Assembly: GCA_016841945.1 (NCBI GenBank)
Contig: JAENYC010000001.1
Location: 282,284 to 346,283 of the forward strand
DNA: 64,000 bases
Direction: 5' to 3'
DNA from: Haloplasma contractile
GTDB taxonomy: Bacteria > Bacillota_I > Bacilli_A > Haloplasmatales > Haloplasmataceae
Position 1 is the stretch's first letter. Each line of letters opens with the position of its first letter. This document shows positions 1 through 64,000 of this stretch, one piece after another. Position numbers and translations under genes: made by a program. Under the pieces are notes generated by a model. It had not been told where the DNA came from. It ran no database searches and worked only from the letters and a program-made list of their open reading frames with translations.

Positions 1-1345
1 TATCATAATCTTGTGTAATGCTTGTTACATCGCTTCCACCATTACTGTTAAAATCGATGGTATATTGATTTATCATCCATTTTGCATATAAAGAAAAATC
101 AGTTGTTACATTAGAATTAAAGTCATATACAGTTGTAAGATTACTATCTAAATACCAGTCCTCTAATGAGTATCCTGTTTTAGTCGTTACTGGTTGTTGT
201 AAACGCAAAGAATTTTTGTACCACACAATACTTTGGTCCGTTCCATTTGCGCTAACAATATCTAAATACCCATCATTATCCATATCAAATAAGGATATGC
301 TTGATGAAGAATCTAGTATCTTTGGCTGTTCTGTAAAAGTTCCATCATTATTACCTGTAAATACTTCTATATTTGTACCAATCGTTACTACATCTAATAT
401 ACAATCAGAATTCATATCCTCAACATAAATAGCATACGTACTTGCATCAGTAGAAATAGGATTCTGTTCTGTGAAGGTACCAGTTCCATCATTTTGATAC
501 AAAGCAATTTTACCTGTCTGTGCTTCTGAACTTATAATATCTAAATCACCGTCATCATCATAATCAATTAGCTGAACAGATCTTACACCATAAGATGTAT
601 CATTTACCAAGTGATTAGTATAAGTTCCATTACCGTTATTTTCATACCATACAACTTGATCGCTTTCTCTTTGCGCATCTACAAAGTCTAATTTACCATC
701 ATTATTTATATCTCCAACTGCAACAGATAATGGTCCACTGTCTGTAGAAATATAGTTTGGTGTAAATGTTCCATCACCGTTTTTTATATAATATCCTATA
801 TTTTTCCCATAATAATTGGCACTAACAATCATATCTGTTACATCATCATTATTTAAGTCAACTGCTTTTATTTGAAATGTACCAAAAGCATTCATAGAGG
901 TTTTTTGTGTAAATGTATTATCTCCATTATTTCTATACCATACTATGTTATTATACATAAAACTAGCAATTACAATGTCTTTGTAACCATCACCATCAAT
1001 GTCAGTTGCCAAAATAGAATAAACTATACTGTGTTGCGCTTCAAATGTATGTTCTGTAAATACATTATTACCATCATTTTCATACCAGATAATTTGATTA
1101 TTAAAATATGTCACAACATCAGTAGAACCATCATTATTCATATCTGCTATATCTATCGCTTGTGAATTAATAGTTGTTGAAGAAATAACTGTTTTTTGAA
1201 AATGATTATACAGCTCATATGAACTTATCGAAGTACCACCATTTGTATTAAATGTAACTGTTGGTAAACCTCCTTGCGCATTTGCGTTTATAAATACTAA
1301 TAACGTAAATATAATGAAAAATATAAAGAAAAACGCTTTTTTCAT
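1..1345 (-). CDS. Secreted VCBS/FG-GAP propeller protein with Listeria-Bacteroides repeats (partial)
   Basis: The gene runs off the left edge; the 448 codons present are open. The start is the ATG at 1345, 7 nt after GGGAGG; the ATG five bases upstream is followed at once by TGA. Residues 1-24 form a signal peptide ending FINANAQ. Residues about 30-45 (VTFNTNGGTSISSYEL) resemble the first half of a Listeria-Bacteroides (InlB B / Flg_new) repeat. Next come seven VCBS/FG-GAP units with Ca-binding-like motifs (DMNNDG, DIDGDG, DLNNDD, DINNDG, DYDDDG, DMNSDC, DMDNDG) and recurrent VWYENDG strands, suggesting a seven-bladed propeller. After them come the matching second half of the repeat (TKTGYSLEDWYLD) and the start of another (IDFNSNGGSDVTSI). 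It is probably an exported surface or adhesion-type protein; the ligand is unknown and the C-terminal anchor lies outside the window. Confidence 0.85.
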   Translation of the reverse strand, partial: MKKAFFFIFFIIFTLLVFINANAQGGLPTVTFNTNGGTSISSYELYNHFQKTVISSTTINSQAIDIADMNNDGSTDVVTYFNNQIIWYENDGNNVFTEHTFEAQHSIVYSILATDIDGDGYKDIVIASFMYNNIVWYRNNGDNTFTQKTSMNAFGTFQIKAVDLNNDDVTDMIVSANYYGKNIGYYIKNGDGTFTPNYISTDSGPLSVAVGDINNDGKLDFVDAQRESDQVVWYENNGNGTYTNHLVNDTSYGVRSVQLIDYDDDGDLDIISSEAQTGKIALYQNDGTGTFTEQNPISTDASTYAIYVEDMNSDCILDVVTIGTNIEVFTGNNDGTFTEQPKILDSSSSISLFDMDNDGYLDIVSANGTDQSIVWYKNSLRLQQPVTTKTGYSLEDWYLDSNLTTVYDFNSNVTTDFSLYAKWMINQYTIDFNSNGGSDVTSITQDYD

Positions 1346-1400
1346 TTCATTACCTCCCTTTTCTTTATATTTTAACGATATATACTCACAGAATTCTCAC

Positions 1401-1432
1401 AAAAAATAAAAACCATGTATAAGAATACATAG
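1401..1432 (-). terminator. Rho-independent terminator after the SARP-type regulator
   Basis: On the minus strand a stem of about 8 bp (ATGTAT/ATACAT core plus a wobble and a closing pair, loop TCTT) is followed by GGTTTTTATTTTTT. It begins 2 nt after the regulator stop and separates that operon from the propeller gene downstream. Confidence 0.6.
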
Positions 1433-1434
1433 TC

Positions 1435-2538
1435 TTAATCTAAATATTTGTCTTTCATTAACTTATTATATAATTCTCTTGTAGAACTTGCAGGCAATAA
1501 ATCATAATCCTCTTTTAAAATTTTTTTAAGTCGATTATAATAATTTATCATCTCAGCTCCTTCATTCATTTTCACTAAACATTTTAATAACATATTATTC
1601 CCTTGTTCTTCATAAGGGACTAATTTAACTATTATTTTCAATACTATAGAAGCTAGTCTATATTCCTTTAAATCGTAGTAATAATGACTTAAATAATTCA
1701 GTTTTGATAATATTCTTACTTTTAATTCCTCTTCCTTATTCAGTGCCCATAAATATCCCTCTTGTGAAAGAAAACCACTAAAATTTTTTACAAAAGTAAT
1801 AAAAGGTTTAAAAGCTTTTGTGTCAGTTTCGCTGAAATTTTCTAAAACTTCATTTAATTGTATATAATCACAATCTATTTCTCTAATATTTAAACAATAA
1901 CTACTATTTTGATAATCTATAGAGATGTTTTTTGCTTTTTTAAATACATTTCTGATTTTCCAAATAGAGGTTTGTAAAATAGCTATTGCTTTTTTAGGTT
2001 CATAGTTATTCCATAATGTATCAATTAGGACATCTTTATGTATCAATTTTCCATAGTTCATTAATAAGTATGCAAATAGTTCTAATGCTTTGGCTCTTTC
2101 CCATTTAACCAAACGATTATTGATATATACTTCCATCTTATTAAAGGTTTTTATTACTATATTTGAAGTTAAGATTATATTTTGTTTACTTTGTATCTTT
2201 TTTATCATCTTATTAAACCGTTCAATATTTATTGGTTTTAATAAATAATCTAAAGCATTAACTTCAAATGCTTTAACAGCATACTGACTATATGCTGTCA
2301 CAAATATAATTTGAACAACTGGATTTATTTTATTTAACTTTTCAGCAAGTTCCATTCCGCTCATAACAGGCATTTCAATGTCTACAAAAGCAATGTCAGG
2401 CTTGAACTTTATTGCTTCTTTATATGCTTTGACAGGATTATCATAGCATCTTATTTGTTTAACGAAAACAATCGTTTCAACTAAATCTCTTAATTCATCT
2501 AATGTATATCTTTCATCATCCACTACAATTGCTTTCAA
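1435..2538 (-). CDS. Response regulator with SARP/OmpR-type winged helix and BTAD-like domain
   Basis: 367 aa. The receiver domain spans residues 1-120 with acidic pair D7/D8 and phospho-acceptor D53 (FVDIEMPVMSG). The end of the receiver (AFEVNALDYLLKPI) is LytTR-regulator-like. Residues about 130-220 form an OmpR/SARP-type winged helix, and the rest is a helical region like the bacterial transcriptional activator (BTAD) domain. The start is TTG at 2538, preceded by GAGGTGAATCA. The gene begins inside the 3' end of the sensor kinase gene (23 nt overlap), so the pair is very likely cotranscribed and translationally coupled, and this protein is the probable phosphorylation partner. The target genes are unknown; the propeller gene next door is a natural candidate. 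Confidence 0.88.
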   Translation of the reverse strand: MKAIVVDDERYTLDELRDLVETIVFVKQIRCYDNPVKAYKEAIKFKPDIAFVDIEMPVMSGMELAEKLNKINPVVQIIFVTAYSQYAVKAFEVNALDYLLKPINIERFNKMIKKIQSKQNIILTSNIVIKTFNKMEVYINNRLVKWERAKALELFAYLLMNYGKLIHKDVLIDTLWNNYEPKKAIAILQTSIWKIRNVFKKAKNISIDYQNSSYCLNIREIDCDYIQLNEVLENFSETDTKAFKPFITFVKNFSGFLSQEGYLWALNKEEELKVRILSKLNYLSHYYYDLKEYRLASIVLKIIVKLVPYEEQGNNMLLKCLVKMNEGAEMINYYNRLKKILKEDYDLLPASSTRELYNKLMKDKYLD

Positions 2539-5500
2539 TATGATTCACCTCTTTATATGGAATACAAAAGACTGCTATTGTCCCAATATCTTTTTTACTC
2601 TTAATTCTTAATTTAGTATTATAATATTTTAATAAACGTTTATCTATATTTTTTAATCCAATTCCTGATATATCTGATTTCAATAATTGTTTTAAAATTG
2701 ACTTATCCATTCCTTTACCATTATCTATTACTTCAAACCAAATTTTATATCTAAACCTATTAATTTTTAAAATAACTTTTCCACCATTTTCTTTTTTCAA
2801 AATTCCATGATTTAATGCATTTTCAATCAATGGTTGTAATACAAGTCTTGGAATTTTAATAGATAATAAATCTCTATTTATATCTTCCTCATATTTAATC
2901 CTTTCTCCAAACCGGGCTTTTTCGATTGTGATATATGAATGAACTAGTTCTAATTCTTTTTCTAAAGGTATGAGATACTCTTTTTCATTAAAATCAAAAC
3001 TTGTGCGCAAATAATTACTTAAACTCACTATTAATTTACGACCTTCTTTGGGATTACGATTACTTAATGAGGCTATAACACTCAAAGTATTATATAAAAA
3101 ATGGGGTTTAATCTGAGCTTGAAGAAAAGAAATTTCATTTTCTAATGCTTTATCAACTGACTGCTTTAAACTGATTAAAGTACGAACGCGTGATATTAAC
3201 TCTTCAGGAGTAAATGGTTTATTTAAAAAGTCATTCGCTCCAGCCTCAAAAGAAGCAACTATATCATCAACACCTGTTTTTACAGTTAACATTAAGACTG
3301 GTAAATCATATAGTGTATATCTTTTTCTAATTTCGCGGCATAGATCATAACCTGATATACCTGGCATCATCACATCTAAAATTACAAGATCTAATGTTCT
3401 GTTTCTTAGAATAGTTAAAGCATCTTCCGTTTGATTCACAGCTGTAATAGAATATCCTGAATTCTTTAATATCATGATAGCGGCTTGAAGATTAATTACA
3501 TCATCATCAACAATTAAAATATTTTTATCACCTTGGTCTAAATAATAAGGGAAAGTCAATAAATCCCTATAATTATATATTTTGTCTTTTTGTTTTATTT
3601 GATTATCCATCATTTCATTAGGTAGTGGTAAAGTGAAATGGACCCTAGTACCTTTACCTATTTCTGAATCAAACCAAATCTTACCTTTATGTAATTCAAC
3701 TAATCGTTTTGTAATTGATAACCCTAATCCTGTGCCTTTATGTTTATTTGTTATGGAAGGTTCTAATTGCTCATAAGAAAGAAATATAATTTCTAACTGT
3801 TCTTTAGAAATACCTATTCCACTATCTTCAATTATTATTTCTATTATATCTTTATCTTGTTTTGTACTTATTTGAACAATTCCCTCATCTGTATACTTTA
3901 ATGCATTTCCAATGAGATTATATAAAATCTGTACAAGCCTATTTTCATCTGCTTTGACTAATGTACCTTGTTCTACTTTATTTACCACCGTTACATTTTT
4001 TTTACCATAACTATATTGTAAAACATGAAACACTTTATCTAGAAGGTGATGTAAATCGATAGTAATAAAATTTAACTTTATTTCCTTATATTTCAATTTA
4101 GTATAATCTAAAATATCATCAACTAAGTGTTCTAATCTTTTGCCACTTGATATTATATAATTAATATTTTTTTTCATTTCAAAGTCATTAATATGATCAT
4201 TTAATCCATACGCAATATTAATAATACCATTTAATGGTGTTTTTAACTCATGTGAAGTATTTACTAAAAATTCATCTTTCATAACATCAAGATTTTTTAT
4301 ATCATGATATGCTTTAAAAAATCGATTTGTTTGAATATATGATTGAATTAAAATTAATAATAAAATTCCAACATTCATTATTTCACCTAATGGACTGTTA
4401 ATTCTATTACTTAAATAAAGATTATCATGAATATAAGTAATTAAACAAATAATGATTCCAATTAAATATAATACTGCTCCTTTTCTTTTTCTATGAGCAC
4501 TGATAACAGTTATAATTAAAGCATATAAAATAGGCAGTATTTCATAAGCCTGGAAAAAAGAAGCAAAAGATGTGTAAGTGATTGGCGGTGTAAATATATA
4601 AAAAAGAGAAAAGACAGTTGACACTATTATAAAAGTTAAATTAAATAACTTAGACCATTTTAAAGGAAAAATAGCACTGGTAAATAAAGCAAAAATAGTA
4701 ACCATCCAAGATGTCGATAGATATGTTAGTAAAATAGTTACATCATAACTTATATAAGGAAAAATATGATATAGTAACAATTGCCCAGAAGTATCAATAA
4801 CAAAAATCAATAAAAATGTAAGTATCCCAAAATACAGTGTGTATTTATACTCTCTCATCAATAAATAATAACTAAAATAAGTTATGGTAAGAAAAAGTAA
4901 AATACCCAAAATAAACATTTCTTTTAAGTCTAAATTACTTTGATATTTAGATATTTGTGATTCATTTCCTAAATATATACTTGTCCATAACCCTGATGAA
5001 TGAAAATCATAATTAGATACTTGTATAATTAAATCAAACTCACTATCAGGTACAGTAAATGAAACAACTTGTAACTTATATTGAGGAACAGAAGAATTTG
5101 AATTATAAGAAACTATACCACTTTGAGCAATCACTTTGTTATCTATCATTAATTTATAGGCACTAGAAATTGTATTTAATCTTAAACTCAAAATTTCGTT
5201 ATTTTGAAAATTAGTTTTTATATGTAATCTGTAAGTTGCAAAACCGGTGCCTGATAATTGCTTATTATCTATATGATAATTTGACCAAACTTGAGGAACA
5301 TAAATGTATAAATCTGGTTTCAAATCATCATTTTTAAAATCTGTTTTAGTCAATAATTTGTTCCAATAGAATTCCCAATTACCATCTAATTTTAACATTC
5401 CTTCTGTTGAAAAATTATAATGTGTTAAGTCAAGTTTTCCATTTTTAACTTGTTCATCACCATTATCTACATGTAAAAAAGTACTTAAAATAAATAACAA

Positions 5501-5563
5501 TAATAATACGATTAACATCGATACAATAAGTATTATTTTATATTTTTCAATAAAATTAAACAT
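2516..5563 (-). CDS. 7TM-DISM hybrid sensor kinase with two histidine kinase modules
   Basis: 1015 aa. A membrane anchor (about 9-31) is followed by an extracytoplasmic jelly-roll-like DISMED2 region (about 40-205) and seven membrane segments (about 212-410). HisKA has H438 in NTSHELKTPLNG, with a HATPase after it (N-box DENRLVQILYNLIGNALKY; G-box GTGLGLSI). A receiver domain follows, with DDD near 680 and phospho-acceptor D730 (LVILDVMMPG). The last part is a second, LytS/YehU-type kinase with H821 (IKPHFLYNTL) and its own ATPase domain (IENALNHG, DNGKGM, GIGLKN). Start ATG after GAGGGTAATAT. The architecture suggests an internal relay from HisKA to the receiver, with the LytS-type module signalling to the overlapping regulator gene. 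The ligand is unknown, though DISMED2 domains are thought to bind carbohydrate-like ligands. Confidence 0.9.
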   Translation of the reverse strand: MFNFIEKYKIILIVSMLIVLLLLFILSTFLHVDNGDEQVKNGKLDLTHYNFSTEGMLKLDGNWEFYWNKLLTKTDFKNDDLKPDLYIYVPQVWSNYHIDNKQLSGTGFATYRLHIKTNFQNNEILSLRLNTISSAYKLMIDNKVIAQSGIVSYNSNSSVPQYKLQVVSFTVPDSEFDLIIQVSNYDFHSSGLWTSIYLGNESQISKYQSNLDLKEMFILGILLFLTITYFSYYLLMREYKYTLYFGILTFLLIFVIDTSGQLLLYHIFPYISYDVTILLTYLSTSWMVTIFALFTSAIFPLKWSKLFNLTFIIVSTVFSLFYIFTPPITYTSFASFFQAYEILPILYALIITVISAHRKRKGAVLYLIGIIICLITYIHDNLYLSNRINSPLGEIMNVGILLLILIQSYIQTNRFFKAYHDIKNLDVMKDEFLVNTSHELKTPLNGIINIAYGLNDHINDFEMKKNINYIISSGKRLEHLVDDILDYTKLKYKEIKLNFITIDLHHLLDKVFHVLQYSYGKKNVTVVNKVEQGTLVKADENRLVQILYNLIGNALKYTDEGIVQISTKQDKDIIEIIIEDSGIGISKEQLEIIFLSYEQLEPSITNKHKGTGLGLSITKRLVELHKGKIWFDSEIGKGTRVHFTLPLPNEMMDNQIKQKDKIYNYRDLLTFPYYLDQGDKNILIVDDDVINLQAAIMILKNSGYSITAVNQTEDALTILRNRTLDLVILDVMMPGISGYDLCREIRKRYTLYDLPVLMLTVKTGVDDIVASFEAGANDFLNKPFTPEELISRVRTLISLKQSVDKALENEISFLQAQIKPHFLYNTLSVIASLSNRNPKEGRKLIVSLSNYLRTSFDFNEKEYLIPLEKELELVHSYITIEKARFGERIKYEEDINRDLLSIKIPRLVLQPLIENALNHGILKKENGGKVILKINRFRYKIWFEVIDNGKGMDKSILKQLLKSDISGIGLKNIDKRLLKYYNTKLRIKSKKDIGTIAVFCIPYKEVNHIESNCSG

Positions 5564-5595
5564 ATATTACCCTCTATTTCTCAATCATTTCTTTC

Positions 5596-5625
5596 ATTAT
5601 ATACCAAATATTGGCAATATTTCAA
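5596..5625 (-). promoter_or_regulatory. Promoter of the hybrid kinase with inverted repeat in the spacer
   Basis: Minus-strand TTGAAA (5625-5620), 18 nt spacer and TATAAT (5601-5596) lie about 33 nt upstream of the kinase ATG. A perfect 8-1-8 inverted repeat, AAATATTG-G-CAATATTT (5606-5622), fills the spacer and overlaps the -35 box, as expected for a repressor operator. The regulator is not identified. Confidence 0.55.
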
Positions 5626-5680
5626 CATTATCTGACACTACTATAAAAATGATTCTTTCATTGTTCAGAAAATTGATATA

Positions 5681-5710
5681 TAAAAATAACTATCAATTCA
5701 ATGTGATAGT
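5681..5710 (-). terminator. Terminator of the P-loop kinase gene
   Basis: The stem ACTATCA/TGATAGT has an 8-nt loop and is followed on the minus strand by TATTTTTATA. It lies 57 nt after the stop of the kinase gene and upstream of the hybrid-kinase promoter. Confidence 0.5.
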
Positions 5711-5766
5711 GAATAATAAATAAGTTAGGCATGAACAAAGAGAAGTAATTATACTAGTTTATACTC

Positions 5767-6228
5767 TTAATACTTCAAGATATTTTCTAATTGATCACAT
5801 ACCTGTTCAATGCTTATATTGGTTGTGTCGATAATTTTATCTGCTCTCTTTTTTAATAATGGAAATATAGTAATATAACTATCAATTATTTCGACTTTAT
5901 CTTTTTCACTTTTTCCATAAAAATTAGTTGTCCTTTTATTAAGTCGTTCTAGCATTACATCAATATCTGCTGTCAAAAGAACAATATGATCAAAATATTG
6001 ATAAAATTTTCCTTGATTTGAGTAACATCCTGAAAGAATTAATAATTTATTCCTGTTTTCATATAATAGTTGATTTATTTTATCCTCATTCCACAACATT
6101 TCTTCTGAACGATAATTTGTAGTGAATTCATAATCAGTATCAATTACATTATAACCACGTTTACTTAATAACTCTAATACACTTGATTTCCCTACACCTG
6201 ACAATCCAGTGATAAACATTATTGTCAT
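5767..6228 (-). CDS. Small P-loop nucleotide/shikimate-kinase-like protein
   Basis: 153 aa. The Walker A motif is GLSGVGKSS (residues 8-16), followed by IDTDYEF, as in AAA_18 or adenylate/shikimate-kinase-like small kinases. A LID-like stretch (ERLNKRTTNFYGKS) follows near residue 95. The length fits a single-domain phosphotransferase. The substrate cannot be told from the sequence. Start ATG after AAAGGAGATACAATT. The gene is a single unit, divergent from the YCII gene. Confidence 0.7.
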   Translation of the reverse strand: MTIMFITGLSGVGKSSVLELLSKRGYNVIDTDYEFTTNYRSEEMLWNEDKINQLLYENRNKLLILSGCYSNQGKFYQYFDHIVLLTADIDVMLERLNKRTTNFYGKSEKDKVEIIDSYITIFPLLKKRADKIIDTTNISIEQVCDQLENILKY

Positions 6229-6376
6229 AATTGTATCTCCTTTACTAATTTGTCTTTATATTAACTATACTATTAATAGAGCTCTATGACAACTATCCTA
6301 ACATAGGGATACAATTCTATTAAACTCCATAACCCATTTTTAGATAATAATATTTACTTGTTATAGATTTTTTTAC

Positions 6377-6406
6377 TTGATATAATAATATCATAGTAAT
6401 TATATA
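6377..6406 (+). promoter_or_regulatory. Possible promoter of the YCII gene
   Basis: TTGATA (6377-6382), 18 nt spacer and TATATA (6401-6406) lie about 75 nt upstream of the Shine-Dalgarno site. The AT richness of this stretch makes chance matches likely. Confidence 0.3.
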
Positions 6407-6494
6407 AAACCATTAAACTCATCATTTAAATATATAAAAAAATATCGTATCAAAATCAAATGTATTTAGAAATAAAATTACTTGGAGGATTAAA

Positions 6495-6827
6495 ATGAAT
6501 GAAAAAAAACAATATGTATATTTCCTTAAGTTAATACCAAAACTCCTTGACTTAGACAAGTGGACTAAAAAAGAAAATGAAATAGTTGAAAGACATTTTA
6601 AGCGGCTTCAAAAATTGTTGAATGAAGGAAAACTAATATTAGCTGGTAGAACACTAAACTTGGATTCTAAAGGATGTGGCATTGTAATTCTTGAGGTTGA
6701 AACTGAAGGGGAAGCTAAGTTTCTTATGGAAAACGATCCTGCAGTAAAAGAAGGTATTATGACGGCAGAGTTGTTCCCTTATAGAGTTGCATTAATTAAT
6801 AAAACAAACAACATTAACAGTGTTTAG
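6495..6827 (+). CDS. YCII-related domain protein
   Basis: 110 aa. The pattern YFLKLIPKL...RHFKRLQKLLNEGKLILAGRTLN...GIVILEVETEGEAKFLMENDPAVKEGIMTAELFPYRVAL matches the YciI/DGPF ferredoxin-like fold: a substrate-side His (H34), the GKLILAGR turn and the NDPAVKEGI helix. These are small dimeric proteins with mostly unproven enzymatic roles. Start ATG after TTGGAGGATTAAA. It stands alone, between a divergent kinase gene and a decayed region, so the context gives no functional hint. Confidence 0.75.
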   Translation: MNEKKQYVYFLKLIPKLLDLDKWTKKENEIVERHFKRLQKLLNEGKLILAGRTLNLDSKGCGIVILEVETEGEAKFLMENDPAVKEGIMTAELFPYRVALINKTNNINSV

Positions 6828-7161
6828 GGAGTCATTTTTGTCTTTAATCTTCATAAAATACTTTTGCTTGGTCTTGCACATTTATTAAAACTAGGCCTAT
6901 TTCCTTTTCGTGTATTTGAATGTTAAGTGAAGTATGTTTGTTAAGGGACAAAAATTATTATATACAAATCTAAAAACAATTTTTAATGTTTATGATAGTT
7001 TAATGATTAATAAGTTACACTACGATGAATTAAACAAAATTATTATTCTCATAACTGGAACTTTTGTATCATGTGCACTAACTCCATAATCTTCAGCACT
7101 TTTAGTAATTACTAATGATGCTGCTACATTATCTCCTGCTTCAGACATTTCTATTATAGCA
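6828..7161. other. Gene-poor stretch with a short protein-like remnant
   Basis: No complete gene is seen. On the minus strand, 7020 to about 7157 holds an open stretch of some 46 codons whose translation looks protein-like (MSEAGDNVAASLVITKSAE, then DYGVSAHDTKVPVM). It has no upstream Shine-Dalgarno site, follows an in-frame TGA and is not a family I recognise. It may be a remnant fused by deletion to the 3' end of the neighbouring pseudogene. Confidence 0.3.
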
Positions 7162-7929
7162 TCAGTGTTCTTTACTCATTGTAGATAAATTTATTATATT
7201 AGAAGAATTTAAACAAAGATACAAGAAAAATTTTTCAAGAATTGATGCATTTCTAATATTAAAAAGAGAGGCGATATCACGCTTTAATACTTTATCAACA
7301 ACATCCTCTCTTAACATTTTTTGTGCATAGAACTCATCACTAGATAAGGCAAGTTCTGGAAAGCCACCTCCAGTTAAATAATGATGAATAATTTTTTGTA
7401 ATGGCTCTAACTTGTTCATAAGGTCAAATAAATCATGTTTATTTAGTTCATGTAGTTTTGTTGGTTTTATACTTTGTCCTAGCTCAGGCAAGTCTATTGC
7501 TCTAATTAAATTTCATAAAAAGATAAGGTAGGTACATGAATTACACTCCATCTACCCACTCCACTATCACTTGCACCTTGTTCTATTATTGGGCTATAGA
7601 TCCAGTTGCAGCTACTCTTAAATTTGGTCTCGAATCATAAAATACTTTTATCCACAATTCCCAGTCACTAGCATATTGAATCTCATCAAAGAATAGATAA
7701 GCCACATCATTCTTAGATACGTTATTCTCATATATATTATAAATTTGGTCTCGCGCCAGAAATAACTACATATCTTCGCAACTCATCATGATTAAATATC
7801 TTTAATGACTCATAATAAGTAAAACCGTTTAATAGGTTTTATAAATTCTTTAGGCAATACGCTATTTCTCCACCATGGGTTGTATGAAAATAGTATTTTT
7901 AAAATATTTTCAGATGTTGCTATTGGCAT
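7162..7929 (-). pseudogene. Decayed AAA ATPase of the AAA_14/DUF4143 family
   Basis: A plausible start (ATG at 7929, after AAGGAGTGATAATAAT) gives MPIATSENILKILFSYNPWWRN. The frame is then broken at least four times. Reading across frames recovers family segments in order: YESLKIFNHDELRRYVVISGAR, VAYLFFDEIQYASDWELW (Walker B), DSRPNLRVAATGS, GRWSVIHVPTLSFYEF, then a 109-codon open stretch (7162-7491) with the DUF4143 segment HHYLTGGGFPELAL. After GAR the P-loop (normally GKT/S) is missing, and the sequence resumes about 60 codons later in the family. A 14-nt direct repeat (TAAATTTGGTCTCG at 7619-7632 and 7740-7753) marks this junction. The C terminus is lost. It is clearly non-functional. Confidence 0.85.
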
Positions 7930-8061
7930 ATTATTATCACTCCTTACAAAATAATATAACTTATAATTTATATTACTACATCAAAAATATAAACTATACT
8001 TTATATTTTAATTTTATAAATGTTAATTATATTTTAAATTACAATAATTGTAAGTATCAAT

Positions 8062-8100
8062 AGATAAAAGGAACTAACATTATAAATGTTAATTCCTATT
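8062..8100 (-). terminator. Terminator at the end of the recJ-apt-rel-dtd unit
   Basis: A 12-bp stem (GGAATTAACATT / AATGTTAGTTCC, one mismatch) with a 3-nt loop spans 8070-8096 and is followed on the minus strand by TTTTATC. It lies about 30 nt past the dtd stop. Confidence 0.55.
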
Positions 8101-8125
8101 TAATCGCAAATTGTTTATTTTTATA

Positions 8126-8572
8126 TTATCTATTCTTACTATCGATTATAATTGTCACTGGTCCATCATTGACCAACGACACTTCCATCATCGCTCCAAA
8201 AGTTCCTGTTTCAACTTTAATATTTTCTTGTCTTAGTTTTTCATTAAATTCATCATATAATGCCTTTGCTTGTTCAGGTGGTGCTGCTTCAATATAACTC
8301 GGTCTATTCCCTTTCCTTGTATCAGCGTGGAGAGTGAACTGTGATATAGATAATATATCACCTTTAACATCTTTAATAGATAAATTCATCTTTCCATTTT
8401 GATCATCAAATATACGAAGATTTGCTATTTTTCTTACACAATAATTGATATCTTCTTCTGAATCAGTATGAGTAAAACCAACTAATAATACAAAACCTTT
8501 TTTTATTTCACCTACGACTTGATGATTAACTACTACTTTTGCGTCTTTTGTTCTTTGCACAACAACTTTCAA
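8126..8572 (-). CDS. dtd: D-aminoacyl-tRNA deacylase
   Basis: 148 aa, the usual length. It hydrolyses D-aminoacyl-tRNA (and Gly-tRNAAla) in the cytoplasm, protecting translation from wrong chirality. Visible motifs are MKVVVQR at the N terminus, [17 protein letters not shown] (the active-site Thr/Gln loop) and the C-terminal cross-subunit motif VNDGPVTI with its Gly-Pro. The start is TTG at 8572, one nt after the rel stop; its Shine-Dalgarno (AAAGGATGA) lies within the end of rel. This implies translational coupling, as in the rel-dtd pair of Bacillus. Confidence 0.95.
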
Positions 8573-8573
8573 T

Positions 8574-10766
8574 TTATTTTGTCATCCTTTCTACAAAATA
8601 GATATCTTTTATTTTCTTAAGATTTTGTACGAGGTGATTTAGGCGGCCTGCATCTTCTATCAATATCTTAACTTTAATTGATGCTGTACTATCCTTATTC
8701 ACATTAGCTGATACAGCGACTATGTTAACACCTATTGTGTTAATGGAATTAATGACATCTGTTAATAAATTATTTCGATTAAAAGCTGTTATTAATAAAT
8801 CAACCTCATATTTTTTTCCTTCAAGATTTTTTGACCAATCAACATCAATCACGCGTTCATTATTTGTATCTTCTATATTTTTACAGTCTTTTTTATGAAT
8901 GGTAATCCCTTTTCCCTTTGTGACATATCCAATAATATCATCACCAGGAATAGGACTACAGCATTTAGATATTTTAATATGTGGATTATCAACGCCTTCA
9001 ACGATAATACCAGTATCACTCGTTTTATGCTGTTTAATTTTTTCTTCAGCTTTATCTTCATTAAAATGTTCTAAAATGGCTTTCACATCAAAATGATTAT
9101 CTTCATTTTCTGCTTTTTGAAGAATGGTTTGTATAGAAATAGTTTTCTTTCCTACTGCATATAATAATTCTTCTAACGAATTAACCCCTTGTTTTTGAAA
9201 TTTTTTTAGAAATTCTTCATTACTTAAAAAGTCCATTACATTAGGAACTTTACCTTCTAAAGCTTTATTTACAATATCTTTTCCTTGCTCTATATAAAGA
9301 TTACGATTTTGTTTATTGAAATATTGTTTAATTTTATTCTTAGCGTGCTGCGTCTTGACAATCTTAAACCACCCTTCACTAGGTCCATAAGATTGTTTAG
9401 ACGTTTTAATTTCAACCACATCACCGGTTTTTAATTCATAAGTTAACGGTACAATCTTTCCATTCACAATTGCACCCACTGTTTTATTTCCAATTTCACT
9501 ATGAATTCGATAAGCAAAATCAAGGGGAGTAGCCCCAGCTGGAAAATCTAGTACATCTCCATTTGGTGTGAATACATAGACATTAGCAGAAAATATATCG
9601 TCTTTCATTAAGTCTACAATACCATCTGCTTCATCATTTTCAGAATATTCCACCATATCTTTATACCATTTTAATTTCTTCTGGATTTCAACTTGTTCTT
9701 GCTCTGCACTATTATTTTTATGTTCCTTATATGCCCAATGTGCTGCAACACCATATTCTGCGACATTATCCATTTCTTCCGTACGAATTTGCACCTCAAA
9801 AATTTTTCCATTAGGACCTATTACCGTCGTATGTAACGACTGATACATATTAGGCTTAGGCATGGCAATATAGTCTTTAAAACGCTTTGGAATCGGTTTG
9901 AAATTCGCATGAATAATCCCTAAAACATGATAACAAGTCGCCTCATCCTTTACAATTAATCTTAGAGCTAATAAATCAAAAATCTCAGAGAATTCTTTGT
10001 TCTTTTCTCTCATTTTTTTATGGACACTATAGATATTTTTAATACGACCTTTTATTTCATATCTAACATCATATTCATCAAGTAATGCTTCTAATTCATC
10101 TATCATATAAGCAATATCTTGTTCACGTTCTTTTTGCTTTTCATTGATTAATCCCGCTACATAATAATATTCATCTACATCAATATAGCGTAAACATCTA
10201 TCTTCTAATTCTGATTTTAAACGATACATCCCTAATCGGTGGGCTATCGGTACAAAAATTTCGAGTGTTTCTTTACTAATAGATACTTGTTTTTCTTTAG
10301 GCATGTATTTTAGTGTCCTCATATTATGTAATCTATCAGCAAGTTTAATGATAATAACTCGTATGTCCTTCGCCATTGCAAGGAACATTTTTTGATGATT
10401 CTTTGCTAATGCTTGTTCTTTTGACACATACTTTAATTGTCCTAATTTAGAAACACCATCTACTAATGTGGTAATTTCTTCACCAAATTCTTGTGTCATC
10501 TCATAAACCGTCACACCTGTATCTTCTAATACATCATGTAATAAACCAGCGGCAATCGTATTTGGTCCAGCGTTAAAAGTAGTTAGAATATTCGCTACTT
10601 CTAACGGATGGATAATATATGGTTCACCTGACTTACGAAACTGATTATGATGTTTTTCATCAGCATATTTAAATGCTTTCTCTATAATAGACAAACTCTC
10701 TTTTTTCGTAATATAAGTTTTAGCTGATTGCATCAATTGTTCATATCTTAAGTCAATTTCAAACAT
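8574..10766 (-). CDS. relA: Bifunctional (p)ppGpp synthetase/hydrolase Rel
   Basis: 730 aa. The N-terminal HD hydrolase domain has [15 protein letters not shown] (about 70-85). The RelA_SpoT synthetase domain has [22 protein letters not shown] and AAHWAYKE (about 240-360). A TGS domain follows ([22 protein letters not shown], about 385-445), then a Zn-finger-type region with [13 protein letters not shown] (about 590) and a C-terminal ACT domain. It makes and degrades the stringent-response alarmone on stalled ribosomes. The ATG at 10766 is preferred over the GTG at 10775 because AAGGCGGTG lies at proper spacing before the ATG but overlaps the GTG. Order recJ-apt-rel-dtd is as in B. subtilis. 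Confidence 0.96.
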
Positions 10767-10800
10767 ACGATTCACCGCCTTACTTTTATTGCATCAAATT

Positions 10801-11313
10801 CTAGTATTGAATTAATGAGTATATATCATAATTTTTTAATCTATCTCTTCCTTTTAAGAATCCTAGTTCAATTAAAAACGCACATCCAACAACAATTCCT
10901 CCTAATTGTTCTACTAATTTTATTGACGCTTCTACTGTTCCGCCGGTGGCGAGTAAATCATCAATTATGACCACTTTCTCTCCTTTTTCAATCGCATCTT
11001 TATGAATACACAATTTACTAGAACCGTATTCTAAATCATATTCATATTCAATGGCTTCCCTTGGTAGTTTATCTGGTTTTCTGACGGGTACAAATCCCAC
11101 ACCCATTAAAGCTGCAACAGGTGTTCCAAATAAAAAGCCTCTGGCTTCTGGCCCAACAACTAAGGTTGCACCTTTTTCTTTTGCATATTCACTTAATTTT
11201 TCCATTGTGTATTTAAGCGCTTCCCCATTTTGCATCAATGGCGTAATATCTTTAAATAATATTCCTTTCTTTGGAAAATCAGGAACATCCGCTATAAATT
11301 TCTCAAGTTGCAT
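10801..11313 (-). CDS. apt: Adenine phosphoribosyltransferase
   Basis: 170 aa, normal length. It converts adenine plus PRPP to AMP (purine salvage). Motifs: [14 protein letters not shown] at the N terminus, [14 protein letters not shown], and the PRPP-binding loop [13 protein letters not shown] (about 117-129). Start ATG with GGAGGTTAAAT; this Shine-Dalgarno overlaps the last codons and stop of recJ (GAC GGA GGT TAA), so apt is coupled to recJ. The cluster with rel is conserved in Firmicutes. Confidence 0.96.
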
Positions 11314-11315
11314 AT

Positions 11316-13544
11316 TTAACCTCCGTCTATAATTTTTTTTACTTTATTCATAAATTCTATATGTGAGGATAAAACAAGCTCTTCTTTCATTTTTACCTGT
11401 TCTATCACTTGTTGATAGGTCTTTGATTCCGTTAATTGTCTTTTTTCAGGGTTTTCAACAACAATGATTTTATTATTCTCTATTATAACAAAATTCAACT
11501 CAAAAAACACCTGTAATGATAGGTTTTGTAACTTTTTATTAAATCCCATCTTCTCTAACTGATTAAATACCGTTATATCATGCCGTTTAAACTGTTTAAA
11601 TCTTCGATATACTGTATATATTCGGGCTAATTTCTCACGGGTTATTAAATCTTCATAAGAAAAAATATCCTCACATTTTAAGATAAAATAGATATTTTCT
11701 ACATTGGGATGATTTAAAATCATATTTAAATCATCCATTGATTTGGGAATATCAATGATTACAATATCTTTTGTTAATTCAAGATGAGGAGAAAACAACT
11801 GACTATCTTGATAACCATAATCTTTATCAAAATAAAGATATAAAAATTCTTTATTCAATACTTTTTCATCAAAGGGTTTATTTCTATAATCAAATACTTG
11901 CTTATGATGACATCTCATATCTTCAATCATGATTTGATTCGTCACTGTATTCTGATAAGTATTGATTTCAAAGGTTCCAACAACGTCTAATAAATCGTGA
12001 TTATTTATATTATAAAATAAATCTCCCATATTAAAAGCAATTGCTTCTAAAAAAAGATTATTTTTTTGTATAAGAAGTTTTAAATGTTTATTTTGTTGTC
12101 CGATTTGCATGCATTGTATCACCTCAAACCCTTCTAATAAAAAAAGTGGCTTTTGATTGGATACACCATAAGGTCTTAATTTTTGTAATTCGTTGGTTAA
12201 ATTAAGATTAATGAAAGTCTCATTAAGTTTACTATCAATTCTTAAATAATTATAAAGCTCACCTGTTGCGAGTGCATGTAATCTTTGTCTAAATGGCGTT
12301 ATATTTTCTTCTTTTATAGTTAATCCCGCTGCCATCTTATGTCCACCATATTTCTCTAATAAATCTTCACATTTCATTAAATTTTCATGAAGCGGAAAAT
12401 CTTCAAGGGTACGACTAGACCCCTTATAAACACCATTTGATTTTGTCAATACTACCACTGGTTTATGATAAATATCAACTAAACGATTACAAATGATCCC
12501 CAATACACCTTCATGCCAACCTGCTTTGCTTACTACAATTACATTAAACTGCTGAAGATTTTGCTTTTTTATCTCGTCCATCGCTTCATAGACAATATCT
12601 TCTATCTTAGCTTTTCTATTTTGATTTAAGTTTTCAATATCAGATACTAATCCTTTCGCTTCTTCAAAATCTTCTGTCACAAGTAATCTTACCGATACAT
12701 TCCCATTATCCATTCTACCTGGTGCATTTAATCTTGGACCATAAATAAAACCTAATGAATATTCATCTACTGTTTTTATATTAGCGCTTTGTCTTAACAA
12801 GCGCAAACCAAGATGCGCTGTATGCCCTAGCTGTTTTATTCCCCATTTTACAATTGAGCGATTCTCACCTCTTAAACTCACCATATCACTATAGGTTCCT
12901 AAACAAGCTAAATCAATTAAATCATAAGGTGCCTCTCCCAATAAAGCATGGGCTAATTTAAAACTGACCCCACAGCCTGCTAATTCTTTAAACGGGTATT
13001 GTTCACCCTTTAAGTTTGCATGTAAGATGGCATATGCATCTGGAATGATTTCTTTTGGTTCATGGTGGTCAGTAATAATAAAGTCAACCCCCTGAGATTT
13101 TAAATAGTTAGCTTCTTCTATTCCCGTTATCCCATTATCAACTGTTATGATGATTTTAAAACCATGTTCAACAAACTTTTTAAAGGTATTAATATTTGGT
13201 CCATATCCCTCATTAAATCGACTTGGAATATAATAATATACATTTGCGTTTAATTTTTTTAATGTTTTATATAATATCGACACTCCTGTCACACCATCTA
13301 CATCAAAATCACCATAAATCATCACTTTTTCTTGATTTTTGATAGCCTCTTTTAATCTATTCACTACTTTTTCCATATGGTTAAATAAAAATGGGTCATG
13401 AAGGACTAATTCATCACTTAAAAATCGACTTTTTTCTAAATCATTTGTTAGATTTCGATTTTTAAATAATATATCTAAGATTTCATTTTCATGATTTACA
13501 TCATCTTTATACAATAATTTCCATTTAAATTGAGAATTAAACAT
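11316..13544 (-). CDS. recJ: Single-stranded-DNA exonuclease RecJ
   Basis: 742 aa. DHH phosphoesterase motifs in order: [12 protein letters not shown] (motif I), [18 protein letters not shown] (the DHH) and [10 protein letters not shown]; then the DHHA1 motif GGHKMAAGL, an OB-like segment and the C-terminal extension of the Bacillota RecJ. It degrades ssDNA 5' to 3' in RecF-pathway recombination and base-excision or mismatch repair. The ATG at 13544 is chosen because AAGGTGAT precedes it by 7 nt; the ATG at 13565 has no such site. The gene is divergent from spoVB, without the secDF genes that lie between them in B. subtilis. Confidence 0.95.
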
Positions 13545-13627
13545 CACTATCACCTTTTTAATCATAAAACAAATTCAATGTAATTATAATTGTATAAGAA
13601 AATGATTAATTTGAAAAGGTGAAAACG

Positions 13628-15151
13628 ATGAAAAAACAAACATTTATACAAGGAACTATTATTTTAGTCGTTGTTGGCATGGTTGTGAAGGTCTTAGGAC
13701 TCATCAATCGCATGGTAATCGCAAGGTTCTTAACCTCTGATGGTATTGGAATATATATGATGGTCATGCCAACTTTTATTCTACTGATAGCCCTTGCTCA
13801 ATTAGGATTTCCAATTGCGATAAGTAAATTAGTATCAGAAAACAATATTAAACAAAAGATATCAAATCAAACAATTGTATTAAAAGCCTTAAAAATCAGT
13901 GTCATTAATAGTTTAATATTAATAACAATACTATTATTATCTGCAAAATTTTTATCCTTTCATTTACTAAATGATAAAAGAACCTATTATCCGATATTGA
14001 CACTTATTCTCTTTGTTCCTTTAGTTTCATTCTCAAGTATTATAAAAGGCTATCTACACGGTTATAAAATCATGGGAGTTCCTTCATATAGTCAATTAAT
14101 TGAACAAATCGTCCGTATATCAACGAGTATTACACTGGTTTTAATATTGTTACCCTATAGTATTGAACTGGCTGTATGTGGTGCCATTATATCGATGTCT
14201 TTAGGCGAGGTTGCATCGCTTATCTATATGATATACAAAATTAAAAATAAACGTTCATGGTATCATATCTTAAAAAAAAGAGATGAAGATAAATCTTCTG
14301 AAAAAAATATTACTAAAGACATCTTAACCATTTCACTTCCTGCAACAGGTAGCCGATTAATTGGTTCTATCTCACATTTCTTTGAGCCAATTATCTTCTC
14401 TTTTGCGATGATATCAATTGGAATTAGTAGTCACTATGTAACACGAATTTATGGTCAAATTACTGGCTATACTATCTCTTTATTGTTGGTTCCCTCTTTT
14501 TTATGTGTTGCCTTTTCAACACCACTTATTCCGATAATTTCAGAATCCTATGTGAAAAAAAATAGTGAAAAAATCAGTCACTATTTTAATCTATCCATTT
14601 TCTTGTCATTTCTTACGGGGAGTCTTTTTACTATCATCTTAACACTTTATCCTAAAGAACTAATGCAACTCTTTTTTAATACAACCGACGGTGTTATTTT
14701 CTTATCCTATATGGCCCCCTTATTTCTCATTCATTATTTTCAACTTCCCATTACTTCTACATTACATGCCGTCAATAAAGCAAAAGCGGCCATGATAAAT
14801 ACCTTGATAGGTGCTTTAATAAAACTCTTCCTCGTCTATGTTTTAGTGAGCAATCCAAGTATTAATGTGCATGGATTAACATCAGCAATCATCGTCAACT
14901 CAATATTAGTCACAATACTAGATTTTATTATTCTACGCAAAACAATTAAAATCACCTATCATTTTAAAACAATTTTTAATGCTTTTTCATTATTCATTAT
15001 TACTTATTTAATTGGCAGTATTATCAAACAATCAAATCATATTAATCCATTCCTCAACATTCTCATCATTAGTTTATTCTTCATAAGTTTTTTATTACTA
15101 TTTAATATTGGCGATATTAGAAAAATAAAGAACCAACTCTTTAATCACTAG
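13628..15151 (+). CDS. spoVB: SpoVB-type polysaccharide flippase (MOP/MATE superfamily)
   Basis: 507 aa with about 14 hydrophobic segments. The N terminus (MKKQTFIQGTIILVVVGMVVKVLGLINRMVIARFL) and GIGIYMMVMPTF are typical of the SpoVB/YtgP lipid-linked oligosaccharide flippase group. In B. subtilis SpoVB is needed for spore cortex synthesis. ATG 13628 follows AAAAGGTGAAAACG; the GTG at 13619 overlaps this site and is less likely. Its place beside DUF421, TIGR04086 and yajC matches B. subtilis spoVB-yrbG-yrzE-yrbF and favours the spoVB assignment over other flippases. Its last 11 nt overlap the convergent DUF421 gene. Confidence 0.87.
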   Translation: MKKQTFIQGTIILVVVGMVVKVLGLINRMVIARFLTSDGIGIYMMVMPTFILLIALAQLGFPIAISKLVSENNIKQKISNQTIVLKALKISVINSLILITILLLSAKFLSFHLLNDKRTYYPILTLILFVPLVSFSSIIKGYLHGYKIMGVPSYSQLIEQIVRISTSITLVLILLPYSIELAVCGAIISMSLGEVASLIYMIYKIKNKRSWYHILKKRDEDKSSEKNITKDILTISLPATGSRLIGSISHFFEPIIFSFAMISIGISSHYVTRIYGQITGYTISLLLVPSFLCVAFSTPLIPIISESYVKKNSEKISHYFNLSIFLSFLTGSLFTIILTLYPKELMQLFFNTTDGVIFLSYMAPLFLIHYFQLPITSTLHAVNKAKAAMINTLIGALIKLFLVYVLVSNPSINVHGLTSAIIVNSILVTILDFIILRKTIKITYHFKTIFNAFSLFIITYLIGSIIKQSNHINPFLNILIISLFFISFLLLFNIGDIRKIKNQLFNH

Positions 15152-15785
15152 TGTCGGTTTTAATGATGAATAATTCATCATGTTCGTAATTTGCATATAA
15201 TATTTTTTTAATATCATCATACCCCTTATCTTTTAATATTTGTTTTACATCCTCTTCATTAATATCTAAATATCTAAAATTCTCTTTTATAAAATGACCT
15301 GAGATAATAACAGGTAATGGAGATATTTTAGATTCTCCTTTCTTAAATACTGATAATGTTCCACCGACTTCTAGTATCGCATAATCAACTTCTGAAATAG
15401 AACGAATGTCTTTATCCCTTAATTGATTTAATAAATCATCAAATGTATATTTTTGTTTATTCATTTCTTTATAATCAACCCTTCCATTGGCAATTAATAC
15501 TGAAGGTGTTCCTTCAATTTTATCACGCACTTTCGAATTCTTAAGGGTGATATAACTTAATACTTTTTGTAGGAAAACTAATAATCCAATCGCTATTACA
15601 GAGTAGAATAGAGGTTTTTCTAACTCTTCTATAGAAAAAACAGAAATTTCAGCGATCATGAGAAAAATAATCAAATCAACCACATTTAATTCACCTATTT
15701 CACGTTTTCCCATGATTCGAAACGTAATAAAGATAATACCATAGTTAATAAAAACACGAAAAGTTAGTTGAAATATTTCATACAT
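15141..15785 (-). CDS. DUF421 (YetF/YrbG-like) membrane protein
   Basis: 214 aa. Three N-terminal membrane segments (about 8-28, 35-55, 60-80) are followed by the two-part cytosolic DUF421 region: GTPSVLIANGRVDYKEMNKQKYTFDDLLNQLRDKDIRSISEVDYAILEVGGTLSVFKK. Family members are common in spore-formers; some have been linked to spore germination or spore properties, but the biochemical role is unknown. Neighbours spoVB, TIGR04086 and yajC correspond to the B. subtilis yrbG locus. Its 3' end overlaps spoVB by 11 nt, tail to tail. Confidence 0.88.
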   Translation of the reverse strand: MYEIFQLTFRVFINYGIIFITFRIMGKREIGELNVVDLIIFLMIAEISVFSIEELEKPLFYSVIAIGLLVFLQKVLSYITLKNSKVRDKIEGTPSVLIANGRVDYKEMNKQKYTFDDLLNQLRDKDIRSISEVDYAILEVGGTLSVFKKGESKISPLPVIISGHFIKENFRYLDINEEDVKQILKDKGYDDIKKILYANYEHDELFIIKTDTSD

Positions 15786-15878
15786 AAGATCACCTTAAAT
15801 TTCTTAAATATATGTTATTTATTTATTCTATTAAATATTCTTTCATCATATAATTTTATTAGAAAGGGTGGTGTTATC

Positions 15879-16253
15879 ATGACTAGCAATTTTAAAAAAA
15901 ATATCTTTATATTATTAATATGGCTTATATTATCGCTAATTATAATCGCAGCATCATCAATATTAGTATATTTTAAGTTAATTAGTATCAATGAAAAATC
16001 AATATACATTTTTGTATGTGGTATTATACTATTTATCATACTGGGATTCGTAAGTGGTAATATTAAACAAAAAAAAGGCTTATTAAATGGGTTACTTATG
16101 TCCTTGTTTGTAATTATTATTCTTATCCTCGTTCAATTTTTAGGATTTAATGAAAAATTGTCACTAAGTCTTTTAGCTAAATACTTAGTATTTATGCTAT
16201 CTGGTGGTTTAGGTGGAATATTTGGTGTTAATTTTAAACCAGTTGAAAGGTAA
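15879..16253 (+). CDS. TIGR04086-type (YrzE-like) four-helix membrane protein
   Basis: 124 aa with four membrane segments, ending GGLGGIFGVNF, as in the TIGR04086 family of small Bacillota membrane proteins of unknown function. The start is ATG 15879 after AGAAAGGGTGGTGTTATC; the reading frame is open further upstream but without a ribosome site. In B. subtilis the equivalent yrzE sits between yajC (yrbF) and yrbG; here the gene has the opposite orientation to both but keeps the neighbourhood. Confidence 0.7.
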   Translation: MTSNFKKNIFILLIWLILSLIIIAASSILVYFKLISINEKSIYIFVCGIILFIILGFVSGNIKQKKGLLNGLLMSLFVIIILILVQFLGFNEKLSLSLLAKYLVFMLSGGLGGIFGVNFKPVER

Positions 16254-16256
16254 ATG

Positions 16257-16284
16257 AGTCCACAGGTGTGGACTTTTTTATTTT
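16257..16284 (+). terminator. Strong terminator after the TIGR04086 gene
   Basis: The perfect stem AGTCCACA/TGTGGACT with loop GG is followed by a T-rich tract (TTTTTTATTTTT). It begins 4 nt after the stop codon. Confidence 0.9.
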
Positions 16285-16343
16285 TACATATGTTAAATCA
16301 GTTAAAATATGTTATAATAAAAAAAAATGATGAAGGTGATTTG

Positions 16344-16730
16344 ATGAATCAAAAATTTGAATACTATATACAGAAGATATTAAACAAAGTACTTTTACAA
16401 CTTATACTATGTATCTTATTAAGTTCCATCCACATTATACTATCAATCATTTTTAGATTTAGAATAGGATCTTACTTTGTTCCTGTTATCTATATTATTA
16501 TTTTAATCCTATTATTAACTGGTGTTGTTATTAATTATTTATTATATAGAAAAAATATATGGTTGTTGAAACACTATGAAGAAGAAAAACAAAGAGTGAT
16601 ACAACGTATTAATAAGTACAAAAGTGATGAATCAAATGGTATTAAGTCTTATTTATTTAATCTATTTAATAAAAATTCATTTAAACATTATGATGAAGCC
16701 ATAAAGTCCTTAAAAGAGGAAAAATCGTGA
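16344..16730 (+). CDS. Small two-helix membrane protein, unknown (first of a pair)
   Basis: 128 aa. Two membrane segments (about 15-38 and 45-67) are followed by a charged cytosolic helix ending KHYDEAIKSLKEEKS. The start at ATG 16344 has AAGGTGAT just upstream; the frame stays open to the left but crosses the terminator, so the longer version is rejected. It overlaps the next gene by 4 nt (GTGA). The two products share layout (MNQ-F-E N terminus, two helices, and a tail ending in EAI/QAL-plus-Lys) and look like diverged paralogues. No family recognised. Confidence 0.65.
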   Translation: MNQKFEYYIQKILNKVLLQLILCILLSSIHIILSIIFRFRIGSYFVPVIYIIILILLLTGVVINYLLYRKNIWLLKHYEEEKQRVIQRINKYKSDESNGIKSYLFNLFNKNSFKHYDEAIKSLKEEKS

Positions 16731-17110
16731 ATCAAACATTTGAAGAAAATATCAATATTATCATACACATCTTAAAAAATCGTATTAAGACGATAAATAT
16801 TTTAACCTCATTTATTTTTGTAATTGCTGTTATTTTTACCATTTTATTTTCAAGTTATATCACCTACATTATATTTATCTATATACTAAGTTTATTAACT
16901 TTTTGTATTCAATTTTTATTTAAATATATGATAAAAAAACTAAAGGAATTGTTAGAAACCTATCAAATAGATACTCAAGAAGTAATTGATTATATAGATA
17001 TTGAAATTCGAAACGCTAAAAATCATGAACATCATTTCATCATGAAAACCCACTATAAGAATATCATGAACCATTACATTCAAGCTTTAGAAGCCTTAAA
17101 AAATAAATAA
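16727..17110 (+). CDS. Small two-helix membrane protein, unknown (second of a pair)
   Basis: 127 aa. Membrane segments at about 24-44 and 48-68; a basic loop (KYMIKKLKELLETYQ) and a helical, His-rich tail (NHEHHFIMKTHYKNIMNHYIQALEALKNK). Start GTG at 16727, overlapping the preceding stop by 4 nt, so expression is coupled. Like its neighbour it begins MNQ.F and ends in an amphipathic helix. A function cannot be assigned; a hetero-oligomer with the upstream product is an inference from coupling and similarity. Confidence 0.65.
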   Translation: MNQTFEENINIIIHILKNRIKTINILTSFIFVIAVIFTILFSSYITYIIFIYILSLLTFCIQFLFKYMIKKLKELLETYQIDTQEVIDYIDIEIRNAKNHEHHFIMKTHYKNIMNHYIQALEALKNK

Positions 17111-17121
17111 TAATTGATTAT

Positions 17122-17153
17122 AAAAAAAGATTGTATCTCTACAATCTTTTTTT
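17122..17153. terminator. Bidirectional terminator between the small membrane proteins and yajC
   Basis: The stem GATTGTA/TACAATC with loop TCTC is flanked by A7 on the left and T7 on the right, so it can act for both the plus-strand pair and the minus-strand yajC unit. Confidence 0.88.
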
Positions 17154-17154
17154 A

Positions 17155-17424
17155 TTATTCATTCACAATGCGTTTAATCGCACCTTTTTCCAATTTTAAT
17201 TTAGCACCACTAGCAAGAGTAAGTGTTATCACATCATCTTTTATATCTTCTATTATGCCATAGATGCCACCAATAGATACGACTTTGTTTCCTTTTTGAA
17301 GTTGAGACTGCATTTCATAAATTTGTTGACGTCGTTTCTTTTCTGGTCTCATGATGAAAAAATAAATCACCACGAAAAATAAAACAATTGGAATTACTAA
17401 TCCAAATATTTGTTCTGGATTCAT
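17155..17424 (-). CDS. yajC: Preprotein translocase accessory subunit YajC
   Basis: 89 aa. One N-terminal membrane helix (about 7-25), then FIMRPEKKRRQQIYEM and the beta-rich SH3-like domain (LQKGNKVVSIGGIYGIIEDIKDDVITL...GAKLKLEKGAIKRIV) with the diagnostic glycines. It binds SecDF in the Sec holotranslocon; no secDF is present in the usual place nearby. It is last in the unit ruvA-ruvB-queA-tgt-yajC, whose order matches B. subtilis. Confidence 0.95.
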   Translation of the reverse strand: MNPEQIFGLVIPIVLFFVVIYFFIMRPEKKRRQQIYEMQSQLQKGNKVVSIGGIYGIIEDIKDDVITLTLASGAKLKLEKGAIKRIVNE

Positions 17425-17441
17425 ATTGTATCTCTCCTTTT

Positions 17442-18584
<1,143 letters not shown>

Positions 18585-18601
18585 TTATTATCATCCATTC
18601 T

Positions 18602-19630
18602 TTATATAATGAACATGGCATCACCAAAACTAAAAAAACGGTATCTCTCCTTGATTGCTTCTTGATATGCTTTCATTATCTTATCTTTTGATGCAAAAGC
18701 AGAAACTAGCATAATTAACGTTGATTTAGGTAAATGAAAATTAGTAATCAATCCATTAATTCCTTTAAATTCGTAACCAGGATAAATAAATATATCAGTA
18801 TATCCACTACTCTCTTTAAATTCACCCTTATACTTACTTGCGATTGTTTCTAATGTTCTTGTCGAGGTTGTGCCTACTGTAATGATTCTTTTATTATTCT
18901 TTTTCGTTTGGTTTAAAATATGAGCTGTTTTTTCAGACAATTGATAATATTCACGATGCATTTTATGTTCAGTGACTTTAGATACGGTCACAGGTCTAAA
19001 TGTACCTAACCCTACATGTAACGTTAGGTAGGCAATATGAATCCCTCTAATTTCAATTCGTTTTAATAAGGACTCAGTAAAATGCAATCCTGCTGTTGGT
19101 GCTGCCGCTGAACCTATTACTTTACTATAGACGGTTTGATAACGGTCCTTATCTTCTAATTTCTCAGTAATATATGGGGGGAGTGGCATTTCCCCTAGTT
19201 TATCTAGGACTTCATAAAAAATACCTTCATAAAAAAATTTAAAATAGCGTCTTCCTTCATCGAATGTTTTAATACATTTGGCTTTTAACATGCCATCACC
19301 AAAAGTGATGATGGTGCCTATTTTTACACGTTTAGCTGGTTTACATAAGGTGTCCCATATATCATTTTCTTTTTGATTTAAAAGAAGTACTTCGATATGT
19401 GCATTTGTTTCATTCTTAGTTCCAAATAATCTTGCAGGCATCACCCTAGTATCATTTAAAACTAGTGTGTCTCCTTTATCAAGATAGTTAATAATATCAT
19501 AAAATTTCCGATGATTGATTTCTCCTGTTGTTTTGTTCAATACTAATAAACGTGATTCATCACGATTCTTTAGTGGTGTCTGTGCAATAAGTTCTTTTGG
19601 TAAATCGAAATCAAAGTCTTCTACACGCAT
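18602..19630 (-). CDS. queA: S-adenosylmethionine:tRNA ribosyltransferase-isomerase
   Basis: 342 aa. It converts preQ1-tRNA to epoxyqueuosine-tRNA using the ribosyl moiety of SAM. Family blocks visible: [68 protein letters not shown] and [18 protein letters not shown]. It directly precedes tgt in the same unit and lies 3 nt after ruvB, the canonical ruvAB-queA-tgt arrangement. Confidence 0.97.
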
Positions 19631-19633
19631 TTG

Positions 19634-20629
19634 TTAACCTCTTTCTATGTTTAAATGCAGATATGCTTTTTCAGTTGCAACACGTCCTCTAGTTGTGCGT
19701 TTAATAAATCCTTCTTGGAGTAAAAATGGTTCATATACATCTTCTAGTGTTTGCGTTTCCTCTCCAATTGATGCAGCAAGCGCTTCAACACCAACTGGTC
19801 CACCATTAAATCTTTCAATAATTCCAAGTAAATATTTATGGTCGGTATAATCTAGTCCTGCCTCATCAACATTCATTTTGTTTAATGATTCTTTACATAT
19901 TTTCAAAGTGATTTTGCCGTTCCCTAATACTTGCGCAAAATCACGAACTCTTCTGAACAAACGATTAGCAACACGTGGTGTCCCTCTTGAACGTTTTGCT
20001 AGTTCTATTGCTGCATCTTGATCAATTGGAAATTCAAATATACGTGAAGTTCTTAATACAATTTTTTGTAAATCTTTAATTGAATAATATTCTAAATGAC
20101 TGACAACTCCAAAACGATCCCTTAATGGACCGGATAAATCTCCTGCACGAGTTGTTGCACCCACTAATGTAAAAGGCGGTAAATCAAGCCGAATAGACCT
20201 TGCAGTTGTATCCTTACCGACAACAATATCTAAAACATAATCTTCCATTGCTGGATATAATATTTCTTCTATACTTCTTGGTAATCTGTGAATCTCATCA
20301 ATAAACAAAACATCACCAGGTGATAAAGTTGTTAGAATCGCCGCTAAATCTCCACCACGTTCAATTGTAGGACCAGATGTATGTTTAATCTTTACATTCA
20401 TTTCATAGGCAATAATATTGGCCAATGTTGTTTTCCCTAAACCTGGAGGACCATATAATAGACAGTGGTCTAAGGCTTCATTTCGCATCTTAGCAGCTTT
20501 AATAAAGATGTGTATGTTTTCCTTTATTTTGTTTTGCCCTACATACTGACAAAAGTCTTGGGGTCTTAAAGATAATTCTACATCATCTTCACTCATTTTA
20601 GATGCGGTCACAATGCGCTCATCTTCCAT
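19634..20629 (-). CDS. ruvB: Holliday junction branch-migration ATPase RuvB
   Basis: 331 aa. Walker [11 protein letters not shown] (59-68), Walker [24 protein letters not shown], sensor motif [21 protein letters not shown] and a C-terminal winged helix ([16 protein letters not shown]...[14 protein letters not shown]). It forms the hexameric motor with RuvA. It is cotranscribed with ruvA, 13 nt upstream. Confidence 0.98.
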
Positions 20630-20642
20630 CTTTTAATCCTCC

Positions 20643-21200
20643 CTATTTCAACATCAATTGTAATGCTTTAGTGATATATTCCTGTGTTGTTAAATTCTTT
20701 TCTGCAATTTTCTTAAAGACCTTTTCAATTTCTTTTTCTTTATAACCCAATGCTTTTAAAGCTTCACTTGCATCTTCTAAGTCTTTATTAACCACTAAAG
20801 TAGACATTTGTCCTAATTTTCCTTTTAAATCAAGAATAATTTGTTGTGCTGTTTTAGTCCCAACTTTAGGAAATTTTGTTAAGTAGCCTACATCTCCTTT
20901 TTCTATGGCATCAACCACATTACCACTATCACCTGGTGCTAATATCGCACAAGCAGATTTAGGACCAATACCTTTAACACTAATTAATTTTTCAAACAAT
21001 TCTTTTTCATCTTCTGTTTTAAACCCATATAATTCATGCTGATCATCTCTTATATGTAAATACATATGTACCAACAAAATTTCATCTAAGATAAATAGAT
21101 ATGGATTAGGAGTCATCACTTTATATCCAACACGATTGTTTTCTAGAATAATATAATCACTACCAATTTTTTTTACTTTTCCATTTATATATGCATACAT
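20643..21200 (-). CDS. ruvA: Holliday junction DNA-binding protein RuvA
   Basis: 185 aa. N-terminal OB domain (MYAYINGKVKKIGSDYIILENNRVGYKV), tandem helix-hairpin-helix motifs (LISVKGIGPKSACAIL and LTKFPKVGTKTAQQIILDLKGK) and the C-terminal domain III (SEALKALGYKEKEIEKVFKKI) that regulates RuvB. First gene of the unit; the promoter is just upstream. Confidence 0.97.
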   Translation of the reverse strand: MYAYINGKVKKIGSDYIILENNRVGYKVMTPNPYLFILDEILLVHMYLHIRDDQHELYGFKTEDEKELFEKLISVKGIGPKSACAILAPGDSGNVVDAIEKGDVGYLTKFPKVGTKTAQQIILDLKGKLGQMSTLVVNKDLEDASEALKALGYKEKEIEKVFKKIAEKNLTTQEYITKALQLMLK

Positions 21201-21226
21201 ATTAAAACCACCTATCTAATTTCTAT

Positions 21227-21255
21227 ATTATACCATAAATCAATTCTTTTTTGAA
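21227..21255 (-). promoter_or_regulatory. Promoter of the ruvAB-queA-tgt-yajC unit
   Basis: An extended -10 (TGGTATAAT, hexamer 21232-21227) lies about 27 nt upstream of the ruvA start, with a weak -35 (TTTCAA) at an 18-nt spacing. Confidence 0.5.
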
Positions 21256-21311
21256 ACCAATTTGACTATATTATAATATACGACATATTTTTTATATTAT
21301 TGAGGTGACAT

Positions 21312-22229
21312 ATGATAATAGAAGAAAAAATAATAAGGAAGTTAAATCGTTTGCGTCGGTTAACCTTATGTAAAAGTGTCGTCTTCTATGTATTTTTTCC
21401 TATCATATCATATATTCTATATTTTTTTACTACACTTATATCTCACCATTATTTATTTTTAATCATTACTTTATTATATATAATATTTCTAAATTTCGTG
21501 TTTTTTATGGTTTTTAAACCTGATTTTCAAAAACAATTCATTAAGGAATATAAAATAGCGTTAATAGAAAAAATCAAGACTTATCTACATGAAACCATTT
21601 CATTTGACTCAATAGGCTTAAAAGAAGAAGAAATTTTAAAAGGACAAATGCTACCATTTATAACCAAGTTTAAATCTTTTCACCTTATAAAAATTAGTTC
21701 CGACAATATTGAATTGAAAAGCAGTGATATCCAATTTTACTATTATCATCATAAAAATGAACAAACAACATTTAGAGGACAGTGGTATGTCATACATTTT
21801 GATCAATCATTCAAAAGTACTATACATCTCTATGAAAAAGATAGTAACTTTTATAAAATATATAAACCAATCGAATTATCTCGATATAAAACAGATGATT
21901 ACCAATTTAATCACAACTTTATCATCTATACCAATCATCAAGATAAAACTTCTCGCCTACTCAATTCTCATCTAAGAGAGAGAATTAATTTATTCAAAAG
22001 AAAATACGGTAGTAAGTTGATATTTATTTTTCATCAAAATAGTTTGCATATTGGCATACATCACCATCATTTTCGCTTTAAGCCTTCCTTATTTGATAAA
22101 ATCAATCAAATAAAGTTCATGGCACTTATTGAAGATTTTATATTAATTAAAAATATTATTAAGTACATAAAAACATATAATAAATTATCTTATATAAACT
22201 ATAATCATAGGAAAAATATTGTTTCATAG
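21312..22229 (+). CDS. DUF3137 membrane protein
   Basis: 305 aa. Two adjacent membrane segments (about 24-44 and 47-70) and a soluble domain. FRGQWYVIHFDQSFKSTIHLYEKD, then NFIIYTNHQDKTSRLLNSHLRERINLFKRKYGSKLIFIFHQNSLHIGI match the DUF3137 pattern (FRGRW; sequential MMERL-LE and small-beta ending). The function of the family is unknown. Start ATG after GAGGTGACAT. It is divergent from ruvA and ends in a strong terminator, so it is a monocistronic unit. Confidence 0.75.
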   Translation: MIIEEKIIRKLNRLRRLTLCKSVVFYVFFPIISYILYFFTTLISHHYLFLIITLLYIIFLNFVFFMVFKPDFQKQFIKEYKIALIEKIKTYLHETISFDSIGLKEEEILKGQMLPFITKFKSFHLIKISSDNIELKSSDIQFYYYHHKNEQTTFRGQWYVIHFDQSFKSTIHLYEKDSNFYKIYKPIELSRYKTDDYQFNHNFIIYTNHQDKTSRLLNSHLRERINLFKRKYGSKLIFIFHQNSLHIGIHHHHFRFKPSLFDKINQIKFMALIEDFILIKNIIKYIKTYNKLSYINYNHRKNIVS

Positions 22230-22231
22230 AT

Positions 22232-22267
22232 AAAAAACTCATATTGTTTGTCAATATGAGTTTTTTT
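22232..22267. terminator. Bidirectional terminator
   Basis: The stem CTCATATTG/CAATATGAG with loop TTTGT is flanked by A6 and T7. It serves the DUF3137 gene (+) and the formate/nitrite transporter gene (-). Confidence 0.9.
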
Positions 22268-22269
22268 CA

Positions 22270-23034
22270 TCATCTATTTCTTACAAAAATAAAATAATAA
22301 CTAAACGGTATGATAATACCACCACCGATGATGTTCCCTATTGTAACAGGTATTAAGTTCTCAAACATTTGTAGAACAGTGATATCACTGCCTAATAATG
22401 ACGATAATGGTAAAATAAACATATTTGCAACACAATGTTCAAATCCACTCAAAACAAATAAAAATACTGGTAATACAGCGGACAGAATTTTACCTGATAT
22501 ACTTTTTGTAGAATAAGACATATATACTGCAAGTGATACTGCGATATTACATAAAATACCTCGCATCATTGCTTCAATGAATCCCAAACTCACTTTATTT
22601 TGTGCAATACTAGCAACTGTTTGTCCAATATCTATAGTTTCAGCAATACGGCTATAGTACAATATCACCACAAAAACAACTGCTCCTAAAAAGTTTCCCA
22701 ACCAAACGATGGCTAAATTTTTTAAAACAGGTAAAAATTGATATCGTTTATTAAAATATCCCAGTGATAATAAACAATTGCCTGTAAACAAATCACTTCC
22801 AGCCACAATCACTAATACAATTCCGACTGGAAATACCATCGCACCTAATAATTTACCTAAAAAAGTATAATTCGTAGCTGAAAAACCACTGCTTACCACA
22901 ATATATCCATAAAATCCAAAGGCTATATACATCCCTGCAAGCATTGCGGATATGAATAAGACATTTATCTTTTTAGATACTTTATTTTCACCAACAAAAC
23001 AAGCTTCTAATGCGATCTCTTTTGGTGATAACAT
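22270..23034 (-). CDS. Formate/nitrite transporter (FNT) family channel
   Basis: 254 aa from ATG 23034, which has GAGGGATAAT before it; the longer frame to 23097 lacks a ribosome site. Six membrane segments. FNT signatures: FYGYIVVSSGFSATNY, LGAMVFPVGIVLVIVAGSDLFTGNCL and VWLGNFLGAVVFVVILY. It passes formate, nitrite or similar small monovalent anions across the membrane. There is no formate-lyase or nitrite-reductase gene nearby, so the substrate is open. Confidence 0.9.
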   Translation of the reverse strand: MLSPKEIALEACFVGENKVSKKINVLFISAMLAGMYIAFGFYGYIVVSSGFSATNYTFLGKLLGAMVFPVGIVLVIVAGSDLFTGNCLLSLGYFNKRYQFLPVLKNLAIVWLGNFLGAVVFVVILYYSRIAETIDIGQTVASIAQNKVSLGFIEAMMRGILCNIAVSLAVYMSYSTKSISGKILSAVLPVFLFVLSGFEHCVANMFILPLSSLLGSDITVLQMFENLIPVTIGNIIGGGIIIPFSYYFIFVRNR

Positions 23035-23107
23035 ATTATCCCTCATTTCTATATAAATTGCCTTATAAATTATAAAACATTGTGAATTTTTTTTCAATCA
23101 TTTTATT

Positions 23108-23132
23108 TAAAAAAGGCAAAAATAATTTTGCC
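23108..23132 (-). terminator. Terminator after safA
   Basis: The stem GGCAAAA/TTTTGCC with a 4-nt loop is followed on the minus strand by TTTTTT. It starts 4 nt after the stop. Confidence 0.85.
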
Positions 23133-23136
23133 TAAT

Positions 23137-23856
23137 TTATAATATGTCTAAGGGGTCTTTTTTCTGTTTAATTTTTGTATGTGTCTTAACAAATTCTCGT
23201 AAATCCACTTTAATTTCTTTTACATCCGCATCATAATCTTGTTGACATAATGTAAATTCTTCCATTTGTCTCCCACAAGGATATGGGGGATTATATAACG
23301 GATATTGAAAATACTTAGGGTGAACCATATTCTCATTCTTCCTCAAAACAGAATTAGAAAAAGCAGGTTGTTCAAAAAACTTAGATTCTGATTCTTGATT
23401 TCTGTTATAGATGATAGGTTGATAATATGGCTGTTGTGGTTGGGTATTATAGTATGGTGGTTGATATTGAGGATAAAATTGAGGTTGGTAATAATTTGGG
23501 TATTGTTGTTGATAGTAGTGGTAATTTGGGGATTGGGGTTGGTATTGATATGGTTGTTTCACAGTTGTATCATCATTTATGTCATTTTCTATTATTTCTT
23601 CTTCTTTTTTCTTTTCTACTTTCACCTCTTTAAAATCTTCCACTTTAGGATAATATTTTTCTATATCTAAAAAATTATCTTTTAATTCATCGCTCACTTC
23701 ATCTGATAAAATAGGTAATCTTATTTTCATACCAGGTACAATATTATCAATTTGATTGATGTGTCGATTTATTTTAATAATTTCATCTTGTGAAACATTG
23801 TATTTTTTTGCGATATCATTTATTTTTTCACTTACTTGGACAATGTGGTATTTCAC
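23137..23856 (-). CDS. safA: SafA-like LysM spore morphogenetic protein
   Basis: 239 aa. N-terminal LysM domain (KYHIVQVSEKINDIAKKYNVSQDEIIKINRHINQIDNIVPGMKIRLP, residues 2-50), an acidic/lysine linker, a Tyr/Pro/Gln-rich middle (about 110-165) and a C-terminal region with NPPYPCGRQM. This layout fits SafA, which binds cortex peptidoglycan and organises the inner spore coat. The start is GTG 23856, 5 nt after GAGAGGTGAT; the ATG at 23871 overlaps that site. Its position near ruvA-ruvB agrees with B. subtilis safA. The low-complexity middle makes homology there uninformative. Confidence 0.8.
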   Translation of the reverse strand: MKYHIVQVSEKINDIAKKYNVSQDEIIKINRHINQIDNIVPGMKIRLPILSDEVSDELKDNFLDIEKYYPKVEDFKEVKVEKKKEEEIIENDINDDTTVKQPYQYQPQSPNYHYYQQQYPNYYQPQFYPQYQPPYYNTQPQQPYYQPIIYNRNQESESKFFEQPAFSNSVLRKNENMVHPKYFQYPLYNPPYPCGRQMEEFTLCQQDYDADVKEIKVDLREFVKTHTKIKQKKDPLDIL

Positions 23857-23921
23857 ATAATCACCTCTCATATAATCATACTATTAAATTATATGAGAAT
23901 CTCTTAAGAATGTTAACTGAT

Positions 23922-24968
23922 TTACTGGTTTATCTCGTGATAATAATCTAAAGTATCTTGAGCAATATTAGATACCATTTGATAGTATGTTGTATCAAAA
24001 GGCTGACGTGGTTGAATGATCGGTGTGATTTGATAAATAAGTTGACCGATTAAATAAAATAAATTTTCATCTACACGCATTTCGTAAATATTAACATCAT
24101 CTAAAATATTGGTAAAAATCTCGTCATCTACCAAATATTGTTGACTTGATATTTTTTCTACCTCTCTTACATCCAAGGCATTTAATAACCATCCAGTTGC
24201 TTTTTCTCCATCAACTAAATGATATGACTGATATAAAACATCACCGTGAGGGTTAATGACTTCAAATTGATGATTTAAATATTCACCCTTCACTTTATGA
24301 TGATGATATAAAATAGAAGTTAATTCTTCAGTTGCGATAGAATACAAATCATAACTTGTTACGCCTTCATCATAGATGATATGGGATTTAACTTGACCTT
24401 CGCTTTTGGTAATGGTTGCATAAGAATGCTTCTTTTGATTATTTTCATGAAAGGTTATTTTCAATTCTTTCTGTTCGATAAAATCAAAAGAGAATTCATC
24501 ATATTGAACCGTATGTTTACCGCTATAAGATTTATCTCCATTTGGTAAATCTTCAAACCAAACTTGTAATACCCTATCGGTATTAGTATCTTCAATACTG
24601 ACACTAATTTTATGATCACGATAAGAAGCAAAATATTTATATTTTCCATATGAATACACTTCACTAGGAGCAATTTCGTGATTATCAATGGCTTCATTCA
24701 CAACATTATTAAATGCGATAAATAACTCATCAATGTATTCATATATTTGAATAAGTTTCGTGAATGTTTCTGAACGATAGGAATCCATACTAATACTTGA
24801 GGTTGCAACTTGTTTTTGACTGTTCTCATATAAACTTTGTGGTAATAATTCGTAAACAGACACTCTCCGTCTTATAACATCAATATTAATCTTAGATTTC
24901 TCTTCTCTACATCCAATTAAATTAATGACTAATATAATAAATATTAAACATAAAAATATTTTTTTCAT
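23922..24968 (-). CDS. Lipoprotein of unknown function
   Basis: 348 aa. Lipoprotein signal MKKIFLCLIFIILVINLIGC, with lipobox Cys20. The mature protein is a mixed alpha/beta domain with many short polar strands and no membrane segment; no family recognised. It lies between SafA and an exported esterase-like protein, about where B. subtilis has bofC/yrbC, but I see no BofC similarity. It is likely anchored on the outer face of the membrane. Confidence 0.6.
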   Translation of the reverse strand: MKKIFLCLIFIILVINLIGCREEKSKINIDVIRRRVSVYELLPQSLYENSQKQVATSSISMDSYRSETFTKLIQIYEYIDELFIAFNNVVNEAIDNHEIAPSEVYSYGKYKYFASYRDHKISVSIEDTNTDRVLQVWFEDLPNGDKSYSGKHTVQYDEFSFDFIEQKELKITFHENNQKKHSYATITKSEGQVKSHIIYDEGVTSYDLYSIATEELTSILYHHHKVKGEYLNHQFEVINPHGDVLYQSYHLVDGEKATGWLLNALDVREVEKISSQQYLVDDEIFTNILDDVNIYEMRVDENLFYLIGQLIYQITPIIQPRQPFDTTYYQMVSNIAQDTLDYYHEINQ

Positions 24969-25016
24969 AAAACATCACCTCTAATTATTAGTTTGTACTT
25001 AATTTTATACATCATG

Positions 25017-25042
25017 AAAAAAAACACCATTTTGTGGTGTTT
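25017..25042 (-). terminator. Terminator after the esterase-like gene
   Basis: The stem AAACACCA/TGGTGTTT with a 5-nt loop is followed by T8 on the minus strand; it lies just past the stop at 25048. Confidence 0.85.
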
Positions 25043-25047
25043 CATCG

Positions 25048-26217
25048 TTATTTATTAAATATAATTTGTTTTAAAATTTTATAATAAATCGTAACAGGAT
25101 TTAATTTCACAGGTTCATCTATTGGTGTTTGTGATTTGGAATGACAGATTAAAATTAAATATTGATAATAATCAGTGGTGACCTTATCCTCTTTATTATC
25201 GGATAAATGATACCAAATTAATTTATTTGTATAGGGTGAATCCTTTCTATTTAATTTAATCAATGAAAAATTTGAACATAACACATCTAAATTATTCGTT
25301 TTGTATGTTCGCTTTATCTTATCCTGTTGATAAAATAGGTCCGAATGGATTGAAATTGCCTTTAAACATTCACTGTCTTTATAAAAAATCATAATTGATA
25401 ACACTTGATTTAAAACAGGAGAATTTATATCGTGTTTTAAGTAATATGTAAGAGATAAAAAGCCATCACTTAGTCTATCACTAAATCCATGTTTAGCACC
25501 AACTTGAGCATAAAATGATTCAAAACCATAATATTTTTGTAATATAAGATAATTCTGATACATGGTATTATCTCGTTCTTGCCAATTAATTTCATCGTAA
25601 AAATTAAGAGATGCGATAATATTTTGTTTTAACATATTTAAAAGCTTATCATCATAATCTTGTGCAATGATATCTTCTATGCTTTCTACATTATCACTAT
25701 GATAATAATTATAAAAATAAAGTGCACTATCTAAGGTGTGTTCTATATCTATTCCAATTACCGATACTTTCTTATCATCACTTACACTTAAATTATATTT
25801 ATATAAGTTTTCGTAAAATTGATATTCATCAAGCATATAAAAGGTACTACCTTGATAAAATGAAAAAACATCATCGAGTATTTTCTTATTACCGGTTTTT
25901 AAATATTCATTTAACAAATAACCACTGCTAAAAGAAATCTCCGCTACATAGACTGAAACATTTTTTTCACGATTTAAATAGGTTAAAAAATCATATTTAA
26001 CAATAGTGTTTTGTTTGAAACCATGCAACTCTGAAACAATATAGGCTTTATTAGCATTTAAATCTACTTCATCTAATTTTATCGTATAGGAAGCATTCTG
26101 TTTCAAATATTTCACTTCTTGGGCATTCACTATTTCTTTATCTTGATTTAAATACAAAAATAATCCAAACATTAGGATAATGATGAAAAATTCAATGATA
26201 TACTTTCTTATGCACAT
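25048..26217 (-). CDS. Exported protein resembling erythromycin-esterase/ChaN-fold hydrolases
   Basis: 389 aa. N-terminal membrane anchor or signal (about 5-24), then IVSELHGFKQNTIVKYDFLTYLNREKNVSVYVAEISFSSGYLLNEYLKTGN and KVSVIGIDIEHTLDSALYFYNYY. The SELHG segment, the following helix and strand (VYVAEIS) and the later IGIDIEH recall the GE.HG/E....D pattern of EreA-like proteins, but overall similarity is weak and I cannot name a substrate. The start at ATG 26217 places the Shine-Dalgarno GGGAGTG inside the 3' arm of a hairpin. Confidence 0.55.
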   Translation of the reverse strand: MCIRKYIIEFFIIILMFGLFLYLNQDKEIVNAQEVKYLKQNASYTIKLDEVDLNANKAYIVSELHGFKQNTIVKYDFLTYLNREKNVSVYVAEISFSSGYLLNEYLKTGNKKILDDVFSFYQGSTFYMLDEYQFYENLYKYNLSVSDDKKVSVIGIDIEHTLDSALYFYNYYHSDNVESIEDIIAQDYDDKLLNMLKQNIIASLNFYDEINWQERDNTMYQNYLILQKYYGFESFYAQVGAKHGFSDRLSDGFLSLTYYLKHDINSPVLNQVLSIMIFYKDSECLKAISIHSDLFYQQDKIKRTYKTNNLDVLCSNFSLIKLNRKDSPYTNKLIWYHLSDNKEDKVTTDYYQYLILICHSKSQTPIDEPVKLNPVTIYYKILKQIIFNK

Positions 26218-26262
26218 AAAAACACTCCCTTCTTTTAATCTTATTAAGACGGAAGTGTTTTT
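26218..26262 (-). promoter_or_regulatory. Terminator-like hairpin covering the ribosome site of the esterase-like gene
   Basis: On the minus strand AAAAACACTTCC (26262-26251) pairs with GGGAGTGTTTTT (26229-26218) through 12 bp including one G-U, with a 21-nt loop. The 3' arm holds the Shine-Dalgarno GGGAGTG and ends in T5 directly before the ATG at 26217. It can serve as the terminator of the upstream aldo/keto reductase gene and also as a block on translation initiation. Confidence 0.6.
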
Positions 26263-26291
26263 ATATCTTATTGCTTAACTTTTTTTAAATT

Positions 26292-27194
26292 TTAATCAAC
26301 ATCGACACCTTTTGCGGCAACATAAATACGAAACCATTCTTCTCTTGTCAATTTGATATCCAACGCTTTTATGGCATTTTTTACGCGTTTCATGTTTTTT
26401 GTTCCGATAATCGGTAAAAAATTGACTGGATGTGAAAGCAAAAATGCATATGCAATGATATCGATAGACTCAATATCATAATCTTTTGCGATATCTTCTA
26501 AAGTTTGACAAACATTTATCGCATTATCACTAGATGATGAAAACAAATTTCCACCAGCAAGTGGTGACCATACCATCGGAGGTATTTCATACTCCTGACA
26601 TAAATCTATTGTGCCGTTGTCAAAATTTGTTAGATATAATGGAGATACTTCTATTTGATTTGTCACTAATGGATATTTAATAAATTTCTGAAGCATGTTA
26701 AAAGATTGTGGAGTAAAGTTTGATACTCCAAAATTTAAAACTTTTCCTGATGTGTATAGTGATTGAAAGGCTTCGCTAACTTCAAACGGGTCAATGAATG
26801 GGTCTCTTCTATGAATCAATAATAAATCTATATAATCTGTTTTCATATTTTTCAAAGACTGATTCACCGATGAGATAATATGTGCTTTACTTGTATCATA
26901 GTATTTGATTTGTCGTTCAGGATATTTATCACTTAATAGTTTTATGCCGCATTTCGTCACTATCTGAATTTGATTTCTAAGATTTAAATGAGCGGATAAG
27001 GCATCTCCTAATCGTTTTTCACACGTATAATCACCATAAATATCAGCATTATCAAATGTTGTAATGCCTAAATCAACGAGTTGTTCAATATGTTGAGCTA
27101 ATTGAAATTGATCATAGTTCCAACTTGGAAGTCTCATTAAACCTTGAATAATTCTAGAAACTGTTAAAGTCTCTGATAACTCTATATATTGCAT
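26292..27194 (-). CDS. Aldo/keto reductase (YdhF-like)
   Basis: 300 aa from ATG 27194 (or the adjacent ATG 27197); AAGGGGTGAA precedes. The NADPH-dependent (beta/alpha)8 fold is shown by FDNADIYGDY (catalytic Asp/Tyr), QIVTKCGIK (Lys), DYIDLLLIHRRDPF (His), LNFGVSNF and the cofactor-site end PIIGTKNMKRVKNAI. Family members reduce aldehydes or ketones; the substrate is unknown. It is alone between obg and the hairpin-controlled gene. Confidence 0.88.
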   Translation of the reverse strand: MQYIELSETLTVSRIIQGLMRLPSWNYDQFQLAQHIEQLVDLGITTFDNADIYGDYTCEKRLGDALSAHLNLRNQIQIVTKCGIKLLSDKYPERQIKYYDTSKAHIISSVNQSLKNMKTDYIDLLLIHRRDPFIDPFEVSEAFQSLYTSGKVLNFGVSNFTPQSFNMLQKFIKYPLVTNQIEVSPLYLTNFDNGTIDLCQEYEIPPMVWSPLAGGNLFSSSSDNAINVCQTLEDIAKDYDIESIDIIAYAFLLSHPVNFLPIIGTKNMKRVKNAIKALDIKLTREEWFRIYVAAKGVDVD

Positions 27195-27249
27195 CATTTC
27201 ACCCCTTTTTTTACTTATATTATAAACAGTTTTTGTAAAAAATAAAAGA

Positions 27250-27308
27250 TATAAAATAAAATACCTATAAAGCAAACACTTTTTTATTAAGTGTCCACTC
27301 TATAGGTA
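27250..27308 (-). terminator. Long-stem terminator after obg
   Basis: ACCTATA pairs with TATAGGT as outer stem and ACACTT with AAGTGT as inner stem; the six nt in between can also pair through wobbles, giving about 19 bp. The minus strand continues ATTTTATTTTAT. Confidence 0.7.
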
Positions 27309-27324
27309 TAATATCAAATTGTCC

Positions 27325-28617
27325 TTAATCTAAAAACTCAAATTCATATTCAAAAATACGTACAATATCCCCATCTTTGACACCTTTTTCACGAAGTGCA
27401 TGGTCAACTCCATATTTTCTTAACATCCTAGAAAAACGTCTGACAGACTCATGCTGTTGAAAATTTGTCATTTTAAACATCCGCTCTATGATTTCTCCGG
27501 TTACAACATAAACACCATCGGGGTCTTGATGTATCTCAAACTTAGGTTTATCTTCTTCAAGTTCATATATTTTATTCTCTAAGAATTCATCTTCTTCATA
27601 TAGAGGAAAATAAGATGCATTTTCTAACAAATCAGCTACTTTATAAAGCATTTCATTTAAATTTTTTCTCGTAACAGCTGAAATAGCAACAACTTCTATA
27701 TCATCTTGTAACTCTTTTTTAAATTTCACTAAATTCTCTTTTGCATTTGGTAAATCCATTTTATTGGCCACGATGATTTGTGGTCTTTTAATTAAGTTCA
27801 TCTTATAATTTTTTAATTCACGATTGATTTTATGGTAATCATCAATTGGTTCTCTACCTTCACTTCCAGACATATCAACAACATGAACAATCACTCTGGT
27901 TCTTTCAATATGTTTTAAAAATTGAAATCCAAGTCCAGCACCACTTGAGGCTCCTTCTATGATACCCGGTAAATCAGCCATTACAAAAGAACGTCCATCT
28001 GGTACAGACACCACACCTAAATTAGGCGCAAGGGTTGTAAAATGATAAGATGCAATTTTAGGTCTAGCTGCAGATACGGATGAGATAATGGTTGATTTTC
28101 CTACGGATGGGAAACCAACTAATCCAACATCAGCTAACACTTTTAATATAATTTTTATTTCACGTTCTTCCCCTGGTTCTCCTAATTCGCAAAAGTCAGG
28201 TGCCACCACTTTAGAAGTCGTGAAACTAGCATTTCCTCTACCGCCACGTCCACCTTTTGCGATGACAGCTTCTTGCCCTATTTCAACTAAATCAGCGATG
28301 ATTAGCCCTGTTTCAACATCATATACCGTTGTCCCTTGTGGTACTTTGACAACCTTATCTTGGGCATTTTTCCCATGTTGATTTTTGGTTTTTCCTTTTT
28401 CTCCATGCTTTGCTTTGATATGTTTTTGATAACGAAGATCAAGTAATGTCGATAATCCGCTATCTACTTTAAAGATAATACTACCTCCATGTCCACCATT
28501 TCCACCAAAAGAGCCACCTTTATCTACCTTATATTCACGACGCCAAGCGACAATACCATCGCCACCGTTTCCAGCTTTTACTTTTATTGTTACTTCATCT
28601 ATAAACAAATTAATCAC
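27325..28617 (-). CDS. obg: GTPase Obg/CgtA
   Basis: 430 aa. Glycine-rich Obg fold (residues 1-158, e.g. GGSFGGNGGHGGSIIF), G domain with G1 GFPSVGKS (168-175), G2 TTLAPNLGVV, G3 DLPGII, G4 NKMD and G5 SAVTR, and a C-terminal OCT domain (about 340-430). A ribosome-associated GTPase needed for 50S maturation and, in B. subtilis, for sporulation initiation and the general stress response. Downstream of rplU-prp-rpmA as in B. subtilis, but spo0B is not between rpmA and obg. Confidence 0.97.
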   Translation of the reverse strand: MINLFIDEVTIKVKAGNGGDGIVAWRREYKVDKGGSFGGNGGHGGSIIFKVDSGLSTLLDLRYQKHIKAKHGEKGKTKNQHGKNAQDKVVKVPQGTTVYDVETGLIIADLVEIGQEAVIAKGGRGGRGNASFTTSKVVAPDFCELGEPGEEREIKIILKVLADVGLVGFPSVGKSTIISSVSAARPKIASYHFTTLAPNLGVVSVPDGRSFVMADLPGIIEGASSGAGLGFQFLKHIERTRVIVHVVDMSGSEGREPIDDYHKINRELKNYKMNLIKRPQIIVANKMDLPNAKENLVKFKKELQDDIEVVAISAVTRKNLNEMLYKVADLLENASYFPLYEEDEFLENKIYELEEDKPKFEIHQDPDGVYVVTGEIIERMFKMTNFQQHESVRRFSRMLRKYGVDHALREKGVKDGDIVRIFEYEFEFLD

Positions 28618-28642
28618 CTACTATGCATTATTATATACAACT

Positions 28643-28672
28643 AATAAAAAAATAAAGCCCATTAGGGCTTTA
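28643..28672 (-). terminator. Terminator between rpmA and obg
   Basis: The stem AAAGCCC/GGGCTTT with loop TAAT is followed on the minus strand by TATTTTTTTATT. It suggests that obg is partly uncoupled from the ribosomal-protein transcript. Confidence 0.85.
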
Positions 28673-28679
28673 AAAACAA

Positions 28680-28964
28680 TTATTCAGTAGGATAAACTGA
28701 TACACGTTTACGATGCTTGTTAATTCTTTCGAACTTAACAACACCATCCACTAACGCAAATAAAGTGTCATCTCCACCTCTACCTACATTGGTTCCTGGA
28801 TGAATTTTTGTTCCTCGTTGACGATATAATATTGAACCTGCTGTCGCAAATTGTCCATCAGCTTTCTTAGCTCCTAATCGTTTTGATTCTGAATCACGTC
28901 CGTTTTTAGTTGATCCAACTCCCTTTTTAGAAGCGAAATATTGGATATCTAGTATGAACTTCAT
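28680..28964 (-). CDS. rpmA: Ribosomal protein L27 (bL27) with cleavable N-terminal extension
   Basis: 94 aa. The core is [20 protein letters not shown]...[19 protein letters not shown]. An extension, [11 protein letters not shown], precedes the conserved SKKG; it resembles the L(N/D)(L/I)Q.FA prosequence of Firmicutes L27, which the protease Prp removes before the alanine/serine boundary is exposed at the peptidyl-transferase centre. The prp gene is immediately upstream (12 nt). Confidence 0.97.
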
Positions 28965-28976
28965 AGGTTACACCTC

Positions 28977-29288
28977 CTATTGAAAAGATATATCGATATA
29001 TTTAGGATAAGATCGTTTAATCGTTTGTAATTGAACGATCAAAGTTTTACATATTAACTGTACTTCTTTTTGATTTGTGATATTTGGAATTTTTATCAGT
29101 TCATCTTCAAAAACAATTTGATTTTCATTATAAACTGATAGTTGTTCTAAGGCATTACAAATCCCAAAAACAACACTTGAAATTCCAGCGCAAACAATAT
29201 CTTCATTGTATTTTCCACTTAATGCATGTCCTCTTATTTCAATTTGTGAAATAAAAGAATCATTTTTAAAAATCTTAATTTTTGTCAT
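28977..29288 (-). CDS. prp: Ribosomal-processing cysteine protease Prp (YsxB)
   Basis: 103 aa. The catalytic His (RGHALSG) and Cys (DIVCAGISSVVFG), at the usual spacing near residues 21 and 33, identify Prp, which cleaves the N-terminal extension of bL27. It lies between rplU and rpmA, its invariable place in Bacillota. The substrate motif is present in the downstream rpmA product. Confidence 0.93.
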   Translation of the reverse strand: MTKIKIFKNDSFISQIEIRGHALSGKYNEDIVCAGISSVVFGICNALEQLSVYNENQIVFEDELIKIPNITNQKEVQLICKTLIVQLQTIKRSYPKYIDISFQ

Positions 29289-29301
29289 AAAACCATCTCA
29301 T

Positions 29302-29610
29302 TTAAGCATTGATTTTTTCAATCACTAAACGGGTATATGGTTGACGATGACCTTGTTTTCTTCTGTAATTCTTCTTTGGTTTGTATTTAAAGACGATGAT
29401 TTTTTTACTCTTACCTTGTTTGTCAACTTTAGCAGTCACAGTTGCACCGTCTACTAATGGAGTACCAACCTTTGTATTATCTCCTCCAACTAGTAATACT
29501 TCGTCAAAAACGACAACATCACCTTCTTGAACATCTAATTTTTCAACCCAAATGGTTTGTCCTTCTTCAACTCGTAATTGTTTTCCACCTGTTTTTATTA
29601 CAGCGTACAT
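29302..29610 (-). CDS. rplU: Ribosomal protein L21 (bL21)
   Basis: 102 aa. [25 protein letters not shown] at the N terminus and [25 protein letters not shown] at the C terminus are diagnostic. Start ATG after AAAAGGAGGTGCGTTT. First gene of the rplU-prp-rpmA unit, with its own promoter and leader. Confidence 0.97.
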
Positions 29611-29629
29611 AAACGCACCTCCTTTTAAT

Positions 29630-29707
29630 TATACTCAGACTCGCCTTGCAGGTAACTTATGTTTTTAAAACCTGTTTTGAGCGGTTGGGGCATCGGGTGC
29701 CTACAAC
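29630..29707 (-). ncRNA. L21 leader-type 5' UTR element
   Basis: The transcribed leader between the rplU promoter and its Shine-Dalgarno is unusually G/C-rich for this genome. It carries paired blocks (GGCACCCGATGCC; AACAGGTTTT with its partner AAAACATAAGTTACCTG; GGCGAGTC) and resembles the autoregulatory L21 leader known upstream of rplU in low-GC Bacillota. The assignment rests on position and composition, not on a covariance-model hit. Confidence 0.6.
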
Positions 29708-29713
29708 AAAATT

Positions 29714-29742
29714 AGTATATCAAATCCGATGCTATAAGTCAA
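29714..29742 (-). promoter_or_regulatory. Promoter of rplU-prp-rpmA
   Basis: TTGACT (29742-29737), 17-nt spacer and TATACT (29719-29714) on the minus strand, with expected initiation near 29707, giving a leader of about 95 nt. Confidence 0.75.
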
Positions 29743-29745
29743 TCA

Positions 29746-30480
29746 TTATTTTTGTTTCAACAAGCGTTTTAATACTTCATGTTCTGATATAAATTGCTTA
29801 TTTTGATAAAAGATATGATTAAACCCTTTGTAGAATAAGTCATAAATTGGTTTGTCTGTCATCAGCATCTTTTTCTTTAGTTTTTGATTCGGATGTAGAA
29901 ATTTATACCACAAAAAATGAAAATAAGTGTAAGGAATTGATTTAAAAATATTTATATTTAAGTAGATGAAGAATAATAAAATAATCATATAATTAATATG
30001 GTTAAAAAAATAACCTATTAAAGTAGTACAGACAATAAAGGATAGAAAAGAAACACCTTTTAATACATTTTTATATGGAACGACATATTGATTTAAAATC
30101 ATGATGATTTTTGCTCCATCTAATGGAAGTATCGGTAGTAAATTTAAAATTAATACATAGATTGCACTATTTAATAATATTTCATTCACCTGTATAAAAT
30201 AAAAAGATAAATATAAAATTACACTTGCTAATGGTCCTCCTAAGTAAATCATTAATTCTTTTATATTGTGATCATTTTGACATTTATCAATATGCAAAAT
30301 ACCACCTAATGGTGATATTTCTAATAATAAGATATCCTTTTTAAAGATTTTAATCATAATAAAATGACCGAGTTCATGAAATAGTAAACATAAGTATAGT
30401 GTCATCACTTCATAAAAAAAGCCCGATATTAAACAAATGATTAAATAGACTTCTGTAATAAAGTGTATCTTAATTTTCAT
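29746..30480 (-). CDS. spoIVFB: SpoIVFB-like M50 intramembrane metalloprotease
   Basis: 244 aa. Zn motif HELGH (in LCLLFHELGHFIMIKIFK), PLGGILHID, and the third-ligand motif NLLPILPLDGAKI; several membrane segments and a cytosolic tail without a clear CBS domain. In B. subtilis SpoIVFB cleaves pro-sigmaK in the mother-cell/forespore membrane. It overlaps the SpoIVFA-like gene by 11 nt and precedes rplU, exactly as in B. subtilis. Confidence 0.9.
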   Translation of the reverse strand: MKIKIHFITEVYLIICLISGFFYEVMTLYLCLLFHELGHFIMIKIFKKDILLLEISPLGGILHIDKCQNDHNIKELMIYLGGPLASVILYLSFYFIQVNEILLNSAIYVLILNLLPILPLDGAKIIMILNQYVVPYKNVLKGVSFLSFIVCTTLIGYFFNHINYMIILLFFIYLNINIFKSIPYTYFHFLWYKFLHPNQKLKKKMLMTDKPIYDLFYKGFNHIFYQNKQFISEHEVLKRLLKQK

Positions 30481-31135
30481 TATTGACCACTTGAATCACA
30501 TCTAAATTATCAGTACCATCTTTAATCGCAAGATAATATTCTCCATTCATTTCCTCATTTATTCGACCTAGACCTAATATATCACCATATTCTACATGAT
30601 GATAAAGATTTACTTCAATACTTTCTAGATAACCATAATGGTATTCTCGTCCCATTATATCTTGTATCACAATCACTTTTCCTAATTCATCATCATGATA
30701 AATCCAGATTACAATCCCCTTTACACATGATAGAACAGGTTCTAAGTAATCGGTCTCAATTAATACTCCCTCACGGTATGATTCTGTATCATTTATATCA
30801 AGTATGATTGAACCAACATACTTATATGGGTCATCTGTTTTAGGAAATAAACCATTTAATTTAGTATCTACAAAAGATTTGATTTGAACAAAATTCATAT
30901 GACGAAACGTTCTTTCATAAATAAAAGATAATTTTGAACTATCACGACTAATTAGTAAAACGAACAAAAGGATGACACTTAATAAAACCTTATTCGTAAA
31001 GGAAATAAGCCTATCTGTTTGATGTTTTTTTTCAGATGAACGATTTATTCTTCTTTTATTATTCTTTTTATAGAATTGATAAAATTTTGAACGATGTTTA
31101 TTTTTCCGAATGATTTTTTCTACCTCTTTATTCAT
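30470..31135 (-). CDS. spoIVFA: SpoIVFA-like membrane protein with degenerate LytM domain
   Basis: 221 aa from ATG 31135 (SD AGGAGATGATAAT). A very basic N terminus (KKNNKRRINRSSEKKH), one membrane segment (about 43-63) and an extracytoplasmic M23/LytM-like domain (GKVIVIQDIMGREYHYGYLESIEVNLYHHVEYGDILG) without the usual Zn ligands, as in SpoIVFA, which holds SpoIVFB inactive with BofA. The assignment relies on this layout plus the 11-nt overlap with spoIVFB. Confidence 0.8.
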   Translation of the reverse strand: MNKEVEKIIRKNKHRSKFYQFYKKNNKRRINRSSEKKHQTDRLISFTNKVLLSVILLFVLLISRDSSKLSFIYERTFRHMNFVQIKSFVDTKLNGLFPKTDDPYKYVGSIILDINDTESYREGVLIETDYLEPVLSCVKGIVIWIYHDDELGKVIVIQDIMGREYHYGYLESIEVNLYHHVEYGDILGLGRINEEMNGEYYLAIKDGTDNLDVIQVVNNEN

Positions 31136-31286
31136 ATTATCATCTCCTAAAAAGATATCATTAAATAATATGAACAAAGTGACATAATTATTATCTTTTT
31201 CTTAAAAAGACATTATAATTCAGCACACTTTTACATATTTATTAATTGAATATAATGTAACGTTATATGAAAAGGGTGAGTTAAAC

Positions 31287-31535
31287 TTGTGGTGGATTAT
31301 TCCCGTTTTTTTAATACTTATTTGTAGCGTTGCCTTGATTTATAAACTTGGTTTTACAAGCGGTTATAAAAGAGGATTTCACTATGGATATGAAAACAAT
31401 CCGATAAGAGATTTAGGGATACAAACAATTCATGATATCAAAACATGGATTGTAAGAATGGAAATAAAAGATAGTCAATCACTAAAAATATTAAAACAAC
31501 TAAAGGCTTTAGAACAAGCTACAAAAACGAAATAA
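31287..31535 (+). CDS. Small membrane-anchored protein, unknown
   Basis: 82 aa. One N-terminal membrane helix (MWWIIPVFLILICSVALIYKLG), then GYKRGFHYGYENNPIRD and a charged helix ending LKALEQATKTK. The start is TTG 31287, with AAAGGGTGAG 6 nt upstream. Divergent from spoIVFA, followed by a strong terminator. No family recognised. Confidence 0.6.
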   Translation: MWWIIPVFLILICSVALIYKLGFTSGYKRGFHYGYENNPIRDLGIQTIHDIKTWIVRMEIKDSQSLKILKQLKALEQATKTK

Positions 31536-31566
31536 AATCTTCAAAGGTTACCTTTGAAGATTTTTG
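31534..31566. terminator. Bidirectional terminator
   Basis: The stem AATCTTCAAAGG/CCTTTGAAGATT with loop TTA is flanked by A4 and T5, between the small membrane protein (+) and glpX (-). Confidence 0.88.
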
Positions 31567-31571
31567 TCTAT

Positions 31572-32585
31572 TTATAATAATAAATCTAATAAATATTCAT
31601 CTTTCTTATTTAATAAATGCGTAGATTTAATAATTCTAATTGTTTGTGATTTCCCTCTCATTAATAGAGTCTCAGTTGTTGCCATTGTACCATTTCTTCT
31701 TACACCTTGTAATAATTCTCCGTTCGTAACACCAGTTAAAGAAAATATAAAATCATCTCCACGAATCAAATCATCTAACACCAATTTTTTTCCTATTTCA
31801 ACCCCTATTTCAGCACAACGTCTTGCTTCTTCTTCTGCTAGTGCCCCACAATTCGCATCTTCTGGATATACTTGTGTATAAGGTACTAATCTCCCCTGCA
31901 TATTTCCGCCAAGGGCTCTAATCGCAGTAGCGAGCAAAACACCCTCGGGTGCTCCACCTACGCCATATAAAACATCAACATCACTATATGGCATACAAGA
32001 TAATAACCCCATTAATATATCTCCTTCACCTGAAGTATAGACTTTAATATTCATGGATTTCATCATCTCAATTGCTTTTTCATGACGTTTTCTATCAAGT
32101 ATAGCAACCGTTAATTCAGATATATCCTTTCCTAAAGCCTTGGCAATATCAATTAAATTATCTTTAAGAGGACGGTCTAAATCAATCACATCTTTCGCAC
32201 TTTCACTGACTGCTAACTTTTCCATATACATATCAGGTGCTTTTAGCATTAATCCTTTTTCAGCAGCAGCTAGGACACATACGCCATTGTTTTTTCCTTC
32301 TGCCACTAGATTCGTTCCATCAATCGGGTCACAGGCGATATCTAACTGCATGCCTCCTCTTCCCACTTTCTCTCCAATATAAAGCATCGGTGCCTCATCC
32401 ATCTCGCCCTCACCAATGACAATTTCTCCATCAATTTCTAAAATGTTCATCATATAGCGCATAGCTTTAACCGCTGCATCATCTGCTTTATTTTTATCAT
32501 GACGGCCAATATACTTATAGGCAGCAAGAGCACCTTGTTCAGTAATTCTAGAAAATTCAAAAACGATACTTCTCATTCTTAACAT
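31572..32585 (-). CDS. glpX: Fructose-1,6-bisphosphatase class II
   Basis: 337 aa. GlpX motifs: RHDKNKADDAAVKAMR, GEGEMDEAPMLYIGE (metal site), CDPIDGTNL and GVGGAPEGVLLA. A Li-sensitive, Mn-dependent enzyme that makes fructose-6-phosphate in gluconeogenesis. Start ATG after AGGGAG at about 10 nt. Single gene. Confidence 0.96.
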   Translation of the reverse strand: MLRMRSIVFEFSRITEQGALAAYKYIGRHDKNKADDAAVKAMRYMMNILEIDGEIVIGEGEMDEAPMLYIGEKVGRGGMQLDIACDPIDGTNLVAEGKNNGVCVLAAAEKGLMLKAPDMYMEKLAVSESAKDVIDLDRPLKDNLIDIAKALGKDISELTVAILDRKRHEKAIEMMKSMNIKVYTSGEGDILMGLLSCMPYSDVDVLYGVGGAPEGVLLATAIRALGGNMQGRLVPYTQVYPEDANCGALAEEEARRCAEIGVEIGKKLVLDDLIRGDDFIFSLTGVTNGELLQGVRRNGTMATTETLLMRGKSQTIRIIKSTHLLNKKDEYLLDLLL

Positions 32586-32644
32586 TGTAAAAAACTCCCT
32601 ATATTTTAATTACAGTACTATGTTATCTTATATATAGTTAGAAG

Positions 32645-34093
32645 TCAATTAAGATTACGAAAATTTTCGTTTATATATATCGGAATTTCAAAATGAAATG
32701 AACTCCCTCTACCATAAATACTTTCAACCCAAATCTTTCCTCCATGATTTTCTATAATCTGCTTACAAATTGCCAGTCCTAATCCAATTCCACCAAATTG
32801 TCTAGAACGGGATTTTTCTCCACGATAAAATCGATTGAAGATATTAGGGAGATCTTCTTTTTTAATACCTTCACCATTATCAACAATCATAAATTCTACC
32901 CTATCTTTTTTTTCAATACAATGAATTTGAACTAGTCCCTTATCTTTTACATATTTTTTCGCATTTTGCAATAGATTATCAAACACTCTAATAATTGCAT
33001 GTAAATCTATTTCTAAATTAACAGATGGAATAGGTTCAACTATATCTAATTGTATTTGATGATGAAGAAAGTCACTAACATAACTAGCGGCAATATTATC
33101 AATTAAATCATGACTATTGATGATTTCTTTGTGTAATTTAATATTACCATATTCTAACTTAGAAAATTGAAATAAATCATCTATTAAACGATCTAATTTA
33201 GTTGTTTTATCATCAATGATAGATAGATATTCTTTCATTTTTTTTTCATCTTTTACTTTTCCATCAATAATTGCCTCAACATATCCTTTTATAGAAGTGA
33301 TAGGCGTCCGTAAGTCATGCGAAATACTTGCGACTAATTCTTTTCTACTTCTTTCTAATTGTTGCTGCTTATCTAATGATTCCTTTAATTTAATTCGCAT
33401 TTGGTCAAATACCTGACTAAATTCACCAAATTCATCTCTTTTATGATAAATTATTTCATCATCTAGTTGTCCTTCTGCAATTTTTTTAGCAGCATCACTT
33501 AATGTCCTTAGAGGTTTAATCACTCCTTTTGATACAGTATTAGTAAATAAATAGACTAAAAATATTAATAAGAGTATCCCGATGCAAAAAACAATCACAA
33601 GAAATCCTAATATTTCATTGATCACATCCATACTTAATTGAAAACGATCTAACTTTAGCTCCATTTTACCCATTATTTCGTTCTGTTCAACAAGGGGAGC
33701 AATCACCTCAATCACTTCATCATTTTTTCCACTATAGGTTATACGATAGGACTGTTCACTAGTCATCATATAAACTTCATGATTGATTGATGCTTCTTTA
33801 TCATGAGAATGAAAGAGTAACTTATCATTATTGTCGACAATAATGATCCGATTGTTCCCCTCTAGCTCTTTAAATACATGATCATAAAACCTGTCATAAT
33901 CAGATATTTCATCTAAATGCTTTTCTATCGCATTTATTGCTTTATTAACCATTTCATCGGTATTGGCTACCTCATTATATCTTGATTGATGATTAATATA
34001 GAGTTGTCCCAAAAATAACAGTAGAATAGTGACTAATACAGGGATGATAATCGCTAATAAATATGTTAAGAGTAATTTTTTACGTATTTTCAT
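32645..34093 (-). CDS. HAMP-type sensor histidine kinase
   Basis: 482 aa. TM1 8-30, an extracytoplasmic sensor of about 130 residues, TM2 161-184, HAMP (about 185-240), HisKA with H259 in SISHDLRTPITSI, and HATPase (NAKKYVKDKG, DNGEGIKKEDLPNIFNRFYRGE, GGIGLGLAICKQII). It overlaps the response regulator by 4 nt (ATGA) and is cotranscribed with it and probably with the ABC genes upstream. Confidence 0.92.
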   Translation of the reverse strand: MKIRKKLLLTYLLAIIIPVLVTILLLFLGQLYINHQSRYNEVANTDEMVNKAINAIEKHLDEISDYDRFYDHVFKELEGNNRIIIVDNNDKLLFHSHDKEASINHEVYMMTSEQSYRITYSGKNDEVIEVIAPLVEQNEIMGKMELKLDRFQLSMDVINEILGFLVIVFCIGILLLIFLVYLFTNTVSKGVIKPLRTLSDAAKKIAEGQLDDEIIYHKRDEFGEFSQVFDQMRIKLKESLDKQQQLERSRKELVASISHDLRTPITSIKGYVEAIIDGKVKDEKKMKEYLSIIDDKTTKLDRLIDDLFQFSKLEYGNIKLHKEIINSHDLIDNIAASYVSDFLHHQIQLDIVEPIPSVNLEIDLHAIIRVFDNLLQNAKKYVKDKGLVQIHCIEKKDRVEFMIVDNGEGIKKEDLPNIFNRFYRGEKSRSRQFGGIGLGLAICKQIIENHGGKIWVESIYGRGSSFHFEIPIYINENFRNLN

Positions 34094-34791
34094 GATTTAA
34101 CCTCAAATTTATACCCAACACCCCAAATGGTTTTAATAAATTGTGGTGTTTTCGGATCTTTTTCAATCTTTTCACGAATCTTTCGTATATGAACAGTGAC
34201 TGTATTTATATCACCATAATCATCAAATCCCCATACATGTTGGTAAATTTGTTCCTTTGTGAGAACTTGATTAGGATGAAGTGCTAGAAATTCTAAAACT
34301 TTAAATTCTTTTGTGGCAAGATTAATCTTTTTTTGATTTAACTTTACTTCATAACCTTTTAAATCAATTTCTAATGTTCCAAATGTTAATCGATCCTTTG
34401 TTTCTTCTACTTCAAAATAATTTGCCTTATACCGTCTAATTTGCGCTTTAACACGTGCTACTAAAACACTTGGACTAAAAGGCTTCGTGACATAATCATC
34501 AGCACCTAATCCTAAACTCAATATTTTATCCATATCGCTTTTTTTAGCACTTAACATAATAATAGGCATTTGCGATTGATTCCTAAATATTCTACATAGT
34601 TCAATTCCATCAATCCGAGGTAACATAATATCAAGTATCGCTAAATCAGGTTTAAATTGTTTAAATAGATTTAACGCCTCTTCTCCATCATATGCTACTG
34701 CAACTTTATATCCATCTGATTCTAAATAATCTTTAACTAAATTTGCGATTTCTTTTTCATCATCAACAATTAATATTTTCTCCATTGACAT
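34090..34791 (-). CDS. OmpR/PhoB-family response regulator
   Basis: 233 aa from ATG 34791 (AAAGGATGGTG upstream; the longer frame to 34848 lacks a ribosome site). Receiver with D10/D11 and phospho-acceptor D54 (LAILDIMLPRIDG), Lys in VTKPFSP, and a Trans_reg_C winged helix (NQVLTKEQIYQHVWGFDDYGDINTVTVHIRKIREKI). Partner of the overlapping kinase; probably controls the ABC transporter genes beside it. Confidence 0.94.
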   Translation of the reverse strand: MSMEKILIVDDEKEIANLVKDYLESDGYKVAVAYDGEEALNLFKQFKPDLAILDIMLPRIDGIELCRIFRNQSQMPIIMLSAKKSDMDKILSLGLGADDYVTKPFSPSVLVARVKAQIRRYKANYFEVEETKDRLTFGTLEIDLKGYEVKLNQKKINLATKEFKVLEFLALHPNQVLTKEQIYQHVWGFDDYGDINTVTVHIRKIREKIEKDPKTPQFIKTIWGVGYKFEVKS

Positions 34792-34820
34792 AAAATACAC
34801 CATCCTTTTTATAGACCAAA

Positions 34821-34847
34821 TGGTAGTGCTACGATGTAACACTACCA
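34821..34847. promoter_or_regulatory. Inverted repeat between the DUF1648 gene and the response regulator
   Basis: TGGTAGTG/CACTACCA with a further TAC/GTA inner pair. It lies 9 nt after the DUF1648 stop and 30 nt before the regulator start. No good T tract follows, so it is more likely a processing or attenuation hairpin or an operator than a full terminator. Confidence 0.4.
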
Positions 34848-34855
34848 AATAATAA

Positions 34856-35146
34856 TTAAGTATTCATAATAATTGTAAATATATTTAATAAAAACATGAT
34901 GATACCAACGATAAATGTTTTACCATATTCTTTTTTTTCATTAAATAACGAAATTACATAAAAGACTAAAACAACTAAAGGTGCGATAAAGATAAACAAA
35001 TTCTTAGGCATGTGATTTCTTAAATCACCTGAAGTATTAATCTGCATACCTATCTTTTCAGGTAATTGTTGATAAAAATACAAGTTTATTCCTAAAATCA
35101 GAATGATTAGAATAATAGTAATAATTGAATACATCTTTTTATTCAT
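34856..35146 (-). CDS. DUF1648 (SdpI-like) small membrane protein
   Basis: 96 aa. Three membrane segments; YFYQQLPEKIGMQINTSGDLRNHMPK is the DUF1648 signature, as in SdpI-type immunity/signalling proteins (YPQLP.KIP.HFN.G). It lies between the ABC permease and the two-component genes, a setting often linked to peptide-toxin immunity or envelope stress, but the function here is inferred. Confidence 0.75.
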   Translation of the reverse strand: MNKKMYSIITIILIILILGINLYFYQQLPEKIGMQINTSGDLRNHMPKNLFIFIAPLVVLVFYVISLFNEKKEYGKTFIVGIIMFLLNIFTIIMNT

Positions 35147-35198
35147 GATGTCTCACTCCTTATTTACATTTTATTATATAATTATTTATATTTAAATT

Positions 35199-35993
35199 CT
35201 AGTAATTCATATCTTTTTTCTTAAAAAGGGTAACACTTAAGGATAAACCTATTATTCCATAGATTATAATAATACTGGTACTTGTTATTAAATCCTTTGT
35301 GTCCATAGGATAAAACAAGCTGATATAGAACTTAAAATAGTTGGGTAGCAATAATTTAGAAATGGTTTCACCTAATAGACTTATGATTTGCATACTCAAA
35401 ATCATTCCAACAGCTATACCAATTAATGAACCAGTACTTTTTAATATTATCGCTAAAACAGTAATAATAAGACTAAACACAAATAAAATAATTCCTGTTA
35501 ACATATAGGAAAGAATGGTGATTATAATACCATCAAATATTGTAAAGGACATCATACCATATGTGAAATCACTTTGAAAACCAAACAGAATATTACCAAA
35601 GATATAACTACTACCAAATAATATTACTAGTAAAATTGTTATTTCTATACCTACTGAAATTATTTTTGAAAATAATATTTTCTTTCTTGAAACAGGCGTT
35701 ATCAGTGGTAATTTTAGAGTCCCTTGTTTATATTCTTCAGTAAACTTATCGCTTATCAATATGACGATGAATACAGGAATAAGTAGTTCAGCTAACCCAC
35801 TGAGTATTTCAAGTGGAAATTGCATGCCAGTGTATGAAAACATTTCGACTTGTGCTGGGTCTGTTAACTGTGTTCTAACAAATAATATCCCTATTCCAAA
35901 GACAAGGGGTGCTGCTGCTACTGCTAATAGAAAAACAAATATTTTAATTTGAGAAAAGCTTTTATATAATTCGTTCTTAATACAATTAATCAT
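35199..35993 (-). CDS. ABC-2 type transporter permease
   Basis: 264 aa with about six membrane segments; N terminus MINCIKNELYKSFSQIKIFVFLL and a conserved cytosolic turn TEEYKQGTLKLPLITPVSRKKILFSKI, typical of BcrB/NatB-like ABC-2 permeases. It overlaps the ATP-binding subunit gene by 8 nt; together they form an exporter or lipid/peptide-immunity pump. Confidence 0.88.
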   Translation of the reverse strand: MINCIKNELYKSFSQIKIFVFLLAVAAAPLVFGIGILFVRTQLTDPAQVEMFSYTGMQFPLEILSGLAELLIPVFIVILISDKFTEEYKQGTLKLPLITPVSRKKILFSKIISVGIEITILLVILFGSSYIFGNILFGFQSDFTYGMMSFTIFDGIIITILSYMLTGIILFVFSLIITVLAIILKSTGSLIGIAVGMILSMQIISLLGETISKLLLPNYFKFYISLFYPMDTKDLITSTSIIIIYGIIGLSLSVTLFKKKDMNY

Positions 35994-36903
35994 GTGTTCT
36001 TCCTCCTTCTACAATATCAAGATAATATTTTTCTAATGATTGACTTTTTGGAATGACATATAACACGTTTATTTGATTTGACACAAGTAATTGAATTAAT
36101 TTATCGGAATAACCTTTATTCATTCTAACAAGAAATCCATTTTCTACTTTTTCAACTTCTTCTACAAAATCAACGCTATTAACAACATCTATCCCCTGTT
36201 CATCATTAGAATGAATAAATACCGTTTCCATATCTTCAATTAGTAAATCCTTTACCATTCCTTGTTTTATGATTTGACCTTCATTTAAAATACAAACTTT
36301 ATTACACATCTGTTCTACTTCATTAAGTAAATGTGTTGAAATAAAAAATGTAATGTCTTCTTCAACAGATAAACGAACAATCATTTCTCGTACTTCTTTC
36401 ATACCTTGTGGGTCTAATCCATTTGTTGGTTCATCTAATATGACAACCTTAGGTTGATGCAATAGTGCACGTGCTATTCCTAAACGTTGTTTCATCCCTA
36501 ATGAATAAGTTTTTACTTTATCAAGCGCGCGTTTTTCTAAGTGAACTAATCTTAATACTTCATCAATTCGTTCTTCAGGTAAATTTTTATAGTATCCTAA
36601 CATTAACATTAAATTTGCTCTACCTGTAAGATATTCATAGAACTTAGGGGTTTCAACAATCGCTCCGACATTTTGAATGGCTTCTTCAAACTGGGTATGA
36701 ATATTTTTCCCATCTATATATATAGATCCGCTATTAGCATGTATTAGATCTAAAATGGTTCTAATTGTGGTTGTTTTACCAGAACCATTTGGCCCTAAAA
36801 ATCCATAAATATCTCCTTGTTCCACTTGAATATTAATATTAAATATTCCCCTATTATTATTATAGGTTTTTGTTAAGTTTCTAGTTTCTAATAAAATAGT
36901 CAT
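35986..36903 (-). CDS. ABC transporter ATP-binding protein (BcrA/NatA-like)
   Basis: 305 aa. Walker A GPNGSGKTT (37-45), signature SLGMKQRLGIARAL, Walker B VVILDEPTNGLDP, H-loop STH; a C-terminal extension of about 80 residues as in bacitracin/lantibiotic-type exporters. Start ATG following AGGAGGAATTAG. First gene of an ATPase-permease-DUF1648-regulator-kinase run. Confidence 0.93.
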   Translation of the reverse strand: MTILLETRNLTKTYNNNRGIFNINIQVEQGDIYGFLGPNGSGKTTTIRTILDLIHANSGSIYIDGKNIHTQFEEAIQNVGAIVETPKFYEYLTGRANLMLMLGYYKNLPEERIDEVLRLVHLEKRALDKVKTYSLGMKQRLGIARALLHQPKVVILDEPTNGLDPQGMKEVREMIVRLSVEEDITFFISTHLLNEVEQMCNKVCILNEGQIIKQGMVKDLLIEDMETVFIHSNDEQGIDVVNSVDFVEEVEKVENGFLVRMNKGYSDKLIQLLVSNQINVLYVIPKSQSLEKYYLDIVEGGRTHD

Positions 36904-37015
36904 CTAATTCCTCCTTTATTTCCTTACAAACTAATTATATAAGATAATTCTTAAATAAAAGAATTGAAACTATTAAAGATTCATATAAATTTTATTAAGA
37001 AATTATTAAGGAATC

Positions 37016-37041
37016 AAAAAAAGTGAACGAATTGTTCACTT
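37016..37041 (-). terminator. Terminator directly after the amidohydrolase
   Basis: The stem AAGTGAAC/GTTCACTT with loop AATTC is followed by TTTTT on the minus strand; the stem begins at the stop codon. Confidence 0.88.
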
Positions 37042-37812
37042 TCATTTGAATAAGATTTTATTTATATTATCATAAGCTATTTTTTTTATTTCTTCATCAC
37101 TAAAATCCATTTGATCTAATATAGAAATATAACGTTCATACTGACCGATTGGATAATCGCTGGCAAATATGAGTCTATCAATCCCAATTTTTCTTAATAG
37201 TTTATTCGCGATTTCAATTCCATAGACATCAACCACTTCAAAAAGTCCCATTGAAATATCAACCATACCACCAGAACGTATGACATCCATAAACTTAACA
37301 CCACCCATATGAGACAATATGAATGTTATATCAGGGAATACTTTAATCATTTTGTTAATTTTATTGGGTTCACTTAAATCACTAAATCCTACACGCCAAG
37401 GAAATGAATGATATATGACAGGTACATTTAACTCTGCTGCTTTTCTTAAAACAGGGATTAACCTATAATCATCAGCAGGTAAGTTTAGATTACATGGATG
37501 TATTTTAAGACCTTTTAAACCTAATTCTTTAACACCATATTCTAATTCATTTGCTGCTTCATACATACTCATAGCATCTTTTATAATCACATCAGAAAAT
37601 GCGATAAAACGATTTGGATGTTTATTTACAATTTCAGCTAAATATTCATTGGTTTTACGAATATCAGAGAAAAAAGATCTAGGACTATTGGTTGGAAGTA
37701 TTATGGTTTTTTCAATATGATATTCATCCATTTGTTGAATCAACGTATCAATCGATTGGTTTTGATACAGATGGGCATGTCCATCGATCTTCTTTACATT
37801 TCTCCATTTCAC
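37042..37812 (-). CDS. Amidohydrolase-2 family metal-dependent hydrolase
   Basis: 256 aa. TIM-barrel hydrolase motifs: DGHAHLY (metal His pair) at the N terminus, LKIHPCNLNLP (Lys and His), ILSHMGG (His) and RLIFASDYPIG (Asp). This matches the ACMSD-like branch of hydrolases and decarboxylases; the substrate is unknown. The start is GTG 37812, 5 nt after AGAGGTGA; the GTG at 37821 overlaps this site. Confidence 0.85.
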   Translation of the reverse strand: MKWRNVKKIDGHAHLYQNQSIDTLIQQMDEYHIEKTIILPTNSPRSFFSDIRKTNEYLAEIVNKHPNRFIAFSDVIIKDAMSMYEAANELEYGVKELGLKGLKIHPCNLNLPADDYRLIPVLRKAAELNVPVIYHSFPWRVGFSDLSEPNKINKMIKVFPDITFILSHMGGVKFMDVIRSGGMVDISMGLFEVVDVYGIEIANKLLRKIGIDRLIFASDYPIGQYERYISILDQMDFSDEEIKKIAYDNINKILFK

Positions 37813-37904
37813 TCTCTTCACCTCTTTAAAAGTATTCTCTTTTATTATAACATGTTTCTTTTGTTAAAAAAACGCATGAATATTATTTCATACCTTATAA
37901 AGAA

Positions 37905-38820
37905 TTATTGAATTTCTGTTTTAAACTCTTCAGAACTGATGTGTCTAAATATTGATATATAACCTAGTAAAGAAAAGAATATTCCTAATAATAAAGCTCT
38001 AAATAGTTCTGGTCCGATTAAAGAATCTGAATAAATAATTATATAATTTTCAATAATCAAAGGTATATCATAACTAACCATTTGAATCGTGATAGAAACA
38101 AAATGAGATATTATAACAGCAATTAAGATAGGAAAAAGCATTAACCATTTTGTTGCTTTTGTTACTAATCCACCAAATATTTTATACCCATAATATGCTG
38201 CAAAACCTATCAGTAATGATAAAACAGCTGCATATCCCCAAAATATTTCTAATAATAACCATGGTATAGCACCTATTAAAGTACCTAATATAGCACCAAT
38301 CATTCCTCTTCCATAATTCTTCTCTGCAATTTGAAATTCTGTTTTAGCTTGTTCTAATTCAGCTTGTGCCACTCACACAATCTTGATGGGCATGAAATTG
38401 AATTTTATCAATTTTCATTACACCATTAACATCACCATTTTGACAATGAACACAAGTTGGTGTTGTTGCTATTTCTTGCTTTTTTAAAAATAGTACTAAC
38501 GAATCAATAAGATGATTAAAATGTTCAAGTGAAAATCCTTTTAATACTTCTTTTAAACGAATGACTAAAACTTGATTAGATATTTCAAACTCATTGATTT
38601 TCAAATCTTTCTTTTTTTCTTTTAAATAATCTAATGTTCTTATTGCTTGCGCTTGTGTAATACCGACAAGTGGAACATACACTATTTTACAGTTATTTTG
38701 ACCATTAAAAACATCAATAATTTGTCTTGCTGTAAACAATTAACCATCTACATTGCCATAAGCATAATTTTTCTCATATTCCCAATTCTTTTGTTGCGCT
38801 ATTTTTTTAATTGTAGCCAT
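37905..38820 (-). pseudogene. Zinc-ribbon/membrane protein gene broken by a stop and a frameshift
   Basis: ATG 38820 has a strong site (AGGGAGGAAAAA). Codon 27 is TAA (38742-38740), after which the same frame continues LFTARQIIDVFNGQNN... to a CVHCQNGDVNG...HAHQDC metal-binding-like region. Near 38372 a one-base shift moves the reading into a second frame that continues AQAELEQAKTEFQIAEKNYGRGMIGAILGTLIGAIPWLLL with four or five membrane segments, to 37905. The restored product would be about 305 residues: a soluble N-terminal half, a Cys-rich motif and a membrane C-terminal half. It is either a young pseudogene or carries sequence errors. The family is not one I can name. Confidence 0.72.
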
Positions 38821-38919
38821 TTTTTCCTCCCTAAATAAATTTGTCTATATTATAGCAAATTACCTTTAACTTTACAATATATAACTTAATAATTACATAA
38901 TTTATCATTTTTTTTGGCA

Positions 38920-38946
38920 TTAAAAAAGGAGTGCACGCACTCCTTG
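38920..38946 (-). terminator. Terminator after the yutD-like gene
   Basis: The stem AAGGAGTG/CACTCCTT with a 4-nt loop is followed by TTTTAATG-type T-rich sequence on the minus strand. Confidence 0.82.
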
Positions 38947-38962
38947 AACTAACTACATATCC

Positions 38963-39232
38963 CTATTTATTTTTTACTTTTTTTACAATAAAATAAGGAC
39001 AATTATAATTACATGATTCATTTAAATAATCGGGTATCTTTTTTACATAAGATGGTGAATCATGCTTTTTTGATGTAAATCCTTTTAACCGTAAAATATT
39101 TGAGGACATATCACCAACAATTACATCGTATTTATCTAATGCTTTTGTGTATTTTTCTCTAAATAGTTGTTCATTAAACCCATTTCTATGTTCTTTTATT
39201 AATTCAAAAACTTTATTATGTATCACTATCAT
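38963..39232 (-). CDS. yutD: YutD-like (DUF1027) protein
   Basis: 89 aa. FELIKEHRNGFNEQLFREKYTKALDKYDVIVGDMSSNILRLKGF and YLNESCNYNCPYFIVKK follow the YutD pattern (KYD.IVGDWG..QLRLKGF; C.....CAYFV). Function unknown. Start ATG after GAGGTGTTAAA. Linkage with yunB-yunC repeats that of the B. subtilis yut/yun region. Confidence 0.85.
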   Translation of the reverse strand: MIVIHNKVFELIKEHRNGFNEQLFREKYTKALDKYDVIVGDMSSNILRLKGFTSKKHDSPSYVKKIPDYLNESCNYNCPYFIVKKVKNK

Positions 39233-39280
39233 TTTAACACCTCAAAATAATTATAGCATATCTTTAATAAGTTTCAACTA

Positions 39281-40000
39281 TTATTGCTCTAATAAACCAT
39301 CATCCGGTGTAATATTACTATCATCACGTGGAGGATTACTAAAACTACCATTTCCCCCCATATAATAGTAATGTGGCACACTACCCTGTATTACTTTTAT
39401 TAGTAACGGTGTAGTGGTTTCAACTTCTATCTCATCTTCTTGAAAAGGAATGGCGACTTGAAATCTTACTTTTGTTTTAATATTCACTTCAATTAAGCTA
39501 TTATTAATCCCATAGGGTTTAACAGATGATTCAATATCAGTATAGACACTACCGATGATTCTTAATTGTATATTTAAATGAGGTCCAACATTATTCAGTA
39601 TTGGATTGTTAAACATCACGCCAATCGGTAGTGTCATTTGATTTAATTCATGATGCTCATCATTTTGATAGGTTAACAGTTGATCTTGAATTTGTTTTGT
39701 CATTTTTGAAACAAGTATATTGATTTGGTAAACATCTACAATGACACTTGTCACATACCCATTGCTTTTGGTTTCAAGATTAATAATTTTACTAGTATCT
39801 ACATTTGGAACAATTTGATTGCTGATAGCATCGTTAATTAATACAGATGCATAATAATAAGATTTTTGCTTAGCATATACAAGTAATGGAGATTTAAAAT
39901 AGACTTTTGATAAAACTAAAAACAAAAGGAATATCAGAATAAAAAATAAGATAGCTTTATTTATTGTAACATTTCTTCTTCTACGTCTTCGTCTAACCAT
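39281..40000 (-). CDS. yunB: Sporulation protein YunB
   Basis: 239 aa. Arg-rich start (VRRRRRRRN), one membrane segment (about 17-35), then an extracytoplasmic domain: SVLINDAISNQIV, VDVYQINILVSKMTKQIQ, LPIGVMFNNPILNNVGPHLNIQL and GINNSLIEVNIKTKVRFQVAIPF. This matches YunB, a sigmaE-controlled spore-formation protein of unknown mechanism. It starts one nt after the yunC stop with a poor ribosome site, so translation is probably coupled. Confidence 0.88.
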   Translation of the reverse strand: MVRRRRRRRNVTINKAILFFILIFLLFLVLSKVYFKSPLLVYAKQKSYYYASVLINDAISNQIVPNVDTSKIINLETKSNGYVTSVIVDVYQINILVSKMTKQIQDQLLTYQNDEHHELNQMTLPIGVMFNNPILNNVGPHLNIQLRIIGSVYTDIESSVKPYGINNSLIEVNIKTKVRFQVAIPFQEDEIEVETTTPLLIKVIQGSVPHYYYMGGNGSFSNPPRDDSNITPDDGLLEQ

Positions 40001-40001
40001 T

Positions 40002-40310
40002 TTACTTTAGTTTAGTTAAAGCATCTCTTACAATCATTCCTTCTGTTATACCTAGATTTTTAGCGGCTTCTGTTACCTTTACTAATGGTGCATTTAGCAA
40101 TTCTTCAATTGTTTTGACACCGACTGCACAACCACATACCACTTTTCTTTCCTTTAAATGTGGTTTTGAATCAAAAACATCAACATCAATTGCACGACAA
40201 CTAAAATAACCAATATCATTGGCGATGATTAACAATGTTGTTTTTGGTAATTTAATCGTGTAAGTAAAGAATGCTTTATTATTCACATAAATTCTATCAA
40301 CACGAAACAT
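40002..40310 (-). CDS. yunC: YunC (DUF1805) protein
   Basis: 102 aa. LPKTTLLIIANDIGYFSCRAIDVDVFD and CAVGVKTIEELLNAPLVKVTEAAKNLGITEGMIVRDAL match the DUF1805 family, which includes B. subtilis YunC. No biochemical role is established. Start ATG after GGGAGGGATTTAT. First of the yunC-yunB pair. Confidence 0.88.
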   Translation of the reverse strand: MFRVDRIYVNNKAFFTYTIKLPKTTLLIIANDIGYFSCRAIDVDVFDSKPHLKERKVVCGCAVGVKTIEELLNAPLVKVTEAAKNLGITEGMIVRDALTKLK

Positions 40311-40415
40311 ATAAATCCCTCCCTATTTTTATATTATATGCAAGTCTATCCATTTTTTATATCTAATGTATATAAAAAAATGAATAGACAAAAATATTAA
40401 TAAGGAGGTATGTTT

Positions 40416-40889
40416 ATGAAAATAAAAGACATTATGACAAAAAGTGTCATCAGTTTAAAACCCTATGATACAATTAAAGATGCTTCATTTTTGATGTTAG
40501 AACATAATATTGGATGTATCCCTATTGTAGATGATGAAAATCATCCTTTAGGAATTGTAACAGACCGAGATATTGTCATTCGTGGAATTGCACAAAATAA
40601 TAATGAAAAATCGCGCTTAGATGACATTATGACAACGAAATTACTCACTGTTCACCCAAACGATGAAGTAGGGGCTGCCACCCATATCATGGGAAATCGA
40701 CAAGTTCGTCGATTACTGGTTGTTGATGAAAACAATATATTAGTTGGTTTTCTTGCCATGGCAGACATTTCTACAACACCTGAAAATGATGCCAAAGCAG
40801 GAATGGCACTTTCAAAGATTTCATTAAAATCAACTGATATTAACTCAAATCCTCACCACGGAACAGATGTCATGGATTTTCCGTTATAA
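40416..40889 (+). CDS. Tandem CBS-domain protein
   Basis: 157 aa from the second ATG (40416), 7 nt after AAGGAGGT; the ATG at 40410 abuts that site. Two CBS motifs: IMTKSVISLKPYDTIKDASFLMLEHNIGCIPIVDDE..GIVTDRDIVIRG (1-65) and DIMTTKLLTVHPNDEV...VRRLLVVDENNILVGFLAMADIS (70-130). It resembles YhcV-like stand-alone CBS pairs that bind adenosine nucleotides. The 3' end overlaps the convergent cyclo-ligase gene by 20 nt. Confidence 0.9.
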   Translation: MKIKDIMTKSVISLKPYDTIKDASFLMLEHNIGCIPIVDDENHPLGIVTDRDIVIRGIAQNNNEKSRLDDIMTTKLLTVHPNDEVGAATHIMGNRQVRRLLVVDENNILVGFLAMADISTTPENDAKAGMALSKISLKSTDINSNPHHGTDVMDFPL

Positions 40890-41406
40890 TATCATCCATT
40901 GGGATATCATGACAATTAGTAGGAATAGATGTTATATGTTGATATGAGTAACAGACACCTATTTTTAAATGAGGATAATCCTCTAAATATCGGTCATAAT
41001 ATCCACCACCAAAACCTAAACGATAACCATCATATGAAAAATAAATGCCAGGAATAAACATGATTTTTATGTTAGTTTTTGGCATTTTTTCTTTGCTATT
41101 CGGTTCTAAAACTTGATATTTTCCAACATGAACTTCATCTATACGTTGTATGGGATAAAATTCCATCTGTTTTTTATCATGAACTTTAGGTAAGACAATT
41201 GTCTTACCTAAATTAATTAATTCCTCCATCAGTGGCCTTAGGTCTACTTCATTACCAAGTGGCATATAAAATCCAAACACTTGATAGCTCTCAAAATCAA
41301 TTCTTTTTTTGATTTGTTTTATAATTTTATTAGATAGGTTCACTATCTCATCACAAGACATTTGATTTCTTTTATTCAATCCTTCTTTTCTCAATGCCTC
41401 TTTCAT
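40870..41406 (-). CDS. 5-formyltetrahydrofolate cyclo-ligase
   Basis: 178 aa from ATG 41406 (GGGTGATTTT upstream). It converts 5-formyl-THF to 5,10-methenyl-THF using ATP. Motifs: N-terminal REA-like KEALRKEGLNKRNQMS, YQVFGFYMPLGNEVD, and the C-terminal ATP/substrate loop PGIYFSYDGYRLGFGGGYYDRYL. It follows the MFS gene closely; the reading overlap of the longer frame with that gene is not needed. Confidence 0.92.
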   Translation of the reverse strand: MKEALRKEGLNKRNQMSCDEIVNLSNKIIKQIKKRIDFESYQVFGFYMPLGNEVDLRPLMEELINLGKTIVLPKVHDKKQMEFYPIQRIDEVHVGKYQVLEPNSKEKMPKTNIKIMFIPGIYFSYDGYRLGFGGGYYDRYLEDYPHLKIGVCYSYQHITSIPTNCHDIPMDDIITENP

Positions 41407-41410
41407 AAAA

Positions 41411-42568
41411 TCACCCAATTTTTTCAAAATTATTTCTCTTGCCTAGCAATAATAAAAATATGATAAAACAGATAAAAGCTAAAGAATAAAATGTCGCAGA
41501 TACATGTAATTCAAATATTGCGCCAGCATAGAAAGAACCACCCATCATACCAAATGCATGAGAGGCATTATTTAAGCCCATAATTTCACCATTTCTATGA
41601 CCTAATTTTGATATGATACTCTGTAAAAGTGGTCTATAAAGCGCTAAAAACGCAAAAAATACAATCAGTATCACAATAGTGATATTAAAATTTATTGATT
41701 CATAAACTATCGCAAGACTTAGTGTAATACCCATCATGATTAAACTAATGGCTAATGCATTGTAATCATTAAATTTTTTCTTTATCAGTGGAAATATACC
41801 AATGTTCATCATGATGCCGATAAGTCCTGTAATCGCCATCACAATACCGATATATTTTGGTCCTAAATCCATAACAAATTTCATATAGGAGTTAAAACTA
41901 TTTCGAAATCCGATAAATACAAAACTCGTAAACATTGTAATCAAGAGTAAAAAAGGAACAAGGGTATTACGGTATTTTTTAAAGTCTTTTATTAAACTTC
42001 CCTTTTGTACTAACTGTGTTTTATGATGACTTTCTTTAAGAAAAATGAAAATTACTAAGCTCGATACTAAACTTAAACTACTCTGTGCAATAAATGTATA
42101 ATGATAATTACTATCTCCAATAAATCCACCTGCTAGATGTCCTAATGTTCCAGCAAAGCCTGTCACAGCTGTATATAATGCCATTATCTTAGTACGATTA
42201 TGTTTATCCGTCACATCAATTAAATATGCCATACCACATACAAATGAGGCACAAGCAATTCCACCAGCCATTAATCTAAAAAAGATAATCGCAAGAGGAT
42301 GCGTTGAGAATCCAAATCCCAATTGAGCAAAACTATATCCAATAGGCCCCATGATCATAAAGGGTTTTCGTCCATATTTATCTGACATTTTCCCCCAAAA
42401 AGGAGACAAGGTTAAATTAGCAAATGCCATTGCGGCAAATAACACACCTAATAAAAATGAGCCATATCCAATACTATCAACTAATTCTGGTGTGACAGGA
42501 TGGGCGAAATTATTAATAAATAGTGTCATCGTCATAATGGATATTATTGTTATTACTTTTTTATTCAT
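41411..42568 (-). CDS. MFS transporter
   Basis: 385 aa with about 12 membrane segments. Motif A at the loop 2-3 (FWGKMSDKYGRKPFMIMG), then SFVCGMAYLIDVTDKHNRTKIMALY. It resembles drug or metabolite exporters of the DHA1/YfmI-like type; the substrate is unknown. It directly precedes the cyclo-ligase gene. Confidence 0.88.
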   Translation of the reverse strand: MNKKVITIISIMTMTLFINNFAHPVTPELVDSIGYGSFLLGVLFAAMAFANLTLSPFWGKMSDKYGRKPFMIMGPIGYSFAQLGFGFSTHPLAIIFFRLMAGGIACASFVCGMAYLIDVTDKHNRTKIMALYTAVTGFAGTLGHLAGGFIGDSNYHYTFIAQSSLSLVSSLVIFIFLKESHHKTQLVQKGSLIKDFKKYRNTLVPFLLLITMFTSFVFIGFRNSFNSYMKFVMDLGPKYIGIVMAITGLIGIMMNIGIFPLIKKKFNDYNALAISLIMMGITLSLAIVYESINFNITIVILIVFFAFLALYRPLLQSIISKLGHRNGEIMGLNNASHAFGMMGGSFYAGAIFELHVSATFYSLAFICFIIFLLLLGKRNNFEKIG

Positions 42569-42644
42569 CTTACTACTCCAATCATACTTCCTAGAAACTA
42601 TTGTACATGAAAAACTTAAAAAATGAAATCTAAATACTTCCTTA

Positions 42645-42680
42645 ATATAAAAATTCGTACATCAAAAAAATGTACGAATA
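42645..42680 (-). terminator. Terminator of the suf operon
   Basis: The stem ATTCGTACAT/ATGTACGAAT (10 bp) is followed by TTTTTATAT on the minus strand; it lies about 6 nt after the sufB stop. Confidence 0.85.
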
Positions 42681-42685
42681 ATATT

Positions 42686-44095
42686 TTATCCAATCGAACC
42701 TTCCATATTCAGTTTTAATAATTGATTAAGTTCAACAGCATATTCCATCGGTAATTCCTTCGCAAATGGTTCGATAAAGCCCATAATAATCATCTCTGTT
42801 GCCTGTGCTTCTGTCAACCCTCTACTCATTAGATAATACAATTGATCTTCTGATACTTTTGATACTGTTGCTTCATGTTCTAAAGTTGCATCATTATTTT
42901 TCACAATGTTAATTGGAATGGTATCGGATTTAGATAAACCATCTAATATAATGGTATCGCACTCAACATGGGATTTCGCATGTTTGGCATTTTTCCCTAT
43001 ATTGACAAGTCCGCGGTAATTGACCGCTCCGCCACCCCTTGATATTGATTTAGAAATAATGGTTGAAGACGTATGAGGTGCTAAATGAATCATTTTAGCA
43101 CCTGCATCTTGTTGCTGACCTTTTCCTGAAAAAGCAATCGAAACAGTTGTGCCTTTTGCCCGTTCACCGCGAAGTACACAAGCAGGGTATTTCATGTTAA
43201 TTCCAGAACCGATATTTCCATCAATCCATTCCATATGACCTAATTTATCAACCATTGCGCGTTTGGTCACGAGATTAATGATATTATTAGCCCAATTTTG
43301 AACTGTTGAATAGCGGCAATAACCACCTTCTCGTACAAAGATTTCAACAACAGCGGCGTGTAGTGAATCTTTAGAATAGATTGGTGCTGTACAACCTTCT
43401 ACATAATGAACAGAAGCACCCTCATCAACAATGATAAGCGTTCTTTCAAATTGTCCCATCTGTTCAGTATTAATACGAAAATATGACTGTAAAGGCTTTT
43501 CAACTTTTACACCTTTAGGGATGTAAATAAATGAACCACCACTCCAAACTGCTGTATTTAATGCGGCGAATTTATTATCCGTTGGTGGGACGGCTTTTGA
43601 AAAATATTCTTTAAAAATCTCAGGGTATTCTTTTAATGCCGTATCTGTATCTAAAAATACTACACCTTGTGACTCTAATTCTTTTAACGCATTATGATAA
43701 ACCACTTCCGATTCAAACTGAGTGGAAACACCCGCTAAGAACTTCTGTTCAGCTTCTGGAATTCCCAACTTTTCAAAAGTATCCTTTATTTCTTCTGGAA
43801 CATCTTCCCATTTATTCTCCGATTTTTCTGTTGATTTGATATAGTATGTATATTCATCATAATCTATATCCGATAAATCAGGACCAAAATCTGGATTAGG
43901 CGTTTTAATAAAATGCTCATATGCTTTTAATCGTATATTTAACATCCACTCTGGTTCTTTTTTTCTTTCTGATATCAGTCGTACAACTTCTTCATTAATG
44001 CCTTTACCAGTAGTATAAACACTTTTGGTTTTGGTTTTAAAACCGTATTTATAATCACCAACAATTTTTTTTATATCTTGATTTTGTTTTGCCAA
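42686..44095 (-). CDS. sufB: Fe-S cluster scaffold subunit SufB
   Basis: 469 aa. SufB blocks: [111 protein letters not shown]-type [12 protein letters not shown] and the C-terminal [22 protein letters not shown]. With SufC and SufD it forms the BCD scaffold. Last gene of sufC-D-S-U-B, the Bacillus order. Confidence 0.97.
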
Positions 44096-44569
44096 TTATT
44101 TCACCTCGATTTTTTCTTCATCATGACGATGTGAACAATTTTCATGATTAGAAATCGCTTTATCAAGTGCCTTCCAAGCTATTGTTGCACATTTAAAGCG
44201 TGCAGGAAATTGTGATACGCCTTGATAAACAATCGCATCACCCATAAACATCTCTTCGTCAAACTCTTCCCCTTTAACCATCTCTACATAATTATTGATT
44301 ACTTTTTTTGCCTCTTCTAAATTCATTCCCATAATCGTTTCACTCATGACAGAAGCAGCAGACATTGAAATTGAGCATCCTGTCCCATCATGGTATACTT
44401 CTGTAATTTTATTATCCTCTACTTTTATTTGAATGGTTAAATCATCACCACAAGTAGGGTTTTTTAAATGAACAGAATAGTATTCTTCACTATCTTTTAA
44501 CCCCTTATTTCTTGGGTTTTTATAGTGGTCCATAATGACTTGTCGATATAAGTTTTCTAAATTTGACAT
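44096..44569 (-). CDS. sufU: Sulfur-transfer/Zn protein SufU
   Basis: 157 aa. Three metal-site Cys in NPTCGDD, DGTGCSISMSAAS and RFKCATIAWKAL, plus the Asp of CGDD; the SufU-specific insertion lies before the third Cys. It accepts sulfur from SufS. Start ATG just upstream of sufB (adjacent, no gap). The His-rich tail (ENCSHRHDEEK) is unusual in detail but harmless. Confidence 0.95.
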   Translation of the reverse strand: MSNLENLYRQVIMDHYKNPRNKGLKDSEEYYSVHLKNPTCGDDLTIQIKVEDNKITEVYHDGTGCSISMSAASVMSETIMGMNLEEAKKVINNYVEMVKGEEFDEEMFMGDAIVYQGVSQFPARFKCATIAWKALDKAISNHENCSHRHDEEKIEVK

Positions 44570-44580
44570 AGAAATCCCCC

Positions 44581-45804
44581 TTACATGAAGTTTTCAAAAA
44601 AGGCTTTTGCTTTATTAATCGCTTTTACTAACCGATTGATATCTTCTCTTGTATTATAAAAATAAACAGATGCACGAATGGTCGCAATTTCATTTAAACA
44701 ATGCATCAGAGGTTGTGCACAATGATGTCCCGCTCGTATTGCGACATTTTCTTCATCAAAAACACTTGCCGCATCGTGTGGATGGACACCATTTATATTA
44801 AAAGATATGATACCTGTATCTGTATTGGGATTGTGAATGGTAATCCCTTTAATTTGGCTCATCTTATCAATCAATTCATCTCTTAACATTCTTTCATGCT
44901 TCATTATATCTTTAAATCCTATTGCCTTAATATAATCAATGGCTCGACCTAAACCGATTGCCGAGGCGATAATCGGTGTACCTGTTTCAAATTTATAGGG
45001 TGGGTCTTTATAGGTTACTTCATTAAGCCCAACATAATCAATCATATCTCCACCAAATTCTATCGGCTCCATTTCTTTCAACAAATTGTACTTCCCATAT
45101 AAAACACCTATTCCTGTCGGCCCACACATTTTATGTCCAGAGAAAGCTAAGAAATCACAATCTAATGCTTTCACATTAACGGGGATATGAGGTACTGCTT
45201 GTGCTGCATCAAGAATCACAATTGCGTTTTTTTCATGAGCTAGTTTAATAATTTCTTCAACTGGCGTCATATATCCCATCGCATTAGAAATATAATTTAA
45301 CGCCACAACCTTTGTTTTATTACTTAATACCTTTTTAAAATTTTCTACAGTAATCTTATTCTCTTCGTTGAGTGGTACATAAACCAATTTAGCTTTTTTG
45401 GCTCTTGCAACATTTTGCCATGGCAACATCGATGAATGATGTTCTAATTCTGAGGTGATGATTTCATCCCCTTCTTCAATATGATTCATTCCATAACTCA
45501 ATGCGATTAAATTCAAAGCATTCGATGCTCCCCGAGTAAACACTGCTTCTTCAAATTGACAATTTAATAATTCTGCTACTTTTTGACGTGCTTTTTCATA
45601 TAAATCAGTTGCTTCATAACTTAATCGATAAACACCCCTATGTATATTAACACCTAGCTTTTCGTAATAATAGGTAACGGCATCAATCACTTGTTTAGGT
45701 TTTAATGTGGATGCTGCATTATCTAAATAAGCTAAATCGTTATTATTTAATACATAAAAATCTTTCCTAATTTTATTTATATCCATAATATCATTCACTT
45801 TCAT
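44581..45804 (-). CDS. sufS: Cysteine desulfurase SufS
   Basis: 407 aa. PLP enzyme: YLDNAASTLKP near the N terminus, PLP-Lys in LAFSGHKMCGPTGIG, catalytic Cys in IRAGHHCAQPLMH. It removes sulfur from cysteine and passes it to SufU. The first ATG (45804) follows sufD by 1 nt; the ATG at 45786 (MDINKIRKDFYVL) fits the usual length of the family and either may be used. Confidence 0.96.
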   Translation of the reverse strand: MKVNDIMDINKIRKDFYVLNNNDLAYLDNAASTLKPKQVIDAVTYYYEKLGVNIHRGVYRLSYEATDLYEKARQKVAELLNCQFEEAVFTRGASNALNLIALSYGMNHIEEGDEIITSELEHHSSMLPWQNVARAKKAKLVYVPLNEENKITVENFKKVLSNKTKVVALNYISNAMGYMTPVEEIIKLAHEKNAIVILDAAQAVPHIPVNVKALDCDFLAFSGHKMCGPTGIGVLYGKYNLLKEMEPIEFGGDMIDYVGLNEVTYKDPPYKFETGTPIIASAIGLGRAIDYIKAIGFKDIMKHERMLRDELIDKMSQIKGITIHNPNTDTGIISFNINGVHPHDAASVFDEENVAIRAGHHCAQPLMHCLNEIATIRASVYFYNTREDINRLVKAINKAKAFFENFM

Positions 45805-45805
45805 T

Positions 45806-47047
45806 TTAAAATGATAGTTTATTTTCTATTGTCTTTATAAAGCTCTCTTTAATACGATCTGATGAAATCATTTCAATGATTGGAGATAAGAAACCAAGAA
45901 TAATGAGTTTTTCAGCTTCAGTTCGCTTTAACCCACGACTCATTAAATAATATAATTGATCTTCATCCACTTTTCCAACGCCAGCACCATGACCAGCAAA
46001 TACATCGTATTCATCTATTAATAAGTATGGATTGGCATTTACCGTAGCATCAGGTGACAATGTCACAATATTGGTTTGTTGACTAGAATTAGAATGATTC
46101 ATGCCTTGATGAATTTTTCCAATCCCATCGACGGATAAATAACCCTTATCCTTAACAATTCCATGATTGGTAATCGTTCCTTTACTATAAGGAGATAAGT
46201 GTTTGACATGAACCGTAATGGCATGAACTTTATCTTTATCAGTAAATAAAACATTTCGTGATTCACAATAAGCATTTTTTCCCAATAATTCAATGACATT
46301 ATTAGATATGGTATTTCCATCATTTAATTGACCTAAAGCATAGATTAAAGAACCATTATCATGGACATGACCACATCGATTGATATAAGCATTAGCATCC
46401 TCACTTAATCTATCAATCCCTATATAATTAACCTTAGCATTTTCAGACACATATACATCACTCATATAATTCACTTGAATGGGCTGTAAATTATCTATCT
46501 TTTCAACAATAGTTAATTCACTACTTGTTTCACAATAAATCGTTGTATGATGAAATAAATCACTCTTTTCGCCAATAATATGTAGTTTCAATGCTTCTTT
46601 TACAACTACATTCTTAGGCACTTTAATCAATAATGCACTATTTTGATAGGCTTTATTCATCGTTTTTAATTTATCCTTATCGATTTGTTCGAATCGTTTA
46701 GTAAATATGGATAATGCTTCTTTATCATTGTTTTCTAAGGCTTCAAAATAACTCATTATTTTTACTTTATTAAATGTTTCATCTAAATTAGAATAAATGA
46801 TATTTCCGTCTTTTAATACCACTATATTTTCTAAATCATCAATTTTAGAGAGAATTTTTTGATGTAATTCAGTCACTTTATCTTCTTTTATATATTGCAC
46901 CTTCAATTTATCAAAATTAAAATATTTAAATGGGATTTTTCCTATCTTAGGCAAGGATTGATGCTTCATCTCATCAATCAATTTTTTTCTTAAATCTATG
47001 ATATTATGATCATCATATTTAAAATGAACCATCAATTGATCACGCAT
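45806..47047 (-). CDS. sufD: Fe-S scaffold subunit SufD
   Basis: 413 aa from ATG 47047, preceded by GGAGGTATAAT; the longer frame back into sufC is not supported. SufD pattern: [64 protein letters not shown], the SufBD C-terminal signature with the conserved His. It interacts with SufC and SufB. 14 nt after sufC. Confidence 0.95.
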   Translation of the reverse strand: MRDQLMVHFKYDDHNIIDLRKKLIDEMKHQSLPKIGKIPFKYFNFDKLKVQYIKEDKVTELHQKILSKIDDLENIVVLKDGNIIYSNLDETFNKVKIMSYFEALENNDKEALSIFTKRFEQIDKDKLKTMNKAYQNSALLIKVPKNVVVKEALKLHIIGEKSDLFHHTTIYCETSSELTIVEKIDNLQPIQVNYMSDVYVSENAKVNYIGIDRLSEDANAYINRCGHVHDNGSLIYALGQLNDGNTISNNVIELLGKNAYCESRNVLFTDKDKVHAITVHVKHLSPYSKGTITNHGIVKDKGYLSVDGIGKIHQGMNHSNSSQQTNIVTLSPDATVNANPYLLIDEYDVFAGHGAGVGKVDEDQLYYLMSRGLKRTEAEKLIILGFLSPIIEMISSDRIKESFIKTIENKLSF

Positions 47048-47061
47048 ATTATACCTCCAAT

Positions 47062-47898
47062 CTATAAATCTAACGATTTCTTCGTCGCACACTCACCAAT
47101 CATCGCAGGTCTTTTATGTGCTTCTTCAGGAACCACTCTCTCATTCTCAATACCGAGTTCCTCTTTTATCCAATCATAACCTTCTTGATCAATTTTTTCT
47201 ATTAACTCCATACCACCACTTTTAACAATAGCACCCTTCATCATGACGTGAACATAATCGGGTTTAATATAATCAAGTATTCTTTGATAATGCGTAATTA
47301 ATAAACAACCAAATGTCTCACTTCGCAATGAATCAATCGCTTCTCCAACAATTTTTAATGCATCAACATCTAAACCAGAATCAATCTCATCTAATATCGC
47401 AAAAGTTGGTTTAAGCATCAACATTTGTAAGATTTCATTGCGCTTTTTTTCCCCACCTGAAAAACCATCGTTTAAATAACGATGTGGCAAATCACTACGC
47501 ATTTGTAATTTTTCAATGGCCTTATCAAAATCCATAATAAATTTATATAAAGGAATTGATTTACCTGTTTTTGATTGCATCGCAGTTCGAATAAAATCAG
47601 AGTTGGTCACACCAGGAACTTCTGATGGGTATTGCATGGCCAAAAATAAACCTTTCCTCGCTCTCTCATCAACAGGCATATCAATCACATTTTCATCATT
47701 TAATAAGATTTTCCCCTCTATGACATGATATTTAGGATTTCCCATTATAGCCGATGACAACGTAGATTTTCCCGTACCATTAGGTCCCATAATAACATGT
47801 ATCTCTCCACCCTTTATTGTTAAATTAACACCTTTTAAAATTTCTTTATCGTCTACTTCTACATGTAAGTTTTTAATTTCTAATACAGGTTTCATCAT
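47062..47898 (-). CDS. sufC: Suf ATPase SufC
   Basis: 278 aa. Walker A MGPNGTGKST (37-46), signature GFSGGEKKRNEILQ, Walker B FAILDEIDSGLD, H-loop LLITHYQRIL. It energises the SufBCD scaffold. Two adjacent ATGs follow AAGGAGGTAAG. First gene of the operon. Confidence 0.97.
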   Translation of the reverse strand: MMKPVLEIKNLHVEVDDKEILKGVNLTIKGGEIHVIMGPNGTGKSTLSSAIMGNPKYHVIEGKILLNDENVIDMPVDERARKGLFLAMQYPSEVPGVTNSDFIRTAMQSKTGKSIPLYKFIMDFDKAIEKLQMRSDLPHRYLNDGFSGGEKKRNEILQMLMLKPTFAILDEIDSGLDVDALKIVGEAIDSLRSETFGCLLITHYQRILDYIKPDYVHVMMKGAIVKSGGMELIEKIDQEGYDWIKEELGIENERVVPEEAHKRPAMIGECATKKSLDL

Positions 47899-47928
47899 CT
47901 TACCTCCTTATAAATTTCACTATATCTA

Positions 47929-47958
47929 ATTATACAAAAATCTGTCACTTATTTCCAA
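47929..47958 (-). promoter_or_regulatory. Promoter of sufCDSUB
   Basis: TTGGAA (47958-47953), 18-nt spacer and TATAAT (47934-47929), about 31 nt upstream of the sufC start. The rest of 47959-48059 is plain AT-rich DNA. Confidence 0.55.
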
Positions 47959-48059
47959 TGATATAATAATAATTTAACACCTTTTTATCATTATTATTGT
48001 AATCAAAAAAAAAATTTATATTTAAAATAACCTGATTTAAGAAATTTTATCTTATCATA

Positions 48060-48098
48060 TAAAAAAAGAACGATATTTCTAATTTAGAAATATCGTTC
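48060..48098 (-). terminator. Terminator of the feo operon
   Basis: A 14-bp stem (GAACGATATTTCTA with its complement, loop AAT) spans 48068-48098 and is followed by TTTTTTTATATG on the minus strand. It starts within the stop codon of the small Cys-Cys protein. Confidence 0.9.
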
Positions 48099-48189
48099 AC
48101 GATGATATGATAAAGTAACCAATTAACAAAATCAAAATCACAATTAAAACAATACTTATTTTAGATCTTTTCTTTTTACAGCAATCCAT
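48097..48189 (-). CDS. 30-residue Cys-Cys membrane peptide downstream of feoB
   Basis: The sequence MDCCKKKRSKISIVLIVILI continues for 10 more residues (LLIGYFIISS). ATG 48189 is preceded by TAGGTGATATT, overlapping the feoB stop region, and the terminator begins at its stop codon. A cytosolic CC plus basic cluster and one membrane helix recall the FeoB-associated Cys-rich membrane proteins, though this one is shorter and has the Cys at the N terminus. A likely third member of the feo operon. Confidence 0.6.
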   Translation of the reverse strand: MDCCKKKRSKISIVLIVILILLIGYFIISS

Positions 48190-48200
48190 AATATCACCTA

Positions 48201-50195
48201 CTATATAAATAATATTCCAACTTGATAGATAATAAAACTAACAATATAAGCTATGATAAAAGTAAATCCTACCGCAAAAAGCGTAAAGCGTAATGATTTT
48301 GTTTCTTGGTGAATGACACCCACTGTTGCAAGACATGGTAAATACAATAAACTAAACACCATAAAACTATACGCACTTATTCCCGTCATAAATGAGGTTG
48401 TTATAGCTTGAGCATAGACTGATTCTCCTCCATATATGACAATCATTGAAGTCACAATTAATTCTTTAGCCAAAAATCCAACAATTAAACTACTTGCTGC
48501 TTTCCATGTTCCAAAACCAAGAGGTTGAAATAATGGAGCAAAAAAGTTACCGATATACGCTAAGAAACTCGTGTCATTCGTTTGAGCAATTCCATCTGGT
48601 CCCATATATTGTAAAAACCACAATACAATCGTTCCTAGTAAAATAAACTTACCTGCTTTTTCTATAAAATCCATAAGCATCAATTTCGTTTGACGAAAAA
48701 CATTGCGACCACTCGGTATACGATAGGGTGGTATTTCTAAAACAAACTGATTACTAGTATTTTTAAAGATTGAAAGAGATAATATTTTAGCAGAAGCAAG
48801 TGCAACAACCGTTCCAATGATATACATACTTAAAATGACAATCGCTCTATGTTTTTCAAAAAAAATTGAAGCCAGTAGCCCATATACTGGAATCCGTGCT
48901 GAACAACTCATAAATGGAATGATTAAAATGGTTAATAATCGCTCTTTTTTATCAGCAATCGTACGAGTTGCCATAATAGCGGGTACATTACATCCAATTC
49001 CAGTCACCAATGGTACAATTGATTTCCCATTTAATCCAAATTTAGATAACAAAGTATCAAGCATCATGGCTACTCTTGTCATATAACCTGTACCTTCAAT
49101 GATAGCAAGGAGTAAAAACAATATACCTATTTGTGGTACAAACACTAATACACCACTCATCCCCGCTAACACCCCGTCAATGATTAGATTCATTAATATG
49201 CCATCTTCTTTTGCACCTAATATTTGTAAGAAACTTTTGGCAAGGGGAATGATTTGTTCGAATAATTGACCTATTGCATCACTAATATAATTCCCCAAAA
49301 AATCAAAAGTAAGAAAATAAATACTAAACATCACAAATAGAAAGATAAAAAAACCAATGATAGGATGGGTAATCCATCTATCTATACGTTGATTAACTAA
49401 TTTTGTTTTGTTAAGACTTGTAAAGGTGGTTAGACATTCATTATATAAATTATTAATGAAATCTCTTCGATAGTTAAAGATAGCACCTTTTAAAGAAAAA
49501 GCAACTTTATTTTGAATGATTGCTGCTTCACACTTTTTAACAATTAATTCAACTTGTAAAGGATTATTAACTTCAATGTGTTCTAAAATAGCATGATTTC
49601 CTTCTAGAATTTGTATGGCTAACCAACGATTAAGTGCTTTATTTTTGGGGTTTTTCATTAACCCCATTAATTGTTCAATGGCCTCTTCAATGATTTTTCC
49701 ATAATACAGTTGAAAAGATTCTTTTTCACCCACATTTTCTAACTGTTGAACTAAATCAAAGATTCCTTCCTTAGTTCTAGCGGAAAGTCCCACCACATGG
49801 CATTTTAATTTTTTACTCAATTTTTTTATATCAATTTTTTTGCCTGAATGATTTAATTCATCCATCATATTTAACGCCATAACAATTGGACGTCCAAATT
49901 CTAATAATTGTATACTTAAATGAAGATTTCGCTTAAGATGTGTTGAATCAACAATATTTACAATACCATCATAGTTTTCATGAATTAATGAATTGGTAAC
50001 AATGCCTTCATCTTCACTACTAGGCGATACACTATAAGTACCTGGTAAATCAATTAATTCACCAAATTTAAATTGCCCAATTTTTTTCTCTACTGTAATC
50101 CCACCATAATTGCCCACGTGGGCATAAGATTCACTCATTAAATTAAAGATAGATGATTTACCTACATTTGGATTTCCGATTAATAAATAACGCAT
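48201..50195 (-). CDS. feoB: Ferrous iron transporter FeoB
   Basis: 664 aa from ATG 50195 (AAAAGGTGAAAAT upstream; the longer frame into feoA lacks a site). N-terminal G domain: G1 GNPNVGKSS, G3 DLPGTYSV, G4 NMMDE; then a helical spacer and the membrane part with Gate motifs GIGCNVPAIMATRT and FMSCSARIPVY. It imports Fe(II). 13 nt after feoA. Confidence 0.96.
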   Translation of the reverse strand: MRYLLIGNPNVGKSSIFNLMSESYAHVGNYGGITVEKKIGQFKFGELIDLPGTYSVSPSSEDEGIVTNSLIHENYDGIVNIVDSTHLKRNLHLSIQLLEFGRPIVMALNMMDELNHSGKKIDIKKLSKKLKCHVVGLSARTKEGIFDLVQQLENVGEKESFQLYYGKIIEEAIEQLMGLMKNPKNKALNRWLAIQILEGNHAILEHIEVNNPLQVELIVKKCEAAIIQNKVAFSLKGAIFNYRRDFINNLYNECLTTFTSLNKTKLVNQRIDRWITHPIIGFFIFLFVMFSIYFLTFDFLGNYISDAIGQLFEQIIPLAKSFLQILGAKEDGILMNLIIDGVLAGMSGVLVFVPQIGILFLLLAIIEGTGYMTRVAMMLDTLLSKFGLNGKSIVPLVTGIGCNVPAIMATRTIADKKERLLTILIIPFMSCSARIPVYGLLASIFFEKHRAIVILSMYIIGTVVALASAKILSLSIFKNTSNQFVLEIPPYRIPSGRNVFRQTKLMLMDFIEKAGKFILLGTIVLWFLQYMGPDGIAQTNDTSFLAYIGNFFAPLFQPLGFGTWKAASSLIVGFLAKELIVTSMIVIYGGESVYAQAITTSFMTGISAYSFMVFSLLYLPCLATVGVIHQETKSLRFTLFAVGFTFIIAYIVSFIIYQVGILFI

Positions 50196-50208
50196 ATTTT
50201 CACCTTTT

Positions 50209-50448
50209 CTAATTGTCTTGAATGATGATATTTTTTGCATCTTTTTGTCTTATACATATTTCAACATCATCTATTTCAATAATATATAATTGATTAAAAT
50301 TAATTCTTTTGATTAATCTAACTTGTGCATCAGGTGCAATACCTAAATCTAAAAAACGATGACGGACAATATTATTCATATTCGTCATGTCGATAATTTT
50401 ACTTTCTTCTCCTATTTGCATATCTCTTATTGATTTATATTGCATCAT
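50209..50448 (-). CDS. feoA: FeoA SH3-like protein
   Basis: 79 aa. MRHRFLDLGIAPDA-type core (IVRHRFLDLGIAPDAQVRLIKRI) and a following beta hairpin fit FeoA, which modulates FeoB. Two adjacent ATGs follow AGAGGTGAC. The Fur box lies just upstream. Confidence 0.93.
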   Translation of the reverse strand: MMQYKSIRDMQIGEESKIIDMTNMNNIVRHRFLDLGIAPDAQVRLIKRINFNQLYIIEIDDVEICIRQKDAKNIIIQDN

Positions 50449-50460
50449 GTCACCTCTAAT

Positions 50461-50475
50461 TGATAATGATTATCA
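50461..50475 (-). promoter_or_regulatory. Fur box in the feoAB leader
   Basis: TGATAATGATTATCA is a perfect 7-1-7 inverted repeat identical to the classic Fur core. It lies between the -10 box and the feoA ribosome site, so Fe-Fur binding would block transcription of the feo operon. Confidence 0.9.
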
Positions 50476-50486
50476 TTTACTACTAT

Positions 50487-50516
50487 ATTATAGTCTAAAC
50501 AGGGATTGTATGTCAA
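50487..50516 (-). promoter_or_regulatory. feoAB promoter
   Basis: A consensus TTGACA (50516-50511) and TATAAT (50492-50487) are separated by 18 nt; initiation is expected near 50480, a few bases before the Fur box. Confidence 0.85.
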
Positions 50517-50603
50517 ACATTATTATAAATTATTATTATTTAATGCATGAGGTCGGACTGATTTTTATATACATTAATATAGATATGGTTAATTGGTGAT
50601 ACT

Positions 50604-51764
50604 ATGATGAAAATAACTAAGAATTTAATAGTTGCTTTGTTTATAATTTTATCCATACTCTTTATGATCATTGAAACAGACGATATCATGTATGGTGTTC
50701 AAAATGCGATTAAACTATGGGCAACACGCGTATTTCCCGTCTTATTCCCTTTTTATATATTTAGCGCATTAGCAGTTAAATATGGCGTCGCACATCTTTT
50801 AGGAGACTTGTTAAAACCTATAACACGCTGCTTATTCAGAACTTCATCAATCAGTGGATTTGTTTTTTTTATGTCAATAATATCTGGTAATCCTTCTAGC
50901 GCTATTATTATCTCACAACTTTATGAAGATGGTTCTATTACGAAAACAGAAGCTCAACATCTTTTATCCTTTTGTGTATTTGTTAATCCTATTTTTTGTA
51001 TTGGAACAATAGGATATGCTTACTTTCATAATGTAACAATTGGATACATCGTATTAATCAGTCACATAATGGCCAATATCATCATCGGTTTACTCATGCG
51101 CTATCAAATTAAAAATAAGTATATTGAACATTTTTCATTTAAAAATGCTTACTTAAAAATGGTTAGACATAAAAACAAGCATAATACCACTTTTGGAGAA
51201 ACCATCACTACTATTTTACAAAATGGGATGAATACGATGTTTTTAATCGGTGGTTTTATGATATTTTATAATCTCATAATTGTGATGATTATAAACTCAC
51301 AAATCATTCATTATTCATATCACTATCTATCTTATTTATTGATGCTTTTTAATATTCATTATGAAACCTATTATGCTTTTTTTGTTGGGATTTTTGAAAT
51401 GGTTTTAGGCGTTGACACTGTCATTCAAAGTACATTTTCTTTACGACTGACCACAACTTTTGTTACCATGTTAATATCTTTTGGGGGTTTATCCATCCAT
51501 TCGCAAATTCAAAGCATTTTATTAAAAGTAAAATTAAAGTATTTTCCTTTCTTCATCTCTAGAATTGCTCAGATGGTGTTTAGTGGGGTAATCTCTTTCT
51601 ACCTGTTCCCATTTTTGTATAATGAAAAAACAATTCATACTATTTACCTATTTTCCTACACAACGAAAGATAAAACTATTGTGCTATTATCTATTATCAT
51701 TTTATCCATTTGTTTATTAACAATAATAAATCACCGTATAGTAAAAAAAAGAACTCTTAGTTGA
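50604..51764 (+). CDS. ylbJ: Sporulation integral membrane protein YlbJ
   Basis: 386 aa with about 8-10 membrane segments. YlbJ motifs: WATRVFPVLFPFYIFSALAVKYG, FFMSIISGNPSSAIIISQLYEDGSITKTEAQHLLSF and VNPIFCIGTIG, of the nucleoside-recognition (Gate) superfamily. In B. subtilis YlbJ is sigmaE-dependent and required for spore heat resistance. Start ATG (two adjacent) after GGTGATACT. Beside coaD and rsmD as in B. subtilis (ylbH-ylbI-ylbJ), but in convergent orientation. Confidence 0.88.
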   Translation: MMKITKNLIVALFIILSILFMIIETDDIMYGVQNAIKLWATRVFPVLFPFYIFSALAVKYGVAHLLGDLLKPITRCLFRTSSISGFVFFMSIISGNPSSAIIISQLYEDGSITKTEAQHLLSFCVFVNPIFCIGTIGYAYFHNVTIGYIVLISHIMANIIIGLLMRYQIKNKYIEHFSFKNAYLKMVRHKNKHNTTFGETITTILQNGMNTMFLIGGFMIFYNLIIVMIINSQIIHYSYHYLSYLLMLFNIHYETYYAFFVGIFEMVLGVDTVIQSTFSLRLTTTFVTMLISFGGLSIHSQIQSILLKVKLKYFPFFISRIAQMVFSGVISFYLFPFLYNEKTIHTIYLFSYTTKDKTIVLLSIIILSICLLTIINHRIVKKRTLS

Positions 51765-51778
51765 GTTCATTTTTTTAT
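51743..51778. terminator. Bidirectional terminator inside the ends of ylbJ and coaD
   Basis: The stem GAACTC/GAGTTC with a 6-nt loop is flanked by A8 and T7. It overlaps the stop codon of ylbJ and the last codons of coaD, so the two convergent genes end only 2 nt apart. Confidence 0.82.
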
Positions 51779-52249
51779 TTTCTCATAGACTTCAGTTGCA
51801 ATATATGGAGGAACAAACTTAGCAATATCTCCACCAAATCTTGCAATTTCTTTCACCATACTAGATGAAAAATAAGAATATTCTGTTTTAGTCATCATAA
51901 AAGCAGTATCAACTTCTGGATTTAACAATAAATTAGTTGAAGCCATTTGTAATTCATATTCAAAATCTGTTACAGCTCTCAGTCCTCTTAATAAAAAGTT
52001 TGCTTTTATTTCTTTAGCAAAGGTTGATATCAGTTTATCACAAATGACGACTTTTACATTTGTATACTTCTCTATCGCTTTTTCTAACATCTCTTTTCTT
52101 TCATCAATAGTAAACAAATAATCCTTTGTGATATTTTTTGAAATTGCGATATATAAAGTATCAAAGAGTTTACTCCCCCTATCAATTAAATCCAAATGTC
52201 CATATGTTAATGGATCAAATGAACCTGGATACATTCCTGTCTTATTCAT
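51767..52249 (-). CDS. coaD: Phosphopantetheine adenylyltransferase
   Basis: 160 aa from ATG 52249 (GGTGATGGGA upstream). It makes dephospho-CoA. Motifs: YPGSFDPLTYGHLDLI (T/HxGH), the Lys/Arg of LLRGLRAVTDFEYELQM, and YSFFSSSMVKEIARFGGD. It overlaps rsmD by 8 nt, the standard rsmD-coaD pair. Confidence 0.96.
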   Translation of the reverse strand: MNKTGMYPGSFDPLTYGHLDLIDRGSKLFDTLYIAISKNITKDYLFTIDERKEMLEKAIEKYTNVKVVICDKLISTFAKEIKANFLLRGLRAVTDFEYELQMASTNLLLNPEVDTAFMMTKTEYSYFSSSMVKEIARFGGDIAKFVPPYIATEVYEKIKK

Positions 52250-52811
52250 TCCCATCACCACTTTTTTTATAAATTGTTATTTTGGTTATACCATAAAGGT
52301 ACTCTTTTATATAATGTGTATTTTTATAATTTTTTAATAATTTTTCTTCTTTTAAACACTCCGTAATGATACAAGCACCTTCATTTAGTAAACGATCATC
52401 TTCTAATATCTTAATAATTTCATTAATTTTTTGTTTTTGATATGGTGGATCTAAAAAAACATAATCAAATTGATAATTTTGACCCTTTAAAAACTGAAGA
52501 CCTTTAAAAGCGTCCATTTTATAGACTTCACTTTGGTCTTCAATATTAAGCAATTGTATATTTTCTTTAATGGTTTGATAAGCAGCATAATTTTTATCTA
52601 TAAATATGCACTTATCTATTCCTCTACTAATTGCTTCAATTCCAAGACTACCACTCCCTGCAAATAAATCAAGTCCTATACCACCGGAAAAAAACTGCCC
52701 TAAGGCATTAAATAAAGATTCTTTCACCTTATCAAGGGTTGGTCTTGTAAGTTTACCTGAAATGGTTTTGATTTTTCGACCACCTAAAGTACCAGCTATT
52801 ACTCTCATCAT
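52242..52811 (-). CDS. rsmD: 16S rRNA m2G966 methyltransferase RsmD
   Basis: 189 aa. MRVIAGTLGGRKI at the N terminus, SAM motif LDLFAGSGSLGIEAISRG and the catalytic FLDPPYQ. It methylates G966 of 16S rRNA. Start ATG after TTAGGTGAT. Overlapping coaD downstream, as in B. subtilis ylbH-coaD. Confidence 0.95.
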   Translation of the reverse strand: MMRVIAGTLGGRKIKTISGKLTRPTLDKVKESLFNALGQFFSGGIGLDLFAGSGSLGIEAISRGIDKCIFIDKNYAAYQTIKENIQLLNIEDQSEVYKMDAFKGLQFLKGQNYQFDYVFLDPPYQKQKINEIIKILEDDRLLNEGACIITECLKEEKLLKNYKNTHYIKEYLYGITKITIYKKSGDGNE

Positions 52812-52834
52812 ATCACCTAATTTAAAAAATAAAT

Positions 52835-53680
52835 CTATATCAAATCGTTCATGTCTATATAAAAGATTCCTTCTGATGTCATCCTATATAAAATATCCTT
52901 ATCAATTGCCATATTCCAGTTTCCATAAGGAATCTTTTTATGTAAAGCCAGGTCTTTTTTATGCCATATTTTCATTTCTTGACATGGTGCACTCACTGTT
53001 ATAATAAAATCCGACCATATACCAAGAACATAAAACATTTTTTGATGACATTTTTTAATTCGTCCTGTTTCTAACATTGTGTTTTTATCAAAAACACCTA
53101 AGGATAAATCTTGAGAACCGGTATAGATGGTATCCTTTGTTATAATCAAACTTTTTAAATTTTTTTTATGTGCTTTTATCAGTTTAACATCTAAACTTTC
53201 TTTATCTATGATTAAAAGTTCTCCATTAACATTTCCACCGTATATTTTATCTATTACCTTTATATCCCAGATACTACTGGTTGTCAATGGGTGATAGGTT
53301 ACAGTTTTAGTCTGTTTATTAATTTTAGCTAATGGCCCATTTCTAATTGCTGCATAGATAAAATGTTTATCATAATCAATCCCACAAATATCTGAGCTTA
53401 AATCAGTCCCTAATTCCCATTGATACAATATTTCGAGGGTGTGAACATCTACTTTATATAATGTGCAAAATTCTCTACAATAAAGATAATCTCCATCTAT
53501 AAAAAATTGTCTAGACCTTCTATTCTTTTTAAAGACTTCTTTTTTCTTGATACAGTTACCTGATTCTTTATCCACTAAAATAATTGATTTTTCAGATAGA
53601 ATATAAATAATATTAGATAAAATTTTCATCATATAATTTTTGCTTTCATGTAGAAATTTTGTTTTAAACAAATCAATCAC
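52835..53680 (-). CDS. WD/PQQ-like beta-propeller protein, unknown
   Basis: 281 aa. A series of blade-like strands: IIYILSEKSIILVDKESG, DYLYCREFCTLYKVDVHTLEIL, HFIYAAIRNGPLAKINKQT, IYGGNVNGELLIIDKES, DTIYTGSQDLSLGVFDKNT and ILYRMTSEGIFYIDM. No signal peptide is clear, so it is likely cytosolic. Start GTG 53680 (AAAGGACT upstream) overlapping the stop of the DJ-1 gene as GTGA, so the two are coupled. The partner and role are unknown. Confidence 0.65.
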   Translation of the reverse strand: MIDLFKTKFLHESKNYMMKILSNIIYILSEKSIILVDKESGNCIKKKEVFKKNRRSRQFFIDGDYLYCREFCTLYKVDVHTLEILYQWELGTDLSSDICGIDYDKHFIYAAIRNGPLAKINKQTKTVTYHPLTTSSIWDIKVIDKIYGGNVNGELLIIDKESLDVKLIKAHKKNLKSLIITKDTIYTGSQDLSLGVFDKNTMLETGRIKKCHQKMFYVLGIWSDFIITVSAPCQEMKIWHKKDLALHKKIPYGNWNMAIDKDILYRMTSEGIFYIDMNDLI

Positions 53681-54243
53681 AGTCCTTTGTAATGACTAAT
53701 ATAAGCATCTTTTTGATTTTGATCTTTAAATCCATTAAAAAAGTCAATTAATTCCATTGAAAAATCGATAAAAGCATTTCCAAGCGCAGTGACAATATTT
53801 TTGTCCCTCACAACATTTTGCCTAACAAAGTTCTTCCAATTAAAGTAATCGGCTTTGTTTTGTTTCTCTAGTTCATCTTTAGATAATGTTGTTGTGAACT
53901 TCACTTCATTTAATACACCTGCTTTTGCCAAATATTGAGGGCCAGCACAAATAGCTGATAATAATTTTCCTTCACTGTTCAATTTATTAATAAGATTTTT
54001 TAAATCTTCTCGAAGGTCTAATTCCCAACCGCCTGGGATGATTAATCCTAAAACATCCGTGAGACTTAAAGCCTCCTCAACCGTCATATGTGGATGATAT
54101 TGTAAATTAGAATTTGCTGTTACCGTATCCTTTGTATAGGCAATGGTGATGACCTCTTTTTTTATCCATTTCATGGCAGTTGCTGGAAATGTCATTTCAA
54201 AATCAGCCATATTATCATATAAAAATACCAATACTTTTCCCAT
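53677..54243 (-). CDS. DJ-1/PfpI family protein
   Basis: 188 aa. Class-I glutamine-amidotransferase-like fold with the nucleophile elbow AICAGPQYLAKAG (Cys about 100) and GLIIPGGWELDLRED. It resembles the type-1 amidotransferase-like proteins in the DJ-1/PfpI group (chaperone, deglycase or protease-like roles; not resolvable here). Coupled with the propeller gene. Confidence 0.85.
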   Translation of the reverse strand: MGKVLVFLYDNMADFEMTFPATAMKWIKKEVITIAYTKDTVTANSNLQYHPHMTVEEALSLTDVLGLIIPGGWELDLREDLKNLINKLNSEGKLLSAICAGPQYLAKAGVLNEVKFTTTLSKDELEKQNKADYFNWKNFVRQNVVRDKNIVTALGNAFIDFSMELIDFFNGFKDQNQKDAYISHYKGL

Positions 54244-54307
54244 TTTTTACCTCCTTTTTTTCTCATTATAACATTTATCGACTATTTATGTCATCCTATA
54301 ATAATAG

Positions 54308-54336
54308 AAAAAAAGTCTTAACTCGAGTTAAGACTT
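54308..54336 (-). terminator. Terminator after the aldehyde dehydrogenase
   Basis: A perfect 24-nt palindrome (54313-54336, centre CTCGAG) is followed by T-rich sequence on the minus strand (A7 on the plus strand). It starts 2 nt after the stop. Confidence 0.88.
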
Positions 54337-54337
54337 C

Positions 54338-55696
54338 TTATTTAAACAATTTCTTTATTTTTTTAAATTTATTATCAGTATATGGTGGATACCTTAAGTT
54401 GATATCAAAATATTTCTTTTTTAAAATACTTTTTTGATTGGTAAAGGTTTCATAGGATGCTTTCCCATGATAACGACCCATCCCACTATTACCAACACCA
54501 CCAAAAGGTAAGTATGGTGTTGCTAAATGCAGTAAAGTGTCATTTATACATCCACCACCAAATTTGATTTGCTGACAGATATCTTTCTCAATTTGTTTAT
54601 CCTGAGTGAATAAATAAAGGGCCAGTGGGTTTGGATTATGTGAAACAATTTTAATGGCTTCACTTAAATGTTGAAATTCTATAATCGGTAAGATAGGTCC
54701 AAATATCTCATCTGTCATCAAAGGACCATCCAAGTCTACATTTGTCATTAAAGTGGGCGCGATTTTTAACACTTCTTCATTGTAGGCACCTCCGTAAAGA
54801 GGTATTTTGTTTTTTATAAGACTAATTAATCGATTAAAATGTCTGTTTGAAATTATTTTAGGATAGAGTGGATTTGTTAAAGGCTCATTATAAAATTGTT
54901 CAATAAAGTAAATTATTTTTTCTATTAATTCATCTTTTATCGAACGATGAACTAGTAAATAATCTGGTGCAACACAAGTTTGCCCTGCATTAAATAATTT
55001 ACCGAAAACAATTCTTTTAGCTGCTAACTCTATATTAGCATCATAACAAACTATTGAAGGGCTCTTTCCACCTAGTTCTAACGTAACAGGTGTTAAATGT
55101 TTGGCGGCTTTTTCCATGATAATCTTTCCAACAGGAACACTTCCTGTAAAGAATATATAATCAAAAGACTCATTTAACAACTGATTTGTTTCTTCTTTTC
55201 CACCTGTAATCACTGCTATGTACTCCTCTTTAAAATGTTCTTTCATCATACTTTGTAATAGTTTTGTTGTATTGATTGAATATTCAGAAGGTTTTATAAT
55301 AGCCGTATTACCTCCAGCAATAGCGCCAATTAGTGGATTAATAGACAAGTGAAAAGGATAGTTCCAAGGAGAAATAATCAGCGTCACACCATAAGGTTCT
55401 CGCATTAAATAACTTCTTGAACGAAAATGTACTATGGGTGTTTTCACTTTCTTAACCTTACTCCATTTAGGGAGATATTTTATCATATGGTTTATTTCAT
55501 CATATAAAATACCAATCTCAGAGATAAATCCTTCATACTTAGATTTACCTAAATCTTGATGCAAAGCTTCTAAAATTAACGCTTCATTTAATTTAATGAC
55601 GCTTTTTAATTTTTGGAGTTGATTGATACGAAATTGAAGGGATTTAGTTTTATTACTTTGAAAGTATTGTCGTTGTTTTTGAATGACTTCTAACAT
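54338..55696 (-). CDS. Aldehyde dehydrogenase (class-3-like)
   Basis: 452 aa. NAD(P)-dependent: LIISPWNYPFHLSINPLIGAIAGGN, catalytic Glu in VTLELGGKSPSIV, catalytic Cys in FNAGQTCVAPDYLLV, FGPILPI and PFGGVGNSGMGRYHG. The short length and the C-terminal hydrophobic/basic tail recall the class-3 YwdH/ALDH3 group that oxidises fatty or aromatic aldehydes. Start ATG followed by LEVIQKQRQYF. Confidence 0.93.
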   Translation of the reverse strand: MLEVIQKQRQYFQSNKTKSLQFRINQLQKLKSVIKLNEALILEALHQDLGKSKYEGFISEIGILYDEINHMIKYLPKWSKVKKVKTPIVHFRSRSYLMREPYGVTLIISPWNYPFHLSINPLIGAIAGGNTAIIKPSEYSINTTKLLQSMMKEHFKEEYIAVITGGKEETNQLLNESFDYIFFTGSVPVGKIIMEKAAKHLTPVTLELGGKSPSIVCYDANIELAAKRIVFGKLFNAGQTCVAPDYLLVHRSIKDELIEKIIYFIEQFYNEPLTNPLYPKIISNRHFNRLISLIKNKIPLYGGAYNEEVLKIAPTLMTNVDLDGPLMTDEIFGPILPIIEFQHLSEAIKIVSHNPNPLALYLFTQDKQIEKDICQQIKFGGGCINDTLLHLATPYLPFGGVGNSGMGRYHGKASYETFTNQKSILKKKYFDINLRYPPYTDNKFKKIKKLFK

Positions 55697-55704
55697 AAAT
55701 TCAC

Positions 55705-56142
55705 CTATTCATTTAAAGCAATAAATGCTTCTAACTCTTCTAAGGTCATAACACCTTCCCACCTTGAATTCTCATTAGCTATATATAATCCCTCTTTAAA
55801 ATAATAGGTTGTTGGAGTAAAATTTAATTCAGTTCCGTATTCTTCTAAAAACTCTTCAAAAGTAATATCAGTAAAACTTTTATCACTATATAATACGATC
55901 AAATCTTTTTGTGAATATTTCCTTACATATTTTGTGAGGGTATCTTTTTTATATTCATCACAACCCTGACATATACTATTACCAAGTACCAGTATAAAAG
56001 AATCCTCATCATCTATTTTTTGTTGAAATTCTTCATAAGAATTAATGTTCACCTTCGCTCTATTTTGATGAATGGCAAAAAAATACACCGCAAATCCTAT
56101 CATAATAACAATAGTGATAAACCCTATGATTTTATATTTCAT
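55705..56142 (-). CDS. Membrane-anchored thioredoxin-like protein (CQGC)
   Basis: 145 aa. N-terminal helix (about 5-24) and a thioredoxin-fold domain with ILVLGNSICQGCDEYKKDTL (CxxC, with Ser-Ile before it) and the cis-Pro in NFTPTTYYFKEGLY. The domain would face outside the cell, so a role in thiol-disulfide exchange or peroxide/bacteriocin-type handling at the membrane is inferred. It is divergent from a second membrane thioredoxin. Confidence 0.75.
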   Translation of the reverse strand: MKYKIIGFITIVIMIGFAVYFFAIHQNRAKVNINSYEEFQQKIDDEDSFILVLGNSICQGCDEYKKDTLTKYVRKYSQKDLIVLYSDKSFTDITFEEFLEEYGTELNFTPTTYYFKEGLYIANENSRWEGVMTLEELEAFIALNE

Positions 56143-56281
56143 TGCTTATCTCCTTCTTCTTTTTTTATTGTCATTATTATTATATTGTATTTATAAAAAA
56201 TTAACAAGGCATTGAATTATTTACATCATTCATAAATTAGGTTATAATAAATAATAGATTTTTTTTAAAAGGAGTCATAAT

Positions 56282-56737
56282 ATGAAAACAAAGCAAGTTA
56301 ATGGATTTAAATATTTTATATATGGTATCTTGTCACTATTTGTTATCCTCATCATAGGAATCATCGTTTTACAACGTGTGAGAGGGGAAGTTTTACCTGA
56401 TGCTTTAACAAAAGAAAGTGTGTCTCAATTAGCAGAAGATATCTATACTGGAGAAAATAATGATGCTTATTATGTCTATTTTTACTATCCTGGATGTGGT
56501 GCGTGTCAAAATTTCATGGAGAGTACCACTTATCAAAACTATGTCAGTCATCCAAATATAACAATGTATAAAATTAATGTATATGCTAATGAAGAATCCT
56601 ATGCATTATTTACTGAGCTTAATTTACAATCTACCCCTACTTTATTTTATATTAAAAAAGTCTCAGAAGACAAATATCAAATAAAAAAAGTAACTGCTAG
56701 TAATAAAGCAATTAATTTGTTAGACAAATATAGTTAA
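56282..56737 (+). CDS. Membrane-anchored thioredoxin-like protein (CGAC)
   Basis: 151 aa. N-terminal membrane helix (about 12-32), then a thioredoxin-fold domain with YVYFYYPGCGACQNFMEST (CGAC) and cis-Pro in LQSTPTLFYIKK. The redox motif faces outward. Start ATG after AAAGGAGTCATAAT. Paired head to head with the CQGC protein across a 139-nt region. Confidence 0.8.
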   Translation: MKTKQVNGFKYFIYGILSLFVILIIGIIVLQRVRGEVLPDALTKESVSQLAEDIYTGENNDAYYVYFYYPGCGACQNFMESTTYQNYVSHPNITMYKINVYANEESYALFTELNLQSTPTLFYIKKVSEDKYQIKKVTASNKAINLLDKYS

Positions 56738-56768
56738 ACTGCCTCTAAAAGGCAGTTTTATTTTTTTG
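56736..56768 (+). terminator. Terminator after the CGAC thioredoxin
   Basis: The stem AACTGCC/GGCAGTT with a 7-nt loop is followed by TTATTTTTTTG; it begins at the stop codon. Confidence 0.88.
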
Positions 56769-56835
56769 TATTGTCAAATGTACATTTTTTTTAATTTTTA
56801 TGGTAAAATGATAAAAAAGGCAAAGGAGAAATAAA

Positions 56836-57717
56836 ATGTCATTTGATTTACTTTTTTTTAAAAATAAAGATGAAAATATTGTTTTAGATGATGTTGTATC
56901 TTATTTTGAAAACCAAAACAATTTTAAAGTTCTACCTCTAGATGATAACTATTATCGATTTATCTATCGCAATAAAGAAACACGGGTTGTATTCGTGATG
57001 ACATATAATGAAACCAATGAATTAATTTCAGACCAATCTTTTGATGAACATATAGAATATTGTTATATGTATTTTACTATTAATCTCATGAGACCATCAT
57101 TTTTCGCATATGAAGCAATGAATATTGTTGAGGCTTTTATCAATACATTTCATCTATATATTTATGATATTCAAAGTCTTACAGAGGATAAAAATACTGT
57201 TAAATCCTACACAAGGGATGAGCTCATACAATCCTATATTCAAAATAATAATCTAATCTGTCAAGAATATAAAAAATCCTTTCCACTATTGTCAATTGAA
57301 AAAGAAAAAACGGATTATTTTTATTCCTATGTAATTAATAAAGAACAACTAGCAACAGATGAGATGATTTTACCTGATATATTTTTTATAAAAAATATCA
57401 ATGACGAATCATTACATAGTGTTTTTTCTTTTGATGATATTGAAAGAACACTTATACCAAAATGTGATTTTGTATTAGTATTAAAACAAGAAAAAGGCTT
57501 TCTCGGTATTAAAAAGAAAAGAACAAGTTTAATCCCTTATCAAACTTTTATCAATCAATTTAAACATATGTTAGAACCCCTAAATGATTTAGACCTTTAT
57601 GTCTTAAATCCTGTAGATGAAACAAAGGCTAGAGAATGTTATGAAAATTTACCACAGATTGACCATGATAAGTTTGATATGATTAACGTTGATGAAATAG
57701 TTGATGTAGATTTATAA
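56836..57717 (+). CDS. Unknown 293-residue cytosolic protein
   Basis: 293 aa, start ATG 56836 with AAAGGAGAAATAAA. No signal or membrane segment. Acidic, with MSFDLLFFKNKDENIVLDDVVSYFE at the N terminus, a middle rich in Asn/Tyr, and FLGIKKKRTSLIPYQTFINQFKHML near residue 235. The pattern resembles uncharacterised immunity-like or DUF-type proteins, but I cannot name a family. Convergent with jetC, sharing the terminator region, and not obviously related to JetD. Confidence 0.6.
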   Translation: MSFDLLFFKNKDENIVLDDVVSYFENQNNFKVLPLDDNYYRFIYRNKETRVVFVMTYNETNELISDQSFDEHIEYCYMYFTINLMRPSFFAYEAMNIVEAFINTFHLYIYDIQSLTEDKNTVKSYTRDELIQSYIQNNNLICQEYKKSFPLLSIEKEKTDYFYSYVINKEQLATDEMILPDIFFIKNINDESLHSVFSFDDIERTLIPKCDFVLVLKQEKGFLGIKKKRTSLIPYQTFINQFKHMLEPLNDLDLYVLNPVDETKARECYENLPQIDHDKFDMINVDEIVDVDL

Positions 57718-57723
57718 AATTAT

Positions 57724-57754
57724 AACGCTCTTAAATTTGATTTAAGAGCGTTTT
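57724..57754. terminator. Terminator between the unknown gene and jetC
   Basis: A 12-bp stem (AACGCTCTTAAA/TTTAAGAGCGTT) with loop TTTGA and TT/AA edges. It can close both the plus-strand unknown gene and the minus-strand jet operon. No jetD reading frame lies between jetC and this hairpin. Confidence 0.82.
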
Positions 57755-57758
57755 CTAA

Positions 57759-60700
57759 TTAGTTATCTTTTAGATATGAGAAAGACTCTATAAATGATTT
57801 ATCATCATCCTTCATCACAACCAATGTGGTGTTAACATGTGGAAGAATGGTTTCAATTCGTTGAGGCGGTACAGCAATCATAAGTTGAATATTGAGTTGT
57901 TTATAAAATTCCATCATTGCTTGAATTCTTGATTCATCCATATTGTTGAATGCCTCATCAAACATCACAAAACAAGCTGGTGAAGTTCGAACTTTCTTAT
58001 CCGCAATAAGTTGTTCAAAACTAGCTGCAATCACAACATAAAATGGTGTTTGAGTTTCCCCACCACTTTTTTCTCGATTTACCTTAGAAAAGTAAGTCAT
58101 TTCTCCATTTTTATGATGAATTTTTATATCGTAACTCATATAATTACGATAATCACAAAATTTAGATAAGGCGAGTTCTGCTTCATGATCATTTCTATCA
58201 ATCACCAATTTATCAAATAATTCTTTTAAAACTAATTTATTTTGATCACTAATGGTTTCTGAAAATAATGCTTGTTCATAATCTTCTTCACTCATAATTA
58301 AATGATAATATCGTTCATATTCATGATTAGGATTAGCTTTATATATAAACTCGTACTCATCTCCTCCAAACTTCTTACCTTTTAATGCCTCATTCAAATG
58401 ATTTAATTCTTCATGGGCATTCATCATATTTTCTCTTAATTTATATATAAATTGCTCCTTAAACGCTATTTCACAATTGATACGTGCCTCTGTTGCTTGA
58501 TTTTGATATTTAAATAGTTCATAATTTTTGATTTTGTTTAGTTCATTTAGGTAATTATCCACTCCATCAACAGTAGGACTGTATCCAACATGATATTTTA
58601 AATTATATTGATTCATGCGTGTCATTAAGTTCATCCGAGTATTCTTTATTTTTTCTTCTATATCTTTTATTTTATCTTGACAAACATTAATAATCTTACT
58701 GTGTTTACCTAAATACTCTTGATTTAAATCTTCATAATATTTTGTTATTTCGGAATCAAAAACCTTTTTACACTTCGCTTTTTCTTCCTGTATCTCATTT
58801 AATAGATGGCTTTTATTTTCTAAATCACTCGATAATTTCCCCTCTTTAAGAAAGCAATTTTTCTTTTCTTCTTCTAGTTTTTTGTGATTTTCTTTTTTTA
58901 ACTTTAATGCATATTGTAAATGGCTTAATTCTTGTGAACTTGTTATTTTTTTGTATTTTTGTTTTTCAATAGCTAATTCTTCTTCTATTCTTTTTAGAGA
59001 TTTTATCGCATGAATATTTTCTTTAAGATAATTCAGCTGCGAAGCTTTTAATCGTTCCAAATAGAATTCTTTCAAAGATATGTTTTTTAGACATTGTTCT
59101 TTCTTCTCCTTTAAAGATAACAACATTTTTTTATTAGATATAAGTTGTAAACGAACAGCTTCTATCCCTATATATGGTTTTTTATAAATGTCTTCATGGA
59201 TTTGTCTTGCACAATGATTTTTATATACCATACATGATTTTGTAATTGCTGTTTTACATTTTTTTAAATCTTCTAATTTTTCACAACAAATAACACGATT
59301 AAGTAACATATTAATATAAAACTTTGCATGATAATGTTGTGTTTTAATCTTAGATGCCAATGAATTTTCATTTGTTTCCTGATAAGTTGATAAAGTTTGT
59401 GTATTAACAAGTCCAACACCATATAATCGTTCTGCCTTTTTATATTTTTCATAAATATTTAAAGCTAAATCAAAATAAATGGGTTCTACAAATAAATCAA
59501 AACGCTGAGTATTTAAATATCCTTCTAAAGCTTGTCTCCACGTTTCATCTTTTACTTCTATGAGTTCACATAATGCGTAGACTTTACAATTTTTATTGGT
59601 AATACGCATAATTTCTTTTTCAATCAATGACTTTAGTTTTTCTACTTGAGGATTAAATTTCACTTGATTTTTTTCTAAATAATAGAGTTCTTCTTTTGTC
59701 TTATTCATTTGTTCATCAAGGGTATGTTTTTCCTTTTTAATTTCATTTATTTCAATTAACAGTTCTCCTTTTAATTTTTCATACAAGTCTATCAGTTCTT
59801 GAATCTGTTTCTTAACTTCTAATTCATGGTTTAAATCATACTTTACTAGTAAACGCTCATCTATTTTAATATTTTGATAAACATAATTGGCTAAATTATT
59901 CTCATGTTTTTGAATCTCTTTTAAATCACGTACATGTTCAATTAATCTCACTTTTTCTTTTTCTTTATCTATTATCTTCTTTTCTAAGTCTTGATAATAT
60001 GAATAGATTTCATTACGGTTGAGTGCTCTATTTAAATGTTCTATCTCCTCATCTAATGCACTTAGTTGAGTTTCTAAACTCAACTCCAACTCCTTCGTTT
60101 TTTTTATTGCCATTCTAATACTACCTATTTCATTAATCATTCTTTTCTCTTTTTCAACTACATCTCTAAAATGAGTATATTTAATGACTTGAGAGATCAA
60201 ATTTTGTTTTTCTATGTCATCTTTATAATAATCATAATCCTTTGAAATAGTTGATAATAATGATTGTTTTTCCATTAATGTCTCAACTAAATTTTCAAAT
60301 TCACGATAACTTCTTACATTTTGCCTTAAATCATCAATGGATACATTTTTTTCATTTAATAAAAAATCAAATACAAACTTATTTAACTCCTCTATTGGTC
60401 GAAAAGCGAGGGCTTTAGGGATTAACTCAATATATTTATCATCTTTAATACCTAAAATATTTAAAAATAATTGCCTTGTTTTTTCTTTAGTGTCTGTAAA
60501 AACCACTTCAATATCTTCATTCATTAGATACTTCTTGTATAACGCATATCCCCTTATAATATTATTGTCTATAAAGAGTTGATCGCTAATCTCACAATTT
60601 TTTAATACATAAAAATGTTCATTTATCCTATTAGAACGATTGATTTCAATTACAACCCCGATTACTAATGACTTAAGTGTTAACTCATCTTGAAATTGCA

Positions 60701-60977
60701 GGGCAATATGAGAGGTCACATCTTGGTTACGTAAATAGGTCTTATTTTCTATTCCTAATTTACATCTAATATACCCTTCTAAATCTCTTTTTGCGCGTTG
60801 ATTCGCAGCGTTATTAAACTTAGCTTTTCCACCTGTCAAAATATATTGAATCGCATCGAGAAAAGTAGATTTACCGGCTCCATTTTCACCCGATAATAAA
60901 GCATTATGATTAATCTCTACCGTTTGATTTGAAAAAAGATGCCAATTAATGAGTTTTATCCGAATTAATTTCTTCAT
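57759..60977 (-). CDS. jetC: JetC: SMC-like ATPase of a Wadjet/MksB-type complex
   Basis: 1072 aa from ATG 60977 (GGAAGGG upstream; the longer frame has no site). N-terminal KKLIRIKLINWHLFSNQTVEINH and Walker A GENGAGKST (30-38), extensive heptad-type coiled coils (about 270-450 and 640-900) around a hinge region, signature KSGGETQTPFYVVIAASF and Walker B FVMFDEAFNNMDESR near the C terminus. This is the SMC-type ATPase that in Wadjet/MksB/EptC systems extrudes DNA loops and senses plasmid-like circles. It overlaps jetB by 32 nt. The nuclease gene jetD, expected downstream, is absent. Confidence 0.92.
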   Translation of the reverse strand: MKKLIRIKLINWHLFSNQTVEINHNALLSGENGAGKSTFLDAIQYILTGGKAKFNNAANQRAKRDLEGYIRCKLGIENKTYLRNQDVTSHIALQFQDELTLKSLVIGVVIEINRSNRINEHFYVLKNCEISDQLFIDNNIIRGYALYKKYLMNEDIEVVFTDTKEKTRQLFLNILGIKDDKYIELIPKALAFRPIEELNKFVFDFLLNEKNVSIDDLRQNVRSYREFENLVETLMEKQSLLSTISKDYDYYKDDIEKQNLISQVIKYTHFRDVVEKEKRMINEIGSIRMAIKKTKELELSLETQLSALDEEIEHLNRALNRNEIYSYYQDLEKKIIDKEKEKVRLIEHVRDLKEIQKHENNLANYVYQNIKIDERLLVKYDLNHELEVKKQIQELIDLYEKLKGELLIEINEIKKEKHTLDEQMNKTKEELYYLEKNQVKFNPQVEKLKSLIEKEIMRITNKNCKVYALCELIEVKDETWRQALEGYLNTQRFDLFVEPIYFDLALNIYEKYKKAERLYGVGLVNTQTLSTYQETNENSLASKIKTQHYHAKFYINMLLNRVICCEKLEDLKKCKTAITKSCMVYKNHCARQIHEDIYKKPYIGIEAVRLQLISNKKMLLSLKEKKEQCLKNISLKEFYLERLKASQLNYLKENIHAIKSLKRIEEELAIEKQKYKKITSSQELSHLQYALKLKKENHKKLEEEKKNCFLKEGKLSSDLENKSHLLNEIQEEKAKCKKVFDSEITKYYEDLNQEYLGKHSKIINVCQDKIKDIEEKIKNTRMNLMTRMNQYNLKYHVGYSPTVDGVDNYLNELNKIKNYELFKYQNQATEARINCEIAFKEQFIYKLRENMMNAHEELNHLNEALKGKKFGGDEYEFIYKANPNHEYERYYHLIMSEEDYEQALFSETISDQNKLVLKELFDKLVIDRNDHEAELALSKFCDYRNYMSYDIKIHHKNGEMTYFSKVNREKSGGETQTPFYVVIAASFEQLIADKKVRTSPACFVMFDEAFNNMDESRIQAMMEFYKQLNIQLMIAVPPQRIETILPHVNTTLVVMKDDDKSFIESFSYLKDN

Positions 60978-61590
60978 GATGATACCCTTCCTTTTTATAA
61001 GTCGATAATTTATCATATACTTGATTAATATCATCTATATGTACCGCGTATAAAATCGTTGGATAAATTAAGATTCTACTCTGGTCACAATTATAATTTG
61101 AATCTAGTACTTCAATTAAATTGAAACGACGAAATTTTGATAAGATGTATTTTAATTCGGTCTTACTAATCCGTCTGTCTTGAAGGCCTGTTTGTAGAAA
61201 TTTATCATGAATTTCTTCTAATTGTATAATGACGTTATTACTTAATGAGACTTCTCGCATCTTATCATCATATAGTAGTCTTATGATCAATAAAAAAATG
61301 CTTTCATTTAAACGCAAAGATAAACGATTGCTACCTTGCCTATGAAATAAAGCAATGACACGATGATTGGCGTTAAATAATAATTCACAATCCATGAGCA
61401 AAAAATAAGTTCTAAATAAATCATAATGACTTGAAATAAAATAATAATCGTTCACATCGCTTTCTTTTTGATTGGTTAAATAATTAACAAATAGAACCTT
61501 ATTCACAATACGTGAAAAATTAACTTTGTCTTTTTCATGTAACTCGATATATTGTTGATAAAAAAGTAAAGCTTGTCCATTTTCAATCAT
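60946..61590 (-). CDS. jetB: JetB: MksE/DUF4194-like accessory subunit
   Basis: 214 aa. A winged-helix kleisin-partner subunit: FRTYFLLMDCELLFNANHRVIALF, LSLRLNESIFLLIIRLLYDDK and the DUF4194 block RISKTELKYILSKFRRFNLIEV...RILIYPTILYAV. It overlaps jetA by 8 nt and jetC by 32 nt, a tight three-gene operon. Confidence 0.88.
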   Translation of the reverse strand: MIENGQALLFYQQYIELHEKDKVNFSRIVNKVLFVNYLTNQKESDVNDYYFISSHYDLFRTYFLLMDCELLFNANHRVIALFHRQGSNRLSLRLNESIFLLIIRLLYDDKMREVSLSNNVIIQLEEIHDKFLQTGLQDRRISKTELKYILSKFRRFNLIEVLDSNYNCDQSRILIYPTILYAVHIDDINQVYDKLSTYKKEGYHHEEINSDKTH

Positions 61591-62926
61591 GATTCTTTCC
61601 CCTTATTTCAAAATCATAAAATAAAAAACCGTATTGATTAAAAACTTTATTTAATCTTTTAATTTCATAATCAACATGATTAGTCGAATAAAGATATATT
61701 AATATTAACTTTGTATAATCCTCTAATGAGTCAAGAGGTAAAGACGACGCTGTTATCTTTTCTCGATTTTTTAAAAATTTCATCACATAAGCATTTATAC
61801 TCTTTGGGCTAAATACACTTGATTCAAGATATTTCTCAAATCTCAGTTGTTTTTCTTCAGAAGTTAGATTAACTTCACACTCGATGGTCTGTAAAGTTAC
61901 TTCAGTTTGTCTAGTTGGCATGGTATATAATGAATTCTTTTCCAAGTATTTCTGTGGAAATAATCTAAATAATGAAGGATGAATTTTTTTATGATTTACC
62001 ATATCCCGAAGTATTTTAATGATTTTCCCTTCTAAATCTTGAGTATTATTGACAATAAACAAAATTTTAGAGATGGATGTTTGAATATATTTGGCATTTT
62101 TCTTATCAATTTCATTCATAATTAATTCAAAATTCTCAAAACTCGAAATAATATAATCAATTTGTTTAAATATATAGGTTTTTGCATCTTCTTGATGAGA
62201 AAATCTTTTTTTATCTATTAAATCTAAACACGCTTTGTTAATCATCTCTTGGTTTATACTAATTTCATTTAAACGACTGATAATAAAAGGACGATATTTA
62301 CTGATATTATCAGAGGTTTTTAACCGGTGATAGTGATTATCTATGATATTTTTTTTATAATCAATGAATAGATTATCCACGATACTTTGTAAATCATGAA
62401 CTGTATTTTTATTCAATAATCCTTGAATATATCTCTTTATATTAGCATTTAGTGATTTTAGTTTATTCATAATTATCGTGGTATTATGATAGATTTGGTC
62501 TAGCAAATCAGTCAATGATTCAATCTCCATATTTTTAAGTGCTAAATATATTAAATAAATATAACTTAAATATTCTAATTCATCATGTTGTTTTAAATCA
62601 TAAAGGGTCTTTAATATAGGAATAGCATAATCAGTAAAATTAATAAAGACTTCATAATTTTGATCATCTTCTTCAAAAACCCAACCACATTGTTTGAATC
62701 TTCGTAGGACACCAACTGCTTTCTCCCTTGGTTTATCATCTTCTTTATCATAAAAATAATCCGTTAATAATTCTATAATGGATTCCTTTTTTCCTCCAAA
62801 AGAAAAACCTTTCCCTAAATAGATAAACATTAAAAATAAACAATCAGAATAGACGGTTTGATAAGAACAGGATAATACACTAAAAAATTGTTCAGGAAGT
62901 ATGTTAAATATTTTTTGTTGATTCAT
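61583..62926 (-). CDS. jetA: JetA: MksF/kleisin-like subunit (DUF5716-like)
   Basis: 447 aa. FGGKKESIIELLTDYFYDKEDD, VLRRFKQCGWVFEEDDQNYEVFINFTDYAIPILKTLYDL and a long helical body, then SSLPLDSLEDYTKLILIYLYST at the end, resemble the JetA-family (Wadjet type with DUF5716-like JetA) kleisin-like proteins. It precedes jetB. Start ATG 62926 after AAAGAGTGGTTGT. Confidence 0.82.
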   Translation of the reverse strand: MNQQKIFNILPEQFFSVLSCSYQTVYSDCLFLMFIYLGKGFSFGGKKESIIELLTDYFYDKEDDKPREKAVGVLRRFKQCGWVFEEDDQNYEVFINFTDYAIPILKTLYDLKQHDELEYLSYIYLIYLALKNMEIESLTDLLDQIYHNTTIIMNKLKSLNANIKRYIQGLLNKNTVHDLQSIVDNLFIDYKKNIIDNHYHRLKTSDNISKYRPFIISRLNEISINQEMINKACLDLIDKKRFSHQEDAKTYIFKQIDYIISSFENFELIMNEIDKKNAKYIQTSISKILFIVNNTQDLEGKIIKILRDMVNHKKIHPSLFRLFPQKYLEKNSLYTMPTRQTEVTLQTIECEVNLTSEEKQLRFEKYLESSVFSPKSINAYVMKFLKNREKITASSLPLDSLEDYTKLILIYLYSTNHVDYEIKRLNKVFNQYGFLFYDFEIRGKNHD

Positions 62927-63201
62927 ACAACCACTCTTTCAATAAATACTAATCTTATAAATATATATTCAATTTTCACTTAATATATCATCAATTTTAA
63001 TTTTTTTTCACCTACAAAATATCACATATCTTTTAATTAAAAAAATCAACTAAAAATTAATAGTTGATTTTTCTAACCAAGTAAAAACTTAGACGTAAAT
63101 ATCATACAATATACTATACTAAATAAGATATCAATTATAATTAAAAATAGATAGTTAATTTTTTGTTGTATACGGAATAAAAACTTAAGGAGGAGATAAT
63201 T
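62927..63201. other. Divergent regulatory region jetA / lipoprotein
   Basis: 275 nt, very AT-rich, with no credible gene. It holds a hairpin (stem AAAATCAACT/AGTTGATTTT, 63042-63071, loop of 10 nt). On the minus strand the hairpin is followed by T7, so it sits about 115 nt upstream of jetA like a leader attenuator or a leftover terminator. Promoters for jetA and the lipoprotein must lie here but cannot be placed with confidence. Confidence 0.5.
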
Positions 63202-63990
63202 TTGAAAAGAAGATTCTTTTTGTTTCTTTTATGTTTAATGTTTATCATGCTAAGCAGTTGCAACAAAAGCTCCACCACTACAACAAATACTGAAACTCTA
63301 CATCCGCTATATAATGAAAGCCACCTCACCCTGAATTTTAATTACACTCATATTGATGCTATATATGAAATCGATAATCAAACATTAGTTCATTATCAAA
63401 ATGGTAGTCATGATTATCTAGCACTAATCAATCAGAGTAACGAAATACTCTGGACCAAAGGTCCATACAATTTTGGAAGTATTATTAATATTTTAAATGG
63501 AATAATTACTGATTCAAGTGCTGGAACGATAGACATAATGAAGTTCGATTTAAGTGGTGATACAGTATGGCAATTTGAAAACTATACTAAAGTTAATGAC
63601 ATATCACAACCTATTAGTTGCTTTAAAAATCAAGAGAGCCATATGGTTTGTCTGAATAATTATGGAGATTTAATATATGATAAAAGCACATTAAAAAATA
63701 TTGAGTATTTGACAAATGATAATTCCTCTTATTTTGCTTATAATTATACAGATGAAGAGGAACACCTCAGTTTTAAATTGATAAATGAATTAGGTCAAGA
63801 ACTCATTAATTTAGAACAACATGTTTATCATGTTAAAATAACCGATAACTTCATCTATCTATTTTGTAATCATAGGATTTTTAAATATTCATTAGAAGGT
63901 GAACTTGTATTTGAGATCAATAATGATGTAAATCACGAGTATAATTATAGAATTGAACTTTTTTCTGAAACTGGTGATATCTTTTATTAG
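63202..63990 (+). CDS. Beta-propeller-like lipoprotein
   Basis: 262 aa. Lipoprotein signal MKRRFFLFLLCLMFIMLSSC (Cys20), then repeated beta-strand units like TLVHYQNGSHDYLALINQSNEILWTKG, TIDIMKFDLSGDTVWQFENYT and FIYLFCNHRIFKYSLEGELVFEIN, typical of PQQ/WD-like propellers. Start TTG 63202, 8 nt after AGGAGG. It ends in TAG at 63988; the same frame stays open for the remaining bases of the window, so a premature stop cannot be excluded. Confidence 0.65.
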   Translation: MKRRFFLFLLCLMFIMLSSCNKSSTTTTNTETLHPLYNESHLTLNFNYTHIDAIYEIDNQTLVHYQNGSHDYLALINQSNEILWTKGPYNFGSIINILNGIITDSSAGTIDIMKFDLSGDTVWQFENYTKVNDISQPISCFKNQESHMVCLNNYGDLIYDKSTLKNIEYLTNDNSSYFAYNYTDEEEHLSFKLINELGQELINLEQHVYHVKITDNFIYLFCNHRIFKYSLEGELVFEINNDVNHEYNYRIELFSETGDIFY

Positions 63991-64000
63991 GGTTCATTTT

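Follow-up and report, generated by a model that had tools for sequence, protein, structure and literature searches.

The 64,000-nt stretch of the Haloplasma contractile genome analyzed here (the window) carries at positions 57759-62926 an intact type I Wadjet operon, jetA-jetB-jetC, without jetD. In the most probable reading, the operon codes for a type I Wadjet core that has stably lost JetD and now acts as a loop-extruding condensin for the cell's own chromosome, and such cores have probably taken over the role of SMC-ScpAB in relatives where the latter is missing. It is probably a housekeeping chromosome folder, because relatives keep a nuclease-free version of it, and many of these relatives lack the usual chromosome-organizing complex.

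Structure of the operon and its borders

The three genes lie on the reverse strand and overlap, jetA (61583-62926) and jetB (60946-61590) by 8 nt and jetB and jetC (57759-60977) by 32 nt. The original prediction had recognized JetA, JetB, and JetC with these overlaps from the letters of the sequence, and the PADLOC searches agreed, giving JetA1, JetB1, and JetC1 as the best matches. The jetA gene encodes a kleisin subunit of 447 aa (JetA1, 3e-119; Pfam PF18982, 9.4e-89), jetB a KITE subunit of 214 aa (JetB1, 9.3e-65; Pfam DUF4194, 6.6e-24), and jetC an SMC-like ATPase of 1072 aa (JetC1, 1.1e-299); the start of jetC was taken as the ATG at 60977, the longest ORF beginning at 61034. The jetB product also matched Pfam MksE at 1.6e-5, under the MksE cut-off, and no sequence relative of JetA was found among solved structures. 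JetC has a Walker A motif (GENGAGKS, residue 30), a signature motif (SGGE, 971), and a Walker B motif (FDEAF, 1006), and its key ATPase residues were invariant across the alignment of JetC relatives.

In a complete operon, jetD is expected downstream of jetC. At this site we found a bidirectional terminator-like stem of 13 pairs (57724-57752, both strands; terminator scan) and then, outside the operon, a convergent gene of 293 aa on the forward strand (56836-57717; no Pfam or PADLOC match), which ends 41 nt from jetC. All three core subunits of type I Wadjet are encoded in the operon, but the Toprim nuclease JetD is not; the stem and the end of the convergent gene follow jetC within 41 nt, much as the prediction of a terminator and an unrelated gene about 40 nt past jetC had it. 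The 293-aa gene forms a conserved downstream border, with homologues adjoining jetC in three relatives (G001, G003, and G005). The lipoprotein gene predicted upstream of jetA was also recovered, as a lipoprotein-like gene at 63202 that is divergent from jetA and 275 nt away.

Two observations concern the surroundings of the operon. Successive ORFs at 63202-63990 of the window and at L003:11292-11993 resemble a single lipoprotein gene split by a stop or a frameshift, and this interrupted pair was not conserved among the compared relatives. A gene just beyond the window (L003:12735-13637) encodes a protein that matched PDC-S08, a candidate defence family in PADLOC (1e-114), and of which no homologue was seen adjoining the operon in the compared relatives.

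Of two findings that would have counted against the original prediction, a jetD concealed by the assembly was ruled out, and membership in another SMC family such as MukBEF was not supported. The operon lies at C5:340042-345209, well inside a 370-kb contig whose ends are too far off to conceal a jetD, and that of the same-genus genome G001 lies inside a 3.2-Mb contig. No Muk family model of Pfam was matched, the products matching JetC1, JetA, and DUF4194 instead. A divergent JetD downstream was likewise ruled out for the operons checked, in which the next genes are housekeeping genes or have no known function. Neither an SMC hinge nor ScpA or ScpB partners were matched in the operon.

Distribution and inheritance of operons with and without JetD

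A genome-wide search revealed a single JetD in H. contractile, the last gene of a complete type I jetABCD operon at C5:57594-64008 (L002:9595-16009; jetA 14621-16009, jetB 14007-14633, jetC 10784-14029, jetD 9595-10836), 276 kb from the jetD-less operon. This JetD matched JetD1 over its length (1e-129), and the JetA and JetB of the complete operon are also of type I. An SMC hinge was found at C5:361101 and ScpB on C10. The genome therefore encodes three SMC-type machines, SMC-ScpAB, JetABC, and JetABCD, and JetABC is not the sole condensin of H. contractile. The original prediction had left three options and proposed a genome-wide JetD search. A condensin-only complex is now the best supported and incompleteness through an assembly error is excluded; a nuclease does exist elsewhere, but only within the separate paralogous jetABCD operon at 57.6 kb of C5.

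We surveyed 149 genomes (H. contractile and relatives, most of them >90% complete), judging absence by profile search. JetC was found in 42 genomes and JetA in 41, and operon maps showed 38 genomes with a jetABC set that has no jetD next to it; 32 of the 38 have no JetD gene anywhere. The conserved absence in relatives for which the original prediction had asked is illustrated by G001 (two contigs), one of these 32, whose JetC is 65% identical to that of the window. JetD is present in G003 and G005, but as part of separate operons of type III and type II, respectively, and G004 and G006 have one operon copy with JetD and one without. Tenericutes bacterium MO-XQ (complete chromosome; L114, L143) carries one jetABCD operon and one jetABC operon, as H. 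contractile does, and has neither SMC nor ScpB. In five genera, jetA, jetB, and jetC are all intact at a JetC identity of 48-65%. When the contigs of named genomes were searched for JetC, an alignment query gave matches and a single-protein query gave none.

Two further loci were recorded. In G002, the jetD of a JetD-bearing operon is split into two ORFs of 210 and 129 aa (L045:3626-4864) and is possibly a broken nuclease. Eubacterium sp. RGIG2473 (L123) has jetABC without an adjacent jetD within a clostridial JetD-bearing clade, with JetD elsewhere in the genome.

In the JetC trees, the jetD-less copies of H. contractile (G000), G001, G003, G004, and G005 formed one clade (SH-aLRT 100) and the JetD-bearing copies of Haloplasmataceae another (support 96-98). 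The jetD-less copy is an orthologous clade of its own in these five genomes and holds a conserved chromosomal position. Over 81 JetC sequences, in a tree that took in Clostridia and Coprobacillaceae, JetD status changed at least 4 times, compared with a mean of 24.4 when labels were shuffled. JetD-bearing Coprobacillaceae and MO-XQ were placed among jetD-less clades, indicating repeated losses or a few regains of JetD.

Sequence markers of JetD were also considered. Residue 287 of JetA (window numbering) is almost always Lys where jetD is absent and almost always Arg where it is present, but was rejected as a marker since it showed no significant independent association; with only two changes on the tree, the pattern is possibly just ancestry. 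An IFDR motif at the JetB N-terminus is reported to contact JetD (PMC10586767). It was not visible there even in JetD-bearing relatives, so it is uninformative.

Both SMC hinge and ScpB were missing from 32 JetC-bearing relatives, 31 of them jetD-less; G136 is SMC-less, yet its operon bears JetD. Named genomes that agree include Peloplasma aerotolerans, Haploplasma modicum, several Acholeplasmataceae MAGs, and three phytoplasmas (0.5-0.6 Mb). JetABC does not accompany every loss of SMC-ScpAB, since about 39 relatives in the 149-genome set had no detectable SMC hinge, ScpB, or JetC. A tree-aware test of the association between SMC and JetD had 2-3 independent pairs only, too few to reach significance, and was not significant. 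Several weak matches were rejected on inspection. Those to the SMC hinge fall inside JetC itself in G056, G067, G129, and MO-XQ; in H. modicum and one phytoplasma the matching ORFs are as long as JetC. Those to ScpB in G011 and G128 belong to HATPase/winged-helix regulators. G125 also gave a weak ScpB match.

The phytoplasmas (L129, L144, L163) have JetB and JetC, with no detectable adjacent JetA, no JetD, and no SMC or ScpB. Their kleisin may have diverged, lie elsewhere, or have been lost. The single phytoplasma smc annotation was described as unclear in a 2011 review (PMC3322544).

Proposed function and rival explanations

In Wadjet, JetABC extrudes DNA loops, and JetD cuts once a small circle has been fully extruded (PMC10586767). 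The JetC ATPase, the JetA kleisin, and the JetB KITE subunit would together form the motor core, and by homology with Wadjet this motor, deprived of JetD, would extrude loops without cutting. The predicted outcome is that loops of the cell's own chromosome are enlarged by ATP hydrolysis, with no final cut. We infer the loop extrusion, the chromosomal target, and the replacement of SMC-ScpAB alike. In Haloplasmataceae, the complex would act beside SMC-ScpAB, and in H. contractile also beside the anti-plasmid JetABCD. In Acholeplasmataceae, phytoplasmas, and several other families of the class, where the jetD-less complex occurs and SMC and ScpB are missing, it has probably taken over their role. 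The jetABC complex is probably accessory in H. contractile and the main condensin in several sister families.

Alternatively, JetABC could still act against plasmids or other foreign DNA by compaction, silencing, sequestration, or another nuclease instead of JetD cleavage. We give this a small chance. The family has a defensive history, and no function is known for some of the neighbours or for the convergent 293-aa gene that relatives share. However, the gene neighbourhoods point elsewhere. Around the jetD-less locus of five Haloplasmataceae (G000, G001, G003, G004, and G005), common neighbours recur in varying subsets. One flank has genes for a membrane protein and a small XRE-like regulator; the other has the convergent 293-aa gene and genes for an aldehyde dehydrogenase and a thioredoxin-like protein. 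The profile-tested genomes of families f20 and f22 (G104 and G145) have dnaK and dnaJ ahead of the operon, and in f22 rsmE and mtaB come after it. In Acholeplasmataceae, it adjoins pepC-like or ptsI genes, often with a DEAD-box helicase gene upstream, and in G009 it lies near rpoA. No nuclease was found among the annotated downstream genes of the sister-family operons, several downstream genes having no match, and no immediate neighbour had a specific defence match except the PDC-S08 candidate just beyond the window. Mobile defence genes would not be expected to keep their chromosomal positions or to descend family by family as these operons do, and JetB and JetC are kept even in the strongly reduced genomes of phytoplasmas.

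It is likewise unlikely that the operon is an anti-plasmid module with a wider target range that borrows JetD in trans from the jetABCD 276 kb away. The genome does encode a full-length JetD of type I, and G004, G006, and MO-XQ likewise carry copies with and without JetD. Nevertheless, the two JetC proteins of H. contractile are only 38% identical and fall in separate clades, and the 32 relatives with a jetD-less operon and no JetD at all argue against such borrowing. Since G001, of the same genus, has the operon and no JetD anywhere, JetD in trans is not generally required; its use is possible in H. contractile and cannot be the general explanation. A functionless, decaying remnant is very improbable: although a component essential for Wadjet defence is missing, the ORFs are intact at 48-65% JetC identity with invariant ATPase motifs, and jetA, jetB, and jetC of H. 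contractile and G001 are under purifying selection (dN 0.22-0.26, dS 1.1-1.6; dN/dS ~0.16-0.19, close to the 0.13 of a neighbouring ABC transporter gene, with dS near saturation).

Returning to the condensin reading, we see about an even chance that nuclease-free cores became the main SMC-type condensin of Acholeplasmataceae with phytoplasmas and of several sister families after SMC-ScpAB was lost, Haloplasmataceae representing an intermediate stage with three SMC machines in one genome. If true, a plasmid-defence machine would have turned to chromosome housekeeping, independently of MukBEF. Living relatives show the proposed stages side by side: a complete Wadjet, a nuclease-free copy together with SMC-ScpAB, and such a copy where SMC-ScpAB is gone. 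This reading could also explain how acholeplasmas and phytoplasmas organize their chromosomes, and it suggests that JetABC lacking JetD should be left out when defence finders tally anti-plasmid systems. We found no open-access paper on jetD-less JetABC in these bacteria or on its tie to the absence of SMC-ScpAB; subscription papers and preprints were outside the search, and the novelty is provisional.

Comparison with known SMC systems

Type I Wadjet (JetABCD/MksBEFG) shares with the operon the PADLOC families JetA1, JetB1, and JetC1, the gene order, and the overlaps, and has a complete member in the same genome. In contrast, jetD is stably missing here across a family-wide clade and several sister families, and the jetD-less operons hold conserved positions among non-defence genes. 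SMC-ScpAB resembles JetABC in the proposed function; it differs in being encoded by separate genes in H. contractile and in being missing from the 31 relatives with jetD-less jetABC.

MukBEF of enterobacteria has the same kleisin-KITE-SMC composition. A Wadjet-like ancestry has been proposed for this condensin, which is also proposed to have taken the place of SMC-ScpAB. However, no Muk family was matched here, and JetC matches JetC1 and only weakly the MukB structure 3EUJ.

The closest parallel is MksBEF of Pseudomonas aeruginosa, a MukBEF-like, nuclease-free core of three subunits that occurs together with SMC-ScpAB. The H. contractile operon likewise has SMC, kleisin, and KITE genes without MksG/JetD, stable in relatives, and intact SMC ATPase motifs. 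MksBEF of P. aeruginosa has been proposed to derive from JetABCD through loss of JetD and to have a role in chromosome organization (PMC10586767; PMC7485682). The origin of both MukBEF and MksBEF from Wadjet by nuclease loss is so far a proposal (PMC10586767). Unlike MksBEF, the operon described here comes from Haloplasmataceae and relatives and is clearly of the JetABC type I, and sister families of Haloplasmataceae lack SMC-ScpAB itself. The route to MksBEF through loss of JetD, already proposed for Pseudomonas, has its parallel here in the class of Haloplasma and Acholeplasma.
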